DNA of 64,000 bases, taken from assembly GCF_002837275.1 (NCBI RefSeq), contig NZ_NXIF01000027.1, positions 1 to 64,000 on the forward strand, read 5' to 3'. The DNA is from Malaciobacter halophilus (GTDB taxonomy: Bacteria; Campylobacterota; Campylobacteria; Campylobacterales; Arcobacteraceae). Below the pieces are notes generated by a model. It was given only the letters and a program-made list of their open reading frames with translations. It did not search any database and was not told the origin of the DNA. The position numbers and the translations under genes are program-made. This document shows positions 1-64,000 of the stretch, one piece after another; the stretch's first letter is position 1, and each line of letters starts with the position of its first letter.

Positions 1-477
1 GAAAAAGAAAAACAAAAACCAGAGTATAAGATTATTACTAAATCAAAATTAGTAAAAGAAAATACTAAAGATATTGAAAAAAAAGATAGCATTGATAAAA
101 CAAAAAAGAGTCTAAATCAACAAACTAATAAAACAACTAATAGAAAATTAAATGATTTTGAAAGTATGTTTTTAGAAGTTCCAAAGAGTTATTATACAAT
201 TAATTTAGCTACAATTCATACAGTTAAAAAAGCAAAAGAGTTTACTTTAAAGTATGCAATTGAAGATAGTAGTTTTGCTTTTGAATTTGGGTATGATAAT
301 TTAGCTAAAGTTATGTATGGGGTTTTTGAAACATATGAACAAGCACAAAATGCTCTTAAAAATTTACCTTTGCAGTTAAGAAAAAACTCTCCTTATATAG
401 AAAAAATTGGTAAAAAACAAAAACTTTATAAAAAATATCATCAAACCTCTTTTGAAAAAACAGGAGAGAATAGATGA
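1..477 (+). CDS. SPOR-domain protein, C-terminal part (start lies outside the window)
   Basis: The frame is open from the first base, so the gene begins upstream and only about 158 residues are seen. The first part is a Lys/Glu/Asn-rich low-complexity linker. The last about 100 residues look like a SPOR (sporulation-related) domain, which binds denuded peptidoglycan: a YTINLAT strand, then a helix, then a V-x-YGVF strand and a TYEQAQNAL helix. An internal ATG at 166 would give only the SPOR domain, and the linker before it reads as normal protein, so I take the gene as longer. It overlaps the start of the next gene by four bases (ATGA), so the two are probably co-translated. Domain call moderate, exact role unknown. 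Confidence 0.65.
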   Translation, partial: EKEKQKPEYKIITKSKLVKENTKDIEKKDSIDKTKKSLNQQTNKTTNRKLNDFESMFLEVPKSYYTINLATIHTVKKAKEFTLKYAIEDSSFAFEFGYDNLAKVMYGVFETYEQAQNALKNLPLQLRKNSPYIEKIGKKQKLYKKYHQTSFEKTGENR

Positions 478-2669
478 AAACTTTAAAAAAGAATATATTA
501 AATAAAGACTCTTATATAATTGCAAAAAATATAACAGTTGTTATTATTACGTTTATTGTTCTTTTCTCTTTAACTTTTTATATAATTTTTACAGATTTCA
601 AAAATGAATTAATAAAAGAAGCAAAAATCAAATATGATTTACAAACTACAAGTCACTCTTTACAAATAAAGTCAATGATATTAAATCATGATATGAAAAG
701 TTTAAATAAAAATTTAAATGAGATAATCTCAACAAATAGCTTTAAAACAATCAAGTTAAGTTTTAATGAACTTATTTTTAATAAAGAAGCTTTATTAAAC
801 AATACTCCAAATTTTAGTGATATAAAAGCAACTATTAGTGATGTGGCTATTGATATTAGATATGGAAGTATAAAAAAGTTAAGTGATAGTTATTTTTATT
901 TTGTACCTTCTTCTTTTTTTAATAAAGATGATTTTATTAGTATTAGGTATCAAGCTTATAAAAATAATGAAATTAAAAATCTTTTTGCAAGTTTTGAGTT
1001 TAAAGATATTATTAAAGAGCAAACTTTATCAAAACAAAGAGTAAACTTTCCTTTTTGGTTAGAGTATATTTTTGATTATGATTTTAAAAATAGAAAAAAA
1101 GAGTTGTTCTTTAAAGATAAAAAAATTTTAACAATTGATTATATTCTTGATACTTATAATATAAAATATGAAGTTTATAGTTTTACTAAAAATCTATTTT
1201 TATACGCATTTTTTATGTTTTTCCCTGTATTAGTCTTTTTTAGATTTTATAACTATTATGTATTTAAAAGGTATGTAACAAAACCAATTCATAAACTAAA
1301 TAGTTTACTTGATGATATTTTACAAAATAAGTTTCATAGAATAAAAGCAAAAGAGTTTGATGGAACCCAAGAGTTAAAGCAGATGGTTCAAAAAGTTTCG
1401 GAACTTTCAAATAAATTGGCTTCTAATGTAAATGAATTAAATATTAGTAAAGAGACACTTGAAAGAAAGAAATCAACGGATACTTTAACAGGTTTAGAAA
1501 ATCAAAAGATTTTTGAACAAGATATTAAAGCTATGTTTGTTTCTTCAATATCTGGATATGTAATAATTCTAAGATTACCAACATTAAAAGAGTTTTCTTC
1601 TTTAAATGGAAGTAATACAACAGATACTTTTATTGAAAACTTTGTAGGTATTGTAAAAAATATAATTTATAGATTTAGTAAAATAGATGTTACTATGTAT
1701 AGATTTTATGGTTCAGAGTTTGCAATTATAGCAAAAAGATTTGATAATATTAAAGCTAATCAAATGTGTGAAGCAATAATTAATACAACATTAAAAGAGT
1801 TGTCACAAAAATATAAATTACCAAATAATCTTTTAACTATTGCTGGAACACCATTTGATTTGTATGGTACTTTAAACTCTATTTTAAGTTCTGTAAATGA
1901 AGCTTATGAAGTTGCAAAGAAAAATCCAAATAGTTATCACTTGATTACAGAAGAACAAATTGAACATAATTATGCAACATTAGAAAAAGTTGTTTCTACT
2001 ATTATTCATGATGCAAATTTTGATGTTGATTATGCTTCAAATAGTTATAGTTTTGATGATGAAAAGCTTGTTATGCAAGAAGTTTCACCAATTATTTATG
2101 ATAACAATCAGCAAAAATTACCTATTGGTTCTTTTGTTTCAATAGCAGAAAAATTAAATGAGATAATTACTTTTGATAAATTAGTTATACAAAAAGTAAT
2201 TGAGTATTTAAAATATTCAAAAGCAAAGCATGAAATTGCTATTAATTTAGCTGTGGATACTATTGCAAATAAAGAGTTTAATAGATGGCTTGAAGAGATT
2301 TTAAATGCAAATAAAGATTTAAAAAAGAAAATAGTTTTTAGTATTACTTCTTATACAGCATCTTTACATAAACATAAATTTAAAAAATTTGTAAAACATG
2401 TAAATGAGTTAGAATCAAAAGTTTTATTGAAAAGGTATAATACAAATGATTATCCTTTAGAAGAGTTAGAGAATATAAAAGTTGATTATTTAAGGATTGA
2501 CAAAGAGTATACTACAAATCTTTCAAATGATAAAATTAAACGTCATAAGGTAAAAAATATTTTGATTTTTGCTCAATTAAATGATATGGAAATTTTAACA
2601 GATAGAGTAAAATCTGATAATGATTATGCTCTTTTAAAAAGGCTTGGTGTTTATGCTACAAGTAGGTAA
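474..2669 (+). CDS. LapD-like membrane c-di-GMP receptor with degenerate GGDEF and EAL domains
   Basis: 731 residues. A membrane segment lies near residues 18-38, a periplasmic region runs to about 235, a second membrane segment lies near 240-262, then come a HAMP-like region, a GGDEF-like domain and an EAL-like domain. The GGDEF signature is degraded to Y-G-S-E-F (about residue 412), and no EAL triad is present where the EAL domain should start, so it is probably neither a cyclase nor a phosphodiesterase. This layout matches LapD receptors, which sense cytoplasmic c-di-GMP and control a periplasmic LapG-type protease acting on large adhesins. No lapG is visible in this window; it may lie upstream. 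A lipoprotein and a Sel1 protein follow closely. The LapD role is inferred from architecture. Confidence 0.65.
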   Translation: MKTLKKNILNKDSYIIAKNITVVIITFIVLFSLTFYIIFTDFKNELIKEAKIKYDLQTTSHSLQIKSMILNHDMKSLNKNLNEIISTNSFKTIKLSFNELIFNKEALLNNTPNFSDIKATISDVAIDIRYGSIKKLSDSYFYFVPSSFFNKDDFISIRYQAYKNNEIKNLFASFEFKDIIKEQTLSKQRVNFPFWLEYIFDYDFKNRKKELFFKDKKILTIDYILDTYNIKYEVYSFTKNLFLYAFFMFFPVLVFFRFYNYYVFKRYVTKPIHKLNSLLDDILQNKFHRIKAKEFDGTQELKQMVQKVSELSNKLASNVNELNISKETLERKKSTDTLTGLENQKIFEQDIKAMFVSSISGYVIILRLPTLKEFSSLNGSNTTDTFIENFVGIVKNIIYRFSKIDVTMYRFYGSEFAIIAKRFDNIKANQMCEAIINTTLKELSQKYKLPNNLLTIAGTPFDLYGTLNSILSSVNEAYEVAKKNPNSYHLITEEQIEHNYATLEKVVSTIIHDANFDVDYASNSYSFDDEKLVMQEVSPIIYDNNQQKLPIGSFVSIAEKLNEIITFDKLVIQKVIEYLKYSKAKHEIAINLAVDTIANKEFNRWLEEILNANKDLKKKIVFSITSYTASLHKHKFKKFVKHVNELESKVLLKRYNTNDYPLEELENIKVDYLRIDKEYTTNLSNDKIKRHKVKNILIFAQLNDMEILTDRVKSDNDYALLKRLGVYATSR

Positions 2670-2679
2670 AGGAAGAGTT

Positions 2680-3474
2680 TTGAGAATATTTATTGTTTTG
2701 ATTTTTATGGTTTTTTTTGCTGGTTGTACTACAAATACTCTATCTTTAGAAAAACAAAATAGTTTACAAACTATTAAATATTCAAAAAAAGAGTTTGACA
2801 ATATCTCTAAAGATGCAGTTTTAGAAGCTATTAAAAAAAGTTTTGCTTTAAGTAATAAAGAAAAACAGTTTCAAATAAATTCATATAGAAATCATATATT
2901 AATTCAAAGAATAACTCTTAATTATTTTATGTTTTCATCAGTAATAAAAGTTGAAAACTGGTTATTTGAATTGGAACAAAAAGAGAATAAAACTTTTGTT
3001 AAATTATCAATTTATAAACAAGATAGATTTGATGAAAACAAAAAAATCTATTATGAAAAAAAGTATCATGATATTCTTTGGAGTAGAATAGAAAATTTAC
3101 TTGGATTAAATAAAAAATGGCTCTCTTGTAGAGGTTATATTTGTTCTATATTTAGTTCAAATGAACCTTCAAAGGATGATTATATAAAAGATGTTTTAAT
3201 TTCACAAAGAAAAGCAAAATTGCAAGCAATAATACAAAAGAAAATAGAAGCAAAAAAAGCAAAAATAAAAGAAGATATTTTAAAAGAGTATGAGGCTTTT
3301 TTAGATTTTGAAGAAAAAGATGAAGAGATTAAAAAACAAGATGAAGAGTCTATAAAAATAAAAAATGAGTTTGATAAACTAATTTTTAATGACTCTAAAA
3401 GTTTGAAAAAACAGAAGCAAAGTGATACAATAGATAAAAAGCTTGATAAGATAGATACTAAAAATAGGATTTAA
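2680..3474 (+). CDS. lipoprotein of unknown function with Lys/Glu-rich coiled-coil tail
   Basis: I place the start at TTG 2680, preceded by GGAAGAG, because translation then begins directly with a lipoprotein signal peptide ending in the lipobox FAGC. The frame is also open from ATG 2644, but that would overlap the LapD-like gene and add a non-signal leader. The mature protein has a mixed alpha/beta region to about residue 150, then a highly charged Lys/Glu/Ile helix likely to form a coiled coil. No family is recognised. It lies between the LapD-like gene and a Sel1-repeat gene in one operon (the next start is two bases after this stop), so an envelope role linked to them is possible. Confidence 0.6.
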   Translation: MRIFIVLIFMVFFAGCTTNTLSLEKQNSLQTIKYSKKEFDNISKDAVLEAIKKSFALSNKEKQFQINSYRNHILIQRITLNYFMFSSVIKVENWLFELEQKENKTFVKLSIYKQDRFDENKKIYYEKKYHDILWSRIENLLGLNKKWLSCRGYICSIFSSNEPSKDDYIKDVLISQRKAKLQAIIQKKIEAKKAKIKEDILKEYEAFLDFEEKDEEIKKQDEESIKIKNEFDKLIFNDSKSLKKQKQSDTIDKKLDKIDTKNRI

Positions 3475-3475
3475 A

Positions 3476-4414
3476 ATGAGACAGATTCTTTTATTTATAT
3501 TTATGTCTATTTTTTTGTATGCATCTGTTTTTGATGAAGCAATCAAAGATTTAAAAGATAAAAAGTTTTTAAGTGCATATGAAAAGTTTAGTCAAGTGGC
3601 ATTAAATGAAAAGAATCCTATTGCTCAGTACAATGTTGCTTTAATGAACTATAAAGGTTTAGGTGTACCTGTAAATAAACAACTAGCTTTTCAATGGTAT
3701 GAAATGGCTGCAAATAATGGTAATAAACAAGCACAAAACAATCTTGCACATATGTATTATTTGGGTGATGTAGTAAAAAAAGATAAACAAAAAGCTATTT
3801 TTTGGTATGAAAAAAGTGCAAATCAAAATTATGCTCTTGCACAATTAAACTTAGCAATGATATATGAAAAAAATCATACAAAACAGAGTTTACAAAAAGC
3901 TTTTGCTTGGTATAAAAAAGCTGCTTTAAATGGTGTGATTTTTGCACAAAATAATTTGGGAAAACTTTACTATTTTGGTCAAGGAACAAAAAAAGATTTA
4001 CAAAAAGCTTTTTATTGGTTTAAAAAGAGTGCTTTAAGTGGAAATGAGTTAGCTCAAATTAATTTAGCTATGATGTATTATAGTGCAGATTATGTAAAAA
4101 GAGATTATGAAAAAGCAAGATTTTGGTTTGAAAAAAGTGCAAAACAGGGAAATAAAACTGCAATTATAAAACTTGCAGATTTATATAGAAAAGATACAAA
4201 AATTAAACAAGATTACAAAAAGGCTTTTTATTGGTATGAAATTGCAGTTAAAAATTATGAAAGTTTAAAAGCTATGTATTATCTAGGATATTTTTATTAT
4301 AATGGTTTGGGTGTACAAAAAGATAGACAAAAAGCTAAATATTGGATACAAAAGGCTGCTTCTAAAGGACATGAACGTTCTAAAAATTTTCTAAAGATTC
4401 ATAATTTAAAATAA
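3476..4414 (+). CDS. secreted Sel1-repeat (TPR-like) protein
   Basis: 312 residues with an N-terminal signal peptide (about residues 1-17). About seven Sel1-like repeats of roughly 36 residues follow, each with the typical A-x-x-W-(Y/F)-x-K-(A/S)-A and A-Q-x-N-L-A-x-M-Y-Y patterns. Sel1 repeats are protein-interaction scaffolds. The Helicobacter Hcp relatives carry paired cysteines in each repeat, but those are absent here, so this is not an Hcp-type disulfide-rich protein. It is the last gene of the SPOR/LapD-like/lipoprotein operon and ends at a shared terminator hairpin. Confidence 0.8.
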   Translation: MRQILLFIFMSIFLYASVFDEAIKDLKDKKFLSAYEKFSQVALNEKNPIAQYNVALMNYKGLGVPVNKQLAFQWYEMAANNGNKQAQNNLAHMYYLGDVVKKDKQKAIFWYEKSANQNYALAQLNLAMIYEKNHTKQSLQKAFAWYKKAALNGVIFAQNNLGKLYYFGQGTKKDLQKAFYWFKKSALSGNELAQINLAMMYYSADYVKRDYEKARFWFEKSAKQGNKTAIIKLADLYRKDTKIKQDYKKAFYWYEIAVKNYESLKAMYYLGYFYYNGLGVQKDRQKAKYWIQKAASKGHERSKNFLKIHNLK

Positions 4415-4440
4415 CTAAGTATTTTTACTTAGTCATTTTT
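4414..4440. terminator. bidirectional terminator hairpin between convergent genes
   Basis: ACTAAGTA (4414-4421), a TTTT loop, and TACTTAGT (4426-4433) form a perfect 8-bp stem followed by CATTTTTT. It sits exactly where the Sel1 gene and the small lipoprotein gene converge, overlapping both stop codons. Confidence 0.7.
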
Positions 4441-4709
4441 TGGCATATTTCAGTCTTCATTCCTTCATGAAAACTACAATTTAAACCACACTTATAAGTG
4501 GCTTTATTTGAGATATTTAACTCTTCTATTTTATTTATAGAAGCTTGTTTGCACTCTTCTAAACTATTATAAACTCCATTTTTCATACTTCTTTTAATAT
4601 GGTTTTTATCTGGGTAAATCCAAGATGTCCATTGTTGTTTTTGATTGTTATTTGAACAAGCATTTAAAAACAGTAGTATTGAACCTAAAATTAATAGATT
4701 TTTTATCAT
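4425..4709 (-). CDS. small lipoprotein of unknown function
   Basis: 94 residues. The first 18 form a lipoprotein signal peptide with the lipobox L-N-A-C, followed by an Asn-rich linker. The mature part has four cysteines, including a C-G-L-N-C pair, which suggests disulfide bonds in the periplasm. It contains W-x-x-W-I-Y-P and N-S-L-E-E-C-K-Q-A motifs seen in small lipoproteins of this group, but I cannot name a family. It is divergent from the DUF1104 gene and convergent with the Sel1 gene. Confidence 0.6.
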   Translation of the reverse strand: MIKNLLILGSILLFLNACSNNNQKQQWTSWIYPDKNHIKRSMKNGVYNSLEECKQASINKIEELNISNKATYKCGLNCSFHEGMKTEICQKMTK

Positions 4710-4837
4710 TTTGCTCTCTTTTGATTTTAGTTTAATTGATTTTATTATAAAAGCTATTAAATCAACTAGAATAGTTTACGATTATTCTACTATTTTTATG
4801 TTATTATTACTTTTCAAAACAAAAAAAGAGAGTTAAA

Positions 4838-5053
4838 ATGAAAATAGTTATTTCACTTTTATTAGCATGTACTATTATTTTTGCAAAAACAGATTATTCA
4901 GAGATGAGTACTCAAGAATTAATTGCAATAATGGGTTATGTAAAAAGTAGTGAGAAAAATGAGTTTATTAAAGAGCTTAAAAGTAGAGTACCAACTATGA
5001 GTCCTCAAGAAAGAAAAGCTTATATTAAAAATAAAAAGAAGTTAAATAAATAG
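4838..5053 (+). CDS. DUF1104 family small secreted protein
   Basis: 71 residues: a signal peptide (about 1-16, ending A-C-T-I-I-F-A-K), then a charged helical domain with Y-S-E-M-S-T-Q-E-L and S-P-Q-E-R-K-A-Y motifs typical of DUF1104, a family of short periplasmic helical proteins common in Campylobacterota. Its stop is immediately followed by the start of the response regulator gene (one base between them), so it is probably the first gene of the two-component operon and may be connected to what the kinase senses. Confidence 0.65.
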   Translation: MKIVISLLLACTIIFAKTDYSEMSTQELIAIMGYVKSSEKNEFIKELKSRVPTMSPQERKAYIKNKKKLNK

Positions 5054-5054
5054 T

Positions 5055-5720
5055 ATGAAACAGAAATTACTTTTATTAGAAGATGATATAACACTTAGTG
5101 AAACAATTGTTGAGTATTTACAAGATAAAGATTTTGAAGTTATACAAGCTTTTGATGGAGAAGAGGCATTAAGTTGTGCATATGAAACAAAGTTTGATTT
5201 GTTATTACTTGATGTTAATGTTCCTTTATTAAGTGGATTTGAAGTATTAAAACAAATTAGACAAAATCAAGATAAAACACCTGCAATATTTATAACTTCA
5301 TTAAACTCTATGAACTCTTTGGAAGAGGGATTTAATAGTGGCTGTGATGATTATATTAGAAAACCTTTTGCTTTAAAAGAGCTTTTATTAAGAGTAAAAA
5401 CTATATTAAAAAGAGAGTATTTAAATAAAGAAGAGATTATAAAAATTGATGAACAATTAAGTTTTAATTTAAGCTCTTATGAGTTAAAAAATAGAAATGA
5501 AAAGATAAATTTAAATAATAAAGAGTTAAAACTTTTAAAACTTTTTTTATTGAATCAAAATGAACTTTTAAGTCATGAAAAAATTTATGATTATGTTTGG
5601 GATTATGAAGAGGAAGCTAGTGATACTTCACTTAGAACATATATTAAAAATCTTAGAAAAATAGTAGGGAAAGATAGAATTGTTAGTCTTAAAAAACTTG
5701 GATATAGATTTAATTCGTAG
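5055..5720 (+). CDS. OmpR-family response regulator
   Basis: 221 residues. The receiver domain has the acidic pair E-D-D near residue 8, the phospho-acceptor Asp of L-L-L-L-D-V-N near residue 52, and the K-P-F lysine near residue 102. A winged-helix DNA-binding domain follows, with W-D-Y and R-T-Y-I-K-N-L-R-K motifs and the final L-G-Y-R-F. The next gene, a histidine kinase, overlaps its 3' end, so they form a cognate pair. Targets are unknown; the cytochrome c genes downstream in the same run are candidates. Confidence 0.88.
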   Translation: MKQKLLLLEDDITLSETIVEYLQDKDFEVIQAFDGEEALSCAYETKFDLLLLDVNVPLLSGFEVLKQIRQNQDKTPAIFITSLNSMNSLEEGFNSGCDDYIRKPFALKELLLRVKTILKREYLNKEEIIKIDEQLSFNLSSYELKNRNEKINLNNKELKLLKLFLLNQNELLSHEKIYDYVWDYEEEASDTSLRTYIKNLRKIVGKDRIVSLKKLGYRFNS

Positions 5721-6873
5721 TGAAAAAAAGACTCTTTTAGGTTTTTTTTTACTTTATACTATACTTTGTATAGTTATTTTAACTTTTATATCATATTTAT
5801 ATTACTCTTTTCAAAAAGATTTAATGCTTCAAGAACAAAGAGTAAAACTACAAGAGTATTCAAATGATTTTGCATTTAGATTAAAAGATTTGCATATTAA
5901 TTTTGATAAGTACAAATATTATCCAAGAGATGAGAAGTTTAATTCCGCAATTTTTGATAGTTCTAAAAAGCAGATATTCTCTACACTACAAGCAAAAAAT
6001 GTAAATTTAAATAAAGTAATATATTTAGTTGACAATAAAATACACTTTGTTACACAACCTGAATCTTATTATCTTGGAACAAAATATATAGTAATTGAAA
6101 TTTCAGAAGATAAATCATGGCTTGAAAACGTTTATGGTTTTTTAATCTCTTTTGTATCTGTTTCTTTATTTATTATGTTGATTTTAGGTTATTTTTTATT
6201 AAATCTTTTTTTAAAACCAATGAAAGATGCTTTATATTTACTAGATAGATTTATAAAAGATACTACCCATGAACTAAATACTCCTGTTAGTACAGTTGTT
6301 ACAAATATTGAAATGATTGATAAAAATAGTTTAGATGAAAAATTAAGAAGAAAAATAAATAGAGTAGATATTGCAGCAAAAACTATTTCAAATATTTATG
6401 ATGATTTAACATATCTTACATTAAATAATAAGATTATATCAGATAATAAAAAAGTAAATTTATCTAAATTGGTAGAACAAAGAGTAGAGTATTTTCATAC
6501 TTTAGCAAGTGTTAAAAAAATAGATTTTGTTGTAAATATTAAAAATAGTATTTCTATTTTTATAGATGAAAAAAAGTTATCAAAATTGATTGATAATCTA
6601 TTATCAAATGCAATAAAATATAATAAACTTTATGGTGTTATAAAAGTTAGTTTAGATGATAATAGTTTAATTATTGAAGATAGTGGAAAAGGTATGAGTA
6701 AAGAGCAACTTAATAATCTTTTTATAAGATATAAAAGATTTGATAAAAGTGTAGGTGGTTTTGGTATAGGTCTTAGTATTGTATCTATGATAGCAAAAGA
6801 GTACGATTTAAGAGTTGACTTTCAATCTAAACTTGACAAAGGAACAAAGGTAATAGTTACATGGGAAAATTAA
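5680..6873 (+). CDS. membrane sensor histidine kinase
   Basis: About 397 residues with a TTG start at 5680; a second in-frame TTG at 5698 is equally plausible, and both overlap the response regulator gene. Two membrane segments (about 20-42 and 153-178) flank a short periplasmic sensor. The H-box is T-H-E-L-N-T-P (His near residue 197), followed by an N-box (D-N-L-L-S-N-A-I-K-Y), a G1 box (D-S-G-K-G-M) and a G2 box (G-F-G-I-G-L-S-I-V). There is no clear HAMP domain. It should phosphorylate the preceding OmpR-type regulator; the stimulus is unknown. Confidence 0.85.
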   Translation: MLVLKNLDIDLIRSEKKTLLGFFLLYTILCIVILTFISYLYYSFQKDLMLQEQRVKLQEYSNDFAFRLKDLHINFDKYKYYPRDEKFNSAIFDSSKKQIFSTLQAKNVNLNKVIYLVDNKIHFVTQPESYYLGTKYIVIEISEDKSWLENVYGFLISFVSVSLFIMLILGYFLLNLFLKPMKDALYLLDRFIKDTTHELNTPVSTVVTNIEMIDKNSLDEKLRRKINRVDIAAKTISNIYDDLTYLTLNNKIISDNKKVNLSKLVEQRVEYFHTLASVKKIDFVVNIKNSISIFIDEKKLSKLIDNLLSNAIKYNKLYGVIKVSLDDNSLIIEDSGKGMSKEQLNNLFIRYKRFDKSVGGFGIGLSIVSMIAKEYDLRVDFQSKLDKGTKVIVTWEN

Positions 6874-7193
6874 TTTTATCTTTATTTGTTTTATCTATTT
6901 TTTTAAATGCAAGTAATATATATGAAAAGAATTGCGTGACTTGCCATAAAAAGCTTCCTGTAACAATAGATAAATATTTTTATAGATATTTATTAAAATA
7001 TAGTTCTAAACAAGATGTACAAGATGCAATGTTAAAATATATACTTAATCCTTCAAAAGATAAAACAGTTATGCCAGAAGCATTTATATTAAGATTTGGC
7101 ATAAAAAAACCTACAACTTTATCAAATAAGCAACTTGAAGAGGCTATAGAAATATATTGGGAAAAATATAAAGTTTTTGGAAAATTAAAATAG
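6861..7193 (+). CDS. small monohaem cytochrome c-like protein
   Basis: 110 residues with a signal peptide (about 1-17) and one C-V-T-C-H haem-binding motif near residue 26. A distal Met in T-V-M-P-E-A could be the sixth ligand. It overlaps the kinase gene by 13 bases and so belongs to the two-component operon. It differs from the two c553 proteins in this window in lacking the K-G-Y-K-D-G core, so it is a separate cytochrome type, probably a periplasmic electron carrier or redox sensor partner. Confidence 0.7.
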   Translation: MGKLILSLFVLSIFLNASNIYEKNCVTCHKKLPVTIDKYFYRYLLKYSSKQDVQDAMLKYILNPSKDKTVMPEAFILRFGIKKPTTLSNKQLEEAIEIYWEKYKVFGKLK

Positions 7194-7262
7194 TTTATAT
7201 CTTTTCACAATCAATCCACAATTAGATTTTATACTTACAATATAAAAATTAAGGAGTATAAA

Positions 7263-7568
7263 ATGACTACTACAAAAAAAATCTTAGTTTCAATGGTAAT
7301 TTTAGGTACAACTTCACTTTTTGCAAATAGTGCAGAGGTTTTATACAAAGCTTGTGCTACTTGTCATGGTGCAAATGGTGAGAAACCAGCTTTAGGGAAA
7401 AGCAAGGTTTTAAAAGGTTGGGATTCTAAAAGAGTTCAAGACGCCTTAAAAGGTTATAAAGATGGAACTTATGGTGGAGTAATGAAAGGTGTAATGAAAG
7501 GACAAGTTACAAGATTAAGTGATGCTGATATTAAATTATTAGGTGATTATATCGCTTCATTTAAATAA
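7263..7568 (+). CDS. cytochrome c553 (class I, periplasmic)
   Basis: 101 residues with a signal peptide, one C-A-T-C-H motif near residue 31 and the family core K-G-Y-K-D-G-T-Y-G-G, followed by V-M-K-G-x-V-x-x-L-S-D-A-D, where the Met is the axial ligand. It is a soluble electron carrier, probably between the bc1 complex and cytochrome oxidase. A strong AAGGAG precedes the ATG after about 70 non-coding bases, so it likely has its own promoter. A close paralogue lies at 31326-31613. Confidence 0.88.
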   Translation: MTTTKKILVSMVILGTTSLFANSAEVLYKACATCHGANGEKPALGKSKVLKGWDSKRVQDALKGYKDGTYGGVMKGVMKGQVTRLSDADIKLLGDYIASFK

Positions 7569-7569
7569 A

Positions 7570-7591
7570 GTAGGGCTTTAATAAGCTCTAC
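7570..7591. terminator. hairpin after cytochrome c553
   Basis: GTAGGGCTT, a TAAT loop, and AAGCTCTAC form a 9-bp stem with one G-T pair. No T-run follows, so it may be a 3' stabiliser or weak terminator rather than a full intrinsic terminator. Confidence 0.4.
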
Positions 7592-7609
7592 ATCTTAGAA
7601 GGATAGTTT

Positions 7610-8131
7610 ATGAAAAGAGTAATTGTTTTATTAGTTTTATTTTCAAATATAGTTTTTGCAAAATCTTTACAATCATCAGATTTTGTCAATGTAACTAAAA
7701 GTGTACCAATTTATAAGAATGTAACTATAAAAAAACCAATTCAAGAGTGTTATGAACAAAGTTATAATCAAAAAGTAAATATCGAATCTGAATATGATAA
7801 TAATTCAATAGGTTTAGATACTATTATTGGGGCAACTGCTGGAGTAGTTATAGGAAATCAAATAGGAAAAGGCAATGGAAAAATAGCTGCACAAATTGTT
7901 GGTGGTTTACTTGGTGGAAAAGTTGCAAATGAAATAAGGAATACAAGTTCAGATGATTATTATTACGAAACTAAAACTAGAACGAAGTGTATTACAAAAT
8001 ATAAAACAGTAAAAAATAAGAAAGTTATAAAAGCATATAAAAACTATTTTATTTTAGATGGTCAAGAGTATTTTAAAATTACTAAAAAAGCAAAAAGTAG
8101 AATTAAAATTACTAAAACAATAACTTACTAA
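7610..8131 (+). CDS. secreted glycine-zipper (2TM-type) envelope protein
   Basis: 173 residues. A signal peptide (about 1-18) is followed by a short region with one cysteine, then a glycine-zipper segment (about 66-105) with the repeated G-x-x-x-G pattern (I-G-A-T-A-G-V-V-I-G-N-Q-I-G and V-G-G-L-L-G-G), and a basic C-terminal domain with a second cysteine. Glycine-zipper 2TM proteins of the SlyB/YmgG type are outer-membrane-associated. It follows cytochrome c553 by about 40 bases with a GAAGGA ribosome site. Function unknown. Confidence 0.7.
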   Translation: MKRVIVLLVLFSNIVFAKSLQSSDFVNVTKSVPIYKNVTIKKPIQECYEQSYNQKVNIESEYDNNSIGLDTIIGATAGVVIGNQIGKGNGKIAAQIVGGLLGGKVANEIRNTSSDDYYYETKTRTKCITKYKTVKNKKVIKAYKNYFILDGQEYFKITKKAKSRIKITKTITY

Positions 8132-8160
8132 ACACTTGAAACTTCAAGTGTTTAAGTAAG
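8124..8160. terminator. bidirectional terminator between convergent genes
   Basis: TAAACACTTGA (8129-8139) and TCAAGTGTTTA (8144-8154) pair over 11 bp around an AACT loop. The stem extends through CTTAC/GTAAG (8124-8128 with 8156-8160) after a one-base bulge. It separates the glycine-zipper gene from the convergent flagellin gene. Confidence 0.75.
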
Positions 8161-8979
8161 GAGTCTAAGAACTGATTGTTGTGTTATATTAAATTGTGAT
8201 TGTGTATAAGCTCCAACTTGTGATAAAACATTTGATTTATCAAAGTTTGTAACTTCTTGAGCAATATTTGCAGCTGTAAGTTCAGCTTGTGCTGCTCTTG
8301 TTTGTATCTCTTGAGAGATTATATTTTTTCCTGTACTAGCAAGTTGGTTTTGTGTTGTTCCTAAATCAGCTCTGTAATTATTTAAAGTACCAATAGCATC
8401 ATCTACTTTTGATAGATACTCTCTTGCATCTTGTGAAGTAAAAGTTGTTCCATCTTCTGTAAGTAAGTCATTAAGTCCTACACCTACACTATTTGATTGA
8501 ATTGATGTGCTATCAATTGTATTTGAAGATTCTGTACCTATTTGATAAGCTTGTGATGTTGTAGCATCTTGATTTGTAGAAGAGGCTTGCAATAATGACT
8601 CTGAATTATAGTTTGTACTACTTGCTATTGCATCAAAACCTTTTAATGAGTTTTGAATATCTTGTAATAAAGCTTCTCTTCCTTCTTGTGAAGTTGTATC
8701 AGTTGAAGCTTGTAGTAGTTTCTCTTTTATATTATCTAAAATTTTAGATTGTTCAGATATTGCAGAATCAGCTATTTGTACAGATGCAATAGCACTATTT
8801 GTATTTTCTAAAGCTTGAGTATATCCATTTGCTTCTGTTCTTAAATTATCAGCAATAGATAAGGCTGAAGCATTATCAGAGGCTTTATTAAGTTCTAGAC
8901 CAGTAGCTATTCTTTCTAAACTTCTATTTTGGTCTACATAAGGGCTTTGATACTGTGGAATATTATTATTTATTTCCAT
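8152..8979 (-). CDS. flagellin-like protein, short and with a divergent N-terminus
   Basis: 275 residues from ATG 8979, chosen because AAGGAG lies eight bases upstream; the frame stays open a further 39 bases without another good start. The flagellin D0/D1 core is visible: S-L-E-R-I-A-T-G-L near residue 19, A-S-D-N-A-S-A-L-S-I-A-D-N-L-R, and the C-terminal Q-V-G-A-Y-T-Q-S-Q-F-N with a terminal V-L-R-L-L. There is no hypervariable D2/D3 insert. The N-terminus (M-E-I-N-N-N-I-P-Q-Y-Q-S-P-Y) lacks the usual I-N-T-N-x-x-A-L-N-A-Q-R stretch, so it may be a minor or specialised flagellin. No other flagellar gene is adjacent. Confidence 0.8.
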   Translation of the reverse strand: MEINNNIPQYQSPYVDQNRSLERIATGLELNKASDNASALSIADNLRTEANGYTQALENTNSAIASVQIADSAISEQSKILDNIKEKLLQASTDTTSQEGREALLQDIQNSLKGFDAIASSTNYNSESLLQASSTNQDATTSQAYQIGTESSNTIDSTSIQSNSVGVGLNDLLTEDGTTFTSQDAREYLSKVDDAIGTLNNYRADLGTTQNQLASTGKNIISQEIQTRAAQAELTAANIAQEVTNFDKSNVLSQVGAYTQSQFNITQQSVLRLLT

Positions 8980-8987
8980 AACAAACT

Positions 8988-9023
8988 CCTTTTTGCATAT
9001 ATACAAATTGTATAGCAAAAAGG
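8988..9023 (-). promoter_or_regulatory. leader hairpin covering the flagellin ribosome-binding site
   Basis: Top-strand CCTTTTTGC (8988-8996) is fully complementary to GCAAAAAGG (9015-9023), and inside it TATACAA (9000-9006) pairs with TTGTATA (9008-9014). In the flagellin mRNA this folds the AAAAAGG of the Shine-Dalgarno into a stem ending 8 bases before the ATG. No T-run follows on either strand, so it is not a standard terminator. Confidence 0.55.
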
Positions 9024-9044
9024 ATTAAAGTAAATTTAAGTTAT

Positions 9045-9941
9045 TTAAGTAGTTTCGTTTGGTTCTTGAGTATATTTTTTTATTAATGAAATAAATTTTT
9101 TATTATCATTTAGACCATCAAACTCTTCTTCATTCTCTATTTCTTCCATATATTGTTCATTAAGTTTAAGAGCTTTTTCTAAATCATTAATTGCAAAATC
9201 ATTATATCCTAAAACAGCATGTGCTTTTGCTCTTTGATAAAAAGCATTTGGATAATCATCATCTATTTTTAATGCTTGGTTTGCAAGATGTAGTGCCCAG
9301 TTTGCTTCACTTAATTCTAAAGCTGCTTCTGCTTTATATGTTAAAGCTTCAGGGTCATTTGGTCTTAAATTTAATACATCATCATAAATTTCAATTTTAC
9401 CACTTGCTGTTGTTTCTTGTGCAGCTCTAATCCATAAGGATTGAATAGTATTTGTTTTTTCAATCTCTTTTTGATTTTGAAGTACTTGCTTAGAACGTTT
9501 ATCTAAATCTTTTTCAATTAAACTCATTCTTTTTTCATAATCATCAATTACTTTAGATACTTTTTCATCTACTATATTTCTAATTTTTTGATTTATATCT
9601 CTTATTGAGTTTAATCCAATAACTACCAAAAGAGAAGTAGCAGCAGCAATAATATAAAAAATATTATTTATAGTAGAAGTAGCGTAGTTTATGGCATTAG
9701 TAGATATTTCTACTTCCTTTTCTGCTAACCTTTGATAAAGCTCTACTTTTAGTTTTTTATTCTCTTCTCTTAGTTTTCTTAAATCATTTAGTATATAGTT
9801 TTCAACAAAAGGTGTATATAAAGGTTTTTCTAATTTATCTAACCTTTTTTGAACTTTTGTTTGTTCCTTCTTTGTCAACTCTTGAGCGCTTAGAGTTGAC
9901 AAGAAGATAATTGGTACTAAAAGTAGTAGCAATCTTACCAT
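9045..9941 (-). CDS. membrane-anchored coiled-coil and TPR protein
   Basis: 298 residues. A signal peptide or anchor (about 1-19) is followed by a Lys/Glu-rich helix, a membrane segment near 93-110, a long coiled coil (about 110-165), then about three TPR units (about 175-270: L-R-P-N-D-P-E-A-L-T-Y-K-A, A-N-W-A-L-H-L-A-N-Q-A-L, Y-P-N-A-F-Y-Q-R-A-K-A) and an acidic tail. Function unknown. It starts only 14 bases after the aspartokinase gene of the ectoine operon, with an AGGAG site in the gap, so it may be read from that operon. Confidence 0.65.
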   Translation of the reverse strand: MVRLLLLLVPIIFLSTLSAQELTKKEQTKVQKRLDKLEKPLYTPFVENYILNDLRKLREENKKLKVELYQRLAEKEVEISTNAINYATSTINNIFYIIAAATSLLVVIGLNSIRDINQKIRNIVDEKVSKVIDDYEKRMSLIEKDLDKRSKQVLQNQKEIEKTNTIQSLWIRAAQETTASGKIEIYDDVLNLRPNDPEALTYKAEAALELSEANWALHLANQALKIDDDYPNAFYQRAKAHAVLGYNDFAINDLEKALKLNEQYMEEIENEEEFDGLNDNKKFISLIKKYTQEPNETT

Positions 9942-9955
9942 TTAAATCTCCTATA

Positions 9956-11335
9956 TTAACAAATACAATTATTCTCTTTTGCTAATAACTTATCATATAA
10001 TGTCTCCAATGCAATATCAGAGATATTTTGAGCTACTCCTATATGAAATGAGATTTTAGATGGACTCATATCAAACATCTCAAATGCGATGTTATTCTCT
10101 TTAAGTGCAGCAATTGCATCTACAATAGTAAATGAATCCTCTTTTAATCCAATCCCAACAAGAGTAATAACAGATAAAGAGTAAGTAACAAATATATTAT
10201 CTGGTTTTAATCTTTTATCTATCTCTCTTCTTAAGTTATTAATATTACCTTTTAGGTCTTCTTGCTCTACTAATATAGCTAAATCATCCTTATCAGTCGG
10301 ATAATGATAAGTATTTATATGAAATTCTCCAAAGATTTTTAGTAGCTCAGCTGTAAAACCTATCTCTTCACCTAACATATCTTTTTGAATATGAATTGAA
10401 GCCATATTATCAAGCTTAGCTACTCCTACAAGTTTTTCCATAGGTACTCTTTCACTTAAAATTAGAGTTCCTTTATTTGTAGGATTATTAGTATTTCTTA
10501 CTCTAATTGGAATTTTACTTTTTTTACAATTTAACATTGCATTAAAGTGAAATACGTTAAATCCTTTTGAACTAAGAAGTCTTAACTCTTTAAAAGTTAA
10601 TCTTGGGATAACTTTTGCATCAGGAATAACTCTTGGGTCAACTTCATATACTCCATTTGTATCTGTCCAGTTTTCATACATATCAGCATCAAGAGCATAA
10701 GCTAATTCACCACCAGTAAGGTCACTTCCTCCTCTACTCATAACTGATATTTCACCTTTTGGTGTAACTCCATAAAAACCTGGAACTATAACTTTTTCAT
10801 CATCTTTTAGTGTAAAATGCTTTTTAATATTATCATATGTTTGAGGTTGAACTTTTCCATCAGTATATTCATTATCTAATATAAAACCAAAATCTTCAGG
10901 AAGCATAAGTTTAATATTTAAACCAACTTTTTTCATATAATCAGCAATAATTTTTGCATTATAGTGCTCACCTCTTGATAGAAAAAAAGCTTGTTTTTTA
11001 TCATCTTTTAAATCACAACTAGTTAAATCTTTTTTTAAAGCATCAAGTATTTTTTTCTTTTGGATACTCAAATCATCACAAAGTTTTTCATATTTTTTCA
11101 TAATTGCATCGAAACTATTTTTTGTACTAATTTCAATCTTTTGCTCTAAAAAGTGAGAACCTTCAGTTGCAAGATTTAAAAGATGATCTGTAATTTTTTC
11201 ATCATACTCTTCATCTCTACCTGGTGCTGAAACTACAATAACTTGTCTTTTTTCATCTCTTTTAACTATATCTACTATTTTTTTTATTTGAGTGGAGTTC
11301 TTTACCGAACTTCCACCAAATTTACATACTTTCAT
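9956..11335 (-). CDS. ask: ectoine-specific aspartate kinase (Ask_Ect type)
   Basis: 459 residues. The aspartokinase N-terminus V-C-K-F-G-G-S-S-V, the S-R-G-G-S-D-L-T-G motif and the D-A-D-M-Y-E-N-W-T-D-T-N-G-V motif are clear, followed by a C-terminal ACT-like regulatory region. It phosphorylates L-aspartate, the first step towards aspartate semialdehyde. Its place after ectD is typical of Ask_Ect enzymes, which are tuned to supply ectoine synthesis rather than lysine/threonine. The assignment as the specialised isoform rests on operon position. Confidence 0.88.
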   Translation of the reverse strand: MKVCKFGGSSVKNSTQIKKIVDIVKRDEKRQVIVVSAPGRDEEYDEKITDHLLNLATEGSHFLEQKIEISTKNSFDAIMKKYEKLCDDLSIQKKKILDALKKDLTSCDLKDDKKQAFFLSRGEHYNAKIIADYMKKVGLNIKLMLPEDFGFILDNEYTDGKVQPQTYDNIKKHFTLKDDEKVIVPGFYGVTPKGEISVMSRGGSDLTGGELAYALDADMYENWTDTNGVYEVDPRVIPDAKVIPRLTFKELRLLSSKGFNVFHFNAMLNCKKSKIPIRVRNTNNPTNKGTLILSERVPMEKLVGVAKLDNMASIHIQKDMLGEEIGFTAELLKIFGEFHINTYHYPTDKDDLAILVEQEDLKGNINNLRREIDKRLKPDNIFVTYSLSVITLVGIGLKEDSFTIVDAIAALKENNIAFEMFDMSPSKISFHIGVAQNISDIALETLYDKLLAKENNCIC

Positions 11336-11356
11336 TATCTCTTTCCCTTAGTATAA

Positions 11357-12271
11357 TTATTTTAAAGGTGTAAAATCTTTTAAGCATAAAAATTCTGCTC
11401 TATTTTTTTTCGCTCCAAAAGGTTTTACAGGTCTATTTTGGGTTGAATTATATACAAAAAATGAGTTTGTTCTACTATATGGCGACATGTTGTCACAGCT
11501 ACCATGTAAAACATTACCGTCATGTATTACAAGAGTTCCAGCCTTACCAAAAGCTCCTGTTAATTCGCCTGTTTTCATAATCTGTTCAATTGCATTTGCA
11601 CTAGGTACACCATACATTTGATTTCTCAAAGAGTTTTTATAGTTGTCATCTGGAGTAAATCCCTTACATGAAATATACTTTTTATGACTTCCTTTTATCA
11701 AAAAAAGAGGTCCGTTAAACTCTGTATTATCAGTAAGCATAATCCAAGCAGTTAAGCATCTACAGTTTGGCAAGCCATCTTCTGTGTGCCAAGTTTCAAA
11801 ATCACTATGCCAAGGAAAAGCTTTACCTTTATATGCAGGTTTAATGTTTACTCTACTATGATGTATATAAACGTCACTTCCTAAAAGTTGTCTAACTTTA
11901 TCTAAAATTCTTGAGTCTTTTGATACTTTATCAAAAACTTTACTAAATAGATGTTGGTTAAAAATTGTTCTTAACTCATTACTATTTGGTTCTTTAATAA
12001 ACTCTTCGTTTTTTTGAAGTGTTTTATCTTTAGAAAGTCTTATTAACTCTTCTTTTAATTTTTCTACTTCTTCTTTTGAAAAAAGGTCTGGAAAAAGGAT
12101 GAATCCATTTTTCTCATAACTTTGTAACTCCTCTTCACTTAATGAATGAGTGCCAACTTTTTCTTTACTAAAAACTGTCTTATCAATTCTATTAATTATT
12201 TCTTCTTTTTCTATTCTAGATGGATAAAGGTCAATTATTTGTTTAGTTCTAGATGGATATAAATCCGTCAT
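11357..12271 (-). CDS. ectD: ectoine hydroxylase EctD
   Basis: 304 residues. It is an Fe(II)/2-oxoglutarate dioxygenase that converts ectoine to 5-hydroxyectoine. The iron-binding H-x-D lies in P-W-H-S-D-F-E-T-W-H near residue 154, with the distal His in H-G-S-C-D-N-M-S near residue 250; this matches the EctD signature. The N-terminal D-L-Y-P-S-R element occurs twice (residues 3-8 and 14-19), apparently a small duplication. It lies between a 100-aa unknown gene and the aspartokinase in the ect operon. Confidence 0.93.
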   Translation of the reverse strand: MTDLYPSRTKQIIDLYPSRIEKEEIINRIDKTVFSKEKVGTHSLSEEELQSYEKNGFILFPDLFSKEEVEKLKEELIRLSKDKTLQKNEEFIKEPNSNELRTIFNQHLFSKVFDKVSKDSRILDKVRQLLGSDVYIHHSRVNIKPAYKGKAFPWHSDFETWHTEDGLPNCRCLTAWIMLTDNTEFNGPLFLIKGSHKKYISCKGFTPDDNYKNSLRNQMYGVPSANAIEQIMKTGELTGAFGKAGTLVIHDGNVLHGSCDNMSPYSRTNSFFVYNSTQNRPVKPFGAKKNRAEFLCLKDFTPLK

Positions 12272-12285
12272 TTCTCCTCCTATAC

Positions 12286-12588
12286 TTAAAGTTTAATCTC
12301 TTTTTTCTTTTTATCTGAAAAAACTAAAATGAGTTTTTTTTCATTTTTAAGAATTTTTAAGATACGAAAAACTTCTATTTTTTCAAAGTTTTCAAAATAA
12401 GTATTAATTGTTTCTTGCAAACTATTTACTTCAAGACTTTTATCAAATTCAAGAATCAATGATTTATCATTAAGAATTATCTTTTGATTTGAAGGCACAA
12501 AAGATTTTTCAATTAAAAAATTGAAAAAATCTTTTTTTTGCTCTTTGTTCGTATTATCTAAGTAGTTTTTGATATAAAGAAAGTGCAT
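12286..12588 (-). CDS. unknown 100-aa protein inside the ectoine operon
   Basis: No recognised family. It has no signal peptide or membrane segment. Predicted pattern is a short alpha/beta protein rich in Lys, Phe, Ile and Asn, with three aromatic-hydrophobic helices and beta strands near I-I-L-N-D-K-S-L-I-L-E-F and K-L-I-L-V-F. The start codon lies one base after the ectC stop, and its Shine-Dalgarno (GAGGAT) is inside the end of ectC, so translation is coupled to ectC. That position, between ectC and ectD, suggests a role in ectoine production or its control; this is inference only. Confidence 0.6.
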   Translation of the reverse strand: MHFLYIKNYLDNTNKEQKKDFFNFLIEKSFVPSNQKIILNDKSLILEFDKSLEVNSLQETINTYFENFEKIEVFRILKILKNEKKLILVFSDKKKKEIKL

Positions 12589-12589
12589 C

Positions 12590-12985
12590 TTAATCCTCTA
12601 AAGGATAAACTCCATTTTCATCATGGTTTTCAGTACCTTTTATTGGTGGATTAAATACACATATAAGTCTCATATCTTCCGTACCACCATATAAGTTGTG
12701 ATCATCATGTTCATTTAATGCATACATAACACCATCATAAATCTCATGAACTTCACCAGTTTTTAAATCTTCAATTTTTCCATTTCCAGCTACACAATAA
12801 ACAGCTTCTAAATGGTTTTGATAATGTATGTGAGTTTTTGTATTTGCTCTTATGATTGTCTCATGGAATGAAAATCCCATATTATCACCTTTTAAAAGCA
12901 TTCTTCTACTTGTCCATTGACCTTCTTTAGCATGAACTTCTTTTTGTGTACCTATAATATCTTTATTTATATCTCTAACAATCAT
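12590..12985 (-). CDS. ectC: L-ectoine synthase EctC
   Basis: 131 residues, the usual length. It is a cupin enzyme that cyclises N-gamma-acetyl-diaminobutyrate to ectoine. The N-terminus M-I-V-R-D, the W-T-S-R-R-M-L-L motif, the metal-site region H-I-H-Y-Q-N-H-L-E-A-V-Y-C-V-A-G-N-G, and the C-terminal N-P-P-I-K-G-T-E-x-H-D-x-x-G-V-Y are all present. It follows ectB by four bases. Confidence 0.96.
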   Translation of the reverse strand: MIVRDINKDIIGTQKEVHAKEGQWTSRRMLLKGDNMGFSFHETIIRANTKTHIHYQNHLEAVYCVAGNGKIEDLKTGEVHEIYDGVMYALNEHDDHNLYGGTEDMRLICVFNPPIKGTENHDENGVYPLED

Positions 12986-12989
12986 ATTA

Positions 12990-14270
12990 TTAAAACTCTC
13001 CTGTTAATTTTTCTTTTTTGTCTGCAACTAATTTTTCAATTGCTGTATCAAGACGATTTAGACCTTCTACTAGAGTATCTTCATCAATAATTAATGGTGG
13101 TAAAAATTTTACTACTTGATCTTCACTACCACAAGTTTCTACAATTAGTTTCTCTTCAAAAGCATATTTTGAGATTTCACCTGCAACTGAATTATCACCT
13201 TTAATTTCAAATCCATAAGCTAAACCTCTACCTCTGATCTCTATTTCAAATGTATCTTTATATTTATCAGCAATTTTTTGTAAAGTGTCTTTTAATAAAT
13301 TCTCTTTATATTTAACTGCATTTGTTAAATCATCATTCTGCCAATATTGTTCAATTGCTACTTTAGCTGCAACGAAAGCTAAATTATTTCCTCTAAATGT
13401 ACCTGTATGCTCACCTGGTTTCCATTGGTCTAAATCTGGCTTTAAAAGTACAATAGCCATTGGTAAACCACCACCAATTGATTTTGAAACAGTTACAATA
13501 TCTGGATTAATTCCTGCGAACTCAAAAGAAAAGAACTCTCCAGTTCTTCCATTACCAACTTGAATATCATCAATAATTAATAAAATATCATACTCTCTAC
13601 AAATAGATTCTAACTCTTGTAGCCACTCTTTTGAAGCTACATTTATTCCACCTTCTCCTTGGATAGTTTCAACTATTACAGCTGCTGGAATATCAAGTCC
13701 ACTACTGCTATCTTCTAAAAATTTTCTAAAAATAGCCATAGTATTCATATCTCCAAAGTAACCATCAAAAGGCATAAATGATACATTTGATCTACTAATA
13801 TAACTCTCATCTCTATAATCATCATTTCCTGTAACTGATGATGAACCCTGAGTTAATCCATGAAAACCATTTGTAAAAGAAACAACATTACTTCTTCCTT
13901 TTACTAATCTTGCAAGTTTTAAAGCAGTTTCAACAGCATTTGTTCCAGTAGGGCCTGTAAATTGAATTTTGTAATCTAAATTTCTTGGTGTTAATATTGT
14001 GTCGTTAAATGTTTGTAAAAACTCTTTTTTAGCACTAGTTGCCATATCTAAACCATGAACAACACCATCTTTTTGAATATATTCAATAAGTGCACTACTA
14101 ATATGTTCATTATTATGTCCATAATTTAATGTACCAGCACCAGCAAAAAAGTCAATATAATCTTCTCCTTGCTCATTTGTTAAAATAGCTCCCTTTGACT
14201 TTTCAAAGATTGTTGGGAAGCTTCTAATGTAACCTCTAACTTCAGACTCTAAATTTTCAAAAATTCTCAT
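12990..14270 (-). CDS. ectB: L-2,4-diaminobutyrate transaminase EctB
   Basis: 426 residues, a class III PLP aminotransferase. It makes L-2,4-diaminobutyrate from aspartate semialdehyde with glutamate as amino donor. Visible are F-F-A-G-A-G-T-L-N-Y-G-H-N, G-P-T-G-T-N-A-V-E, the Asp-containing L-L-I-I-D-D-I-Q-V-G-N-G-R-T-G and the PLP lysine in T-V-S-K-S-I-G-G-G near residue 265. Its start overlaps the ectA stop by one base, so the pair is translationally coupled. Confidence 0.96.
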   Translation of the reverse strand: MRIFENLESEVRGYIRSFPTIFEKSKGAILTNEQGEDYIDFFAGAGTLNYGHNNEHISSALIEYIQKDGVVHGLDMATSAKKEFLQTFNDTILTPRNLDYKIQFTGPTGTNAVETALKLARLVKGRSNVVSFTNGFHGLTQGSSSVTGNDDYRDESYISRSNVSFMPFDGYFGDMNTMAIFRKFLEDSSSGLDIPAAVIVETIQGEGGINVASKEWLQELESICREYDILLIIDDIQVGNGRTGEFFSFEFAGINPDIVTVSKSIGGGLPMAIVLLKPDLDQWKPGEHTGTFRGNNLAFVAAKVAIEQYWQNDDLTNAVKYKENLLKDTLQKIADKYKDTFEIEIRGRGLAYGFEIKGDNSVAGEISKYAFEEKLIVETCGSEDQVVKFLPPLIIDEDTLVEGLNRLDTAIEKLVADKKEKLTGEF

Positions 14271-14767
14271 TATTTATTTCCTTTTTTAAATGGGCCTATT
14301 TTAAATAGTACCTCTTTTTCATGACCTTCGCTGAAATCTTCATTATCAAATAATACTGAAGTTTCAATATTTGCATCTAAATCTTTTGCAAATTTTTCAA
14401 AAAATCTTTTTGATGACTCGTTATCTGGTGATATAGTTGTGTGTATATACTCAACATCATTACAAAAATCTCTGTTAAGTATCTCTTGAAGTAATCTTTT
14501 AGCAACAGATTTCCCTCTAGCTCTCTCATCAACTGCAACTTGCCAAATAAAAAGTACATTTTTTTCATTTGGTGCTAAATAACCAGATATAAATCCTATA
14601 GCATCATTATCTAATGTAGCCACACTACAAGTACTTTTAAAATATGTACTTTGTAATAGATACAAGTATTCAGAATTTACATCTAGCGGTTTACATCTCT
14701 TAATTAAATTAAAGATATTTTTACCGTCACTTTTTACCGGTTCTCTTAATTTAATTTCGGTTTCCAT
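14270..14767 (-). CDS. ectA: diaminobutyrate acetyltransferase EctA
   Basis: 165 residues, a GNAT-fold acetyltransferase that N-gamma-acetylates L-2,4-diaminobutyrate. The acetyl-CoA loop is seen as V-D-E-R-A-R-G-K-S-V-A-K-R-L-L near residue 90, and T-T-I-S-P-D-N-E-S-S-K-R-F-F near residue 120 is the conserved EctA C-terminal signature. It is the first gene of the ect operon, with an AAAGGA ribosome site and two palindromic elements immediately upstream. Confidence 0.95.
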   Translation of the reverse strand: METEIKLREPVKSDGKNIFNLIKRCKPLDVNSEYLYLLQSTYFKSTCSVATLDNDAIGFISGYLAPNEKNVLFIWQVAVDERARGKSVAKRLLQEILNRDFCNDVEYIHTTISPDNESSKRFFEKFAKDLDANIETSVLFDNEDFSEGHEKEVLFKIGPFKKGNK

Positions 14768-14777
14768 TATTTATCCT

Positions 14778-14796
14778 TTTACATTATAGATGTAAA
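14778..14796. promoter_or_regulatory. candidate operator 1 upstream of ectA
   Basis: TTTACAT, five bases, ATGTAAA: a perfect inverted repeat (extendable to 8-bp arms at 14777-14797) lying between the ectA ribosome site and the presumed promoter. It has the same layout as the element at 14822-14840, which supports a real protein-binding site. Confidence 0.5.
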
Positions 14797-14821
14797 ATAT
14801 TTACAATTATTTTGTTAATTA

Positions 14822-14840
14822 TTTACATCTTGAGTGTAAA
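14822..14840. promoter_or_regulatory. candidate operator 2 upstream of ectA
   Basis: TTTACAT, five bases, GTGTAAA: the same architecture as operator 1 with one arm mismatch. The centres are 44 bp apart, close to four helical turns. On the ectA strand a TATTAT-like hexamer lies just upstream of it, so a bound repressor would sit over the transcription start. Confidence 0.5.
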
Positions 14841-15044
14841 TTTAGCATAATAAACTTATAGAAAAATTAATTTTAAATGCTAAAACTATACAATTTGTAA
14901 ATAAAATTTTATCATAATTAAGATGCAACTTTTGCATAACTTTTTAATTTTAGACTTTTTTTTAAAAGTAAATTTTATTTAAGAACTCATTGATATAATG
15001 ATTATTAGCCCTTTTGAAACAATTTTAATAAAACAGGATTACAA

Positions 15045-16043
15045 ATGAGTGACTTTAAAATGCCTAAATATATGAGTAATTATAAAGAAGAATTAAGAAG
15101 AGTTGGTTTTGAGTTAGAATTTTCAAATATTCAAATGCAAGAGATTTTAAACTTGTTAAAACAAACATACTCTTTAAAGGAGAAGAAAATAAATAACTTC
15201 TTTTATAAATTAGAGTCTAATTATGGAGATTTTGTCTTAGAGTTAGATTTTGAATTACTTACAAAACAAAAGTTAAAAACTAATGCTTTAGAATTCTTTG
15301 ATAAAGTTGGTATAGATATTAATGAAACTAAGCTTGACGAAATTGAGAATATTTTAGGAACAATTTCTAAAGATTTAGTACCCTATGAGATAAGTACTCC
15401 ACCAATTCCTTTAGATAAAATAGAACTAATTGATGAATTAAGTAAAAAGTTAACACAAGCAGGAGCTCATGGAACGCAAAAAAAAGTATATAATGCTTTT
15501 GGTTTACATATAAATGTTGAATTATCATCTTTAGAAGTTACTTCTATTTTAAATCATTTACAAGCATATGTAATTTTGCAAGACTTTTTAAATAAAGATG
15601 CAAAGGTTGATATTGCTAGAAAAATCACTCCTTATATAGATAATTTCCCAAAAGAGTATATTATTAAAATATTACAAGAAGATTATAAGCCTACGATGGA
15701 AGAATTAATACAAGATTATTTAAAGTTTAATCCTACAAGAAATAGGTCTTTGGATATGCTTCCTATTTTTGCATATATAAATGAAAAACAAGTTAGAAAG
15801 ATATTACCAAAAGAAAAAATAAAACCAAGACCAGCTTTTCATTATAGATTGTCTAACTCTTTAATTGGACAAAAAAATTGGAAAATATCTCAAGAGTGGA
15901 ATAGGTGGCTAATTGTAGAAAAATTAGCAAATAATCATAATGATTTGAAATATTTATCAAAACAGTATTTAGCTCATCTTGATAAATTAGTAAGTTTAAA
16001 AAAATGGGATGAAAAAGTAAGTAAATGGGTAAAAAACCAATAA
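15045..16043 (+). CDS. putative amidoligase (carboxylate-amine ligase superfamily)
   Basis: 332 residues. Motifs of the amidoligase family (PF12224 type) can be read: G-F-E-L-E-F near residue 24, Y-E-I-S-T-P-P-I-P-L near residue 117, F-G-L-H-I-N-V-E-L near residue 158, T-R-N-R-S-L-D-M-L near residue 230 and a late H-Y-R-L-S-N-S. Family members are predicted to form amide or peptide bonds using ATP. The next gene, a glutamine-amidotransferase-like hydrolase, overlaps it by 19 bases, and such pairing is known for this family. Substrate unknown; a gamma-glutamyl or amide conjugate that is made and broken by the pair is a reasonable guess. Confidence 0.7.
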   Translation: MSDFKMPKYMSNYKEELRRVGFELEFSNIQMQEILNLLKQTYSLKEKKINNFFYKLESNYGDFVLELDFELLTKQKLKTNALEFFDKVGIDINETKLDEIENILGTISKDLVPYEISTPPIPLDKIELIDELSKKLTQAGAHGTQKKVYNAFGLHINVELSSLEVTSILNHLQAYVILQDFLNKDAKVDIARKITPYIDNFPKEYIIKILQEDYKPTMEELIQDYLKFNPTRNRSLDMLPIFAYINEKQVRKILPKEKIKPRPAFHYRLSNSLIGQKNWKISQEWNRWLIVEKLANNHNDLKYLSKQYLAHLDKLVSLKKWDEKVSKWVKNQ

Positions 16044-16696
16044 TAGGAATATGTTTACCTAATAAAGGTAATTTTTTTGCAGAATTATTCATACGCTTTA
16101 ATCTTTACTTATCTAATGCAAAAGCTGTAAGTTTAAGACCTAATGAACATGAATTAAAAAATAGTATTGATGGTCTGATTTTAAGTGGTGGTAGTGATAT
16201 TAATCCTTTGTTATATAAAGGAAGAAAAGATGCTCACAACACAAAATTAGATAAAAAAAGAGATGCTTTTGAATTACAGATGATAGCAACTTCTGTGAAA
16301 AGAAAAATTCCTATTTTTGGAATTTGTAGAGGGGCACAACTTTTAAATATTTTTTTTGAAGGTGATTTATATCCTACAATATTGGATTTTGATGAGTATA
16401 TAATTCATAAAAACTCAATTTTCCCTATAAAAGATGTCTATATTAAAAGAAGGACAAAACTTTTTGATATACTAAAAAAAGATAAAGTAAAAGCAAATAG
16501 CATACATAATCAAGCAATTAATAAAGTAGGTAAGACTCTTAAAGTTACAGCTGAATATGAAGGACTTATTCAAGCAATAGAGAAGAAAAACTATCCTTTT
16601 ATGGTAGCAGTTCAATGGCATCCAGAGTATCTATTTTATATAAAAGAGCATCGAGAATTATTCAATGATTTTGTAAAGGCTTGTAAGGAAAATTAA
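16025..16696 (+). CDS. class I glutamine amidotransferase / gamma-glutamyl hydrolase-like protein (PuuD type)
   Basis: 223 residues. I-G-I-C-L-P near the start, L-S-G-G-S-D-I-N-P near residue 60, the nucleophile elbow F-G-I-C-R-G-A-Q-L-L-N (Cys near residue 101) and the His-Glu pair in V-Q-W-H-P-E-Y near residue 199 form a complete Cys-His-Glu triad. PuuD-like enzymes hydrolyse gamma-glutamyl amides. The overlap with the amidoligase gene implies that the two act on the same compound. The next gene begins directly after its stop. Confidence 0.82.
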   Translation: MGKKPIIGICLPNKGNFFAELFIRFNLYLSNAKAVSLRPNEHELKNSIDGLILSGGSDINPLLYKGRKDAHNTKLDKKRDAFELQMIATSVKRKIPIFGICRGAQLLNIFFEGDLYPTILDFDEYIIHKNSIFPIKDVYIKRRTKLFDILKKDKVKANSIHNQAINKVGKTLKVTAEYEGLIQAIEKKNYPFMVAVQWHPEYLFYIKEHRELFNDFVKACKEN

Positions 16697-17536
16697 GTGA
16701 GTAGCGAAGAGATAGAAGATATTGTAGAGTTGGAAAATGTTGATATGAGCTTAAGCTATTTAAATAAGATATTATCAAATAAAAAAAGTTTTAATGAGGC
16801 AAAAAAAAAGTATAAAGATAGATTTTATTGTACTATGCTGATGATATTAACCCATGAAAAATATAAAGAGTCTAAAGCAAAAGAGTTGTTTAATGAAATC
16901 CAAACTCATAAAAAAGAATTAAAAGAGTTGTTAAATAGAGATGTTGGAATAGTTGTCGCAACGATGGACTATTTATACAATATTAAAAAAGAGTTATCAA
17001 CACCTATGATAATAGAAGAGCAAAAAAGTGATGTTATTTCACAAAGTTCTGTAAAGGATAAACTAACAGGACTTTATGCTAAAGATATTTTTCAAATATT
17101 TTTAGATAAAGAGTTTAGTTTAGCATCAAGAAAAAGAAATGATTTATGTTTAATAATGCTTGATATTGATGACTTTAAAAAAATAAATGATAGTTTTGGT
17201 CATCAAATAGGAGATGAAGTTTTAGAAAAATTAGGGAAAACTATAAATAGTAATATTAGACAAATGGATTTTGCATGTAGGTATGGAGGAGAGGAGTTTG
17301 CAATTATTATGCCAAACTCAAATAAAAATGATGCAATAAAATTAGCAAAAAGATTAAGAAAAAAAGTTGAAGAGTTAAAATTTTCCAATTTTAATATTAC
17401 AATTAGTTTAGGTATTTCAATACTTACTCAAAAAGTAAAAAATAGTAGTGATTTAATTAAAACTGCAGATAAAGCATTATATAGTGCAAAAAAAAGAGGA
17501 AAAAATAGATATGAGTGTTTTTCTACTCATAACTAA
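16697..17536 (+). CDS. diguanylate cyclase (GGDEF)
   Basis: 279 residues with a GTG start directly after the preceding stop. The N-terminal about 115 residues are a helical domain without a recognised sensor and without membrane segments. The C-terminal GGDEF domain is intact: L-D-I-D-D-F-K-K-I-N-D near residue 155 and the active-site C-R-Y-G-G-E-E-F near residue 195. An R-x-x-D inhibitory site (N-I-R-Q-M-D) lies before it. It should make cyclic di-GMP in the cytosol. It overlaps the convergent gene downstream by 14 bases. Confidence 0.88.
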   Translation: MSSEEIEDIVELENVDMSLSYLNKILSNKKSFNEAKKKYKDRFYCTMLMILTHEKYKESKAKELFNEIQTHKKELKELLNRDVGIVVATMDYLYNIKKELSTPMIIEEQKSDVISQSSVKDKLTGLYAKDIFQIFLDKEFSLASRKRNDLCLIMLDIDDFKKINDSFGHQIGDEVLEKLGKTINSNIRQMDFACRYGGEEFAIIMPNSNKNDAIKLAKRLRKKVEELKFSNFNITISLGISILTQKVKNSSDLIKTADKALYSAKKRGKNRYECFSTHN

Positions 17537-18476
17537 TATAATTATTTTCTTTTTCAAAATATATTTCATAAAGATTTAAAAATCTTTTTAATGCTTGGTT
17601 TATCAACTCTAAAATATCTACTATTAATAAAGAACTAAAACTATCTAAAAATACCAATTCATTATTTATATATCTATAAATGTATATTTTTGAATCATCA
17701 TTTGAATTATCATGTAGAACTAATGAGTATTCAGGAAGAAGTTTTGTTTCTTTTAATAATTTTTTTATAGGTGTGAAATTAAATTTTTTACCTTCATGGG
17801 AATTTGGAATCATATAAAGATTTTTTTCAATAAAATCAAACTTCTTCCCACTAAACTCTTCAACTAAATAGTAGTTTCTTAAAAAAGAGAGATTGTGAGT
17901 TTCATAACTTCCATCAATTAACTCAATATCAATTCTTTTTGAATTGTCAATTATCTCTACTATTTCACTATCTTGAATATCTTTTTTAATATCAACTTCA
18001 TCCTCTTTCTCTTCTTCTGAAATTATTATTTCATTATTTAGATTTTTTTTAGAAATAAATTCTTTTAATTTTTTTGAGAATTCCGTATATGTTATGACAC
18101 TCTTTTCATCATTTTTAACTTTTTTTAATGAACCTCTTGATAAAAGGTAATTATAGATTTTTTTTGAAGTTTCAAACTCCTCATTTAAAATTAATTGTAA
18201 TATTGTATATTGATTATTTAAAAATACTTTATTTATATTGTGTTCATTATAGCTTTTACTAAAATACTTTAATAAAAAGTTTCTATATGTAAATACTGAA
18301 ATGTCAACATTTAATTCTTGTTTTATTCTTTTGATTTGTTCTTTTAAACTTGGATTACCTTTTAGGTATGTTTTAATTTTATCTTTATTTTGTAATAAAA
18401 CTTTATGTTTTTGTTTTAAAAACTCTATTTCTTCTTCATTTATATATTCACTTAAATCATACTCATCTTTTTTCAT
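17523..18476 (-). CDS. unknown protein with helix-turn-helix-like N-terminus
   Basis: 317 residues from ATG 18476, preceded by AAAAGG; the frame is open 60 bases further, but that part is hydrophobic and lacks a ribosome site. The first about 110 residues contain a segment (I-K-R-I-K-Q-E-L-N-V-D-I-S-V-F-T-Y-R-N-F-L) resembling the short helix-turn-helix found in plasmid-type regulators. The middle is very acidic and probably disordered (about 140-170), and the C-terminal half is an alpha/beta domain with no recognised family. Its 3' end overlaps the convergent GGDEF gene. Function unknown. Confidence 0.55.
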   Translation of the reverse strand: MKKDEYDLSEYINEEEIEFLKQKHKVLLQNKDKIKTYLKGNPSLKEQIKRIKQELNVDISVFTYRNFLLKYFSKSYNEHNINKVFLNNQYTILQLILNEEFETSKKIYNYLLSRGSLKKVKNDEKSVITYTEFSKKLKEFISKKNLNNEIIISEEEKEDEVDIKKDIQDSEIVEIIDNSKRIDIELIDGSYETHNLSFLRNYYLVEEFSGKKFDFIEKNLYMIPNSHEGKKFNFTPIKKLLKETKLLPEYSLVLHDNSNDDSKIYIYRYINNELVFLDSFSSLLIVDILELINQALKRFLNLYEIYFEKENNYISYE

Positions 18477-18606
18477 AATAGACCTTTTAATTAAAATAAA
18501 ACATTTTTTTAACAAAATATAATATAATTTTAACAAAACAAAACAAAAAAATTATAAAAAAGAGAATTTTAATAGATAAAAATAGTAATTAAATTAAAAA
18601 ATACAT

Positions 18607-18768
18607 CTAATCATCATGTAAAGTAACAGACCAGTTTTTGTATTTTGGATTAGTATTTATCTCATCAATCTCTTTTTGTGTAAGATTTAAGTATTTCATT
18701 GATTTGCCATCCCAAACAATACAAGAAAAAGTTTTCTTTTTAAAAAGTGATTTTATTTTTTTCAACAT
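18607..18768 (-). CDS. 53-aa conserved-looking hypothetical protein
   Basis: Read from ATG 18768 to TAG at 18607. A near-ideal TAAGGAGTTACA ribosome site lies just upstream, which is strong support for translation. The protein starts with a basic helix (M-L-K-K-I-K-S-L-F-K-K-K) and then has C-I-V-W-D-G-K-S-M-K-Y-L-N-L-T-Q-K-E-I and a C-terminal W-S-V-T-L-H-D-D. No family recognised. It stands alone between two larger genes. Confidence 0.6.
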   Translation of the reverse strand: MLKKIKSLFKKKTFSCIVWDGKSMKYLNLTQKEIDEINTNPKYKNWSVTLHDD

Positions 18769-18874
18769 TGTAACTCCTTAGTGCTAATTTTATAAATGAG
18801 TAACTTTTATGCAACTTATATTTGCTTTTATGTATTAAATATTGTAGAATGAACAAGTAGTAAAAAGGTGTCAT

Positions 18875-21505
18875 ATGAAAACTATTTCAAAAACAATTAT
18901 AATCTACTTTTTTTTATTATCTATTTTGAATGCTAATGATAAAGTTATTCTACAACTAAAATGGTTTCATCAGTTTCAATTTGCTGGATATTATATGGCA
19001 AAAGAGAAAGGTTTTTATCAAGATGTTGGCTTAGATGTAATAATAAGACAAAGAGAATCAGATAAAAACAACATAAAACAAGTCATTAGTGGTGAAGCAA
19101 ACTATGGAATTTCAGATTCTATACTTATGTTATATAAAGCTAAAGGAGAACCTGTAGTTGTTATTGCACCTATTTTTCAACATTCACCTAGTGTTTTAAT
19201 GACACTTAAACAAAGTGGAATTGATACTCCTTATAAATTAAATAATAAAAAAATGGTATTTTATGAAGATGATACAGATGGCTTTTCTATTCTTGCTATG
19301 TTAAAAAAACTAAATATTAATCCTATATTTATTAGAAAAAGAGGAAAGGGAGATTATTTAAAACTAATAAATAAAGAGGTTGAGGCTTCTCCTGCTTATT
19401 TAAGTAATGAACCATATTATTTAAAGAAAAAAGGCCTGGAATTTAATATTATTAATCCTGCGCATTATGGTTTTGATTTGTATGGAGATATTTTATTTAC
19501 AAGTGAAAATGAAATTAAAAATTATCCTTTTCGAACTAAAAAGTTTAAAGAAGCTAGTTTAAAAGGATGGGAATACGCATTAGATAATATTGAAGAAACT
19601 ATTGAACTTATATATAAAAAGTATAGTAAAAATAAATCAAAAGAGCATTTACGACATGAGGCTAATGCTTTAAAAGATATGATAGTAAAAAATTCAGTTC
19701 CACTTGGAACTTTAGATAAAGGAAGAGTTCAATATATTTATAATATGTACAGAAGTCTTGGTCTTATTAATAAAGATTTAGATTTTGAAAATTTTATTTT
19801 TGATGAGTTTCAAGATAAGCATAAAATCATTTTAACAAAAAAAGATAAAAAGTATTTAGATGAAAATAGAGTTTTAAAATATTGTATTGACCCTTCATGG
19901 ATGCCTTTTGAGGGGATAAATAAAAATAAACATACTGGAATAACAGCTGATTTTATAAAAATTTTTAAAGAAAAATTGCCAAATAATAAAATAGTTTTAC
20001 ATAAAACAAATACATGGACAGAAAGTTTAGATAGTATTAGAAAAAAACAGTGTGATTTTATTCCTTTATTATATCATTCAAAACAAAGAGAAGAGTATAT
20101 ATTTTTTACAAAAGATTATATTAAAGCCTCTTTAGTTATTGCTACAAAATTGAATGAACCTTTTATAAATGATTTTTCTAAGATTATTAAGAAAAAAATT
20201 GCACTATCAAAAAATTATGCATATATAAATGTAATAAAAGATAAATATCCAAATTTAAATATTGTTGAAGTTGATAATATTAAGCAAGGATTGTTAAAAG
20301 TTAAGAATGAAGAAGTTTTTGCATTTTTAGGTCTATTACCAAGTGTAGCTTATCACATACAAAAAGAGTTTTTTGGGGAATTGAAAATAACAGGAAAACT
20401 TAATGAAGAAGTTCCTTTATCTTTAGGTATAAATAAAGAATCTAAGCAATTAAGTTTAATTTTTGAGAAAGTTTTAAATAGTATTTCAAAAGAAGAACTT
20501 GAACAGATATTAAATAGTTGGTTATTAGTTAAATATCAAGATAGTATAGATTATAAAACAATTTTTTTAACAATAGTAGTTTTTACTATTATTATATGTC
20601 TAATTTTATATAAAAATATGACATTTAAAAAACTAAATAAAAAATTAAATGCTTATTTGAATATTATAGATAAAAATGTGCTTACTACAACTACTGATAA
20701 AATGGGTAATATTACATATGTGTCAGAAGCTTTTTGTAATTTAAGTCAATATTCAAAAGATGAGCTAATAGGTAAAAAATATAGTTTGGTTAAACATGAA
20801 GGTATGAAAGAAGAGCTTTTTAAAAAAATACAAAAAACAATAAATAGTGGAGAAATCTGGAAAGGAGAACTTAAAAATAGAAAGAAAAATGGGGATTGTT
20901 ATTGGGTTTTTGCAACTATTTCACCTTTGTTTAATAGTAAAGGTGAAATTATTGGCTATACATCAATTCGAGAAGATATTACAGATAAAAAAAGAATTGA
21001 AGAGATATCTATAAAAGATGGCTTGACAAATATATATAATAGACGATTTTTTAATGATACTTTTTTTAAATTTGTAAATAGTTGCAAAAGAAGTGGCGAA
21101 CTATTTGCTTTTATAATATTAGATATTGATTATTTTAAGCAGTATAATGATAATTATGGTCATCAAAAAGGAGATGAAGTATTAATAAATCTAGCAAAGT
21201 ATTTAGATAATAATCTTAAAAGAAGTAGTGATTATTGCTTTAGATTAGGAGGAGAAGAGTTTGGAGTACTTTTTTCAACTAAGAGTAAAGAAAAAGCAAT
21301 TAAATTTACAAACAAATTATGTAAAGGTATTGAAAATTTAGCTATTAAGCATGAACATAGTAATGCTAGTAGTTATATTACAGCATCTTTTGGAATATGC
21401 TGTGTAGAACCAAGCTGTATAAATAGTATCAATGAGATTTATAAAAAAGCAGATGAAAAATTGTATGAAGCAAAAGCACAAGGTAGAAATAGGGTTGTTT
21501 TTTAA
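18875..21505 (+). CDS. two-sensor (NMT1/THI5-like and SBP_bac_3-like) PAS-GGDEF protein
   Basis: 876 residues. A signal peptide (about 1-19) is followed by an NMT1/THI5-like substrate-binding domain (L-Q-L-K-W-F-H-Q-F-Q-F-A-G-Y-Y near residue 27), a second periplasmic binding domain of the family-3 type (about 325-555, L-K-Y-C-I-D-P-S-W-M-P-F-E), a membrane segment near 570-590, a PAS domain with PAC motif (about 600-705) and a C-terminal GGDEF domain (R-L-G-G-E-E-F near residue 795). It probably couples periplasmic ligand binding to c-di-GMP synthesis. The stop lies one base before the 3' end of the convergent tRNA-Leu gene. Confidence 0.88.
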   Translation: MKTISKTIIIYFFLLSILNANDKVILQLKWFHQFQFAGYYMAKEKGFYQDVGLDVIIRQRESDKNNIKQVISGEANYGISDSILMLYKAKGEPVVVIAPIFQHSPSVLMTLKQSGIDTPYKLNNKKMVFYEDDTDGFSILAMLKKLNINPIFIRKRGKGDYLKLINKEVEASPAYLSNEPYYLKKKGLEFNIINPAHYGFDLYGDILFTSENEIKNYPFRTKKFKEASLKGWEYALDNIEETIELIYKKYSKNKSKEHLRHEANALKDMIVKNSVPLGTLDKGRVQYIYNMYRSLGLINKDLDFENFIFDEFQDKHKIILTKKDKKYLDENRVLKYCIDPSWMPFEGINKNKHTGITADFIKIFKEKLPNNKIVLHKTNTWTESLDSIRKKQCDFIPLLYHSKQREEYIFFTKDYIKASLVIATKLNEPFINDFSKIIKKKIALSKNYAYINVIKDKYPNLNIVEVDNIKQGLLKVKNEEVFAFLGLLPSVAYHIQKEFFGELKITGKLNEEVPLSLGINKESKQLSLIFEKVLNSISKEELEQILNSWLLVKYQDSIDYKTIFLTIVVFTIIICLILYKNMTFKKLNKKLNAYLNIIDKNVLTTTTDKMGNITYVSEAFCNLSQYSKDELIGKKYSLVKHEGMKEELFKKIQKTINSGEIWKGELKNRKKNGDCYWVFATISPLFNSKGEIIGYTSIREDITDKKRIEEISIKDGLTNIYNRRFFNDTFFKFVNSCKRSGELFAFIILDIDYFKQYNDNYGHQKGDEVLINLAKYLDNNLKRSSDYCFRLGGEEFGVLFSTKSKEKAIKFTNKLCKGIENLAIKHEHSNASSYITASFGICCVEPSCINSINEIYKKADEKLYEAKAQGRNRVVF

Positions 21506-21590
21506 TGGTACCTGTGGAGGGACTCGAACCCTCAAGACCTAAGTCATCGGATTTTGAATCCGACGTGTTTACCAGTTTCACCACACAGGC
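21506..21590 (-). tRNA. tRNA-Leu (anticodon CAA)
   Basis: On the minus strand an 85-nt cloverleaf can be folded: acceptor stem GCCTGTG/CACAGGT (one G-T pair at the end), an anticodon stem TCGGA/TCCGA around TTCAAAA giving anticodon CAA, a long class II variable arm, the T-loop GGTTCGAGTCC and an encoded CCA. The long variable arm and CAA anticodon identify leucine (TTG codons). Confidence 0.95.
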
Positions 21591-21612
21591 ATATATTTAG
21601 TTTTAGAAAAAA

Positions 21613-21643
21613 AAAGCCCATCCAATATTAATGGATAGGCTTT
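21613..21643 (-). terminator. intrinsic terminator of the HU gene
   Basis: On the minus strand AAAGCCTATCCA and TGGATGGGCTTT form a 12-bp stem with one mismatch around a 7-base loop, followed by a run of T residues. It lies 20 bases past the HU stop codon. Confidence 0.85.
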
Positions 21644-21662
21644 CAAAGCTTGATGCAAGTAA

Positions 21663-21938
21663 TTACTTAGCTACTGCTTCTTTTAAAGCTTTACCAACTT
21701 TAAATTTTGCAACTGTAGTAGCAGGTACTGTTACAGTTCTATCAGTTCCTGGAACTTTAGCTGTTCTTTCAGCTCTCTCAGAAGTAGTAAATGTTCCAAA
21801 TCCAATGAAACTTACAGAATCTCTTTTAACTAATGTCTCTGTAATAGTATCTAATACCGCGTCAACAGAATTTTTTGCGTCTTTTTTTGATAATCCAGCT
21901 TTAGCAGCTACTGCATCGATAAATTCAGCCTTGTTCAT
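21663..21938 (-). CDS. HU family DNA-binding protein
   Basis: 91 residues, the standard HU length. It has the N-terminal M-N-K-A-E-F-I-D-A-V-A, the D-S-V-S-F-I-G-F-G-T-F motif, and the beta-arm with the T-V-T-V-P-A proline. It is a histone-like nucleoid protein that bends DNA. It stands alone, with an AAGGAG site upstream and a strong terminator downstream. The arm is less basic than in E. coli HU (T-D-R-T-V in place of R-N-P-x-T). Confidence 0.93.
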   Translation of the reverse strand: MNKAEFIDAVAAKAGLSKKDAKNSVDAVLDTITETLVKRDSVSFIGFGTFTTSERAERTAKVPGTDRTVTVPATTVAKFKVGKALKEAVAK

Positions 21939-22058
21939 AGAAGAACTCCTTATATAAATTAAAATGTTATCAAACTTTATAGTATTTAACCTTTAAGAAA
22001 GCTAAAAGTATGCGTATATTGGGGTTCTAAGAGCAATATTTTAGAAAAATTTAATATT

Positions 22059-22637
22059 TTACTGGTAAGAAGACCTAATACTTAGCAATCTACAACTGTT
22101 TTCCATGATAGCAACTTTTCTTACTAATTCATTAATATCTCTATCATATACATACATTCCAACGCCTTTTATAATCATCACATGAGTATTAGACTCTTTT
22201 AAGTATTTAGTAATTTCAAGTGCGTTTCTATCATACCAAGTATTATAATCTCCTGGATTTATTATTGGCACTTCCCCAAAGGTAGTTTTACCAAAATAGT
22301 CATCAAAAACAATTTTGTCATGATCAAGTGTATATGCTGTTGTAAAAATAGGCACTCCAAATGCGATATATTTTGCTTCATGAATATTATTGTATATTGT
22401 TGCATGTATATGTGCTTCAATACTTGCAATATTCCAACGGTAGTCTTGTTTAGTAGTACTTAAATGGCAAAAAGAGTTTTCACTCATCTCATCAAAGATT
22501 GCATCTGCTGTGTTTATTATAAATGAATTATGGTCAACTTTTGCGGATATTGCACCATGATAAATACCAAAAAAGTTTTTTCTAAACATTGTTAAAGATA
22601 AGTTACTTAATAATTTAACTGTATTACTATCAATCAT
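22059..22637 (-). CDS. class II aldolase/adducin-family protein
   Basis: 192 residues. The metal-binding H-I-H of I-E-A-H-I-H-A-T-I-Y (near residue 77) and the early G-A-I-S-A-K motif match the class II aldolase/adducin fold (fuculose-phosphate aldolase type). A third His may lie in the C-terminal half. Such enzymes use Zn(II) to cleave or isomerise sugar phosphates; the substrate here is not evident. It is divergent from rsmH. Confidence 0.75.
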   Translation of the reverse strand: MIDSNTVKLLSNLSLTMFRKNFFGIYHGAISAKVDHNSFIINTADAIFDEMSENSFCHLSTTKQDYRWNIASIEAHIHATIYNNIHEAKYIAFGVPIFTTAYTLDHDKIVFDDYFGKTTFGEVPIINPGDYNTWYDRNALEITKYLKESNTHVMIIKGVGMYVYDRDINELVRKVAIMENSCRLLSIRSSYQ

Positions 22638-22698
22638 TTTAAAATGCCTTAAATTAAAATTTAGATATTATATATAAAATTTAATAAGGACCTTTTTA

Positions 22699-23601
22699 AT
22701 GGACATTCCACACGTTCCCGTCTTGTATCAAGAGACCTTGGAAGCTTTTAATGATATTGAAGATGGATATATAATAGATTGTACAACTGGATTTGCAGGG
22801 CATAGTCAAGGAATTCTTGAAACAAATAAAAATATAAAACTTATATGCAATGATCAAGATGATGAAGCATTGGCATTTTCTAAGAATAGATTAAAAGATT
22901 ATGAAAATAGAGTTACTTTCAATAAAGGTAACTTTGAAAATGTATTAATTAAATTTAAAGATTACAATATTAAAGGTATTTTAGCTGATATTGGAGTATC
23001 TTCTTTACAACTTGATAAACTTCAAAGAGGATTTGGTTTTGAAAGTGATACTTTAGATATGAGAATGGATCAAACACAAGCTTTAGATGCAAGTACAGTA
23101 GTAAATAACTATTCTCAAAATGAATTAGAAAAAATATTTAAAGAGTATGGGGAAGTAAGAGAATATAAAAAAGTTGCATCACTTATAGTAAATAATAGAC
23201 CCTTTAGTTCATCAAAAGAGCTTGCAGATTTTTTATATAAAAATATGCATAAAGGAAAAATTCATCCTGCAACTTTACCTTTTCAAGCTATTAGAATTGA
23301 GGTTAATGATGAGCTTGGAGTTTTGCAAAGACTATTTGAATCAATACAAGAGATTAAACCACAAAATTGTATTATAGCAATTATCTCTTTTCATTCATTA
23401 GAAGATAGAATTGTAAAAAACTATTTTAAGAAGTGGACAAAATCTTGTATTTGCCCACCTGAAGCTTTTCGATGTACTTGTGGTAATAACCATGCTTTAG
23501 GTAAAATTTTAACTAAAAAACCTATAACACCAACAAAAGCAGAGATAAAACAAAACCCAAGAAGTAGAAGTTCAAAATTAAGGATTTTTAAATTTGATTA
23601 G
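22699..23601 (+). CDS. rsmH: 16S rRNA (cytosine-1402-N4)-methyltransferase RsmH
   Basis: 300 residues. H-V-P-V-L-Y-Q-E-T-L at the start, the SAM site D-C-T-T-G-F-A-G-H-S near residue 27, I-L-A-D-I-G-V-S-S-L-Q-L-D near residue 93, the R-G-F-G-F block and the late S-F-H-S-L-E-D-R-I-V-K motif all match RsmH (MraW). The family usually carries A-D-L-G; here it is A-D-I-G. It heads a cluster with an FtsL-like gene, as in division/cell-wall clusters. Confidence 0.96.
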   Translation: MDIPHVPVLYQETLEAFNDIEDGYIIDCTTGFAGHSQGILETNKNIKLICNDQDDEALAFSKNRLKDYENRVTFNKGNFENVLIKFKDYNIKGILADIGVSSLQLDKLQRGFGFESDTLDMRMDQTQALDASTVVNNYSQNELEKIFKEYGEVREYKKVASLIVNNRPFSSSKELADFLYKNMHKGKIHPATLPFQAIRIEVNDELGVLQRLFESIQEIKPQNCIIAIISFHSLEDRIVKNYFKKWTKSCICPPEAFRCTCGNNHALGKILTKKPITPTKAEIKQNPRSRSSKLRIFKFD

Positions 23602-23848
23602 ACTTGATGCTAAGAATTCTATTTTAATAGCTTTTTGTATTCTATCTATTGCTTTAGTACTTTACGTACCAAAGATTTATCTTAGAAATAATATATATTA
23701 TGTTAGTAAAGATGTAAATAGATTATATGCACATTATATATCTTTAAAAGAGGAAAATCGATTCTTAGCTCAACAATTAGAGGATATGAAGTTTAAAAAT
23801 CAAATTGTTGACTCACTTATAATTAAATCACTAGAAGAGAAAAAATGA
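23594..23848 (+). CDS. FtsL-like small division protein (putative)
   Basis: 84 residues with a TTG start overlapping the end of rsmH by eight bases. It has one membrane segment (about 10-30) followed by a predicted periplasmic coiled coil (N-R-L-Y-A-H-Y-I-S-L-K-E-E-N-R-F-L-A-Q-Q-L-E). This topology, size and position directly after rsmH are those of FtsL, which is poorly conserved in sequence. The call rests on position and architecture only. Confidence 0.6.
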   Translation: MIRLDAKNSILIAFCILSIALVLYVPKIYLRNNIYYVSKDVNRLYAHYISLKEENRFLAQQLEDMKFKNQIVDSLIIKSLEEKK

Positions 23849-26800
23849 TAAGAAATATGATAGAGTTTGCATTAAGAAAACCAGTACTAAATCATATGTT
23901 ACTGGTCTTTTTGCTTGTTCTATCAATTTTTTCATATAACAATATTCCAAAAGAGATATTTCCACCTTCTTCTTTAGATGCTGTTTCTATTACTGGCTCA
24001 TATTCTGGAGCTAGTTCTGATTTATTAGATAAGATTGCTGTTGAAGATATAGAAGATGAACTTTTAGGGCTTAGTGAAGCGAAAAAAATTACTTCAGTTA
24101 TTAAAAATGGTTTTTTCTCTATAAAAGTTGATTTAAAAGATGGAGAAGATGCAAATTTAGTAGTTGATGATGTAAAAGATATTATTGCACAAATAAAAAC
24201 AAATCTTCCTGCTGATATGGATGAACCTACTGTAAAAAGTATGGAGCATACTTTCCCTCTTATTACTGTATCTTTATATTCAAAAGATGGTTCTAAAAGT
24301 AAAAATGAACTTTTAGAGCTTGCAGATGATGTAAAATCAACAATTATGCAATTAAAAGATTTATCAGAAGTTACCGTATTTAGTAAAACAGATAAAGAGC
24401 TATTAATAAGCTTTGATGAAAATAAGATAGAAGCTTTAAATTTAAGTAAAGTAGAAGTTATTAATGCAGTAGGAAATATAAGTTCTATTTTTCCAGTAGG
24501 TATTATAAAAGATAGTACTAAACACTATTATTTAAGCACTTTTAATGGACAAAAAAATATTAATGATATTAAAAATACTATTTTAAAAGTTGGTGGAAAA
24601 AAACTATATTTAAAAGATATTGCAAATGTTGAATTTAAACTTGCAGATGTAGATGATATATCTCATTTTAATGCAAAAAGAAATGTAGCAATAGGAATTA
24701 ATAAAGGGTTTGAAGGTGATTCAATAGAATTAGTAAAAAAGATTAAACAAATTACTAAAGATTATGAACAACTTTATTCTGATATAGAGTTTGATACTTA
24801 TATTGATACTTCTATTTGGATTAAAAATAGACTTAATACTGTTGTTTCAAATATTTTATTTGGATTGATATTACTTTTTATAGCTTTACTTTTGTTTATT
24901 AATGTAAGAATAGCAATAGTAATTGCTATTGGTATTCCTACTTCTTTTATGATAGCTCTTATTGCAGCAGACTATTTAGGATATAGTTTAAATATGCTCT
25001 CTTTATTAGGTGCTTTAATTGCACTTGGAATGCTTGTTGATGAAGCAATAGTAGTTGGTGAAAATATTTATAGACATATGGAGATGGGAAAAGATAAGTT
25101 TAAAGCTGCAAGAGATGGTGCTTTAGAGATGTATCCTGCTGTTTTAACAGCAACAGCAACCACAATTTTTGCTTTTTTACCTATATTGATTATGAGTGGA
25201 GAAACTGGTAAGTTTATGCAAATACTTCCTATTATGATAACAGTTTTGCTTTTGTCTTCTTTAATAGAAGCTTTTTTCTTTTTACCTCTTCATTCGATGC
25301 AACTTTTAAAAGTTAGTAAAGAAGATAGAAAGTCTCATAAAGTCTGGGACTTCAATAAAAAATTGTATTCAAAAGTTTTAGAGTTTTTATTAAAAGGAAA
25401 ATATTTTACTTTACTTATAATGTTAGTTGTAATTTTTTCTATAACTTTTATCTTATTTAAAAACTTAAAATTCCAATTTATGCCATCTTTTGATACTACG
25501 CAAGTATATATAAGTGGTTCAGTAGGAGTTGGTAATAAAATAGAGCAGACTGAAAAAAGAGTTTTTGAAATAGAGAAACTTCTTTTAAATAGCATAGATT
25601 TTAATACAGAAGTAAGCTCTATTAGTTCGGTAATAGGAATGAAACTTGATGGAAAGAATCAACCTCAAAATGAGGAGTTTTATTTTCAAATATTTGTAAA
25701 TTTATATGAAAGAGCACCTCAAAATCTTTTTGATAAATATATAAATCCATATTTGTCTCCTAAATATGATGATACAAATATGATAAGACAATCAAGTGCA
25801 CAAGAATTAGAACAAAGAATTAAAAAAATAATAGAAAAAAATATACAAACATCTAATTTTGATGAATTAAAGATTTTTACTCCAAAAGCTGGAATTGTAA
25901 AAAATGATATTGAAATAGCAGTTTCAGGAGAGAATAAAAAAGTTCATAAGGCAGTAAATATTATTAAACATAAGTTATCATCTATTAAAGGAGTATCAAA
26001 TATAGCTGATGATGCACTTTTAGGAAATTATGAATTAAAGTTTAAAGTAAATAAGTATGGACAACAAATAGGAGTTGATGAGCAGACTATTCTTTCTCAG
26101 TTAAGACCTTTTTATTCAAAAGCTGCTTATTCAAAAATGTTTGATAAAAAAGGAATAGTTGAGATTGTTTTTGAAAGTAAAAATAAAGATATTTTACAAA
26201 GTCTTGATAGATTTGAAATAGTATTGCCAGATAAAAAAAGAGTACTTTTAAAAGATGTAGCTACTTTTGTAAAAATACCTGCTTATTCTCAAATATTTAA
26301 AGAGAATAATAGAAGAATTACTAGTGTAACAGCTTCTATTACAAATACTACTTCTTCTGATGTATATGAAGAGTTAACACCTGTTTTAAATAGTTTAAAA
26401 AAATTAGTAAAATTAGATATTAAAGGAGAACAAGAAGAGAACTCAAAGGTTCAAAAAGAGATGGCTGAAGCTGCATTAATTGCAATAATTCTTATTTTTA
26501 TAGCTCTTGTTTGGATGTTTGATTCTATGATAAAACCACTAATTATTATAAGTACTATTCCTCTTTCTATTCTAGGTGTTTTAGTAGGGCATGTAATAAT
26601 GGGAATTAATCTAACTATGCCAGGACTTATAGGAGTTGTAGGCCTTGCAGGTGTTATTGTAAATGATGGTATTATTATGATGGACTTTATAAAAAAGGCA
26701 AAAAATTTAAAAGAAATAAAAGAACAAGCAATATTAAGATTAAGACCTATTTTACTTACTTCTATTACAACTGTTTTAGGTTTGAGTTCTTTAATATTTT

Positions 26801-26937
26801 TTGCATCAGGTCAAGCTTTGATTTTACAACCAATGGCTGTTGCTTTAGGCTTTGGTATTTTATGGGCAACTATTTTGAATTTGTATTATGTTCCAATGGT
26901 TTACAGATTGATTTATTTAAGAAAGTGTGAAGAGTAA
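23845..26937 (+). CDS. RND-family inner-membrane efflux pump
   Basis: 1030 residues with twelve expected membrane helices and two large periplasmic loops. The N-terminal A-L-R-K-P-V, the TM4 motif G-M-L-V-D-E-A-I-V-V-G-E-N near residue 400 (Asp-Glu where AcrB has Asp-Asp) and the late G-V-I-V-N-D-G-I-I motif are those of the HAE/AcrB superfamily. No membrane-fusion or outer-membrane partner gene is adjacent, so it must borrow partners from elsewhere or act in another way. Its start overlaps the FtsL-like gene by four bases. Substrate unknown. Confidence 0.88.
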   Translation: MIRNMIEFALRKPVLNHMLLVFLLVLSIFSYNNIPKEIFPPSSLDAVSITGSYSGASSDLLDKIAVEDIEDELLGLSEAKKITSVIKNGFFSIKVDLKDGEDANLVVDDVKDIIAQIKTNLPADMDEPTVKSMEHTFPLITVSLYSKDGSKSKNELLELADDVKSTIMQLKDLSEVTVFSKTDKELLISFDENKIEALNLSKVEVINAVGNISSIFPVGIIKDSTKHYYLSTFNGQKNINDIKNTILKVGGKKLYLKDIANVEFKLADVDDISHFNAKRNVAIGINKGFEGDSIELVKKIKQITKDYEQLYSDIEFDTYIDTSIWIKNRLNTVVSNILFGLILLFIALLLFINVRIAIVIAIGIPTSFMIALIAADYLGYSLNMLSLLGALIALGMLVDEAIVVGENIYRHMEMGKDKFKAARDGALEMYPAVLTATATTIFAFLPILIMSGETGKFMQILPIMITVLLLSSLIEAFFFLPLHSMQLLKVSKEDRKSHKVWDFNKKLYSKVLEFLLKGKYFTLLIMLVVIFSITFILFKNLKFQFMPSFDTTQVYISGSVGVGNKIEQTEKRVFEIEKLLLNSIDFNTEVSSISSVIGMKLDGKNQPQNEEFYFQIFVNLYERAPQNLFDKYINPYLSPKYDDTNMIRQSSAQELEQRIKKIIEKNIQTSNFDELKIFTPKAGIVKNDIEIAVSGENKKVHKAVNIIKHKLSSIKGVSNIADDALLGNYELKFKVNKYGQQIGVDEQTILSQLRPFYSKAAYSKMFDKKGIVEIVFESKNKDILQSLDRFEIVLPDKKRVLLKDVATFVKIPAYSQIFKENNRRITSVTASITNTTSSDVYEELTPVLNSLKKLVKLDIKGEQEENSKVQKEMAEAALIAIILIFIALVWMFDSMIKPLIIISTIPLSILGVLVGHVIMGINLTMPGLIGVVGLAGVIVNDGIIMMDFIKKAKNLKEIKEQAILRLRPILLTSITTVLGLSSLIFFASGQALILQPMAVALGFGILWATILNLYYVPMVYRLIYLRKCEE

Positions 26938-26938
26938 T

Positions 26939-26963
26939 ACAAAAAGAGCTTAGCTCTTTTTGT
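26939..26963. terminator. bidirectional terminator between convergent genes
   Basis: ACAAAAAGAGC, a TTA loop, and GCTCTTTTTGT form a perfect 11-bp stem with T-rich arms. It lies between the RND pump gene and the convergent transaminase gene and includes the latter's stop codon. Confidence 0.8.
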
Positions 26964-27810
26964 AAAAATTATTTTGAAGATACTCTTTAAATAATTTTTG
27001 AAGTTTTTTAGTTGTTTCTCCTACTTTTTGTTCATTAATAGATATATTATTGATTTTTACTATTGGTGTAACTTCAAGTGTTGTTCCTGTCAAAAATGCT
27101 TCATCTACTGTTTTTAATTTATCTACTGTTAATGGAAACTCACTAAGTTTAAAACCGTTTTCATTACATAAATCAATAACAAAATTTCTTGTAATGCCAC
27201 TTAAAATTCTATTTGTTGCCCCATGAGTATATATAGTATTATCTTTTACAAAAAATACATTTGAAGCAGTAGCCTCTGTTATTACTCCATCATGGACAAA
27301 TAAAGCATCATCAAAGCCATTATCTAAAGCATTTTGCTTAGCAAGGCAATTTGCAGTTAATGAAATACATTTTATATCACATCTTGCCCATCTATTATCA
27401 GGTGTTGTACAAACTTTTAAACCTTCATTATAAGCTTTTTCATTTAAAGGTTTTTTTGCCACAAAAGCATAAATTCCAACCTTAGTTTTTTCTTTTGGAA
27501 ACGCATGGTCTCTTAAAGCTACACCTCTTGTAATTTGTATATAATAAAATAATTCATCACTATTTTTATAAGAGTTTTTTTCAAATAAATTTTCAAATAT
27601 TGTTTCTAACTCATCTTTTAATGTATATTGAATTTTTAATTCATTTAAACTTCTTTGAAATCTTTGTTTATGTTCTTGAAATTTAAAAATTTTTCCATTA
27701 TATACTCTAAAACCTTCATAAACTCCATCAGCAAGAAGGTATCCTCTGTCATTTACATTTATATTTGCTTCATTATCATTTAAATATTTTCCATTTACAA
27801 ATACAATCAT
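26950..27810 (-). CDS. dat: D-amino-acid transaminase (class IV PLP aminotransferase)
   Basis: 286 residues. V-N-G-K-Y and the D-R-G-Y-L-L-A-D-G-V-Y-E motif near residue 21, an R-G-x-A-x-R-D-H-A-F-P motif, the PLP lysine in D-I-K-C-I-S-L-T-A-N near residue 147, and G-V-I-T-E-A-T-A-S-N-V-F match D-alanine aminotransferase. It interconverts D-alanine/2-oxoglutarate and pyruvate/D-glutamate, supplying D-amino acids for peptidoglycan. Branched-chain aminotransferase is the main alternative, but the R-D-H-A-F-P element favours Dat. It begins three bases after the stop of the NlpC/P60 gene upstream. Confidence 0.82.
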   Translation of the reverse strand: MIVFVNGKYLNDNEANINVNDRGYLLADGVYEGFRVYNGKIFKFQEHKQRFQRSLNELKIQYTLKDELETIFENLFEKNSYKNSDELFYYIQITRGVALRDHAFPKEKTKVGIYAFVAKKPLNEKAYNEGLKVCTTPDNRWARCDIKCISLTANCLAKQNALDNGFDDALFVHDGVITEATASNVFFVKDNTIYTHGATNRILSGITRNFVIDLCNENGFKLSEFPLTVDKLKTVDEAFLTGTTLEVTPIVKINNISINEQKVGETTKKLQKLFKEYLQNNFYKKS

Positions 27811-27813
27811 TTT

Positions 27814-29103
27814 TTACCTTTCATCTAAAATAACGATACCTTCTATTTTATCTAAAACAGTATTCATATCATCATAAGTTGCTAACTCTTTTCCAAACTC
27901 TAAACTACTAATTATATTTTTCCCAATTATATTTCTTCCTTTTTTATTTAAAAAGATTCTAGTTTTAACTCCCCACACATTATGCATAACTAAAGGTTCA
28001 TCTTTTATATTTCCAATATAAAGCATAATATGTCCTTTTAAATATATTAAACTTTTAAAAGCTTTTCCATATTTTAAGATAAACTCTTTTTTCTTCTTGT
28101 TTGTAAACTCTTTTATTCTATAATATTTCCCATTATTTATTTGTTGTTTTGAGTTTCTATCAAGATATACTCCAAAACTTGAGAAAAAATCCTGAGTAAA
28201 ACTTGAACAATCTCTAAAACCTAAAATGCCACCCCAGCCATACTGCTCTTTGATAAGTTCTTGTGCAATTTTTGTAAGGTTTTTGCTATTAAACTGTAGA
28301 GGTTCTAACGAGATATAGTTTTTATTTATTTGAATAGTTTTTATAAAAGCTTTTTGATTTTTGTCTTTTGCTGCAACGAAAAATTTATTTTTTTCATATG
28401 GAAAAATAGTTCCTAATTGTATATTTTCTATAAAATAGTTTTTATAGATATTAAATTTATCTTTTATTGCAACTGCATAATTGTTTGTTTTAAACTTCTT
28501 AATAAAGTTTTCATCAACATAAGCAATATCTCTTATATCTATCCAACCATAAAAAGAAGAAGTTTTTATAAAAGCCCATGCTTTATCTTTTGAGAAATGG
28601 GAGATTAAAATTGGAGTATTAATCTTAATGGAAGAGTTTTGGTTATAATCAAAAGGAAAACCTTGTCCTGCACTATATGGATTATAAAACATCATTTGTT
28701 TTGTTGGAAATACTCTTATATTACTATTTTTTATAGTAATAGCTTTTTTAAGCTTTGATTTAAACTCTTTAAAGTTAGAGTTTTGTATTTGTTTGTTAAA
28801 CCACTGTTTTGATGCTTTTGAATAGTTTTGTAAATATATTTGTTTGTTTTTATATAAAAAAGCCCATGAAGCCTCTTTTTTATTTATTTCAATTTTTGGA
28901 TTATCCCAAACTAAAAAATAGTTTTTATAAAACTTTTTATTATAAAAGCTTTGATTTTTAAATGTAAATGATTTATTTTTTAAATACTCTTTTGGATTTT
29001 GAGAGTAAGTTTTTAAATCTTGTATTTCTATATTTTTATTAGAGCAAGCTGTAAAAAATGAAATAATAAGTAGAAAAAAAATAACTTTAAATAGTTTATT
29101 CAT
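27814..29103 (-). CDS. NlpC/P60-family peptidoglycan hydrolase lipoprotein with SH3 domains
   Basis: 429 residues. A lipoprotein signal ends in F-F-T-A-C-S near residue 20. The middle has two SH3b-like segments (A-W-A-F-I-K-T-S-S-F-Y-G-W-I near residue 170). The C-terminal NlpC/P60 domain has the catalytic Cys in G-F-R-D-C-S-S-F-T-Q-D near residue 303 and the His in L-K-G-H-I-M-L-Y-I-G near residue 360. Expected to cleave the peptide stem of murein in the periplasm. It is probably cotranscribed with the D-amino-acid transaminase, which fits a cell-wall theme. Confidence 0.82.
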   Translation of the reverse strand: MNKLFKVIFFLLIISFFTACSNKNIEIQDLKTYSQNPKEYLKNKSFTFKNQSFYNKKFYKNYFLVWDNPKIEINKKEASWAFLYKNKQIYLQNYSKASKQWFNKQIQNSNFKEFKSKLKKAITIKNSNIRVFPTKQMMFYNPYSAGQGFPFDYNQNSSIKINTPILISHFSKDKAWAFIKTSSFYGWIDIRDIAYVDENFIKKFKTNNYAVAIKDKFNIYKNYFIENIQLGTIFPYEKNKFFVAAKDKNQKAFIKTIQINKNYISLEPLQFNSKNLTKIAQELIKEQYGWGGILGFRDCSSFTQDFFSSFGVYLDRNSKQQINNGKYYRIKEFTNKKKKEFILKYGKAFKSLIYLKGHIMLYIGNIKDEPLVMHNVWGVKTRIFLNKKGRNIIGKNIISSLEFGKELATYDDMNTVLDKIEGIVILDER

Positions 29104-29155
29104 GCTGTTACAATCTCCTAATATAATTTAGAAGATTGTAACACAAGCTATGTTG

Positions 29156-30316
29156 TTAAAAGTTGAATTTTCTTTTTAGTTTAAAGAAATATATTATAGT
29201 TCTATATTGTATAAACATAAATGGCAACATTAATACAAAATATGCAATAGAGTATTTAGAAACTACTTCATTAAATGTTAATCCAAAATTTATAAAGAAC
29301 ATTCCAAATACAAAGAAAGCAACACCTGGACAAATAAGAGCAAAAGATACAGGTGAACGGTCTTCACTTTCAATATATTTTTCAAAATAACCAATTTGTT
29401 TCATTACTTTATAACCTAAAAGACCAAAAATAATTTGAAGTGATACTATTACAGCTGTTAATGTAAAAAGTGAAGATTTAGCAAGTGGCGAATTAAAGTG
29501 ATGGTCTAATCCAAAGCTAATTCTAATCATTGCAATACCAAGTAGTGTAAGAATTGGAAGAATTATCCAAAGTGATGGAGATGCTTCAACTGAAATACCT
29601 TGTTCAAACATATTTTTAAATCCCATTGTTAATTTTAATATTAATAACAAAATTGAAATAGCTGCAAAAAATAGTGAACCAAAAATACCAATTGCATTTA
29701 TTGTAAGGTTACTACTCATAGCTCCAGGAGCTGCATAACCAACAGATACCATTGCAAATGCAAAGATAGAAATCATTTGTGATAAGTTATTGTTTTTTGT
29801 AAAGTCAAAATCACCGTTTGTAATAATTCTACTAAAATAGTCAATAAATATTTTTAGAGCAAAATATCCAGCAACTGTAAAACCAATCAAAGCAAATGGG
29901 AACATATATTCAACTACACTCCATAAATTTGGTACAAAAACAGCACCTAAAACAAAACATACATTAATAGTCATTGCATAAGTTAAGGGTATAGTCATTA
30001 GAGAAACTTCGCCATTTGATGAAATTAAACTTTTATATTTATCTGTTTTTTTAAACTCTAAAAACTGTTTTGTATTCCAAATTAAGAACTTAAAATGAAA
30101 AAATGCAAAAGCTATGATAAATACTAAAGAAAAGGCTATAACAAAAGATAACCAAGAACCTTCCATAAGTTTTGGGAAAATCTGTTCAAATATAGGCATT
30201 GGAGTTTCTTTATGTGGAACTAAAAACATTAGATACATAAAAAATGAAACAGACAAACCACCTGCTCCAAGTGAACCTAAAAAGCACATTGGCGTAAACT
30301 TTTCTCTTAAAGTCAT
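29156..30316 (-). CDS. multi-pass membrane protein, possibly TDT/SLAC1-like
   Basis: 386 residues with about ten hydrophobic segments. The N-terminal F-T-P-M-C-F-L-G-S-L-G-A-G-G-L-S-V-S-F-F-M-Y motif and the overall size resemble the tellurite-resistance/dicarboxylate transporter (TDT, SLAC1) group, but I cannot confirm this by eye. A C-P-G motif lies in a late helix (A-L-I-C-P-G-V-A-F-F). It stands alone with an AAGGAGC ribosome site. Function unknown; transport of an anion is a guess. Confidence 0.5.
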   Translation of the reverse strand: MTLREKFTPMCFLGSLGAGGLSVSFFMYLMFLVPHKETPMPIFEQIFPKLMEGSWLSFVIAFSLVFIIAFAFFHFKFLIWNTKQFLEFKKTDKYKSLISSNGEVSLMTIPLTYAMTINVCFVLGAVFVPNLWSVVEYMFPFALIGFTVAGYFALKIFIDYFSRIITNGDFDFTKNNNLSQMISIFAFAMVSVGYAAPGAMSSNLTINAIGIFGSLFFAAISILLLILKLTMGFKNMFEQGISVEASPSLWIILPILTLLGIAMIRISFGLDHHFNSPLAKSSLFTLTAVIVSLQIIFGLLGYKVMKQIGYFEKYIESEDRSPVSFALICPGVAFFVFGMFFINFGLTFNEVVSKYSIAYFVLMLPFMFIQYRTIIYFFKLKRKFNF

Positions 30317-30454
30317 ATAAGAGCTCCTTATATTTTATTTTTGCAATATTAGTAAAACTAATATTAAAAAACGATAAAAAATAGTATTACTTTATCTTAT
30401 GATATTAAAAAAGAAGTTACTATTATTAAGTATATTATTGATAATATTTGATTT

Positions 30455-31297
30455 ATGTTTAAAATTTCTATTGATAAAACCTTATTTGAAGATATACTAT
30501 TAAAAAAAAGTAAACTATTAAGAAAAGATGCATCAAAATATTGGAAAAAAGAGTTAATCGAACCAATAATAAAAGATGATAAAATCTCATATACTATTAA
30601 GCAAGTAGATAAATTAACTTTAACAAATGGTTTAGGTGATGATAAACCTTCTATTGTAATAGAGTGTAAAAAAGTAGATTATAGTCCTAAAACTAATCAA
30701 TTTGAGTTTGAGTTAGGTAAAATAATTGAACAAAAAAATGTAGAAATTGAAGATGATTATAAAGATACTTTAATTGAACAACTGTTAAAAGAAAAAGCCC
30801 TACTTGAAGATAGTATAAATAAAGACCACTTAACAAAAGCATACAATAGAAGAAAGATGGAAGAGGATTTGTCCTCTTTTGTTACTCAAAATAACTCACA
30901 TTTATTAAATGCTGTTTTTATTGATGCAGATAGATTTAAAAGTATAAATGATACTTTTGGACATGATTATGGAGATAAAGTTTTAGAGTATTTATCTGAA
31001 ATGTTTATAAAATATGCTTCTATTTTAAATGGTGAAGTATATAGGTATGGAGGAGAAGAGTTTCTAATTCTTTGTTTTTGTACAAAAGAGTTTTTACTTA
31101 AAAATCTAAAAAATCTTCTAAGTGATATAAAGTTTAAAAGAGTTTTTCATCCAAGTAGGCCAATTGATGTAACTGTTAGTATGGGTGTAGCTTTTTTTGA
31201 TGAATGTACTGATAAAAATCAATTAATAAAAAAAGCAGATGAAGGTGTATTATTAGCTAAAAAAAATGGTAGAGATAGAATAGAAGTTATAAGATAA
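30455..31297 (+). CDS. diguanylate cyclase (GGDEF) with novel N-terminal domain
   Basis: 280 residues. The first about 110 residues form a soluble alpha/beta domain of no recognised type, joined by a short coiled coil (L-I-E-Q-L-L-K-E-K-A-L-L-E) to a GGDEF domain with H-L-T-K-A-Y-N-R-R-K, D-A-D-R-F-K-S-I-N-D near residue 167 and an intact Y-G-G-E-E-F near residue 205. Predicted to be an active cytosolic c-di-GMP synthase. No membrane segments. Confidence 0.87.
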   Translation: MFKISIDKTLFEDILLKKSKLLRKDASKYWKKELIEPIIKDDKISYTIKQVDKLTLTNGLGDDKPSIVIECKKVDYSPKTNQFEFELGKIIEQKNVEIEDDYKDTLIEQLLKEKALLEDSINKDHLTKAYNRRKMEEDLSSFVTQNNSHLLNAVFIDADRFKSINDTFGHDYGDKVLEYLSEMFIKYASILNGEVYRYGGEEFLILCFCTKEFLLKNLKNLLSDIKFKRVFHPSRPIDVTVSMGVAFFDECTDKNQLIKKADEGVLLAKKNGRDRIEVIR

Positions 31298-31325
31298 TAG
31301 CTTTTGCTATTACCTTATAGAAGAT

Positions 31326-31613
31326 TTATTTAGCGATATGATTTGCAAGAGCCTCAATATCAGCATCACTTAAAGAAGCAACTTGACCTTTCATTAAACC
31401 TTTCATAGGTCCACCATAAGATCCGTCCTTATAACCTTTCATTGCTGAAATAAAGTCAGCTTTTGACATGTCTTTAATGATTTTACTTTTACCTAAAGCT
31501 TTTTTCTCACCGTTTACTCCATGACAAGAAGCACATTTTTTATATAATGCTGCTCCGTCTGCTGCGAAAACTGCACATGCGAAAAGCGAAGTTGCAATCA
31601 AAATCTTTTTCAT
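31326..31613 (-). CDS. cytochrome c553 (second copy)
   Basis: 95 residues: a signal peptide (about 1-17), C-A-S-C-H near residue 27, and the same K-G-Y-K-D-G-S-Y-G-G-P-M-K-G core as the protein at 7263-7568, to which it is clearly paralogous. It is a periplasmic electron carrier with its own upstream region and ribosome site. Confidence 0.88.
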   Translation of the reverse strand: MKKILIATSLFACAVFAADGAALYKKCASCHGVNGEKKALGKSKIIKDMSKADFISAMKGYKDGSYGGPMKGLMKGQVASLSDADIEALANHIAK

Positions 31614-31727
31614 TTTTACAATCCTTTTTTAATTTATTAGATATTTTATATAAACAATTCTTTTAAAGCTTTGATTTATATCAAAAATTCAACAAAATTT
31701 AAGATTAGAAGCTTCTTTTATACTCAT

Positions 31728-33302
31728 TTAAATATTATTTATAATATTTTCCTTTAAGATTTCTTTATTTATCTTATTTTTATCACTTGGAACTAAAGGT
31801 AAAGACTTATTATAAAAAATCTTACTAGGTATCATATATGAAGCTAAATGTTTTTTTAACTCAAATACTATTTCATTTACAGGAAGTTCACTTCTACTTG
31901 AATAAACTAAGACTATCTCTTCTTCTATCTCTTGATTCTCAATAGAAAATACTGCACATTGTTCAATTTGAGGAATATTTTTGTAAACTACTGATTCAAT
32001 TTCATAAGGGCTTACTCTAAAGCCTCTAGTTTTTATCATATCATCACGTCTTGAAACAAAATATAAATATCCCTCTTCATCTTTATATACATAATCACCA
32101 CTTGCTACGACAATTTCATCACAAAGCTCTCCCTCTAAATTTATTACATCTTTTAAAATCTTAATAGATTTAAATCTCTCTTTTGTCTCAACAGGCGCAT
32201 TCCAATAGCCTTTGTAGATGTATCCACCTCTATGAATAAGCTCTCCTACTTCTCTTGGTTTACACTCTTGTCCTTGCTCATTTATAATATATAGTTCAAC
32301 ATCTGGAATAGCTTTTCCTATTGAATCTGGTCTAATCCAAATTTGTGAAGGTTCAAGATATGTTGATCTAAAAGCTTCAGTTAATCCATGCATAGAATAA
32401 AATTTCGCATCTGGAAAATACTTATCTAAATCTTTTAACATTTTTTCAGTTACATTTCCTCCTGATGAAGTAATTACTCTTATATTTGAAAGAAGTTCAG
32501 CACTTGGTAGCTTATGCTCTTCTTCATCAAACATTTGTGTAATATTTATAGGCATTAAAGGCAAGATTGTAACTTTATCTTTAATAATATGATTAAAAAA
32601 ATCCCCTGCTAATATAAATCTATGAAGTGCTAATGTAGCTCTTTTATATAAAGAACAAAAGATTTGATTTAACCCATAATCAAGATTAAAAATAAGAGTT
32701 CCAGAGATTACATCTTCTTCTTTTAATTTTAAATATTGAGATACAACTCTAGCTGAATCTATTAAATTTCTATGAGAAATTACTATACCTTTTGGTTTAC
32801 CTGTAAGACCAAAAGAGTATGTAATAACTGCATTATCATGTCCATTTACATCACAAGTATAAGGTTTATTATAATATTTATAAATCTCTTCAAATGATGC
32901 TAAATTTTGTTCAGTTCTTTCATAAGAGATGATTTGTCCATTGAAATTGCTTTTTTCTATTTTTTCTATTTTTACTTTATCTGTAATAATACATTTTATA
33001 TCACAATCCTCAATAATATATTCAATTTGTTCTGGTTGAAGAAGTCTTGTTAATGGTACTAGAATATAATCAGTTGAAAGAATTGCAAGTATTGCTATTA
33101 CTTGATCAATGGATTTTGTTGAATAAATACCAATTCTACTATCTTTTGGTAAATCAAGCTCTTTTAGATAAAATGCTACTTGGTTTACTCTTTTAAATAA
33201 CTCTTCATATGTTATTTGTTTATCATTATGTACTAGTGCAATTTTATCTTTGTGAGAAATATTTGCATCTTCTAATAGTGTTCTTATACAGTTTATAGAC
33301 AT
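31728..33302 (-). CDS. ANL-superfamily adenylate-forming ligase (acyl-CoA synthetase-like)
   Basis: 524 residues. The A3 motif is a variant (T-Y-S-F-G-L-T-G-K-P-K-G, usually S-G-T-T-G) near residue 175. A5 is Y-S-M-H-G-L-T-E, A8 is R-R-D-D-M-I-K-T-R-G-F-R-V-S near residue 425, and the C-terminal catalytic lysine is in S-D-K-N-K-I-N-K. It should activate a carboxylic acid as an adenylate and pass it to a thiol. It begins nine bases after the stop of glmL, so it is part of the glutamate-mutase operon, which suggests that its substrate is related to methylaspartate or a product of it. No carrier-protein gene is visible nearby. Confidence 0.75.
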   Translation of the reverse strand: MSINCIRTLLEDANISHKDKIALVHNDKQITYEELFKRVNQVAFYLKELDLPKDSRIGIYSTKSIDQVIAILAILSTDYILVPLTRLLQPEQIEYIIEDCDIKCIITDKVKIEKIEKSNFNGQIISYERTEQNLASFEEIYKYYNKPYTCDVNGHDNAVITYSFGLTGKPKGIVISHRNLIDSARVVSQYLKLKEEDVISGTLIFNLDYGLNQIFCSLYKRATLALHRFILAGDFFNHIIKDKVTILPLMPINITQMFDEEEHKLPSAELLSNIRVITSSGGNVTEKMLKDLDKYFPDAKFYSMHGLTEAFRSTYLEPSQIWIRPDSIGKAIPDVELYIINEQGQECKPREVGELIHRGGYIYKGYWNAPVETKERFKSIKILKDVINLEGELCDEIVVASGDYVYKDEEGYLYFVSRRDDMIKTRGFRVSPYEIESVVYKNIPQIEQCAVFSIENQEIEEEIVLVYSSRSELPVNEIVFELKKHLASYMIPSKIFYNKSLPLVPSDKNKINKEILKENIINNI

Positions 33303-33311
33303 TTTATATCC

Positions 33312-34493
33312 TTAATTTTGTGTTATACCTAAAGTCCAAATTTCATAATTACTATCTAATACAATATTTGGTTTTATTTGTGTGTTTAAGATTTTTTTAT
33401 AGAAAAATCCCACTATATCTTCTACCTCATCATCTTTTAAAACTTTTGTTATTCCACCTGTTAATACAATAGATTTTAATAAATTTAGTTTAAGATGTAC
33501 ATATTGTGGGTGTGCTTCTGAAACCTTATATAAAACAAGAAAAATGGCAAGTTTCATAAGTGTTTTTATTGCTTTGTCACTTTGTTCTTGAAAAATATTT
33601 TCAGTTACATTCATATATGATAGTAGTTCATAAACAAACTCATTGTTTTTTGCTGCAAATATTAAAGACTCTTTTGATTTAAAAACTCCTAGTTTTTTAA
33701 ATACTAATCTATCGTATTCACTGTTTTTTACCATATTGTCATTTACTAATGTTGTACTGTAATGTATATCTGTTGTTGCTCCTCCAATATCAACTAAAAT
33801 AAATGGGTCTGCAACTTTTAACATATTGTTTATTACAGGAAGTGTTTTATTTACTATATAAGGTGTTGAATATATTTGATTAGATGTTATATTATACAAA
33901 TTTTTAATATCTTCTTTACCCATTATATCAGCTTGATAAAGGTTTGTTAAATACTCTTTTAACTCTGCTTCATTTACTTGAAGCTTATTTGTAATAATAT
34001 TTGGTAAAACTTTTAAGTTTTTAATATTTTTACTTAAGTAATCACTATCGTTTTTATTACCAACATATACAATATTTGAGTAGTTTAATTGCTCTAAATA
34101 GTTAAATAGTTTTGCATTAAAAAGATTATAAACACAATCAATCCCCCCTGCAATTATAACTACATCAATTAAATCACTAGGAATAGAAGTATTATCTATA
34201 TCTTGATATAAAATTGTATCTATAATATTAATACCAGAATTAAAAGCAATATTTGTAGCAAACTTTAAAGAAAATGAGTTTGTAGCACCAATAATTAAAG
34301 TACTTAAGCCTCCATTTGCTGAAGAACAAATATAAATATCTTCTTTATTATATTTTTCTAAAATATCATTACATTTATATTTTAAATCATCAAATATATC
34401 TTTATTAAAATCTCTAAAATGTTGGTGTAACTCTTTATTGTCACATACTTTAAAATACGTACTTCCTATATCTATTAATAATCTGTTTTTCAT
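33312..34493 (-). CDS. glmL: GlmL/MutL family protein (glutamate mutase reactivation/accessory)
   Basis: 393 residues with an ASKHA ATPase-type fold: the phosphate-1 motif L-L-I-D-I-G-S-T-Y-F-K near residue 5, the GlmL signature S-S-A-N-G-G-L near residue 58, and L-V-D-I-G-G-A-T-T-D near residue 232. GlmL proteins lie between the glutamate mutase subunit genes in clostridia and are thought to act as chaperone or reactivation factors for the cobalamin enzyme. Its start overlaps glmE by four bases. Confidence 0.82.
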   Translation of the reverse strand: MKNRLLIDIGSTYFKVCDNKELHQHFRDFNKDIFDDLKYKCNDILEKYNKEDIYICSSANGGLSTLIIGATNSFSLKFATNIAFNSGINIIDTILYQDIDNTSIPSDLIDVVIIAGGIDCVYNLFNAKLFNYLEQLNYSNIVYVGNKNDSDYLSKNIKNLKVLPNIITNKLQVNEAELKEYLTNLYQADIMGKEDIKNLYNITSNQIYSTPYIVNKTLPVINNMLKVADPFILVDIGGATTDIHYSTTLVNDNMVKNSEYDRLVFKKLGVFKSKESLIFAAKNNEFVYELLSYMNVTENIFQEQSDKAIKTLMKLAIFLVLYKVSEAHPQYVHLKLNLLKSIVLTGGITKVLKDDEVEDIVGFFYKKILNTQIKPNIVLDSNYEIWTLGITQN

Positions 34494-35854
34494 TGCATAA
34501 TCCCTATATCGTGTATAATATCGTTTACTATTGACGTAGCATCTTTATTTAAGTCACATTTTGATTTTTCAAATTCAAAACATTTATCACTAATAGGAAG
34601 TTTACCTCTTTTTATAATTCTTATATTTTTGTTTTTATCTCTTACTGTTACTACTTCATTATTATTTATAATATGAGGAGAAAAAGGTACATCTATTGTT
34701 CCATTTTTAATTGAGTTAAAAACTTTTCTCCATAAAGTATCTGCACTATCGTTGAATACTGCTTCCATTATGCTTTTAACTTCTTGTGTTAAAATCTCTT
34801 CTTCTACTTCATCAACGATATTTGGTAAACCTTGCAATATTTTAAGTGTATATTGTGTATTTGCAACAGTTTTTGCATTTGCCTCTTTTGTTGGAATACC
34901 AAAAGCTTCATCCCTTGTTTTTGTGATGATTTTATCTGCATTTACTAAAGCTGCAATTACAGTTGATGTATTTATTAATGACTCTGAATAGTCTTTATTT
35001 GAAGGGAAAGCTCCCATCCACTGATGATATACAAGATGTATTTGTGCATCATCACAATCTATTTGTTTTGCATAATATCGAGCCATTTTTTTTAAAACAG
35101 CACTTGTTACAATATCTTGATTTACTGAACCTGTTTGAGAAAAAGATACTGAAAATGATTTTACTCCTTCTTCTAAAGATAAAAGCATCTCTAAAAGTTG
35201 AATAACAATAGTAATACAAGGTGGAACTAAAGTTGCTGTTAAAGGTCCAAAAGATTCTCTATTTATTGGTTCATTTAGTTTAGAATAGTTTGCACATACT
35301 TTTTCTACATATTTCCAATATAAAAAAGCTTTATCTAAAGGAAAATTTTTAGAATAGGGCAAAAGATAAGTAATTGGACCACCTTCTATCTCAAAAATTC
35401 CTGAAGCAATAGCTGTTTCAACTAAAAGTCTTGCATCTGGTGTACCATGTCTTAAACTAACTGGCTTATCAAAATGAGTAATCATTTTTCTAGTAGTTCT
35501 ATATCCATGATTTACAAGGGGATAGCCATTTAGCATATCAACTTCATTCTCTTCACTTAATCTTAACATTTTTTTTGACATCGCATAGTCATTAAGTCTT
35601 GTATTTGAATCAATTGTTAATGGTAAAACATCAACATTTGCTTTAACAAAAAACTCATTTAATGCAAACTGTTTTTGATAAGTTGGAAAACCACCTCTTG
35701 GTTGTACTAGCATCTTTTTTTTATTTTTAAAATTATGTGAAATAAATAGATTTTTGCTAGCATTTTTTACAAACTCTTCAATTTCTGCAAAATCGAAGCT
35801 GTCTGCATACTCATTTTGAACTATTATTTCTCTCTCTTCTTGCAGTAAACTCAT
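34490..35854 (-). CDS. glmE: glutamate mutase epsilon subunit (methylaspartate mutase, GlmE)
   Basis: 454 residues, close to the clostridial subunit. Substrate-binding elements are recognisable: Q-P-R-G-G-F near residue 52, S-L-R-H-G-T-P-D-A-R near residue 132, E-G-G-P-I-T-Y-L-L-P-Y-S-K (where clostridial GlmE has E-G-G-G-I-S-Y) and K-T-R-D-E-A-F-G-I-P-T-K-E. It catalyses the B12-dependent rearrangement of L-glutamate to threo-3-methyl-L-aspartate together with GlmS. No methylaspartate ammonia-lyase gene is seen in the window, so the classical fermentation pathway is not indicated. Confidence 0.87.
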   Translation of the reverse strand: MSLLQEEREIIVQNEYADSFDFAEIEEFVKNASKNLFISHNFKNKKKMLVQPRGGFPTYQKQFALNEFFVKANVDVLPLTIDSNTRLNDYAMSKKMLRLSEENEVDMLNGYPLVNHGYRTTRKMITHFDKPVSLRHGTPDARLLVETAIASGIFEIEGGPITYLLPYSKNFPLDKAFLYWKYVEKVCANYSKLNEPINRESFGPLTATLVPPCITIVIQLLEMLLSLEEGVKSFSVSFSQTGSVNQDIVTSAVLKKMARYYAKQIDCDDAQIHLVYHQWMGAFPSNKDYSESLINTSTVIAALVNADKIITKTRDEAFGIPTKEANAKTVANTQYTLKILQGLPNIVDEVEEEILTQEVKSIMEAVFNDSADTLWRKVFNSIKNGTIDVPFSPHIINNNEVVTVRDKNKNIRIIKRGKLPISDKCFEFEKSKCDLNKDATSIVNDIIHDIGIMQ

Positions 35855-36258
35855 CTGTTTGCCTTAACATATTTTTCTAATTCATCTAATCCTGTATTTA
35901 AGTCAACTTGGTGAAAAACTAAATCAAATCCATAATCTTTAAATTTTGGTACAATCTCTTGAGTTGTTCCTTCTCCCACTGCTAGATTACCACCTAACAT
36001 AAAAACAACATCTTTTAACTGTTTGTATTTAGATTTTAGAATATTTAGCTCTCTACACCAACCTTCTGCTTCACCATTTAGTGATGAAATTAGTAATATA
36101 TTGGCATCTGTTTCTATAACTGCATCTATAAACTCTTCAAGATAAGTATTAACTCCCAAATTAAATACTTCAAAACCTCTTGCTTGTAGTGATATTTCAA
36201 TAAGTCGATTAGCTACTACATGAATATCATTTCCCACTACTCCTGTTACTACTTTCAT
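35851..36258 (-). CDS. glmS: glutamate mutase sigma subunit (cobalamin-binding, GlmS)
   Basis: 135 residues, the normal length for the B12-binding subunit. The cobalamin motif reads N-D-I-H-V-V-A near residue 10, that is D-x-H-x-x-A where the family has D-x-H-x-x-G. The S-x-L element (L-I-S-S-L-N-G) and the G-G element (M-L-G-G-N-L-A-V-G) are intact. The His is the lower axial ligand of cobalt. It is the first gene of the minus-strand operon and overlaps glmE by four bases. Confidence 0.87.
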   Translation of the reverse strand: MKVVTGVVGNDIHVVANRLIEISLQARGFEVFNLGVNTYLEEFIDAVIETDANILLISSLNGEAEGWCRELNILKSKYKQLKDVVFMLGGNLAVGEGTTQEIVPKFKDYGFDLVFHQVDLNTGLDELEKYVKANR

Positions 36259-36320
36259 ATATAAACCTATTTTTGTTTTGTGTGTAATTATTATTATAAG
36301 AATACTATGCTAGCTAATTT

Positions 36321-36350
36321 TTGGTAAATTTAAGATAAGTAAATTATAAT
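36321..36350 (+). promoter_or_regulatory. predicted promoter of the RraA-like/OvoA operon
   Basis: TTGGTA (36321-36326), 18 bases, then a perfect TATAAT (36345-36350), 30 bases before the ATG. On the other strand another TATAAT (36293-36298) is placed to serve glmS, so the 122-base gap appears to be a true divergent promoter region. Confidence 0.45.
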
Positions 36351-36380
36351 GGATAAATCAAATTATTTTTAAGGATATTT

Positions 36381-36860
36381 ATGGAGTTTTTTACAGCTGA
36401 TTTATGTGACAAATACCCAGATAAAACTACTATTTTAGGACCTGAGTTTAAATCTTTTGCAGCTATAAAGAAGTGTAAAGGGAAAGTAGTTACTGTAAAA
36501 TTAGATAAAAACAACAAAGACCTTGCAAAACTTTTAAAAGAGCAAGAAGGAGAGGGTAAAGTTGTAGTTGTAGATGTTGACATGCAATATTATGCAGTAG
36601 TAGGAGATAATCTTATGAAGTTTGCATATGATAATAAGTATGAAGGTATTGTAGTAAATGGTTATGTAAGAGATAGTGTAACTGTAAAAGATTTTGATGT
36701 AGTACTTTATGCAAAAGGTACTTGTCCTAGAAAATATATTCCAGTTCAAGATGCAATAATTGGTTGTGATTTGCAAATTGATAATATTGTTATAAGTGAT
36801 GGTGATTTTATTTATATTGATAGTGATGGAATAGTAATAACAAAAGAGGAGTTAATTTAA
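36381..36860 (+). CDS. RraA / HMG-CHA aldolase family protein
   Basis: 159 residues. V-G-D-N-L-M-K-F-A and, 20 residues later, V-N-G-Y-V-R-D give the D-x20-R-D motif shared by RraA and by metal-dependent 4-hydroxy-4-methyl-2-oxoglutarate aldolases, which also decarboxylate oxaloacetate. RraA itself inhibits RNase E, but RNase E is not typical of this phylum, so an enzymatic role on a 2-oxo acid is at least as likely. It is the first gene of a tight four-gene operon divergent from glutamate mutase; its stop overlaps the next start by one base. Confidence 0.75.
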   Translation: MEFFTADLCDKYPDKTTILGPEFKSFAAIKKCKGKVVTVKLDKNNKDLAKLLKEQEGEGKVVVVDVDMQYYAVVGDNLMKFAYDNKYEGIVVNGYVRDSVTVKDFDVVLYAKGTCPRKYIPVQDAIIGCDLQIDNIVISDGDFIYIDSDGIVITKEELI

Positions 36861-37432
36861 TGTACTTATTTGGCTTTGGTTCATTAATAAATATAAAAAG
36901 TGCTCAAAAATCTTTTAAAAGAGTTTTGAAACAAGAAGATTTAATACCTGTTACAGCAAAAGGTGTAAAAAAAGTATGGAATTCCATAGAGCACATAGAT
37001 TTTGAAGATAAAAAAGATGTAAATGGAGTTTTTTTAAATCTTGCTGTTGATGATAATTCAAGTGCAAATGGTGTGGTAGTAAAAGTAAGTGATGAAGAGT
37101 TTGAATTATTAAAGCAAAGAGAAAAAAACTACTCTAGTATTATTATAAAAAAACAGAACATTATAGGTTGTCAATTGGAAGATGATGTAATTGCATTTAT
37201 GACTACAAATGAGGAAAAAATTGCAAAAAAAGGTGATAAAAACTGTTATATACCTGCAAAATACATAGAATTATTAACTGAAAGTTTTTCTTCTTATAGT
37301 AAAAACTTTATAGAAAAATATAAAGAAGAAACACTTGAAAATCTACCTTTTGAACTAAAACATGGAGTTTATAAATTCTCTGACCCTTTACAGAATAAAT
37401 TAGCAAAAGAAGGTGTTAATGAATCAAACTAA
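36860..37432 (+). CDS. gamma-glutamylcyclotransferase-like (GGCT/ChaC fold) protein
   Basis: 190 residues. The N-terminal Y-L-F-G-F-G-S-L-I-N matches the Y-G-S-L-M substrate loop of the GGCT fold, and the L-K-Q-R-E-K-N-Y motif near residue 87 supplies the expected catalytic Glu. The family cleaves gamma-glutamyl compounds to release 5-oxoproline. Substrate unknown. It is coupled to the RraA-like gene (one-base overlap) and to the downstream membrane TPR gene (overlap of 14 bases). Confidence 0.72.
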   Translation: MYLFGFGSLINIKSAQKSFKRVLKQEDLIPVTAKGVKKVWNSIEHIDFEDKKDVNGVFLNLAVDDNSSANGVVVKVSDEEFELLKQREKNYSSIIIKKQNIIGCQLEDDVIAFMTTNEEKIAKKGDKNCYIPAKYIELLTESFSSYSKNFIEKYKEETLENLPFELKHGVYKFSDPLQNKLAKEGVNESN

Positions 37433-39632
37433 TTGTGATATTATCTCTTCACAACTATGTAAAACAAATAGAAAAACAAAAAGTGATGAGGCTTTTTTAA
37501 AAAATGGAAATAGTATTGATATTACTTATATTTTTAGCGACACACTAGATAATTTTGAAGCAAATATAAACTCAATTTGTGGAAACTCTTCAGGTTTTTA
37601 TAGATTAAGAAAAAAAGTATCTTCATATATATTTTCTATAATTTCAGTTTTAGTAATAATGTTTGCACTTATTAGTGCATCTATATATGAAGATATCTTT
37701 AAAAAAATAATCTTTGAATTTCCTTTTGAGTGGCAAATAAACGATACTTTAGCTATTGTTTTTGTAGCTTTATTTTTTATTGGTTTAGTTATGATGCCTT
37801 CTATTTTAGATGCAGAGAGCTCTCAATTTAAGAATTTACTACAATCTTGGTTTAATAAAGAGACAAGAAGATTAAAAAGATTAAATGTAGCATTAAGTAC
37901 TCTTGATAAAAAAACAGTGATAAATCTTTATAATTTTGATTTGGTTGAAAATGAACATTGGCTTTGGAAAGTTATAGTTAAAGCACTATTAAAAAGATTC
38001 ACAAATGTTAATTTTTATATTAGAAATGACCAAAGTAAAATCATATATAGAAGATTAAAAGATTTAGGTGTATTAAATATACAAATAAAAAAATATTCTG
38101 ACAAGTTTATTGATTGTGATGTAGATTTGCTTTTATCTCAAAAGGAGCAAAAACTATTCTCTCTTTTACAATTAAGTTCTTCTTTAATTATTAAAAATAG
38201 CTCTAATAAATTTATCTCTTTAGAGATTTTTGAATATTGTGGTAGAAATTTTTTAGATGAGACAAAAGAGCAATCAACACAATTGATTTCTGGATTTCAA
38301 AACTTTGTAAATAGAGCATTTGATGATTTTTATTTTTTGAAACAAGAAAAATCAATGCAAATTTATTTAACTTCAAATGCTAAAATTAAAAGATTGGAAG
38401 ATGAACAAAGAAGACTCTCTTATCATCTAAGAAATCATATAGAAGAGTGTGTACAAGTCTTTGATAATCCTATTTCTCTTTTAATTTTATATTATTATGT
38501 AAAAGATATAGTTTTAGATGAGAAAAGATATTTAATTATTTTAGAAAAATTTATTGATGCTGTTTTTAAAAAACAACATTATGAGCTTATAGATGAGTAT
38601 TGGTTTAAAATAGCAAATGAGATGTTTGACTCTTCAAATTTAGATAATTTTGAATTAACAAATAACTCTTTGTATAGAAAATTATCAATTAAATCTTTAA
38701 ATAGATTAATTTTTCTTTTTGAAAGAAATGGGCATTTTGAACAAGCTTTACTTTTAGCTAAGTATTTATTTGAAATTAATCCAAATAAATACTCTGTAAA
38801 TATATGTTCTTTATATGAAAGAATGGGACAATTTGATAAAGCATATGATAGTTTACCAAAAACATTAGTGATAAAAAATGCAAAAAAACCTTTGGATACA
38901 CAAGTTAGATTTTTTCAAAGAAAAGCATGGATTATAGTAAGTCAAAGAAAAGTTGAAAAAAAACAAGAAGGTTTAGAGGCAATAGTAAAATTAAAAGAGT
39001 TACTTTTTATGCACAATGAAGATAATGAACCTTTATGGTTGTGGCATTATTATAATATAAAAGCAAACTATGCGGAGTGGGATTGTGATTATGAACAAGC
39101 GGTTAAATATTATAAAAAGTGTTTAGCTATACCAGCTCTTGGAGCTTTTGAATATGGAGCTACATTTTTAAATATGTCAATTGCTTTTAGATTTATTTAT
39201 CTTACAACTACTACACAAAATGAAGATATAATTGAAAAATCAATAAAACTAGGTTCTATTGGAGTAACATTAAAAAGCTCAGTAGGTGATAGAGATGAGA
39301 TGCCAGTAGTATTACATAATCAAGCATTAAATATTTTAAATAAAAAACAGCTAAATTTAGATGAATTACAAACAGTTGTTGATATGACAGATAATGGAAT
39401 AAAAACTTTATCTACAACAAAGTCAATAAAAAGACTAGGTATGCTTTTAATAGAAAACTATTTAGCAAATAAGCTATTACAAAATGAGTGTAGCCATATA
39501 GAAGAGTTTTTAATAAATCATTGGTCAAAGATGGATAATAATGAATATGAACAGATATTAAATATATACAAACTATTTAAAATAAATCATAAGATTACAG
39601 GATTTAAATTTTTAGATGACTTAATTCAATAA
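37419..39632 (+). CDS. large membrane protein with TPR-like C-terminal half, unknown function
   Basis: 737 residues from ATG 37419, chosen because AGAAGG precedes it by five bases; GTG 37413 in the same frame is an alternative. Two membrane segments (about 68-90 and 108-128) follow a short N-terminal region. The rest is soluble: a mixed domain to about 350, then helical repeats with TPR character (for example E-R-N-G-H-F-E-Q-A-L-L-L-A, Y-E-R-M-G-Q-F-D-K-A-Y, and D-Y-E-Q-A-V-K-Y-Y-K-K-C-L). No family recognised. It lies between the GGCT-like gene and ovoA in one operon. Confidence 0.65.
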   Translation: MNQTNCDIISSQLCKTNRKTKSDEAFLKNGNSIDITYIFSDTLDNFEANINSICGNSSGFYRLRKKVSSYIFSIISVLVIMFALISASIYEDIFKKIIFEFPFEWQINDTLAIVFVALFFIGLVMMPSILDAESSQFKNLLQSWFNKETRRLKRLNVALSTLDKKTVINLYNFDLVENEHWLWKVIVKALLKRFTNVNFYIRNDQSKIIYRRLKDLGVLNIQIKKYSDKFIDCDVDLLLSQKEQKLFSLLQLSSSLIIKNSSNKFISLEIFEYCGRNFLDETKEQSTQLISGFQNFVNRAFDDFYFLKQEKSMQIYLTSNAKIKRLEDEQRRLSYHLRNHIEECVQVFDNPISLLILYYYVKDIVLDEKRYLIILEKFIDAVFKKQHYELIDEYWFKIANEMFDSSNLDNFELTNNSLYRKLSIKSLNRLIFLFERNGHFEQALLLAKYLFEINPNKYSVNICSLYERMGQFDKAYDSLPKTLVIKNAKKPLDTQVRFFQRKAWIIVSQRKVEKKQEGLEAIVKLKELLFMHNEDNEPLWLWHYYNIKANYAEWDCDYEQAVKYYKKCLAIPALGAFEYGATFLNMSIAFRFIYLTTTTQNEDIIEKSIKLGSIGVTLKSSVGDRDEMPVVLHNQALNILNKKQLNLDELQTVVDMTDNGIKTLSTTKSIKRLGMLLIENYLANKLLQNECSHIEEFLINHWSKMDNNEYEQILNIYKLFKINHKITGFKFLDDLIQ

Positions 39633-39643
39633 AAAGGCAAAAA

Positions 39644-41734
39644 ATGAAATACATAGCAGATACCATTAATTTAAGTAAAGGAACAGTTGAAGAAAAAAGA
39701 GAGCAAATAAAAAACTATTTTCTTCAAACTTATGAGTTAGATGAGAAGTTATTTGATTTGTTAAAAGATAAAAAATCTATATATGAACAACCAAATAGAC
39801 TAAGACATCCTTTAATATTTTATTATGGACATACTGCTACGTTTTTTATAAATAAACTTATTGTTGGAAAACTTATAAATAAAAGAGTAAATAAACATTT
39901 TGAATCAATATTTGCAATTGGTGTTGATGAAATGAGCTGGGATGATTTAAATAGTGAGAATTATACTTGGCCTGAGTTTGAAGAAGTAAAAGCGTATAGA
40001 GATGAAGTAAAAAAACTTGTATTAAATCTTATTGATACAATTGAGTTTAAAATGCCTATAAACTGGGATACTCCTATGTGGGTTATTTTAATGGGAATTG
40101 AACATGAAAATATACATATAGAAACCTCTTCTGTACTTTTAAGGGAATTAGATATTTCACACTTTGGTAAAAAAGAGCTTTTTACATATTGTACTGAATA
40201 TAAAAATGAGTACCCAAAAAATGAACTACTTGATGTAAGTGCAAATGAAGTTATTCTTCAAAAAGATAGAAAAAATCCTATTTATTATGGTTGGGACAAT
40301 GAGTTTTCTTATCATAAGGCTCAAATCAAGGAGTTTAAAGCAAGTAAGTATTTAGTATCAAATGGTGAGTTTTTAGAGTTTGTAGAAGAGGGTGGATATT
40401 CAAAACTAAAGTATTTTTCAAAAGATGGTTTAAAGTGGTTAGACTTTTCTCAAGCTAAAATGCCAACATTTTGGATAAAAAAAGATAACAAATACTATTT
40501 AAGACAAATAGATAATATTGTACCTTTACCTCTAAATTATCCTGTTGATATAAATGTTTATGAAGCAGAAGCATTTTGTAAATATAAAAGTGAAAAATTA
40601 GGTTTTGAAGTTAGACTTCCAAGTGAAGATGAGTATTATAGATTATATGATTATGTAAATGCAGAAAATAAAGAAGCAAATATAGGATTAAAATATTTTA
40701 ATCAAACACCAGTTGATAAATATAATTTCGATGGCTTTTATGATGTTAAAGGAAATGTTTGGCAATGGAGTATTACACCAACTTATCCTTTTGATGATTT
40801 TGAGACGCATCCTGTATATGATGATTTTACAACTCCAACTTTTGATGATAGACACGCTCTTATGAAAGGTGGTTCTTTTATATCTTTAGGTAATGAAACT
40901 TTAAGAAGTGCAAGATATGCTTTTAGAAAACATTTTTTTCAACATGCAGGATTTAGATATGTAAAATCTAATAATGATTATAGAACAAAACTTAATGATA
41001 ATGTTTATGAAACAGATGAATTAATATCTCAATATTGTGAATTTCATTATGCACAAGAGTACTTTAATGTTAAAAATTTTCCAAAAAACTCTATTGAACT
41101 TTTGAAACCTTATTTAAAAGATGTAAAGAAAAAAAGAGCATTAGATTTAGGATGTTCTGTGGGAAGAAGTAGTTTTGAATTAGCAAAGATTTTTGATGAG
41201 GTTTTAGGAATTGATTTTAGTGCAAACTTTATTAATGTAGGAGTTAAGCTTAAAAAATATGATAATTTAATATACAAAATCAAGGTTGAAGGTGAGATTT
41301 TTGAAGATAAAAGTGTATCTTTAAAAGATTTGGGTTTAGATAAAGTAAAAAATAGAGTTGAATTTATGCAAGGAGATGCTTGTAATTTAAAAAGTATATA
41401 TACTAGTTATGACTTAATATTTTGTTCAAACTTAATTGATAGATTATATTATCCACAAAAATTTTTAGATGATATTCCAAAAAGAGTAAATAAAGGTGGC
41501 TTATTAGTACTTTTATCTCCTTATACATGGCTTGAAGAGTACACTCCTAAGAGTAATTGGCTTGGAGGGTATTATAAGCATAATAAAGAAGTTAAAACTC
41601 TTGATACTTTAAAACAGAACTTAAATAAAGAGTATGAATTAGTAGATTTAATTGATGTTCCTTTTGTCATAAAAGAGACATCAAGAAAATATCAACACTC
41701 AATTTCGCAAATGAGTATTTGGAAAAAAAAGTAA
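39644..41734 (+). CDS. ovoA: OvoA-type 5-histidylcysteine sulfoxide synthase with methyltransferase domain (ovothiol biosynthesis)
   Basis: 696 residues, the usual OvoA length. The DinB-like domain has the iron ligands in Y-Y-G-H-T-A near residue 67 and E-H-E-N-I-H-I-E near residue 153. The FGE-sulfatase-like domain runs about 210-445 (N-V-Y-E-A-E-A-F-C, V-K-G-N-V-W-Q-W, R-S-A-R-Y-A-F-R-K). The C-terminal methyltransferase has L-D-L-G-C-S-V-G-R near residue 500. OvoA joins cysteine to histidine C5 and N-methylates the product on the way to ovothiol A. The PLP lyase OvoB is not in this window. It is the last gene of its operon and is followed by a terminator. Confidence 0.88.
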   Translation: MKYIADTINLSKGTVEEKREQIKNYFLQTYELDEKLFDLLKDKKSIYEQPNRLRHPLIFYYGHTATFFINKLIVGKLINKRVNKHFESIFAIGVDEMSWDDLNSENYTWPEFEEVKAYRDEVKKLVLNLIDTIEFKMPINWDTPMWVILMGIEHENIHIETSSVLLRELDISHFGKKELFTYCTEYKNEYPKNELLDVSANEVILQKDRKNPIYYGWDNEFSYHKAQIKEFKASKYLVSNGEFLEFVEEGGYSKLKYFSKDGLKWLDFSQAKMPTFWIKKDNKYYLRQIDNIVPLPLNYPVDINVYEAEAFCKYKSEKLGFEVRLPSEDEYYRLYDYVNAENKEANIGLKYFNQTPVDKYNFDGFYDVKGNVWQWSITPTYPFDDFETHPVYDDFTTPTFDDRHALMKGGSFISLGNETLRSARYAFRKHFFQHAGFRYVKSNNDYRTKLNDNVYETDELISQYCEFHYAQEYFNVKNFPKNSIELLKPYLKDVKKKRALDLGCSVGRSSFELAKIFDEVLGIDFSANFINVGVKLKKYDNLIYKIKVEGEIFEDKSVSLKDLGLDKVKNRVEFMQGDACNLKSIYTSYDLIFCSNLIDRLYYPQKFLDDIPKRVNKGGLLVLLSPYTWLEEYTPKSNWLGGYYKHNKEVKTLDTLKQNLNKEYELVDLIDVPFVIKETSRKYQHSISQMSIWKKK

Positions 41735-41759
41735 AAGAGTAGTATATTACTACTCTTTT
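41733..41759 (+). terminator. terminator after ovoA
   Basis: AAAAGAGTAGTA, a TAT loop, and TACTACTCTTTT form a perfect 12-bp stem ending in a T-run, beginning inside the ovoA stop codon. Confidence 0.85.
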
Positions 41760-41839
41760 GCAACTATATTAACTTTTTAAACTCAATTTAAATCTAAAAT
41801 AATAAAATAGTGACTCTACAAAAGGCCAATTGATAAAAA

Positions 41840-43258
41840 ATGACAAATAAACAAAAATTGAAAATAATATATGTAGGAGCTTTTCTTACAATATTAACTT
41901 TAATGTATAATTTCAGCTACAACTATTTTATAAAAAACTATGAAACTATGGAGTTTGTACATAATAAAAAAAATGTAAAGAATCTAATTAAGAATTTAAA
42001 TATGCAATTAGATTTTATAAATGCAACAGTAAACTCATATAGTAAATGGGATGCAGCTTATAATTTCTTAAAAGGAAAAAATAGTGCTTTTTCTCATGTA
42101 AATTTTAGAGATATAAAATTAGTAAAAGATTTGCCTTTAGATTTTATTATTTATACTGATTTAAAAGATAATATAAAATTAAGTATTTCTACAAAAGAGC
42201 ATAAAAAAGAGTTTTTTGAAAAAGTAGTAAGAGTTTTAAATGTTAAAAATAATATGCAATCAATTTTTTCAGAAGAGAATCATATCTTTTATATATTAAA
42301 ACAAAAAGTTTTACAAACAGATAGTAAGGGCGAAAAAGTAGGATACTTGTACGCTGGAAAACTTTTTGATAAAACACTTTTTGACTATATAAATTCAAGT
42401 TTTGAAAAAATTGATTTAATAAAAAAAGAGTTATATAAACATGATGGCTCAATTAGTTATAATGGATTAAATAATATAAGATATCAAGTAACTAAGCAAA
42501 ACAATTATATAACTAATTATTTAGAGTTAAGAGATTATAAAAATAGATATATAGCTACAATTGAGGCTATTAGTTATAGAGATTATATTGTACAAAGTAA
42601 AAACACTGTTGTTTTATTTAATGTAATAATTTCAATTATTTTATTGGTTATTTTTTATTTAGCATATAGATACCAAACAATGATGCAAAGACATACAGAA
42701 AAACTAAAATATAATGTTGCAAAAAGAACTAAAGAATTAGAAAAATCAAATAAAGAGTTATATGAATTAGCATATAAAGATTTCTTAACAAAAATTGATA
42801 ATAGAAGAAGTTTCTTTTTAAAAATGGATACTTTATTAAAAGATACAATATTTAGAAAAGATTTAGTTCATGTAGTGATGATTGATATTGATAATTTTAA
42901 ACAAATAAATGATAAATATAGCCATGAAGTAGGAGATATAGTTCTTAAAAAATTTGCAGAGATTATAAAAAATAACATTTCTCATAAAGATTTATGTGCA
43001 AGACTTGGAGGAGAAGAGTTTGTAATAGCCTTTACAGACTTAAGTACCAAAGAAGTTTTACAAAAAGTTGAGAAAATAAGAAAAGAGACTGAACAAACTA
43101 CAATAATATTAAATAGTAATAAGCAGTTTAATTTTACAGCAAGTTTTGGTATAAGTGATAATAAAAAAACAAATAATATAGATAAGATACTTCATATTGC
43201 AGATGCATATTTATATGAAGTAAAAACAACAGGTAAAAACAATATAAGATATAGATAA
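41840..43258 (+). CDS. membrane diguanylate cyclase with CHASE4-like sensor
   Basis: 472 residues. A first membrane segment (about 9-30), a periplasmic region (about 31-255) with the CHASE4-like N-S-Y-S-K-W-D-A-A-Y-N-F motif near residue 68, a second membrane segment (about 256-276), a coiled coil and a GGDEF domain (D-I-D-N-F-K-Q-I-N-D near residue 352 and R-L-G-G-E-E-F near residue 392). Predicted to make c-di-GMP in response to a periplasmic signal. CHASE4 call by motif only. Confidence 0.85.
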   Translation: MTNKQKLKIIYVGAFLTILTLMYNFSYNYFIKNYETMEFVHNKKNVKNLIKNLNMQLDFINATVNSYSKWDAAYNFLKGKNSAFSHVNFRDIKLVKDLPLDFIIYTDLKDNIKLSISTKEHKKEFFEKVVRVLNVKNNMQSIFSEENHIFYILKQKVLQTDSKGEKVGYLYAGKLFDKTLFDYINSSFEKIDLIKKELYKHDGSISYNGLNNIRYQVTKQNNYITNYLELRDYKNRYIATIEAISYRDYIVQSKNTVVLFNVIISIILLVIFYLAYRYQTMMQRHTEKLKYNVAKRTKELEKSNKELYELAYKDFLTKIDNRRSFFLKMDTLLKDTIFRKDLVHVVMIDIDNFKQINDKYSHEVGDIVLKKFAEIIKNNISHKDLCARLGGEEFVIAFTDLSTKEVLQKVEKIRKETEQTTIILNSNKQFNFTASFGISDNKKTNNIDKILHIADAYLYEVKTTGKNNIRYR

Positions 43259-43301
43259 TAAATAATATTATTTTTTACTTAATACTGATATAATATTTTG
43301 T

Positions 43302-44552
43302 ATGAGTAAAGAGTCAGTAAATTTAATTGAAACAAAAAATGAATTACTATTTTTTATCTTTTTAATTTTATCTATTTTTTTAATTAATATATTTTATGAG
43401 TATTCTAAATATAAAGATATAAAAGAAGATGAAGTATTTCTATCAAAAGCTACTATATTAAACATATATAAAAAACACAATTATGATATATATAAATTAA
43501 AAACAATTAACAATGAAATAGTTTTTACAAAACTAAATAAACAAATAGACTTAAAGAAAAATAGTTTTGTTGAGATTTTATTTATTACAAAATATATAAG
43601 TTTTTATGAATACTTAAAAGGTTTTTTTACAAAAACACTATTTGTTAGCAAAATAGATAAAAAAGAGTTTGATTTACGTTCTTATTTGAGTGAAAAAATA
43701 AATAGCATGCATGAAGACAAAATAGTTGCAGAACTTTTTAATGCTTTATTTTTAGCTTTACCAATATCAACACAATTAAGAGAGTTTTGTACAAATTTTG
43801 CAATTTCACATCTTATTGCAATTTCTGGATTTCATCTAGGCATTTTCTCTTTTATAATTTATATTTTCTCTTTTTTAGTATACTTTTATATACACAAAAT
43901 ATATTTTAATCATAGGAATAGACGATTTGATATATTGATTATAAGTTGTATTATTTTACTGTTTTATCTTATTTTGATTGATTTTGTTGCTTCTTTTTTA
44001 AGGGCATTTATAATGTTTATTTTTGCAATTATATTTTTGCGTTCGAATATAAAGATTTTATCTTTTAATACTTTACTAATTACACTACTTTTTATAATCG
44101 CTTTTTTCCCAAAGTATCTTTTTTCTTTGTCTTTATGGTTTTCAGTTTTAGGAGTCTTTTATATATTTTTATTTTTACAATATTTTAAAAATTTACCAAA
44201 ATTTTATATGTTGATTTTATTTAATTTTTGGATATTTTTTGCTCTTAACCCTATAATTCACTATTTTTTCTATGAAACATCTACTTTACAGTTATTCTCT
44301 GCTTTTATAACTCTATTTTTTACTGTTTTTTATCCATTGGAGTTATTTTTGCATTTTATTGGATTTGCAGACCTTTTAGACTCTTTAATAAAACAGTTTT
44401 TAACTATTCAATTTAGCTCATATACTGTACAAACATCTTTGTGGTTTTTTATTATTTATTTAGTATTTTCTTTATTGGCAGTTTTTAAAAAAGAGGCTTT
44501 TTATATAGTAAATATATTATTAATAGTTTTTAATGTATATGCATATATATAA
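43302..44552 (+). CDS. ComEC/Rec2-family competence membrane protein
   Basis: 416 residues with a small N-terminal soluble region and about nine membrane helices. The competence-domain signature is clear: S-H-L-I-A-I-S-G-F-H-L-G near residue 168. The metallo-beta-lactamase domain of long ComEC proteins is missing, as is normal in Campylobacterota. It is expected to form the inner-membrane channel for single-stranded DNA during natural transformation. Confidence 0.85.
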   Translation: MSKESVNLIETKNELLFFIFLILSIFLINIFYEYSKYKDIKEDEVFLSKATILNIYKKHNYDIYKLKTINNEIVFTKLNKQIDLKKNSFVEILFITKYISFYEYLKGFFTKTLFVSKIDKKEFDLRSYLSEKINSMHEDKIVAELFNALFLALPISTQLREFCTNFAISHLIAISGFHLGIFSFIIYIFSFLVYFYIHKIYFNHRNRRFDILIISCIILLFYLILIDFVASFLRAFIMFIFAIIFLRSNIKILSFNTLLITLLFIIAFFPKYLFSLSLWFSVLGVFYIFLFLQYFKNLPKFYMLILFNFWIFFALNPIIHYFFYETSTLQLFSAFITLFFTVFYPLELFLHFIGFADLLDSLIKQFLTIQFSSYTVQTSLWFFIIYLVFSLLAVFKKEAFYIVNILLIVFNVYAYI

Positions 44553-44572
44553 AGGCAAAAGCCTTTATATAT
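44545..44572. terminator. bidirectional terminator between convergent genes
   Basis: ATATATAAAGGC, an AAAA loop, and GCCTTTATATAT form a perfect 12-bp stem between comEC and the convergent transporter gene. Confidence 0.8.
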
Positions 44573-45915
44573 TAAAGTATTCCTAATTTATTTAAAAATA
44601 GTGTAATAATTGCAATTGGTACAATAAACTTAATTAAAAAATACCAAATGTTAAATACTAAATTAGATACATGTGCAGTAAAAATTCTTTGAAGTAACTC
44701 TTTATCAACAAAATATCCTAAAAATACACAAGTTAATATGGCTGCAAGTGGCATCATAACAGATGAAGTCATAAAATCCATCAAATCAAATGCATTCTTT
44801 CCAAAGAAAGTTAAAGACTCTGAATATGCAGATGTCATAGAAAGTAAAGCTACAATCCCTAATAAATAAAAAGTTGAACCACAAATAACTGTTGCTTTTC
44901 TTCTTGTAAAGTTAAATCTATCAATAAAGAATTTTAAAGATGGCTCAATCATTGAAACAGCAGATGTAATACCAGCAAAAACTAATGCAACAAAAAATGA
45001 AATAGCAATTACTTGACCTAAAAATCCCCATCCAGAAAAAATAACAGGTAATGAGATAAATACAAGCCCTGGACCTGCTGAACTTTGTGCTCCTGCTTCA
45101 AATAAAAATGAGAAAATTATTAAACCAGCAGTAATAGCAATAGCAGTATCTACAATAGCTACCATTATTGATGATTTTACAAAGTTCACATTTTTAGGTA
45201 ATGAAGCTGAATAAGTCATAATTGTACCAACACCAAGTGATAGTGTAAAGAATGCTTGTCCAAGTGCAGCTAAAAGTGCATTACCATCAATCTTACTCCA
45301 ATCAGGAGAGAACATAAAACTTACAGCAGTTGAAAAACTATCCAATGTAAATGAGTAAATTAATAAACCTAATAAAATAAGTCCTAAAAGTGGCATTAAG
45401 ATAAGATTTATTCTCTCTATTCCTTCTTTTATACCTTTTAGTACAATAAAAATTACAGAACCTGCAACAATAGTATGATATGCAATTTGTGCAGCAATAT
45501 CTTTTGAAATAAGTGTTTCAAAAGCAGCACCTGCTGTTTTTGCATCACTTGGTAGTGTTCCAAATGAAGTAAATACATAACTTAAAATCCAACCTAATAC
45601 AACAGAGTAAAAAGATAAAATTATTAACCCAGAAAAAAGAATAAATCCTGCAAATTTCCAGTTTTTATTTTTTGACTTTGAAGTTTTAACAAAAGAGGTC
45701 GCTACATCTGCTTGTGCATTTTGTCCAATTACTGCTTCGGCAAGAAATACCGTAAGCCCTATAAATAATATAGCTAGTAAATAAACTAATACAAATGCTC
45801 CTCCACCATACTCTCCCGTAACATAAGGAAATTTCCAAATATTACCCAATCCAACAGCTGAGCCTGCAGCTGCCAAAATAAAACCTATTCTTGAAAAATG
45901 ATTTTTCAAATACAT
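44572..45915 (-). CDS. sodium-dependent transporter, NSS/SNF family
   Basis: 447 residues with about eleven membrane helices. The N-terminal A-A-A-G-S-A-V-G-L-G-N-I-W-K-F-P-Y motif is the sodium/substrate site of LeuT-type neurotransmitter:sodium symporters, and the F-F-T-L-S-L-G-V-G-T-I-M-T-Y segment is TM6. Likely substrate is an amino acid or other osmolyte; not determinable here. Three 11-bp tandem repeats lie just upstream of its start. Confidence 0.9.
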   Translation of the reverse strand: MYLKNHFSRIGFILAAAGSAVGLGNIWKFPYVTGEYGGGAFVLVYLLAILFIGLTVFLAEAVIGQNAQADVATSFVKTSKSKNKNWKFAGFILFSGLIILSFYSVVLGWILSYVFTSFGTLPSDAKTAGAAFETLISKDIAAQIAYHTIVAGSVIFIVLKGIKEGIERINLILMPLLGLILLGLLIYSFTLDSFSTAVSFMFSPDWSKIDGNALLAALGQAFFTLSLGVGTIMTYSASLPKNVNFVKSSIMVAIVDTAIAITAGLIIFSFLFEAGAQSSAGPGLVFISLPVIFSGWGFLGQVIAISFFVALVFAGITSAVSMIEPSLKFFIDRFNFTRRKATVICGSTFYLLGIVALLSMTSAYSESLTFFGKNAFDLMDFMTSSVMMPLAAILTCVFLGYFVDKELLQRIFTAHVSNLVFNIWYFLIKFIVPIAIITLFLNKLGIL

Positions 45916-45947
45916 ACCCTTCTTTTTAAATTGTGTAATTATAAAGT

Positions 45948-45980
45948 AAATTATATGAAATTTATATGAAATTTATATGA
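45948..45980. repeat. three tandem 11-bp repeats upstream of the NSS transporter
   Basis: The unit AATTTATATGA occurs at 45959-45969 and 45970-45980, with a one-base variant AAATTATATGA at 45948-45958. The 11-bp period places each copy on the same face of the helix. It lies 33 bases upstream of the transporter start codon, in its leader or promoter. Confidence 0.7.
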
Positions 45981-45989
45981 TAAGCTATA

Positions 45990-46023
45990 AAAAATAACTA
46001 AAAAGTATATTTTAGTTATTTTT
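45990..46023 (-). terminator. terminator after the exonuclease gene
   Basis: AAAAATAACTAAAA, a six-base loop, and TTTTAGTTATTTTT form a 14-bp stem beginning six bases past the exonuclease stop. The T-rich arm supports termination on the minus strand. Confidence 0.7.
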
Positions 46024-46028
46024 AAGAA

Positions 46029-46772
46029 TTAAATTTGATTAAGAACTTTATCAAGTGTATATTTTAAGTCTTCATCCAACTTTAAATTACTTCTCATCCA
46101 GTTTAAATAGCCACTATCTTCTTTAGCAACTTCAACTACATCTTTGTCTTTATATTTACCAAATTTAAATGTTGAAATAAATACAGGAGTTTTTGTTAGT
46201 TCTACTAATTTTTCCATAGGATTATAATCTGGATACTGTTTTCTACACTCTTTTACAAGTTTTGATAAAAATAGTTTCATTACTAATACATCACCAATTG
46301 CATCATGCGCTTTAATAGTGATATTATGTTTTTTTGCTTCTATGTCTTCAACTTTATAAAGTTCTAATGCATATCTTAAATATTGAAGTCTATGATAAGG
46401 CATTTGAGGGAAAAGATGTTTTGCACATCTTAGTGTGTCAATTAATTGAAAATGATTTTCAAAACCTTCTTTTTCAATCATTGATAAATCAAAATTTATA
46501 TTATGAGCAATTAAGAAATTCTCTTCATTATTTAACTCAAGTAGTTTTTTATAAAAAGTAGTTTCTGTTGCTTTTGGTTTATTTTGTATTAAATTAGGAG
46601 TAATATTGTGAACTTCCATAGCTTCTAATTTTATTTCTACATCACTGTGACAAAGTTCATCGTAAGCTTCTACTTTTCCTGTTTGGTCAACAATCATAGC
46701 TCCAAATTGGATGATTCTATCTTCTTCTTGGTTTCCGGTCGTTTCTGTATCAAAAAGTACATATTTTGGCAT
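46029..46772 (-). CDS. DnaQ-like 3'-5' exonuclease (DEDDh type)
   Basis: 247 residues. Exo motif I is F-D-T-E-T-T-G near residue 7, motif II is A-H-N-I-N-F-D near residue 90, and motif III is the K-A-H-D-A-I-G-D of DEDDh exonucleases near residue 150. The C-terminal part (S-T-F-K-F-G-K-Y-K-D-K-D) resembles the putative quorum-sensing-regulated/exonuclease-X-like C-terminal domain. It could be an ExoX-type repair nuclease rather than a polymerase III proofreader. It follows queA on the minus strand. Confidence 0.8.
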   Translation of the reverse strand: MPKYVLFDTETTGNQEEDRIIQFGAMIVDQTGKVEAYDELCHSDVEIKLEAMEVHNITPNLIQNKPKATETTFYKKLLELNNEENFLIAHNINFDLSMIEKEGFENHFQLIDTLRCAKHLFPQMPYHRLQYLRYALELYKVEDIEAKKHNITIKAHDAIGDVLVMKLFLSKLVKECRKQYPDYNPMEKLVELTKTPVFISTFKFGKYKDKDVVEVAKEDSGYLNWMRSNLKLDEDLKYTLDKVLNQI

Positions 46773-46802
46773 AAGTTTATTCCTTAAAATTTCTTGTATA
46801 TA

Positions 46803-47852
46803 TTATATGATTAGCATTCCATCGCCATATGAGTAAAATCTATACTCTTGTTTTATAGCTTCTTCATAAACTTCTAAAGTTTTTTCTAATCCAATAAAGG
46901 ATGCAATTAACATGATTAAAGTTGACTTAGGTAGATGAAAGTTTGTAAGTAAGTGATCTACTTTTAATGGTTTATTAGAAGGATTTAAGAAAAGGTCACA
47001 CTCTCCTTGAATTTTATTTGTTCTTGCATAATATTCTGCCGTTCTTGTAACTGTTGTACCAACTGCTAATACTTTTTTTGCATTATCTAAAGAAGCTTTT
47101 GCTTTAATTCCTATTTCAAAATATTCACTATGCATTGGATGGTTTAAAATATCTTCAGCATCGACAGGCTTGAAAGTTCCTGCTCCAACATGTAAAGTAA
47201 GATAATCAATACTAAATTTATCTTCTAATTTTTTTAAAAGTTCAGGTGTAAAGTGTAAAGAAGCAGTTGGAGCTGCAACTGCACCATAATTTTTTGCAAA
47301 TAGTGTTTGATAATTTTTATTATCTTGCTCTTCATCTTCTCTATTCATATAAGGAGGTAAAGGAAGATGTCCTATTTGATTTAAAATATCAACTAATTGT
47401 AAAAATTCTAAATTCTTTTTATCTTCTAAATAGAAACTTACAACTCTACTACCATCTTCATTTATTTCTAAAACTTCAGCTTTTAAACCTTTTTTGAAAG
47501 TTAAAACTGTTCCTTTTTTAACTTTTCCTCTAATCATTACTAAATATCTATTCATAAATAGCGGTTTATTTAATAATAATTCTACTTTTCCACCTGATTG
47601 TTTATGCCCAAATATTCTAGCTTTAATTACTTTTGTATCATTTAAAAATATAGAAACATCTTCTGGAATATAATCAAGAAGGTTTTTAAATGTAGTATGT
47701 ATAATCTTGTCTTTTTGTCTATCATAAACCAGAAGCCTAGCACTATCTGCTGGGCTTACGGGGTGAGTTGCTATGAGTTTTTTAGGAAGCTTGTAGTCAT
47801 AACTTGAAGTTTTTAATGGGTCTAATTTACTCTTCGTCATCATCTTCTTCAT
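46803..47852 (-). CDS. queA: S-adenosylmethionine:tRNA ribosyltransferase-isomerase QueA
   Basis: 349 residues from the first ATG (starts at the following Mets are also possible). Y-D-Y-K-L-P-K-K-L-I-A-T-H-P, R-L-L-V-Y-D-R, F-L-N-D-T-K-V-I-K-A-R and the late F-H-L-P-K-S-T-L-I-M-L are all QueA signatures. It transfers the ribosyl part of SAM to 7-aminomethyl-deazaguanine in tRNA to form epoxyqueuosine. Its start overlaps the end of tatC, and the tatB-tatC-queA order is typical of the phylum. Confidence 0.95.
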   Translation of the reverse strand: MKKMMTKSKLDPLKTSSYDYKLPKKLIATHPVSPADSARLLVYDRQKDKIIHTTFKNLLDYIPEDVSIFLNDTKVIKARIFGHKQSGGKVELLLNKPLFMNRYLVMIRGKVKKGTVLTFKKGLKAEVLEINEDGSRVVSFYLEDKKNLEFLQLVDILNQIGHLPLPPYMNREDEEQDNKNYQTLFAKNYGAVAAPTASLHFTPELLKKLEDKFSIDYLTLHVGAGTFKPVDAEDILNHPMHSEYFEIGIKAKASLDNAKKVLAVGTTVTRTAEYYARTNKIQGECDLFLNPSNKPLKVDHLLTNFHLPKSTLIMLIASFIGLEKTLEVYEEAIKQEYRFYSYGDGMLII

Positions 47853-48567
47853 CTAATTTACTTGCAGGATTAAATACTTTTGCAATATATATTGAAACTC
47901 CATAAAGTATAATAAGTGGACCTGCCATTAAAAATTGTGTTAAAACATCAGGTGGTGTTAAAAGTGAAGCTACTACAAATATTATAACAACAGCATATTT
48001 GAAAAAGTCTTTTAACATTCTATCATCTACAATTCCAATTTTTGCTAGGAAAAATGTAACAACAGGTAATTCAAATGCAATACCAAAACCAAATAATAAT
48101 TTTGTAAAGAAACCTACATATTTACCAATACTTGGTAAAATTGTTACAACAGCTGAACCAAAATTAATTAAGAATTCAAAACCATATGGAATAACAATAT
48201 AATAAGCAAATGAAGCACCAATTAAAAACATTAATGTTCCAAAGAACACAAAAGGAATAACAAGTTTTTTTTCATGGTCATAAAGACCAGGAGCTAAAAA
48301 TAACCATAATTGCCAAAATATAACTGGAAGTGTTAAAATAAATCCTGAGAAAAAAGCAACTTTAAGTGCTGTAAAGAATGTTTCTTGAACTTCAACTGCA
48401 ACCATTTGAGATTTTTCAGGAAGTACAGCCTCTACTGGAACCATCATCCATTCTAAAATGGGTTCATAAAAGAAAAAACATATAAAAAAACCAATTACAA
48501 GAGCAATTGTAGCATTAATCAATCTTTTTCTAAGGTCAGCAATATGCGGTTTTAAATCTTCTAACAT
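47827..48567 (-). CDS. tatC: twin-arginine translocase subunit TatC
   Basis: 246 residues with six membrane helices. The N-terminal P-H-I-A-D-L-R-K-R-L, the F-L-A-P-G-L-Y-D-H-E-K-K cytoplasmic loop near residue 90 and the D-V-L-T-Q-F-L-M-A-G-P motif near residue 205 identify TatC. It exports folded proteins with twin-arginine signals together with TatB. Its start overlaps the tatB stop by one base. Confidence 0.95.
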   Translation of the reverse strand: MLEDLKPHIADLRKRLINATIALVIGFFICFFFYEPILEWMMVPVEAVLPEKSQMVAVEVQETFFTALKVAFFSGFILTLPVIFWQLWLFLAPGLYDHEKKLVIPFVFFGTLMFLIGASFAYYIVIPYGFEFLINFGSAVVTILPSIGKYVGFFTKLLFGFGIAFELPVVTFFLAKIGIVDDRMLKDFFKYAVVIIFVVASLLTPPDVLTQFLMAGPLIILYGVSIYIAKVFNPASKLDEEDDDEE

Positions 48568-49070
48568 TAACTATTTTCCTTTACTTTTTCAACATTTTTG
48601 TCTTCTTTTTCTTCTTCAAACTTTACTTTAAACTTATCAGATGGATTCTCTTCTGTTTGTAAAGTCTCTTTTTCTTCTTCTTTATTGTGACTATTATCAA
48701 TCTCTTTTTTTTCTTGAGATTTTTTCTTTTTCTTTTTTTGTTTTTTTGACGTCTCTTCTTTATAAGAAGCTATCTCATTCTCTTGTGAGTTTGTGTCATT
48801 CATAATATCATCAAGACCTAAATCCATATTATTTACATTTACTGATGATTTTGCATCTTCAATTTGAGCTTTAAATTTGTTCGCTTCTTCTCTCATATCA
48901 GATATACTTAATTCATTATCTAATGTAGTTTTTGCATCTTCTACACCTGATTTGAATTTCTTTAAAAATCTAGCTATTTCTACCATAGCCTTTGGTAATT
49001 TTTCAGGTCCTAATGCAATAATCGCAATTACTGCAACAAGCATTATCTCAAAAAAGCCCATTCCAAACAT
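48567..49070 (-). CDS. tatB: twin-arginine translocase subunit TatB
   Basis: 167 residues from ATG 49070, chosen because GGAG lies just upstream and because Tat proteins start with a short F-G-x-G-F-F-E-I-x-L-V element before the membrane helix. The frame is open a further 60 bases. The A-L-G-P-E-K-L-P motif follows the helix, then an amphipathic helix and a long Lys/Glu-rich tail. It forms the substrate receptor with TatC, whose gene follows directly. Confidence 0.88.
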   Translation of the reverse strand: MFGMGFFEIMLVAVIAIIALGPEKLPKAMVEIARFLKKFKSGVEDAKTTLDNELSISDMREEANKFKAQIEDAKSSVNVNNMDLGLDDIMNDTNSQENEIASYKEETSKKQKKKKKKSQEKKEIDNSHNKEEEKETLQTEENPSDKFKVKFEEEKEDKNVEKVKENS

Positions 49071-49163
49071 ATAATTCTCCAAAATAGTATTAAAAGAAAA
49101 AATTTTACCTAATTTTTGATAAAATCTCACTATTAAATCAAATAAATAGTTTAAGGGAAAATA

Positions 49164-49919
49164 ATGAAATTTATAGTTCTATTGATAATTGCAGTTGCAT
49201 TGTATTTTATAGCAAGAAATTATAAGACTGAAAAGTTTGCAAATATAAGATTAGATGTAAAAGAGAAGTTTGAAGGTGACCTAATGCAACATGAAGCAGG
49301 TTTATTAGTTGCATTAATGGCAAAAGTAGCTAAAGCAGATGGTCAAGTATGTGAACTAGAAGCACAACTTTTAAAGCATACATTAAATGATATTTCAAGA
49401 CATTTTGAAAATGAAGAACAAATAAGACAGAAATTAACAACAATTTATGAGGAAGAGAAAAAAAGTTTTGAAAATACTATTGAAATTTGTCAAAATTTAT
49501 ACAAGTTAACTAAAAATAATTATAATAAAAGAGTTAAAATTATGGAGTATTTATTAAATCTTGCTTTCATAGATAAAGATTTTTCAAATACTGAGTTTAT
49601 GATAACAGAAGATATTGCTAAGTTTTTGCAAATAAAAAGAGAAGATTTTGAAAGATTAGTTAATGCTTTTGAAACATTTTATAAAAAACAAGAAGAGGCA
49701 GAAGGTATCTCTTTAGATAAAGCATATGAAGTTTTAGGTGCTACAAAAGATGAAACTAGTAATGAAATAAAAAGAAAATATAGAACTTTAGTTAAAAAAC
49801 ATCATCCTGATATAATTGCAGGACAAGGAGCAAGCCAAAATATTATTGATGAGGCAACACAAAAACTTCAAGAAATCAATGAAGCTTATGAAAGAGTTAA
49901 GAAATCAAGAGGCGAATAA
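49164..49919 (+). CDS. DjlA-like protein with TerB-type and C-terminal J domain
   Basis: 251 residues. An N-terminal membrane anchor (about 1-15) is followed by a TerB-like acidic helical domain (L-L-V-A-L-M-A-K-V-A-K-A-D-G-Q-V near residue 47) and a J domain (about 185-250) with the H-P-D motif in V-K-K-H-H-P-D-I. This is the architecture of DjlA, a membrane-bound co-chaperone of DnaK. Confidence 0.85.
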   Translation: MKFIVLLIIAVALYFIARNYKTEKFANIRLDVKEKFEGDLMQHEAGLLVALMAKVAKADGQVCELEAQLLKHTLNDISRHFENEEQIRQKLTTIYEEEKKSFENTIEICQNLYKLTKNNYNKRVKIMEYLLNLAFIDKDFSNTEFMITEDIAKFLQIKREDFERLVNAFETFYKKQEEAEGISLDKAYEVLGATKDETSNEIKRKYRTLVKKHHPDIIAGQGASQNIIDEATQKLQEINEAYERVKKSRGE

Positions 49920-50024
49920 TTGCATAGTTTTGATGATACTTATGAAGTTTGTAATTGTAAAAATGTTACTGTTTCACAAATAAAAGAGGTTTTAAAAAAA
50001 GAGTTTATTGCAAAGATATATTAG
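49920..50024 (+). pseudogene. truncated BFD-like [2Fe-2S] domain copy (34 codons)
   Basis: A frame from TTG 49920 reads T-Y-E-V-C-N-C-K-N-V-T-V-S-Q-I-K-E-V-L-K-K-E and stops at TAG 50022-50024. The first part nearly repeats the start of the next gene (S-Y-E-V-C-N-C-K-H-V-T-L-G-E-I). The second Cys pair needed for a cluster is missing. It looks like a partial tandem duplication that has decayed, unless the short peptide is used. Confidence 0.6.
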
Positions 50025-50045
50025 ATGATTTTAAAAGGAGAGTTG

Positions 50046-50273
50046 ATGGCTAAAAGTTTTCCTCATTCTTATGAGGTTTGTAACTGCAAACATGTAACTT
50101 TAGGTGAAATTATATATGCAATCAAAGAAAAAGATGCTAAAACATTAGAAGAGTTAGGAAAAATTACTGATGCAGGAACAGCTTGCAAATGTTGTCAAGA
50201 TGCAAGTTGTGATATTGGTGAAGAGAAATTAGAACTATACTTAACACAAATATTAAAGAAATTTGAGAAATAA
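50046..50273 (+). CDS. BFD-like [2Fe-2S]-binding protein
   Basis: 75 residues from ATG 50046, which has AAAGGAG upstream; the frame opens earlier at 50025. Four cysteines in the pattern C-N-C near residue 12 and C-K-C-C near residue 48 match the bacterioferritin-associated ferredoxin (BFD)-like [2Fe-2S] domain. A fifth lies in A-S-C-D. Such small proteins donate electrons for iron release or to reductases. It is followed two bases later by a small unknown gene. Confidence 0.75.
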   Translation: MAKSFPHSYEVCNCKHVTLGEIIYAIKEKDAKTLEELGKITDAGTACKCCQDASCDIGEEKLELYLTQILKKFEK

Positions 50274-50275
50274 TT

Positions 50276-50494
50276 ATGGAAGAAAAAGAAGAGTTAATAG
50301 AAGAGATTAAAAGATTAATTGCAGTAAATGAAGATGATAAAGTAGAGATAAATCCTAACTTTTTAGACTATTTTGATGTAGAAGAACTAGAATCTATAAA
50401 AAATAAGTTAAAAGTAAAGAAAAGTAATATTTCTCAAAGTAGTTTAGGATATTTAGATAAACTTTATGAAAAAACAAAAAAAGATGAGATATAA
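50276..50494 (+). CDS. 72-aa acidic helical protein, unknown
   Basis: It starts two bases after the BFD-like gene and is therefore probably translated with it. Very rich in Glu and Lys, with a predicted helix pair (E-E-L-I-E-E-I-K-R-L-I and V-E-E-L-E-S-I-K-N-K-L) and a short N-P-N-F-L-D-Y-F link between them. No cysteines. No family recognised. Confidence 0.55.
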   Translation: MEEKEELIEEIKRLIAVNEDDKVEINPNFLDYFDVEELESIKNKLKVKKSNISQSSLGYLDKLYEKTKKDEI

Positions 50495-50514
50495 TAATTA
50501 TCAAAGGATAAAAA

Positions 50515-51276
50515 TTGATTAACTGGAACCATATAGAAGAACAATTAATAGATTTTTTAAAAAAACAAGTAGAAAAAATAGGCCTTAATAGAGTAACCGT
50601 CGGATTATCAGGAGGATTAGACTCAGCAGTAGTTGCAGTACTTTGTAAAAAAGCTTTTGATAAAAATATGAGTTGTGTACTTATGCCTTCGCAGTTTTCT
50701 AGTCAAAGTAGTATTGATGATGCAAAAAAACTTTGTGAAAAGTTTTCAATAGATTATGAAGTTGTAGATATTTCTGCAATGGTAAATGCTTATATTGATA
50801 AGATGGACAATGATAAACTTAGAATAGGAAATTATTCTGCTAGAGTAAGAATGTCAGTTTTATATGACATCTCTTCAAGGGATTCATCAATAGTAGTTGG
50901 AACATCAAATAAAAGTGAACTTCTTTTAGGATATGGGACAATTTTTGGAGATATTGCTTGTGCAATCAATCCAATTGGAGAGATTTATAAAAGTGATGAG
51001 TTTGAGTTTGCTAAGCATTTAGGTGTTATTGATGAGATTATCAATAAAAAACCAAGTGCAGACTTATGGGAAGGTCAAACGGATGAAGATGAGTTAGGTT
51101 ATACATATAAACAAATGGATGATGCTTTAAAACTATTAGTAGATGATAATGAAAATGAAGAAGAAATTATAGCTTTAGGGTATGAAAAAAAATTAGTTGA
51201 TATGTTAAAATATAGAATTAAAGCAAATGAATTTAAAGGTAAATTACCTGTTATTGCAAATATTAAATGGAGTTAG
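50515..51276 (+). CDS. nadE: NH3-dependent NAD synthetase NadE
   Basis: 253 residues with a TTG start after AAAGGA. The PP-loop G-L-S-G-G-L-D-S-A near residue 31, V-G-T-S-N-K-S-E-L-L-L-G near residue 127 and the K-P-S-A-D-L-W-E-G-Q-T-D-E-D-E-L-G motif near residue 180 define NadE. It amidates deamido-NAD with ammonia; no glutaminase domain is present. It is followed after three bases by the DegT-type gene and then lpxK. Confidence 0.95.
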   Translation: MINWNHIEEQLIDFLKKQVEKIGLNRVTVGLSGGLDSAVVAVLCKKAFDKNMSCVLMPSQFSSQSSIDDAKKLCEKFSIDYEVVDISAMVNAYIDKMDNDKLRIGNYSARVRMSVLYDISSRDSSIVVGTSNKSELLLGYGTIFGDIACAINPIGEIYKSDEFEFAKHLGVIDEIINKKPSADLWEGQTDEDELGYTYKQMDDALKLLVDDNENEEEIIALGYEKKLVDMLKYRIKANEFKGKLPVIANIKWS

Positions 51277-51279
51277 CAC

Positions 51280-52416
51280 ATGAAAGAAATCTCATTTTAC
51301 AACTCATCAGTTAATGATGAAGAGTTAAATCAAATTAAATCAGTTTTAGAAAATAGTAAAGATGGTTCTAAAGTTTTAGAATTCGAAGAAAATATGGCAA
51401 AGTTTGTTGGTGCAAGGCATGCAATAGCTACTTGTAACTCAACTTCAGCAATACACCTTGCTTTAAGTTCAATAAAGCTTAAAAGAGGAGATAAGATTTT
51501 AATGTCTGTTAACTCTTTTGTTAATATTCCTGAAGTTGTGAGACATTTTGATGCTGAACCAATCTTTATTGATATTAATAATGAAGATATGAATATAGAT
51601 TTAAATAAATTTGAAAAAGCTTTAGAAGAGAATAATTCTAAAAAATTAAGAGGTGCAATTATTTCATTTATTGCAGGTCAAACTCCAGATTTAGATAGAT
51701 TATATGATATTTGCGAAAAATATGGAATAATTTTAATAGAGGATGCAACTTCTGCACTTGGAGTAACTTTCAATGATGAAACTGTTGGTTCTTTAAGAGC
51801 AGATATGACAATTTTTTCTACAAACCCATCAAATGGGAAACATGCTTTAAGTAGATCAGGTGTAATTGTTACAAATAATGAAGAGATTGCTTCAAGAGCA
51901 AGATTATTAAGAACTCATGCTATTACAACAACATATGATGATTATGGTAACTTAGATTATATATATGATGTTGTAGATATTGGACACAAATATGATATGA
52001 GTGAGTTAGATGCAGCTTTCTCTTTAGCACAACTTCAAAAAACAAATAAGTTTATAAAAAGAAGAAAAGAGATTGCAAAAATTTATAAAGATAGACTTTC
52101 TGATGTTAAGCATATTACTATTCCTAAAGCAAAAGATGAGCATATTTTTACCCACTTTATAATTAAAATCTCAAGAAATAGAGATGCTTTTGCAAGAGCT
52201 TTAAAAGAGAAAGGAATTGCAACAGGATTGCATTATATCCCTTTACATCTTTTAAGTTATTATAAAAATAAATACTCTATAAAAATTACAGAGTTTCCAG
52301 CAGCTTTAACTTCTTATCAGCAAATTTTATCAATTCCTATGTATCCAAGTTTAACAGACGATGAAGTTAATTATATTTGTGATACTATCATTGAAATTGC
52401 TTCTGAATGGATATAA
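51280..52416 (+). CDS. DegT/DnrJ/EryC1/StrS-family sugar aminotransferase
   Basis: 378 residues, a PLP enzyme that usually aminates nucleotide-linked keto sugars. Recognisable are A-T-C-N-S-T-S-A-I-H-L-A-L near residue 50, I-L-I-E-D-A-T-S-A-L-G near residue 155, the PLP-lysine region F-S-T-N-P-S-N-G-K-H near residue 187, and G-H-K-Y-D-M-S-E-L-D-A-A near residue 232. Most relatives have G-E-G-G after the lysine; here it is L-S-R-S-G. It lies between nadE and lpxK, so a surface-polysaccharide or lipid A-related role is possible. Confidence 0.85.
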   Translation: MKEISFYNSSVNDEELNQIKSVLENSKDGSKVLEFEENMAKFVGARHAIATCNSTSAIHLALSSIKLKRGDKILMSVNSFVNIPEVVRHFDAEPIFIDINNEDMNIDLNKFEKALEENNSKKLRGAIISFIAGQTPDLDRLYDICEKYGIILIEDATSALGVTFNDETVGSLRADMTIFSTNPSNGKHALSRSGVIVTNNEEIASRARLLRTHAITTTYDDYGNLDYIYDVVDIGHKYDMSELDAAFSLAQLQKTNKFIKRRKEIAKIYKDRLSDVKHITIPKAKDEHIFTHFIIKISRNRDAFARALKEKGIATGLHYIPLHLLSYYKNKYSIKITEFPAALTSYQQILSIPMYPSLTDDEVNYICDTIIEIASEWI

Positions 52417-52420
52417 ATAG

Positions 52421-53383
52421 TTGAAACAAAGAGTCTTTTTGTGGATAGAAGATTATCTCTTCTATCCAAACACTTTTCAAAAAATTATTTCTTTTCTCTT
52501 GTTGCCTTTTACTTTAGTATATCTTTTTATAATATTATTAAAAAGAGGAGTAGCGAAGCCTCAAGATTTTGACATACCTGTAATTAGCATAGGTAACTTA
52601 ATTGCTGGGGGAAGTGGAAAAACTCCTTTGACAATTGAGTTAGTTAAAAATATAAATGATGCTTGTGTAATACTTAGGGGATATGGCAGGAAATCAAAAG
52701 GACTTTATGTTGTATCAAAAAAGGGTAAAATTCTTGAAGATATAGAAGTAAGTGGTGATGAAGCTATGCTTTTAGCAAATGCTCTTTGTAATGCTACTAT
52801 TATTGTAAGTGAGAATAGAGTTGATGGTATTAAAAAAGCTAAAGAGTTAGGTTGTAAAGTTGTATTTTTGGATGATGGTTTTTCAAAATATAACATAAAT
52901 AAATTTGATATATTAATTAAGCCTAAAGATGAACCTACAAATATATTTTGTTTACCAAGTGGTGGATATAGAGAACCAAAAATGTTTTACTCTTTTGCAC
53001 AAATTGTTTTACAAGAAGGGAAAAGCTTCAAAAGGTTTGTTTCATATAGTTTAAACGAAAAAAGAGTAAATGTTTTACCCCATAAACTACTTTTAGTTAC
53101 AGCTATATCAAAACCAAAAAGATTATTAGATTATCTTCCAAAAGATGTAAAAATGGTTGCTTTTGAAGACCATCACACCTTTACAAAAGAGGAGATAGAA
53201 AAAATTAAAAATGAGTATAAAGATTACTCTTTAATTACTACGCAAAAAGATTATGTCAAATTAAAAAAGTTTAATTTGACAAATGTATACTTAATGAATT
53301 TAGAGTTACAACTTGATAATAAGCATATAGATTTTTCACTAATGAATGAATATATAAATAGTTATAGGAAAATAAATGAATAA
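52421..53383 (+). CDS. lpxK: tetraacyldisaccharide 4'-kinase LpxK
   Basis: 320 residues with a TTG start. An N-terminal membrane helix (about 22-42) is followed by the family Walker-A region I-S-I-G-N-L-I-A-G-G-S-G-K-T-P near residue 55, R-G-Y-G-R-K-S-K-G, S-G-D-E-A-M-L-L near residue 108 and F-L-D-D-G-F near residue 150. It phosphorylates the lipid A precursor at the inner membrane. The next gene overlaps its end by eight bases. Confidence 0.94.
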   Translation: MKQRVFLWIEDYLFYPNTFQKIISFLLLPFTLVYLFIILLKRGVAKPQDFDIPVISIGNLIAGGSGKTPLTIELVKNINDACVILRGYGRKSKGLYVVSKKGKILEDIEVSGDEAMLLANALCNATIIVSENRVDGIKKAKELGCKVVFLDDGFSKYNINKFDILIKPKDEPTNIFCLPSGGYREPKMFYSFAQIVLQEGKSFKRFVSYSLNEKRVNVLPHKLLLVTAISKPKRLLDYLPKDVKMVAFEDHHTFTKEEIEKIKNEYKDYSLITTQKDYVKLKKFNLTNVYLMNLELQLDNKHIDFSLMNEYINSYRKINE

Positions 53384-53873
53384 TATATACTATTTAGAAG
53401 AAGAGATTTTAAATCACTATGATGGTGCAAAAGTTATAAAATCCTTATTGTGGAAACTTATGTATAAAAGAGTTCAAAAAAGATTAAAAAAATCAATAAT
53501 AACAGTTGAAAATGTTAGAAAGATTTTGCATAATTCTCATAATTCAATAGGGTGTACTATTGATGCACCTTTAAATTATGTGATGTTTAGAAATGAACCT
53601 ATTTGGTATTATGTTGAGGGTGAAAGAGAATACTATATTCCTTTGAGTATTGGTTTTGCAAATACAAAAGCCTCTTATGATATAGTACTAATCAATGGTA
53701 AATTAGATATTAGAGATAGTTCTATTAGAAGACTAAAACCAAAAGATAGGCTTAGCCATTCACCTGTTTTATCTGTAAAGAACTTTAAAATAATAGAGCA
53801 AAGTTTTAAACTATTATTAGCTCATATTGAAAAAGAAAATAAGTTATATGAAAAGAGTAAACCAAAGATTTAA
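53376..53873 (+). CDS. unknown 165-aa protein downstream of lpxK
   Basis: No signal peptide or membrane segment. A basic N-terminal helix (W-K-L-M-Y-K-R-V-Q-K-R-L-K-K) is followed by a mixed beta region with P-I-W-Y-Y-V-E-G-E-R-E-Y-Y-I-P-L-S-I-G and a C-terminal helix. No family recognised. The eight-base overlap with lpxK suggests co-translation. An 18-bp perfect palindrome (53863-53880) covers its stop codon and may act in termination of both converging genes. Confidence 0.55.
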   Translation: MNNIYYLEEEILNHYDGAKVIKSLLWKLMYKRVQKRLKKSIITVENVRKILHNSHNSIGCTIDAPLNYVMFRNEPIWYYVEGEREYYIPLSIGFANTKASYDIVLINGKLDIRDSSIRRLKPKDRLSHSPVLSVKNFKIIEQSFKLLLAHIEKENKLYEKSKPKI

Positions 53874-53882
53874 ATCTTTGAT

Positions 53883-55061
53883 TTACTTGATAATATGACC
53901 TACAAATTTAGACATATTATCTAAGATTTTACTTCCTTTTCTAAAGCCTAAACCACAAGCTTCATAAGCAAAAAATACTCCAGCTTGATAACTGTTTCCT
54001 TCACTATCTTTTGGAAGTTCTACATACTCTTGATATATTGGTTTATGACCTTCATAGTCACCTTTTGTTTCTTCATCAATAGTTCCATCTTCATTTATAA
54101 TTTTAGTATTTGCACCTTCTCTTCCAAAGCATCTTTTTTCAACTTGTTTTTTACCCTCTAAAGGTTCGAAAGAAGTCTCTAAAAGTAGTGGATGATTTGG
54201 ATATAAATCCCATAAAATTTTCATAAAACCTTTTGATTGGAACATCAAAGTATAAGCAGGATTAAAAATAATCGCTTTTCTATTTTCAATTATTTCTGTT
54301 AATAATAAAGCTAATTCACTTTCATCAATTGCAATATCTTCCCATGGTATTAGTTTGAACCAAAATTCAAAACTTTGTTCTTTTGCAAAAATACCATCAT
54401 CGCTAAATTCTACTTTATCAATATATTCAAAATCTGTATTAAAACCAGCTTCAGTTGCGATATGTTGAAGAAGTTTTGTAGTATTTTCATCTTCAGCAGA
54501 GCTTGCAATTGAAGAAAATAGTATTTTCCAACCTAGATTTTGATAATGTTCTTCAAATTTATCTATATCAGTATCAAGAGTAATTATTCTTTTAAAATTG
54601 TCTTTTAATGCTTCATAAACATTATTAAATTGGCTAGCTTCATCTAAATGATTTGCTTTTAATAAAGCCCATTGAATTATTGCTGTTTCAAAAAGCGAAG
54701 TTGGAGTATCTGCATTAAACTCTATTAGTTTTATTGGTTTTTCATCAATACCTCCAGCTAAATCAAATCTAGAGTATAAATGCCAATGAACATCATTTTC
54801 CCAAGACTCTTTAATAACATCAACTAAATTAAAAGGAATATTTATTTCATGAAACAGATTATTTTCTACTACATAATCTCCAGCTTCACAAAACATATCA
54901 TATAACTCATTACACGCTTCATAATAAGCTTCGGCTTCTTCAGGTGTAATTTGAACTACTTCATTTGCAATATATGAAGTCTCATCTTCATCTGTATGCC
55001 ATACAAAACCAATTGATTCTAAATACTCATTTGTTAGAGCTTGTAGTTTTTCTAATTTCAT
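53883..55061 (-). CDS. glutathionylspermidine synthase-like ATP-grasp protein (YgiC/YjfC type)
   Basis: 392 residues. The sequence follows the YgiC pattern: Y-I-A-N-E-V-V-Q-I-T-P-E-E-A-E-A-Y-Y-E-A near residue 28, R-F-D-L-A-G-G-I-D-E-K-P-I-K-L-I-E-F-N-A-D-T-P-T near residue 98, and the late L-E-T-S-F-E-P-L, K-R-C-F-G-R-E-G-A-N near residue 308. The amidase half of true glutathionylspermidine synthase is absent. Peptide-ligase chemistry is expected but the substrate is unknown. It follows the UPF0323 lipoprotein, as in E. coli ygiB-ygiC. Confidence 0.82.
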   Translation of the reverse strand: MKLEKLQALTNEYLESIGFVWHTDEDETSYIANEVVQITPEEAEAYYEACNELYDMFCEAGDYVVENNLFHEINIPFNLVDVIKESWENDVHWHLYSRFDLAGGIDEKPIKLIEFNADTPTSLFETAIIQWALLKANHLDEASQFNNVYEALKDNFKRIITLDTDIDKFEEHYQNLGWKILFSSIASSAEDENTTKLLQHIATEAGFNTDFEYIDKVEFSDDGIFAKEQSFEFWFKLIPWEDIAIDESELALLLTEIIENRKAIIFNPAYTLMFQSKGFMKILWDLYPNHPLLLETSFEPLEGKKQVEKRCFGREGANTKIINEDGTIDEETKGDYEGHKPIYQEYVELPKDSEGNSYQAGVFFAYEACGLGFRKGSKILDNMSKFVGHIIK

Positions 55062-55074
55062 GTTTGACCTTTAT

Positions 55075-55710
55075 TTATCCACCAAAAAATGAACTTGATG
55101 ATTTTCTTGTACTAGTAGATTTATTTCCAAAAAATCCACTTCTTTTTGTAGCACTTGATTTGTTGGCTGATGTAGCAGCTTTTTTAAATGAACTTTGAGA
55201 ACGGCTATAAGTTTGTGGAGATTTGTATTGAGTCTTTCTTTGGTTTTGATAGTTTTGATTATTAAATAGTTTATTTCCAATCCATGATCCAATCATCGCT
55301 CCAGCAATTGATGATAATAAAACACCTCCAAGTCCCATACTTCCACTTGACATTTCAGGGTTTGTAAGAGCAGATGTTCCTGCATCTATTTTTGCTGCTT
55401 CTTCTTTTACTAATTTATCAATCTCTTGTTGTGTTAATATTCTTTCAGTTCCATCAGGTTTTCTAAGCACAATTGTAGTTTTATTAGCTGGGAACTCATC
55501 TACTATTGTATAACCACCTTTATTTGGTAACTCTTCAATTACTACAAATGCGTTTTGTTTTTGAGAAGCATCAGTAAAAGCACCATTTTGTGTTTGTTGT
55601 TGTTCATTTGTTTTTTCTTGACAACCAACAAGTCCAGTTACTAAAAGTGCTCCAAGACCTCCAACCATAGCATAGTCGGATATTTTTTTAATGTGACTTT
55701 TCTTTTTCAA
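55075..55710 (-). CDS. UPF0323 family lipoprotein
   Basis: 211 residues. A twin-basic N-terminus leads into a hydrophobic segment with the lipobox L-V-G-C-Q near residue 30. A Gln-rich linker follows, then F-V-V-I-E-E-L-P-N-K-G-G-Y-T-I-V-D-E-F-P, a glycine-zipper-like hydrophobic patch (A-G-A-M-I-G-S-W-I-G) and a long Ser/Lys/Phe-rich tail ending F-F-G-G. These match the UPF0323 lipoproteins of Campylobacterota. It starts an operon with the ATP-grasp gene. Confidence 0.8.
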   Translation of the reverse strand: MKKKSHIKKISDYAMVGGLGALLVTGLVGCQEKTNEQQQTQNGAFTDASQKQNAFVVIEELPNKGGYTIVDEFPANKTTIVLRKPDGTERILTQQEIDKLVKEEAAKIDAGTSALTNPEMSSGSMGLGGVLLSSIAGAMIGSWIGNKLFNNQNYQNQRKTQYKSPQTYSRSQSSFKKAATSANKSSATKRSGFFGNKSTSTRKSSSSFFGG

Positions 55711-55888
55711 GTTTATAATCCTTTTACAATCATATAGTTTTAAAAGTGAGTGTATAATACTAAATAGTTTCTATAAAATAGATGAAGGGGAAAATAGCGA
55801 AATTTTTTTCTTATAATAAAGGATATATTTCTAAGATTAAAACTCTTATGTTATAATTGCGCGATTAAAATATGAAGGTTTTCAATTA

Positions 55889-57367
55889 ATGAATAGTAAT
55901 GAAGTAAAAACACAAAAATTTATTATAAAGTTTTTTCCAGAAGTTATGATTAAGGGCCAAAAAGCCAAAAGACAAATGGTTGCTCAAATTTATAATAATG
56001 TAAGAACTTTAGTAAAAAGAGTATCTGAAGATATTACATTGAAAAAATTTTTTGATAAAGTAGAAGTAGTTTGTCCTGTACAAGTAGTACCTGAAATAAG
56101 ACAAATATTAGTAGAAACACCAGGAATAGAGCAAGTTTTAGAAGCTATACAAATTGATGATATTAATACTTTAGATGAAATAAAAGTAAAAGTAAATGAC
56201 TTAATGGCAAAAGAAATAATTGGTAAAACTTTTGTTGTAAGAGCTAAAAGAACTGGTGAACACGATTTTAAATCAACAAATATTGAACAAACTGTTGGTG
56301 GATATATGCTTGCAAATAATGAAACAAAAGGTGTTGATTTAAGGAATGCAGAAGTAACTATAAATATAGAATTAATTAATAACCAATTAAATATTATTAC
56401 TTTAAAACATAAAGGTTTAGGTGGATTTCCTTTAGGAACACAAGGAAGTATTCTTTCTTTGATGTCAGGTGGATTTGATTCAACAGTTGCAAGTTATATG
56501 ACTATGAAAAGAGGAGTTAAAACACACTTTATTTTCTTTAATCTTGGTGGAATAGCTCATGAAATAGGAGTAAAACAAGTAGCATATTATTTATGGAAAA
56601 GATTTGGTTCTTCTCATAGAGTTTCATTTATTTCTGTTCCATTTGATGATGTTGTAACTGAAATTTTCAATTCAACAAGTGAACCTTATATGGGAGTAAC
56701 ACTTAAAAGAGTAATGTTAAAAGCAGCAGAAAAAGTAGCAAATGAGATGAAAATTGATGCACTTTTAACAGGAGAAAGTGTAGCTCAAGTATCAAGTCAA
56801 ACTCTAAGAAATCTAGCTTTAATTGACCAGTTTACAAATAAATTAGTGCTAAGACCACTTTGTACTATGAATAAACCAGAAATAATGGAAATAGCTGCGC
56901 AAATTGGTACTAAAAAGTTTGCAGAATCAATGCCTGAATATTGTGGAGTTATCTCTAAAGCACCAGTAACTCATGGTTCATATGAAAGAATGGAAAAAGA
57001 ATCAAGTAAATTTGATTATTCTGTGGTTGATAAAGCAGTTGAAAATAGACAAATTACAAATATTGATGAGATTATTGCTGATATATCTGAAATAGGGCAG
57101 ATGGAAGTGGTGTCAAATCTGGAAGAGACTAAGAAATATACAATAATTGATATCAGACAAGGTCAAGAGTGTATCAAAGTAGAAAATCAAGAAGTTTTAA
57201 AAATACCATTTTTTAATCTTAAAAAAGAGTTTAAAAAACTTCCACAAGACAAAGAGTACCTTTTTTACTGTGAAAAAGGAATACTAAGTCAATTACATGG
57301 ACAGTATTTAAGAGATGCTGAAAACTACACAAATATTAAAGTTTATAGACCTCAAGAATCAAAATAA
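55889..57367 (+). CDS. thiI: tRNA 4-thiouridine synthase ThiI (with rhodanese domain)
   Basis: 492 residues. A ferredoxin-like/THUMP N-terminus is followed by the PP-loop S-G-G-F-D-S near residue 192, G-V-I-S-K near residue 353 after the conserved Cys, and a C-terminal rhodanese domain (about 395-490) with its active-site Cys in F-Y-C-E-K-G near residue 462. It makes 4-thiouridine at tRNA position 8 and supplies sulfur for thiamine. It begins about 180 bases after the divergent UPF0323 gene and ends in a hairpin. Confidence 0.93.
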   Translation: MNSNEVKTQKFIIKFFPEVMIKGQKAKRQMVAQIYNNVRTLVKRVSEDITLKKFFDKVEVVCPVQVVPEIRQILVETPGIEQVLEAIQIDDINTLDEIKVKVNDLMAKEIIGKTFVVRAKRTGEHDFKSTNIEQTVGGYMLANNETKGVDLRNAEVTINIELINNQLNIITLKHKGLGGFPLGTQGSILSLMSGGFDSTVASYMTMKRGVKTHFIFFNLGGIAHEIGVKQVAYYLWKRFGSSHRVSFISVPFDDVVTEIFNSTSEPYMGVTLKRVMLKAAEKVANEMKIDALLTGESVAQVSSQTLRNLALIDQFTNKLVLRPLCTMNKPEIMEIAAQIGTKKFAESMPEYCGVISKAPVTHGSYERMEKESSKFDYSVVDKAVENRQITNIDEIIADISEIGQMEVVSNLEETKKYTIIDIRQGQECIKVENQEVLKIPFFNLKKEFKKLPQDKEYLFYCEKGILSQLHGQYLRDAENYTNIKVYRPQESK

Positions 57368-57372
57368 CCAAT

Positions 57373-57400
57373 AATTCAAAGGTTAAAATACCTTTGAATT
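57373..57400 (+). terminator. hairpin after thiI
   Basis: AATTCAAAGG, an eight-base loop, and CCTTTGAATT form a perfect 10-bp stem five bases past the thiI stop, followed by ATATTGTAT, so only a weak T-run. Confidence 0.65.
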
Positions 57401-57818
57401 ATATTGTATAGATAGTTGTTATATTTATAGTGATAATGAAACTACTGCATTAAGTGAAAGAATTGAACATTTTAAAGAAATCATTAGAAAAATAAAAGAG
57501 ATTTTTTAATATCTCTTTTATTTTAACCTAGATTGTCCAAACTTTTATGTCGCAAAGTACAAATTGTTGAACTTCCATATATTTGATTCATATTTGTTAT
57601 AATTTATCTTCATTTTTTATGTTCTATAGACTGTTGACAGATTAATAGTGATGTTTTTAGGATAAAAAACAATATAGTCTTACTTAAATTTTAAACAGGC
57701 TGAAGATGATGAAATAATAAAATCAGCTATAAAAAATTAGAACTAAAATAGTAAATAAGGAATAGGTAGAGTTAAAGCAGATATTTTTAAAATATGAAAA
57801 CTAAGGACATTTAATTCT
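57401..57818. other. non-coding stretch with short relics of coding sequence
   Basis: No intact gene is seen. A plus-strand frame ending at TAA 57507-57509 reads E-T-T-A-L-S-E-R-I-E-H-F-K-E-I-I-R-K-I-K-E-I-F and is followed at once by a terminator hairpin, as if it were the tail of a lost gene. A second tail, at 57684-57740, reads L-N-F-K-Q-A-E-D-D-E-I-I-K-S-A-I-K-N. Both lack starts. The region looks like decayed genes left of the restriction-modification island. Confidence 0.5.
57491..57522 (+). terminator. hairpin after a gene relic
   Basis: AATAAAAGAGAT, an eight-base T-rich loop, and ATCTCTTTTATT form a perfect 12-bp stem ending in TTAA. It directly follows the short relic ending at 57509. 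Confidence 0.55.
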
Positions 57819-58235
57819 TTAGGAATAAAGAGTTGTTTCTTCTTTTGCAAGTTTTCTAACTTTATTTATAATATCTAAATATTTATTCATACAATCCAAT
57901 TTAGTCCAACTAAGTAAAGTTGAATACCTTAGTTTTGAAATAACAATCCTATTCAAAGGGCAATGGGGAGGAGTATCAATTAATCCTAAATACCAAAAAT
58001 ATTTTAAGTATAAATTTATTAACTTTTGATAAACTCCAATTTTTAAATACTCTCCATTTTAAATGGAAGAATATTTCTTAGACCAAATAGAAAAATTTTT
58101 AATATTTTTCATATGATTCATATGATTTTCTTCTATCATATTAGAAGCATAAAAAATAGATATATTTTCTTGAACATAAATCTTTATTTCATTTCTAAAC
58201 TGACTTTTTATTTTTTCAATTTTATTAATATTCAT
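57819..58235 (-). pseudogene. disrupted gene of unknown family (one in-frame stop)
   Basis: The minus-strand frame from ATG 58235 to TAA 57819 encodes 138 codons but has a TAA at 58059-58061 (codon 59). Both sides read like ordinary protein: Y-V-Q-E-N-I-S-I-F-Y-A-S-N before the stop, and Y-L-G-L-I-D-T-P-P-H-C-P-L-N-R-I-V-I and L-L-S-W-T-K-L-D-C-M after it. The P-P-H-C-P motif is distinctive, but I cannot name the family. The upstream relic ends in a TGA that overlaps this ATG, so the two were once an operon. Confidence 0.6.
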
Positions 58236-58303
58236 TTTAATAAAAGAGTTTTAAAAGTAAGAATCCATGTTTCTTCATTAATAAACTTTTCTCTTAGTGC
58301 TGT
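58232..58303 (-). pseudogene. C-terminal relic of an upstream gene
   Basis: Reading the minus strand, 23 codons (A-L-R-E-K-F-I-N-E-E-T-W-I-L-T-F-K) end in TGA overlapping the ATG of the disrupted gene below (ATGA). The frame is closed by TAA just upstream at 58304-58306 and no start exists. The rest of the gene was probably lost when the restriction-modification genes entered here. Confidence 0.45.
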
Positions 58304-58378
58304 TTAACATTTTATCCAGTAATTTAAATTTGATTTATATTGTATTAAAGATTATATAAAATAACACTATCAAGATGT

Positions 58379-58404
58379 GACATATTGTCCGTTGATTATT
58401 TGTC
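58379..58404. promoter_or_regulatory. C-box-like operator pair of the regulator gene
   Basis: GACATATTGTC (58379-58389) is a perfect palindrome with a three-base centre, the layout of C-protein boxes. GATTATTTGTC (58394-58404) is a weaker second copy with one good half-site. They flank and cover the -35 region of the predicted promoter, so the C protein could activate or repress its own gene. Confidence 0.45.
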
Positions 58405-58420
58405 TACAATAATGTATTAT
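58392..58420 (+). promoter_or_regulatory. predicted promoter giving a leaderless C-regulator transcript
   Basis: TTGATT (58392-58397), 17 bases, TATTAT (58415-58420). A start site six to seven bases downstream would fall on the ATG at 58427. Leaderless transcripts are common for C genes of restriction-modification systems. No Shine-Dalgarno is visible before the ATG, which fits. Confidence 0.45.
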
Positions 58421-58426
58421 TTTCAA

Positions 58427-58657
58427 ATGAAAAAAGAAGAAAAACAATTATTACTAAATAATCTTGCTATCTCTATAAAAAAAAGAAGACTCCAATTAAA
58501 TATTTCTCAAGAAAAATTAGCTGAAAAATGCGGTTTTGATAGAACATATATAAGTATGTTAGAAAGAGCAAAAAGAAATCCTTCTTTTATCAATTTAGTG
58601 AAAATATCTAAAGGTTTAGAAATTGAGATTAATGATTTATTATCTTTGGAAAACTAA
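58427..58657 (+). CDS. XRE-family C-type controller protein of the restriction-modification system
   Basis: 76 residues from ATG 58427; earlier in-frame starts (ATG 58412, TTG 58385) are possible but overlap the predicted promoter. A helix-turn-helix of the XRE type spans about 10-65: I-K-K-R-R-L-Q-L-N-I-S-Q-E-K-L-A-E-K-C-G-F-D-R-T-Y-I-S-M-L-E and A-K-R-N-P-S. Length, motif and position before the endonuclease gene are those of controller (C) proteins, which delay endonuclease expression until methylation is complete. Confidence 0.85.
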   Translation: MKKEEKQLLLNNLAISIKKRRLQLNISQEKLAEKCGFDRTYISMLERAKRNPSFINLVKISKGLEIEINDLLSLEN

Positions 58658-58700
58658 ATATATTATATTTAAATATGATTAACAATTTAAGGACTTACCT

Positions 58701-60134
58701 ATGTCAAATAAAAATATTGCATTTAATATCTATATGGAATATATTGTTAAACACCCCAACTATGCAACACAACCTCATGCTTTCAATAAAAAAGGAGAAA
58801 TTACTTGGGTAAAAGCAAGTGGGCAAGATAGAATTGACCGGGCATTATGGTGGGATAAAAAGATCATTGAATTAGGTGTGACTAATAGAGCAGATGTGGC
58901 TAGAATACTTCATCCAAAGGAATTAAAGGGAAGAAAGCCATGTAGTGAATGTGGAAAAGTATTAAGTATTTTTTATATATACCCTTCCAAAAGTTTTTTG
59001 GAATACATAAATGATGAATTTAATCAGAATTATGTTATGTATGATAAAGATATTTATTCAATCATCCAAGATTTACTATCATTAAAAGTATCAGAACAAG
59101 ATATTATTAATTTTTTTGTTTATAGATTAAAAATTAAAGAAAGATTTCCATCAATAAAATTATTAGAAAACTATTTATATCATAATCACACACATGAAAC
59201 ACAAAAAGGGAAAATGTTTAGTCCTGGAGTAATGTCAAATCCTCCTGATAGGTTTGATGGATTCCATACATACAATGCATGTTGTAGAAAAGAAAAAGAT
59301 ACAGGAAGACATGATGACAATATGAAAAGTTATACAAGAGATAGAAGGGCATTTGTAAACTGGTCAGATGGAAACTTTACATTAGCCAATGCTATAATGG
59401 GAGAATATAATAAATATAAAACACTTGTAACTTGCCCTGGATGTAATACTCAGAAATTAATGACTGCAGATCATATTGGTCCAATCTCTCTAGGATTTTG
59501 TCATAGAAAAGAGTTTAATCCATTATGTAGTTCATGTAATAGTAAAAAAAATAAAAATATGTCATTAAAAGATGTTCAACAGTTAATTAATGATGAAAAA
59601 AAAGGTATTCAAGTCATTTCATGGCATTCTACTTATCTATGGGACAAATTAAAAAATAAAATTAAAACTGATACTGATGCAAAAAATGCAAGTTCAATTA
59701 TGCGTGAAAATATGCACTATATATTAACTTTATTTAATATCATAAATAAAGTTCCTCATGGTCGTAATTATCTTATGACAAAACTACATCCTGAATTTGT
59801 TAAGTTTAAATATAAAATCAATAATTTCACCCCCTTAAAAGAAATTGATGATAAAGACATAATTAAAACTATTTCTGAAGCAAAAACAAAAGTGAAAAGT
59901 GAAAAAAGATATATTGAGATTTGTTTTGAATCTCTTGGTGATTATGATAAAAAAGAAAATAGAATTTATAATAATATCATTATGAAAAAATATCAAAAAG
60001 AAATACATGCCTTACACCTTAGTTTAAATCAAGGTGTAGACTTTAATGATATTGAAAATGTAGTTTGTTTAATACTAAATTATATTGCTAGAGATTTAGA
60101 TATCAAGTTTAATAGTTCAGGAACATCAATTTGA
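58701..60134 (+). CDS. type IIS restriction endonuclease, Alw26I/Eco31I/Esp3I family (HNH)
   Basis: 477 residues. The N-terminal block (Y-I-V-K-H-P-N-Y near residue 14, I-D-R-A-L-W-W-D-K-K near residue 47) and a C-S-E-C-G-K-V-L zinc-type element near residue 77 resemble the Alw26I/Eco31I/Esp3I endonucleases. The HNH nuclease centre is C-P-G-C near 245, T-A-D-H-I-G near 257 and F-N-P-L-C-S-S-C-N-S-K-K near 273. Members recognise sequences containing GTCTC and cut outside them. The specificity here is not known. It has an AAGGA site, follows the C gene by 43 bases, and its 3' end overlaps the convergent m5C methyltransferase gene by 55 bases. Confidence 0.85.
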   Translation: MSNKNIAFNIYMEYIVKHPNYATQPHAFNKKGEITWVKASGQDRIDRALWWDKKIIELGVTNRADVARILHPKELKGRKPCSECGKVLSIFYIYPSKSFLEYINDEFNQNYVMYDKDIYSIIQDLLSLKVSEQDIINFFVYRLKIKERFPSIKLLENYLYHNHTHETQKGKMFSPGVMSNPPDRFDGFHTYNACCRKEKDTGRHDDNMKSYTRDRRAFVNWSDGNFTLANAIMGEYNKYKTLVTCPGCNTQKLMTADHIGPISLGFCHRKEFNPLCSSCNSKKNKNMSLKDVQQLINDEKKGIQVISWHSTYLWDKLKNKIKTDTDAKNASSIMRENMHYILTLFNIINKVPHGRNYLMTKLHPEFVKFKYKINNFTPLKEIDDKDIIKTISEAKTKVKSEKRYIEICFESLGDYDKKENRIYNNIIMKKYQKEIHALHLSLNQGVDFNDIENVVCLILNYIARDLDIKFNSSGTSI

Positions 60135-61219
60135 TTTCTTAAATACTTTTGATAATTTGATTTAAACAAATTATCATTGTATTCAACAGGAGTATCTTTA
60201 CAACTTGATGGCTGAATATCATATAAATCAGAAATTGCGTCATCTACAGAAAGATAATTTATCTCATCATCAAATATTTTACTAGGATTGAATTTACATT
60301 CCATATTATATGTACCAACAATAAATACTCTTTTTCTCTTTTGAGGGACACCATAATCAGATGCAAGCAGTTTCTGGGCGGATAAACAATAACCTAGTGC
60401 TGAAAATTCACTTTTTATACTTTCAAATGTTTTCCCAGCATTACTTGATAAAATCCCAGGAACATTTTCCATTACAAAGACTTTTGGTTTTAGATTATCC
60501 ACAAGAGAAACGAACTCTTTATATAAAAAGTTTCTTGGGTCATCACTTAATCTTTTTCCTGCTAAAGAGAATCCTTGACATGGAGGACCACCAATTATTA
60601 TATCAATTGATTTCTTTTGAGAGCTTTCAATTATCTTATCTTTTATACTAACTTCAGTTATTGAACCTTCTATAAATTCTACATTAGGATTATTTTTTTT
60701 ATAAGTTATTGCAGCTTCCTTAAAAACATCATTAGCTATAACAACATTATATCCTGCTTGTTTAAAACCATATCCCATTCCACCCGCACCAGAAAATAAA
60801 TCTAAAACATTATATGAAGATAAATAATGTTTAATTTCTTTTGCTACTGCATATGCAAGCAAGGGAGGAACTGCATTTCCAATTTGTGTAGCTATATGAG
60901 ATTTTGCACCATAAAAAATATAATCATCAGGGAAAGACTGCAGTCTTGCTGCTTCTCTTGGTGTGATTAATCTATCATGAATAGGGTGAATAAAAGTACC
61001 ATTGCCAGGTCTTGTTATATAAGTATTAATTGTATAAGATGGTTTGTTACGATCAATTCTACCATATAAGGTTGTTCTTCCACCTGTTTTTCTTATACCT
61101 TCTAATCTTTTTGATGGAATATCAAATGGAATATCTCTCCAATTTCCTCCCTCAGGAATTGAAAGAATCATTCTCATATCTAATTCACTTACCTTGCTTA
61201 TTGTATGATTATATAACAT
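60080..61219 (-). CDS. circularly permuted DNA (cytosine-5)-methyltransferase of the restriction-modification system
   Basis: 379 residues. The motif order is rotated. The protein starts in the target-recognition region (N-H-T-I-S-K, then I-P-E-G-G-N-W-R-D-I-P), followed by motif IX (R-L-I-T-P-R-E-A-A-R-L-Q-S-F-P-D) and motif X (Q-I-G-N-A-V-P-P) near residue 110. Motif I (L-D-L-F-S-G-A-G-G near 138), motif IV (G-G-P-P-C-Q-G-F-S near 210, catalytic Cys), motif VI (M-E-N-V-P-G) and motif VIII (P-Q-K-R-K-R-V-F-I-V) come after. It ends with N-Y-Q-K-Y-L-R, the start of the recognition region. It begins three bases after the adenine methyltransferase stop. It should protect one strand of the site. 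Confidence 0.88.
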   Translation of the reverse strand: MLYNHTISKVSELDMRMILSIPEGGNWRDIPFDIPSKRLEGIRKTGGRTTLYGRIDRNKPSYTINTYITRPGNGTFIHPIHDRLITPREAARLQSFPDDYIFYGAKSHIATQIGNAVPPLLAYAVAKEIKHYLSSYNVLDLFSGAGGMGYGFKQAGYNVVIANDVFKEAAITYKKNNPNVEFIEGSITEVSIKDKIIESSQKKSIDIIIGGPPCQGFSLAGKRLSDDPRNFLYKEFVSLVDNLKPKVFVMENVPGILSSNAGKTFESIKSEFSALGYCLSAQKLLASDYGVPQKRKRVFIVGTYNMECKFNPSKIFDDEINYLSVDDAISDLYDIQPSSCKDTPVEYNDNLFKSNYQKYLRNQIDVPELLNLISKSLAI

Positions 61220-61222
61220 ATA

Positions 61223-62947
61223 TTACACCATACTTTCTTTTAGTAAATTAGCATATTCATCAGTATATGAATCAAGTATTTCTAGTGCATGTTTTTTTTC
61301 AATATTATATATTTTGAAAACAATTTTATTTAATTCAATTATTTTATTTAAATTACCATTTTGTATTTCTTTTGAATATTCTATTATTTCATTTATATAT
61401 TTATTATCCAAATTAATAGGTAATTCATTTAATTCATAATTATTAATATGATTATTACTGCTAAATAATTTGAACCTCCAGTCCATAAGATATGAATTTA
61501 AAATAGCTAAAATATAATCTAAGTCTATATTATTTTTAACTGCAATAAAATTACATGAGTTACCAAGTACATAATTTTTATTAATTTTGCTAAATTTTAA
61601 TCTTTTATTACTTGACATATTAGAAATCTGTTGGCATATTATCCTTTCTGAATAAATAAAAGATTTTTTAGGAGTAATTTTACCTTCAAAAAAGCTATTA
61701 TCTACATATTTAGTGTCACCTTTAATATTCCATTCTTTAACATGTTTACCTTGTAATAATGGATATCTTGTGACTTTTTCAGATATATATTTTTTATTTA
61801 ATGTTAAATCAAGTTCACCTCTTAAATTATGAATATCATCTATATCTTTTATTTTAGGAAATTTATGAATACTATTTAAAATACTGGTAGCATTACTTGT
61901 AAGTTTTATTAAATTACTATAGCTATCTATATTTCTTAAATTTTTTAGATTTATTTTAAATTCAGAATCTGTTTCTACATCAATTATTTCTACATTATCT
62001 GAAATGTCATTCTTTTTTAAACCAAAATAACACATTGATTGAGTAATAGAATTAAATTCATTAGAAGATTCATTTAGTAAATATATTTTTTTAATCTTTG
62101 AATTATTAATCATATATTGTCTTAATGAACTAGATGTATGATCAGATAATAAAGAGGATGGAATAATAACTCCAATTACAGATTCATCTGCACTAAACCG
62201 AGTATATATAAGTTCAAGAAAAACTTTGTATAAATTTATTGTACCTTGTTGTAAATATAACTCTTTTTTAATTAATTTAGACACTTGCTTACAATAACTC
62301 TGATACTCTTTATAGTCTTCTTTATTAAATTCTTTTGAAGATGCCTTTAGATTTCTATAAGGAGGGTTTGTTAAAACAATATCGAATTTAAAATTTTCAC
62401 CAAATAATGATTTTACAGTGTGTACTTTATTATCATTATAAATAACATTACCTACATAAGTATTATTATTCTTTATTTTGTATTTAATTTTAAATTTAAC
62501 CTCTATAAATTTTGAAATCAATTTTTTAGCTAATTTTATAGCTAAATTATCAATATCTGATATATAAATATTTGATAAGACATCTTTTATTTCTATCTCA
62601 TTTAAAGAACAATGCTTATCTATGTATTCTAAGTATGCAATTACAAAAACACCTAGTCCTACACAAGGTTCTAAAAGCTTTGAATTTATTATTTCTTTAT
62701 TAAAACCATCCATTGCTTCTTTTGTTATTTGGTAAGCTAACTTAAAATTTGTATAGTAAATACCGTGTTGTTTTCTTATAGATATTTTAGAATACTTTTC
62801 ATATTCTTTTAAAAGTTGATAATCTAGTAAAATTTCATCTATTAACTGTATGTAGTTATTTTTATCAATTAAATTAATTTTCTCTAAAATTTCGTTAACT
62901 TTCATATCATTATAAACAGATGAATTTGAAATGATTGATTTGGTCAA
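61223..62947 (-). CDS. DNA (adenine-N6)-methyltransferase of the restriction-modification system
   Basis: 574 residues from TTG 62947, which has AAAAAGGG upstream; the first in-frame ATG is 14 codons later. Motif I is L-L-E-P-C-V-G-L-G-V-F near residue 93 and motif IV is L-T-N-P-P-Y near residue 194, the gamma-type N6-adenine arrangement. The C-terminal half (about 350-560) should be the target-recognition domain. Alw26I-type systems need an m5C and an N6A enzyme because their site is asymmetric; this pair fits. It is the first gene of a two-gene minus-strand operon. Confidence 0.85.
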   Translation of the reverse strand: MTKSIISNSSVYNDMKVNEILEKINLIDKNNYIQLIDEILLDYQLLKEYEKYSKISIRKQHGIYYTNFKLAYQITKEAMDGFNKEIINSKLLEPCVGLGVFVIAYLEYIDKHCSLNEIEIKDVLSNIYISDIDNLAIKLAKKLISKFIEVKFKIKYKIKNNNTYVGNVIYNDNKVHTVKSLFGENFKFDIVLTNPPYRNLKASSKEFNKEDYKEYQSYCKQVSKLIKKELYLQQGTINLYKVFLELIYTRFSADESVIGVIIPSSLLSDHTSSSLRQYMINNSKIKKIYLLNESSNEFNSITQSMCYFGLKKNDISDNVEIIDVETDSEFKINLKNLRNIDSYSNLIKLTSNATSILNSIHKFPKIKDIDDIHNLRGELDLTLNKKYISEKVTRYPLLQGKHVKEWNIKGDTKYVDNSFFEGKITPKKSFIYSERIICQQISNMSSNKRLKFSKINKNYVLGNSCNFIAVKNNIDLDYILAILNSYLMDWRFKLFSSNNHINNYELNELPINLDNKYINEIIEYSKEIQNGNLNKIIELNKIVFKIYNIEKKHALEILDSYTDEYANLLKESMV

Positions 62948-62996
62948 AATTACCCTTTTTATTTATATAATACAATAATTTTTGCTAAATATATGA

Positions 62997-63019
62997 AAAT
63001 ATTTCATTTTGAAATATTT
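62997..63019. promoter_or_regulatory. inverted repeat upstream of the methyltransferase operon
   Basis: AAATATTTCA, TTT, TGAAATATTT: a perfect 10-bp inverted repeat about 50-70 bases upstream of the adenine methyltransferase start. It may be an operator; it does not resemble the C-box-like elements at 58379-58404. Confidence 0.35.
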
Positions 63020-63165
63020 ATTTGGATTTTATCAAATGAGTTCCTAAAGACACATAAAGTATGCTTTTACAAATTAGATTTTTAATTTAATTCTTGTGTT
63101 TTCAACCTAAATTTATATTACATATATTAGTATTTAATTTAGGAAATTAGTATTTTTTATTGTTG

Positions 63166-63291
63166 TTAGTAATGAAGAAAATCTAAATAAATAGTTTTTA
63201 TATATTTTGCTAAACTACCTCTAACTTGTATGGTTTTATAACCTTTTTTTAGAGATATAATTTGTTCCCAAAAGTGTTCAAGAAGTAGAAT
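63166..63291 (-). pseudogene. C-terminal gene relic
   Basis: The minus-strand frame reads L-L-E-H-F-W-E-Q-I-I-S-L-K-K-G-Y-K-T-I-Q-V-R-G-S-L-A and ends at TAA 63166-63168. Upstream it is closed by TAA at 63292-63294. No start codon or ribosome site. Family not recognised. Confidence 0.4.
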
Positions 63292-63362
63292 TTATAGATT
63301 CTCTCAAACCCTTAAGACTTTTTGAATAACAAAAATCATTTTAAATAAGTTACTAAAATTAA

Positions 63363-63545
63363 ACTTCTAATCAACTCTCCTTATTATTAATAATAATTAT
63401 TGAAACATATGAAGAACAATTTGAGAGTTTCAAATTTAAAAAATTTAGAAGTGGCAATACTGAATACAATCTATTATTAGAAGATTACATATACTTTTTT
63501 GAAGAATATTTTGAAAAAGAAAAAGATATTTATATAAAAAAATAG
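63363..63545 (+). pseudogene. gene relic without a start
   Basis: The plus-strand frame contains E-T-Y-E-E-Q-F-E-S-F-K-F-K-K-F-R-S-G-N-T-E-Y and L-L-L-E-D-Y-I-Y-F-F-E-E-Y-F and stops at TAG 63543-63545. There is no in-frame ATG, GTG or TTG near the beginning. It probably is the tail of a gene whose front was lost. Confidence 0.4.
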
Positions 63546-63571
63546 ATATATAGCTAGAAATAAGCTAGAAA

Positions 63572-63594
63572 AAGAGGAGTTTTATTCTCCTCTT
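63572..63594 (-). terminator. terminator of aroE
   Basis: On the minus strand AAGAGGAG, a seven-base loop, and CTCCTCTT followed by TTTCT. The stem includes the aroE stop codon. Confidence 0.75.
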
Positions 63595-64000
63595 AATCCT
63601 TTTCTCATTGTCTCAACTACTGAATTATCGGCTTTTGTGTTAGTGAAAAGCTCAAATGCAAGTAAGCCTTGATATAAAAGCATATCTTCTCCATCTTTTG
63701 TTTTTAAACCCTCTTTCTTTGCGAGTTTTAAAAATGCAGTTTCTTTCCCATATACACAGTCAAAAGCGTATTTAGAGTTTAAAAATACATTTTCTAATTG
63801 CGCTTTATTCATAGGAAGATTTTCATCTTTTAATCCTGCACTTGTAGAGTTTACAACTAAGTCAAAATAGTCTAATCTAAAATCTTTCCATGAAAAACAT
63901 TTAATATTTTTTTGTTTAAAAAATTCTAGTTTTGAATCACTTCTATTTACAACTGTAACATCAATCTTTTTTTCTTGTAGTGCAAGAGCAATTGCTTTTG
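63582..64000 (-). CDS. aroE: shikimate dehydrogenase AroE, C-terminal part (cut by the window edge)
   Basis: About 139 residues are visible. The frame is open to the last base, so the gene begins outside the window; the Met at 63812 is internal. V-T-V-V-N-R-S (NADP-binding loop), V-V-N-S-T-S-A-G-L, and the C-terminal K-D-G-E-D-M-L-L-Y-Q-G-L-L-A-F-E-L-F are AroE signatures. It reduces 3-dehydroshikimate to shikimate in aromatic amino acid biosynthesis. Confidence 0.92.
   Translation of the reverse strand, partial: KAIALALQEKKIDVTVVNRSDSKLEFFKQKNIKCFSWKDFRLDYFDLVVNSTSAGLKDENLPMNKAQLENVFLNSKYAFDCVYGKETAFLKLAKKEGLKTKDGEDMLLYQGLLAFELFTNTKADNSVVETMRKGLRGE

Follow-up and report, generated by a model that had tools for sequence, protein, structure and literature searches.

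A conserved glutamate mutase module with a VinN-like ANL enzyme and an RraA-like protein, predicted to make and activate 3-methylaspartate

Two adjoining operons of Malaciobacter halophilus, one with glutamate mutase genes and an ANL adenylating enzyme and the other with an RraA-like protein and OvoA, raise the question of whether their genes serve one metabolic system and what that system would make. The window analyzed here, a stretch of 64,000 nucleotides from a 2.75 Mb genome (contig NZ_NXIF01000027.1, positions 1 to 64,000), contains all eight open reading frames at the positions given in a preliminary description, and a coordinate check bore out their tight spacing. On the minus strand, glmS/glmE and glmE/glmL overlap by 4 bases each and a 9-base gap separates glmL from the ANL gene, and on the plus strand there are overlaps of 1 base (RraA/GGCT-like) and 20 bases (GGCT-like/TPR-like), followed by an 11-base gap to ovoA. 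The operons are divergent, since 122 bases separate their two starts; this spacing stands as first described, and of the two wordings in that description, divergent in its title and facing each other in its text, the former holds. The features are as follows.

31728-33302, minus strand: ANL adenylating enzyme, VinN type (PF00501, 219.5 bits; pocket match VinN)
33312-34493, minus strand: glmL (PF13941, 107 bits; NF040745, 91.8 bits, cut-off 475)
34490-35854, minus strand: glmE (PF06368, 390.7 bits; TIGR01503, 370.2 bits, cut-off 390.1)
35851-36258, minus strand: glmS (PRK02261, 160.5 bits, cut-off 110; motif residues invariant in 95/95 orthologues)
36259-36380, no strand: divergent intergenic region, 122 bases, containing one sigma-70-like match per strand
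36381-36860, plus strand: rraA-like (PF03737, 104 bits; D-x20-R-D)
36860-37432, plus strand: GGCT-like (fold match to GGCT, Z 14.5); neighbor outside the conserved module
37413-39632, plus strand: putative membrane TPR-like protein (sub-threshold TPR matches); neighbor
39644-41734, plus strand: ovoA, 5-histidylcysteine sulfoxide synthase and methyltransferase (TIGR04344, 646 bits; TIGR04345, 335 bits); neighbor

The sigma-70-like matches (plus strand, 36321-36350; minus strand, 36372-36343) agree at 10 of 12 positions each and are consensus matches only, the total for the region being not above that of shuffled sequences, and screens with Rfam and PADLOC found nothing. A small cytochrome c gene (31326-31613) lies directly downstream of the ANL gene; most of the Arcobacteraceae loci have it at this spot, and some carry two or three copies there.

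Most of the domain labels first proposed for these genes held when they were compared with Pfam and NCBIfam, which confirmed the GlmE, GlmS and MutL-type GlmL domains, the ANL and RraA families and, over cut-off, both domains of OvoA. The GGCT label receives no support from Pfam and is backed by a predicted structure, as an AlphaFold model of the protein aligns with human GGCT over 147 residues at 2.6 Å. The TPR label is weak, with Pfam matches that are all sub-threshold (E 0.003).

GlmE passes the Pfam cut-off and narrowly misses that of the NCBIfam equivalog. Six of its residues, Arg-66, Arg-100, Arg-149, Glu-171, Tyr-177, and Tyr-181 (Clostridium GlmE numbering), which we take from the Clostridium structure to be glutamate-binding, are all conserved in 100 of 100 aligned sequences. 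Judged by sequence, the window GlmE is the catalytic subunit of glutamate mutase, from a divergent clade, and GlmS is the cobalamin-binding subunit, carrying DxHxxA in place of DxHxxG, with SxL and GG retained. GlmL is shortened (393 residues), lies far below the NF040745 cut-off, and is presumed to be a MutL/GlmL-type ATPase that acts as the mutase reactivase. Conversion of glutamate to 3-methylaspartate by GlmS/GlmE is a well supported prediction. The reported lack of a methylaspartate ammonia-lyase extends to the whole genome, in which no match was found, and there is one clear match among 26 carriers. Plasmid copies were also considered as informative small contexts and set aside, as the other GlmE proteins of the plasmid collection reach at most 38% identity to the window GlmE and none belongs to its clade. 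On one such plasmid, from Roseibium (NZ_CP045635.1), a different glutamate mutase adjoins an adenylation-domain protein, an aromatic amino acid lyase, and a racemase.

Close relatives of the window GlmE (80-93% identity) occur in Arcobacteraceae and Sulfurimonas, in numerous marine Gammaproteobacteria, and in one Rhodothermales metagenome-assembled genome. In a wider sample of the class of one gammaproteobacterial carrier, the clade is found in about 4 of 321 genomes and is thus rare there. The order glmS-glmE-glmL-ANL is kept in 80 loci from several phyla, and in 65 of them rraA is divergent and adjoins glmS or lies close to it, an arrangement far beyond chance. The same divergent arrangement, with no OvoA, is seen in the Gammaproteobacteria, Sulfurimonas, and the Rhodothermales genome, and across loci the distances of RraA and GlmE are correlated (Spearman 0.82). 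At one locus (L111), a Pfam-confirmed gamma-glutamylamine cyclotransferase (6874-7257) is divergent to glmS at the usual rraA position, and rraA lies elsewhere in the genome.

Co-occurrence follows the same lines in 150 related genomes, 60 with GlmE and 90 without. An ANL orthologue is present in 57/60 of the former and 0/90 of the latter (Fisher p 3e-38, a value inflated by kinship), and RraA matches below 1e-20 are found in 58/60 and 10/90, respectively. A tree places the unlinked RraA copies in one supported paralogue clade, except for one distant protein (L159), and with paralogues left out RraA orthologues occur in 56/60 GlmE-positive and 2/90 GlmE-negative genomes. Those two are G097 and G005, which has a broken glm operon. 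Conversely, G003 and G063 have glmE and lack an RraA orthologue, though each contains a paralogue. This co-occurrence extends over many genera and is also seen in genomes that encode RraA on a different contig or at a distance of roughly 80-270 kb. A second Arcobacteraceae RraA paralogue clade, represented at locus L145 (G000, contig C58, 34253-34735), has the D-x20-R-D motif and is untied to glutamate mutase.

OvoA, present in 50/60 genomes with GlmE and 38/90 without, tracks glutamate mutase weakly, so that of the co-occurrence first envisaged for all eight genes the part concerning ANL and RraA is borne out and the part concerning OvoA is not. Natural deletions point the same way. In G005, of the same genus (L132, about 17266-18880), rraA and glmS are intact and are followed by a cytochrome c gene, with glmE, glmL, and the ANL gene lost; in G083, G087, G089, and G022, glmE is elsewhere and OvoA-TPR-GGCT-RraA is followed by a shared set of flanking genes; and in the glmE-less G072 (L135) this locus is unchanged except for a 71-base gap instead of rraA. 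These patterns indicate that rraA follows glutamate mutase, whereas GGCT, TPR, and OvoA are independent of it. A reading of all eight genes as one pathway that includes ovothiol synthesis does draw on a neighborhood conserved in several Arcobacteraceae, and of the 21 genomes in which RraA is unlinked from GlmE, 16 have it no more than 4.2 kb from OvoA. However, OvoA is missing from 10/60 GlmE-positive genomes, it is beside the module in no locus outside Arcobacteraceae, and GGCT-TPR-OvoA remains where both rraA and glmE are gone. We rejected this unity on the phylogenetic profiles and natural deletions and consider it very improbable. Within Arcobacteraceae, the only family in which the three are found near the module, the TPR-like gene accompanies those for GGCT and OvoA, and all three are neighbors with a separate history.

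What, then, might the ANL enzyme of the remaining five genes activate? It looks like an amino-acid-adenylating enzyme, and the best PDB match to its pocket segment is VinN (3wv4/3wv5/3wvn), which holds 3-methylaspartate as a β-amino acid via Asp-230, Phe-231, Ser-299, and Lys-330-Arg-331, with a loop one residue short (PMC11253843). The equivalent residues of the window ANL are Asp-208, Tyr-209, Ser-280, and Phe-311-Arg-312, with a loop of equal length, so that the features of the VinN type (Asp-230, a bulky residue at 231, Ser-299, Arg-331, and the short loop) are all present, and these residues and the loop are unchanged in 91 of 91 sequences compared. An exosortase-type ANL of S. meliloti shares the arginine and the short loop and differs at the aromatic residue and the serine, which are therefore the only features specific within this comparison. 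The A10 lysine position is lysine in just 70 of the 91 aligned ANLs, and a structure search with the ANL model did not single out VinN (Z 44.9, against a best of 45.8). The closest NCBIfam model, the exosortase A-associated TIGR03098, gives 446 bits, under its cut-off of 592. We regard activation of methylaspartate, already suggested in the preliminary description, as a good inference from the invariant pocket; plausibly, the enzyme adenylates 3-methylaspartate. At an S. meliloti locus (L163, CP050561.1) an exosortase-type ANL, a PLP decarboxylase, an acyl carrier protein, and glycosyltransferases stand in series, a row similar to the VinN/VinO/VinL trio that may serve to decorate a polysaccharide with a decarboxylated acidic amino acid.

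A glutamate mutase with a VinN-type enzyme also makes up the first two steps of a vicenistatin-like macrolactam starter-unit pathway (VinH/I/N/O/L), a likeness that would place the module in macrolactam synthesis. The genome, however, encodes a single PF00550 carrier protein and shows no dedicated one, and it has no VinO-like decarboxylase over cut-off; two below-cut-off matches to the decarboxylase family resemble LysA and SpeA in their lengths and scores. Nor is there a polyketide synthase among the conserved neighbors of the module. With the dedicated carrier protein and VinO-type decarboxylase missing from this genome we rejected this pathway, the chance of which we put close to nil.

The RraA-like protein belongs to the class II pyruvate aldolase/oxaloacetate-decarboxylase fold family, in which HMG/CHA aldolases have oxaloacetate decarboxylase activity in common (PMC5065237). 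Its D-x20-R-D motif is present as described; most orthologues have glutamate first, [DE]-x20-R-D being found in 75 of 75, and E. coli RraA has R-Q where the window protein has R-D. At 32 of the 80 loci, all in Gammaproteobacteria, the cluster includes an aspartate aminotransferase gene that converges on rraA, beyond which the outer flanks vary. The enzyme can be aligned from end to end with AspC of E. coli and retains two arginines, presumably Arg-292 and Arg-386 of the RxNYS and SRI motifs, and should therefore accept dicarboxylic amino acids. This gene and the co-occurrence of RraA lend support to the earlier idea of transamination followed by RraA decarboxylation, and the RraA-like protein is predicted to be a methyloxaloacetate decarboxylase, although its substrate could be another 2-oxo acid.

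These same genes admit a reading in which the module serves 2-oxobutyrate, formed via methylaspartate and methyloxaloacetate, for isoleucine or propionyl-CoA, with the ANL enzyme as an auxiliary. RraA tracks GlmE genome-wide, the AspC-like aminotransferase is in the cluster, and a glutamate mutase path to 2-ketobutyrate is on record, at least in the form in which Abramsky 1962 is cited in PMC7476758. The invariant VinN-type ANL is left unexplained, and we consider this reading unlikely, though deserving of some weight. For its isoleucine variant, part of the preliminary description, threonine deaminase is present in the genome itself, in 146/150 relatives, and in those carriers among the Gammaproteobacteria that were inspected, which makes isoleucine independent of the module, weakens that variant, and rules it out as the sole purpose; no citramalate synthase family match over cut-off was found in the 150 relatives. 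Alternatively, RraA may work in the aldol direction or on another 2-oxo acid, for example by condensing pyruvate units for subsequent amination by the aminotransferase, and so provide the ANL enzyme with a second building block to join to methylaspartate. The location of the aminotransferase in the cluster would suit this proposal, but enzymes for later steps are not conserved near the module and decarboxylation takes fewer assumptions, and we find the proposal distinctly doubtful.

From the observed gene content, co-occurrence, and residue conservation we infer the reactions, step order, and purpose of a pathway for the five-gene module glmS-glmE-glmL-ANL with divergent rraA, joined in many Gammaproteobacteria by the aspartate aminotransferase gene. 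GlmS/GlmE, maintained by GlmL, would convert glutamate to 3-methylaspartate, which the VinN-like ANL would adenylate, probably at the carboxylate β to the amino group, for transfer to an acceptor encoded away from the module (CoA, fatty-acid ACP, or a small amine). Transamination of methylaspartate would give 3-methyloxaloacetate, which the RraA-like protein would most likely decarboxylate to 2-oxobutyrate; with glutamate regenerated, the net reaction would be 2-oxoglutarate to 2-oxobutyrate and CO2. This branch may clear a by-product, or it may be a second useful branch, the two supplying inputs for one product. Decarboxylation and activation had been offered as alternatives, a choice that the keeping together of the RraA and ANL genes speaks against. 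The VinN-matching pocket, the co-occurrence, and the aminotransferase together suggest that the module most likely makes and activates 3-methylaspartate, and we give an even chance to the five-gene unit with the pathway as proposed. It is possible, at somewhat less than that, that this is a widespread and undescribed marine-bacterial pathway that places 3-methylaspartate on a non-assembly-line acceptor to give a new class of small metabolites, with a branch dedicated to methyloxaloacetate and made up of the aminotransferase and RraA. The module links B12-dependent amino acid chemistry with an RraA-family protein, a kind usually labeled a ribonuclease regulator, and it places the glutamate mutase/VinN pairing of actinomycete macrolactams in many marine proteobacteria with no assembly line nearby.

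The five-gene module is real and conserved, and although built from known enzymes its combination is new; the literature, in partial coverage, yielded no description of the five- or six-gene set, and none on methylaspartate with methyloxaloacetate or on glutamate mutase with AMP-binding gene clusters. It has in common with Clostridium GlmES and GlmL all three genes and the substrate- and cobalamin-binding residues, but the window clade is divergent, with DxHxxA in GlmS and no methylaspartate ammonia-lyase. The glutamate mutase step is likewise shared with the methylaspartate cycle of haloarchaea, whereas the genome lacks the ammonia-lyase of that cycle and mesaconate enzymes are not conserved beside the module. 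Macrolactams already offer a case of glutamate mutase paired with a VinN-type enzyme (PMC10662134), and the vicenistatin-type starter pathway (PacE-H in ciromicin) similarly combines the mutase with a stand-alone 3-methylaspartate-adenylating enzyme with like pocket residues, but the module has RraA and the aminotransferase rather than a dedicated carrier protein, decarboxylase, and polyketide synthase. With the exosortase A-associated ANL the window enzyme shares the GLTEAFRSTYL segment, although it differs at the VinN Phe-231 and Ser-299 positions and has no partner decarboxylase or carrier protein. Finally, the window RraA has the fold family and [DE]-x20-R-D of the HMG/CHA aldolases and RraA proteins, yet it is linked to glutamate mutase rather than to aromatic breakdown or RNase E.
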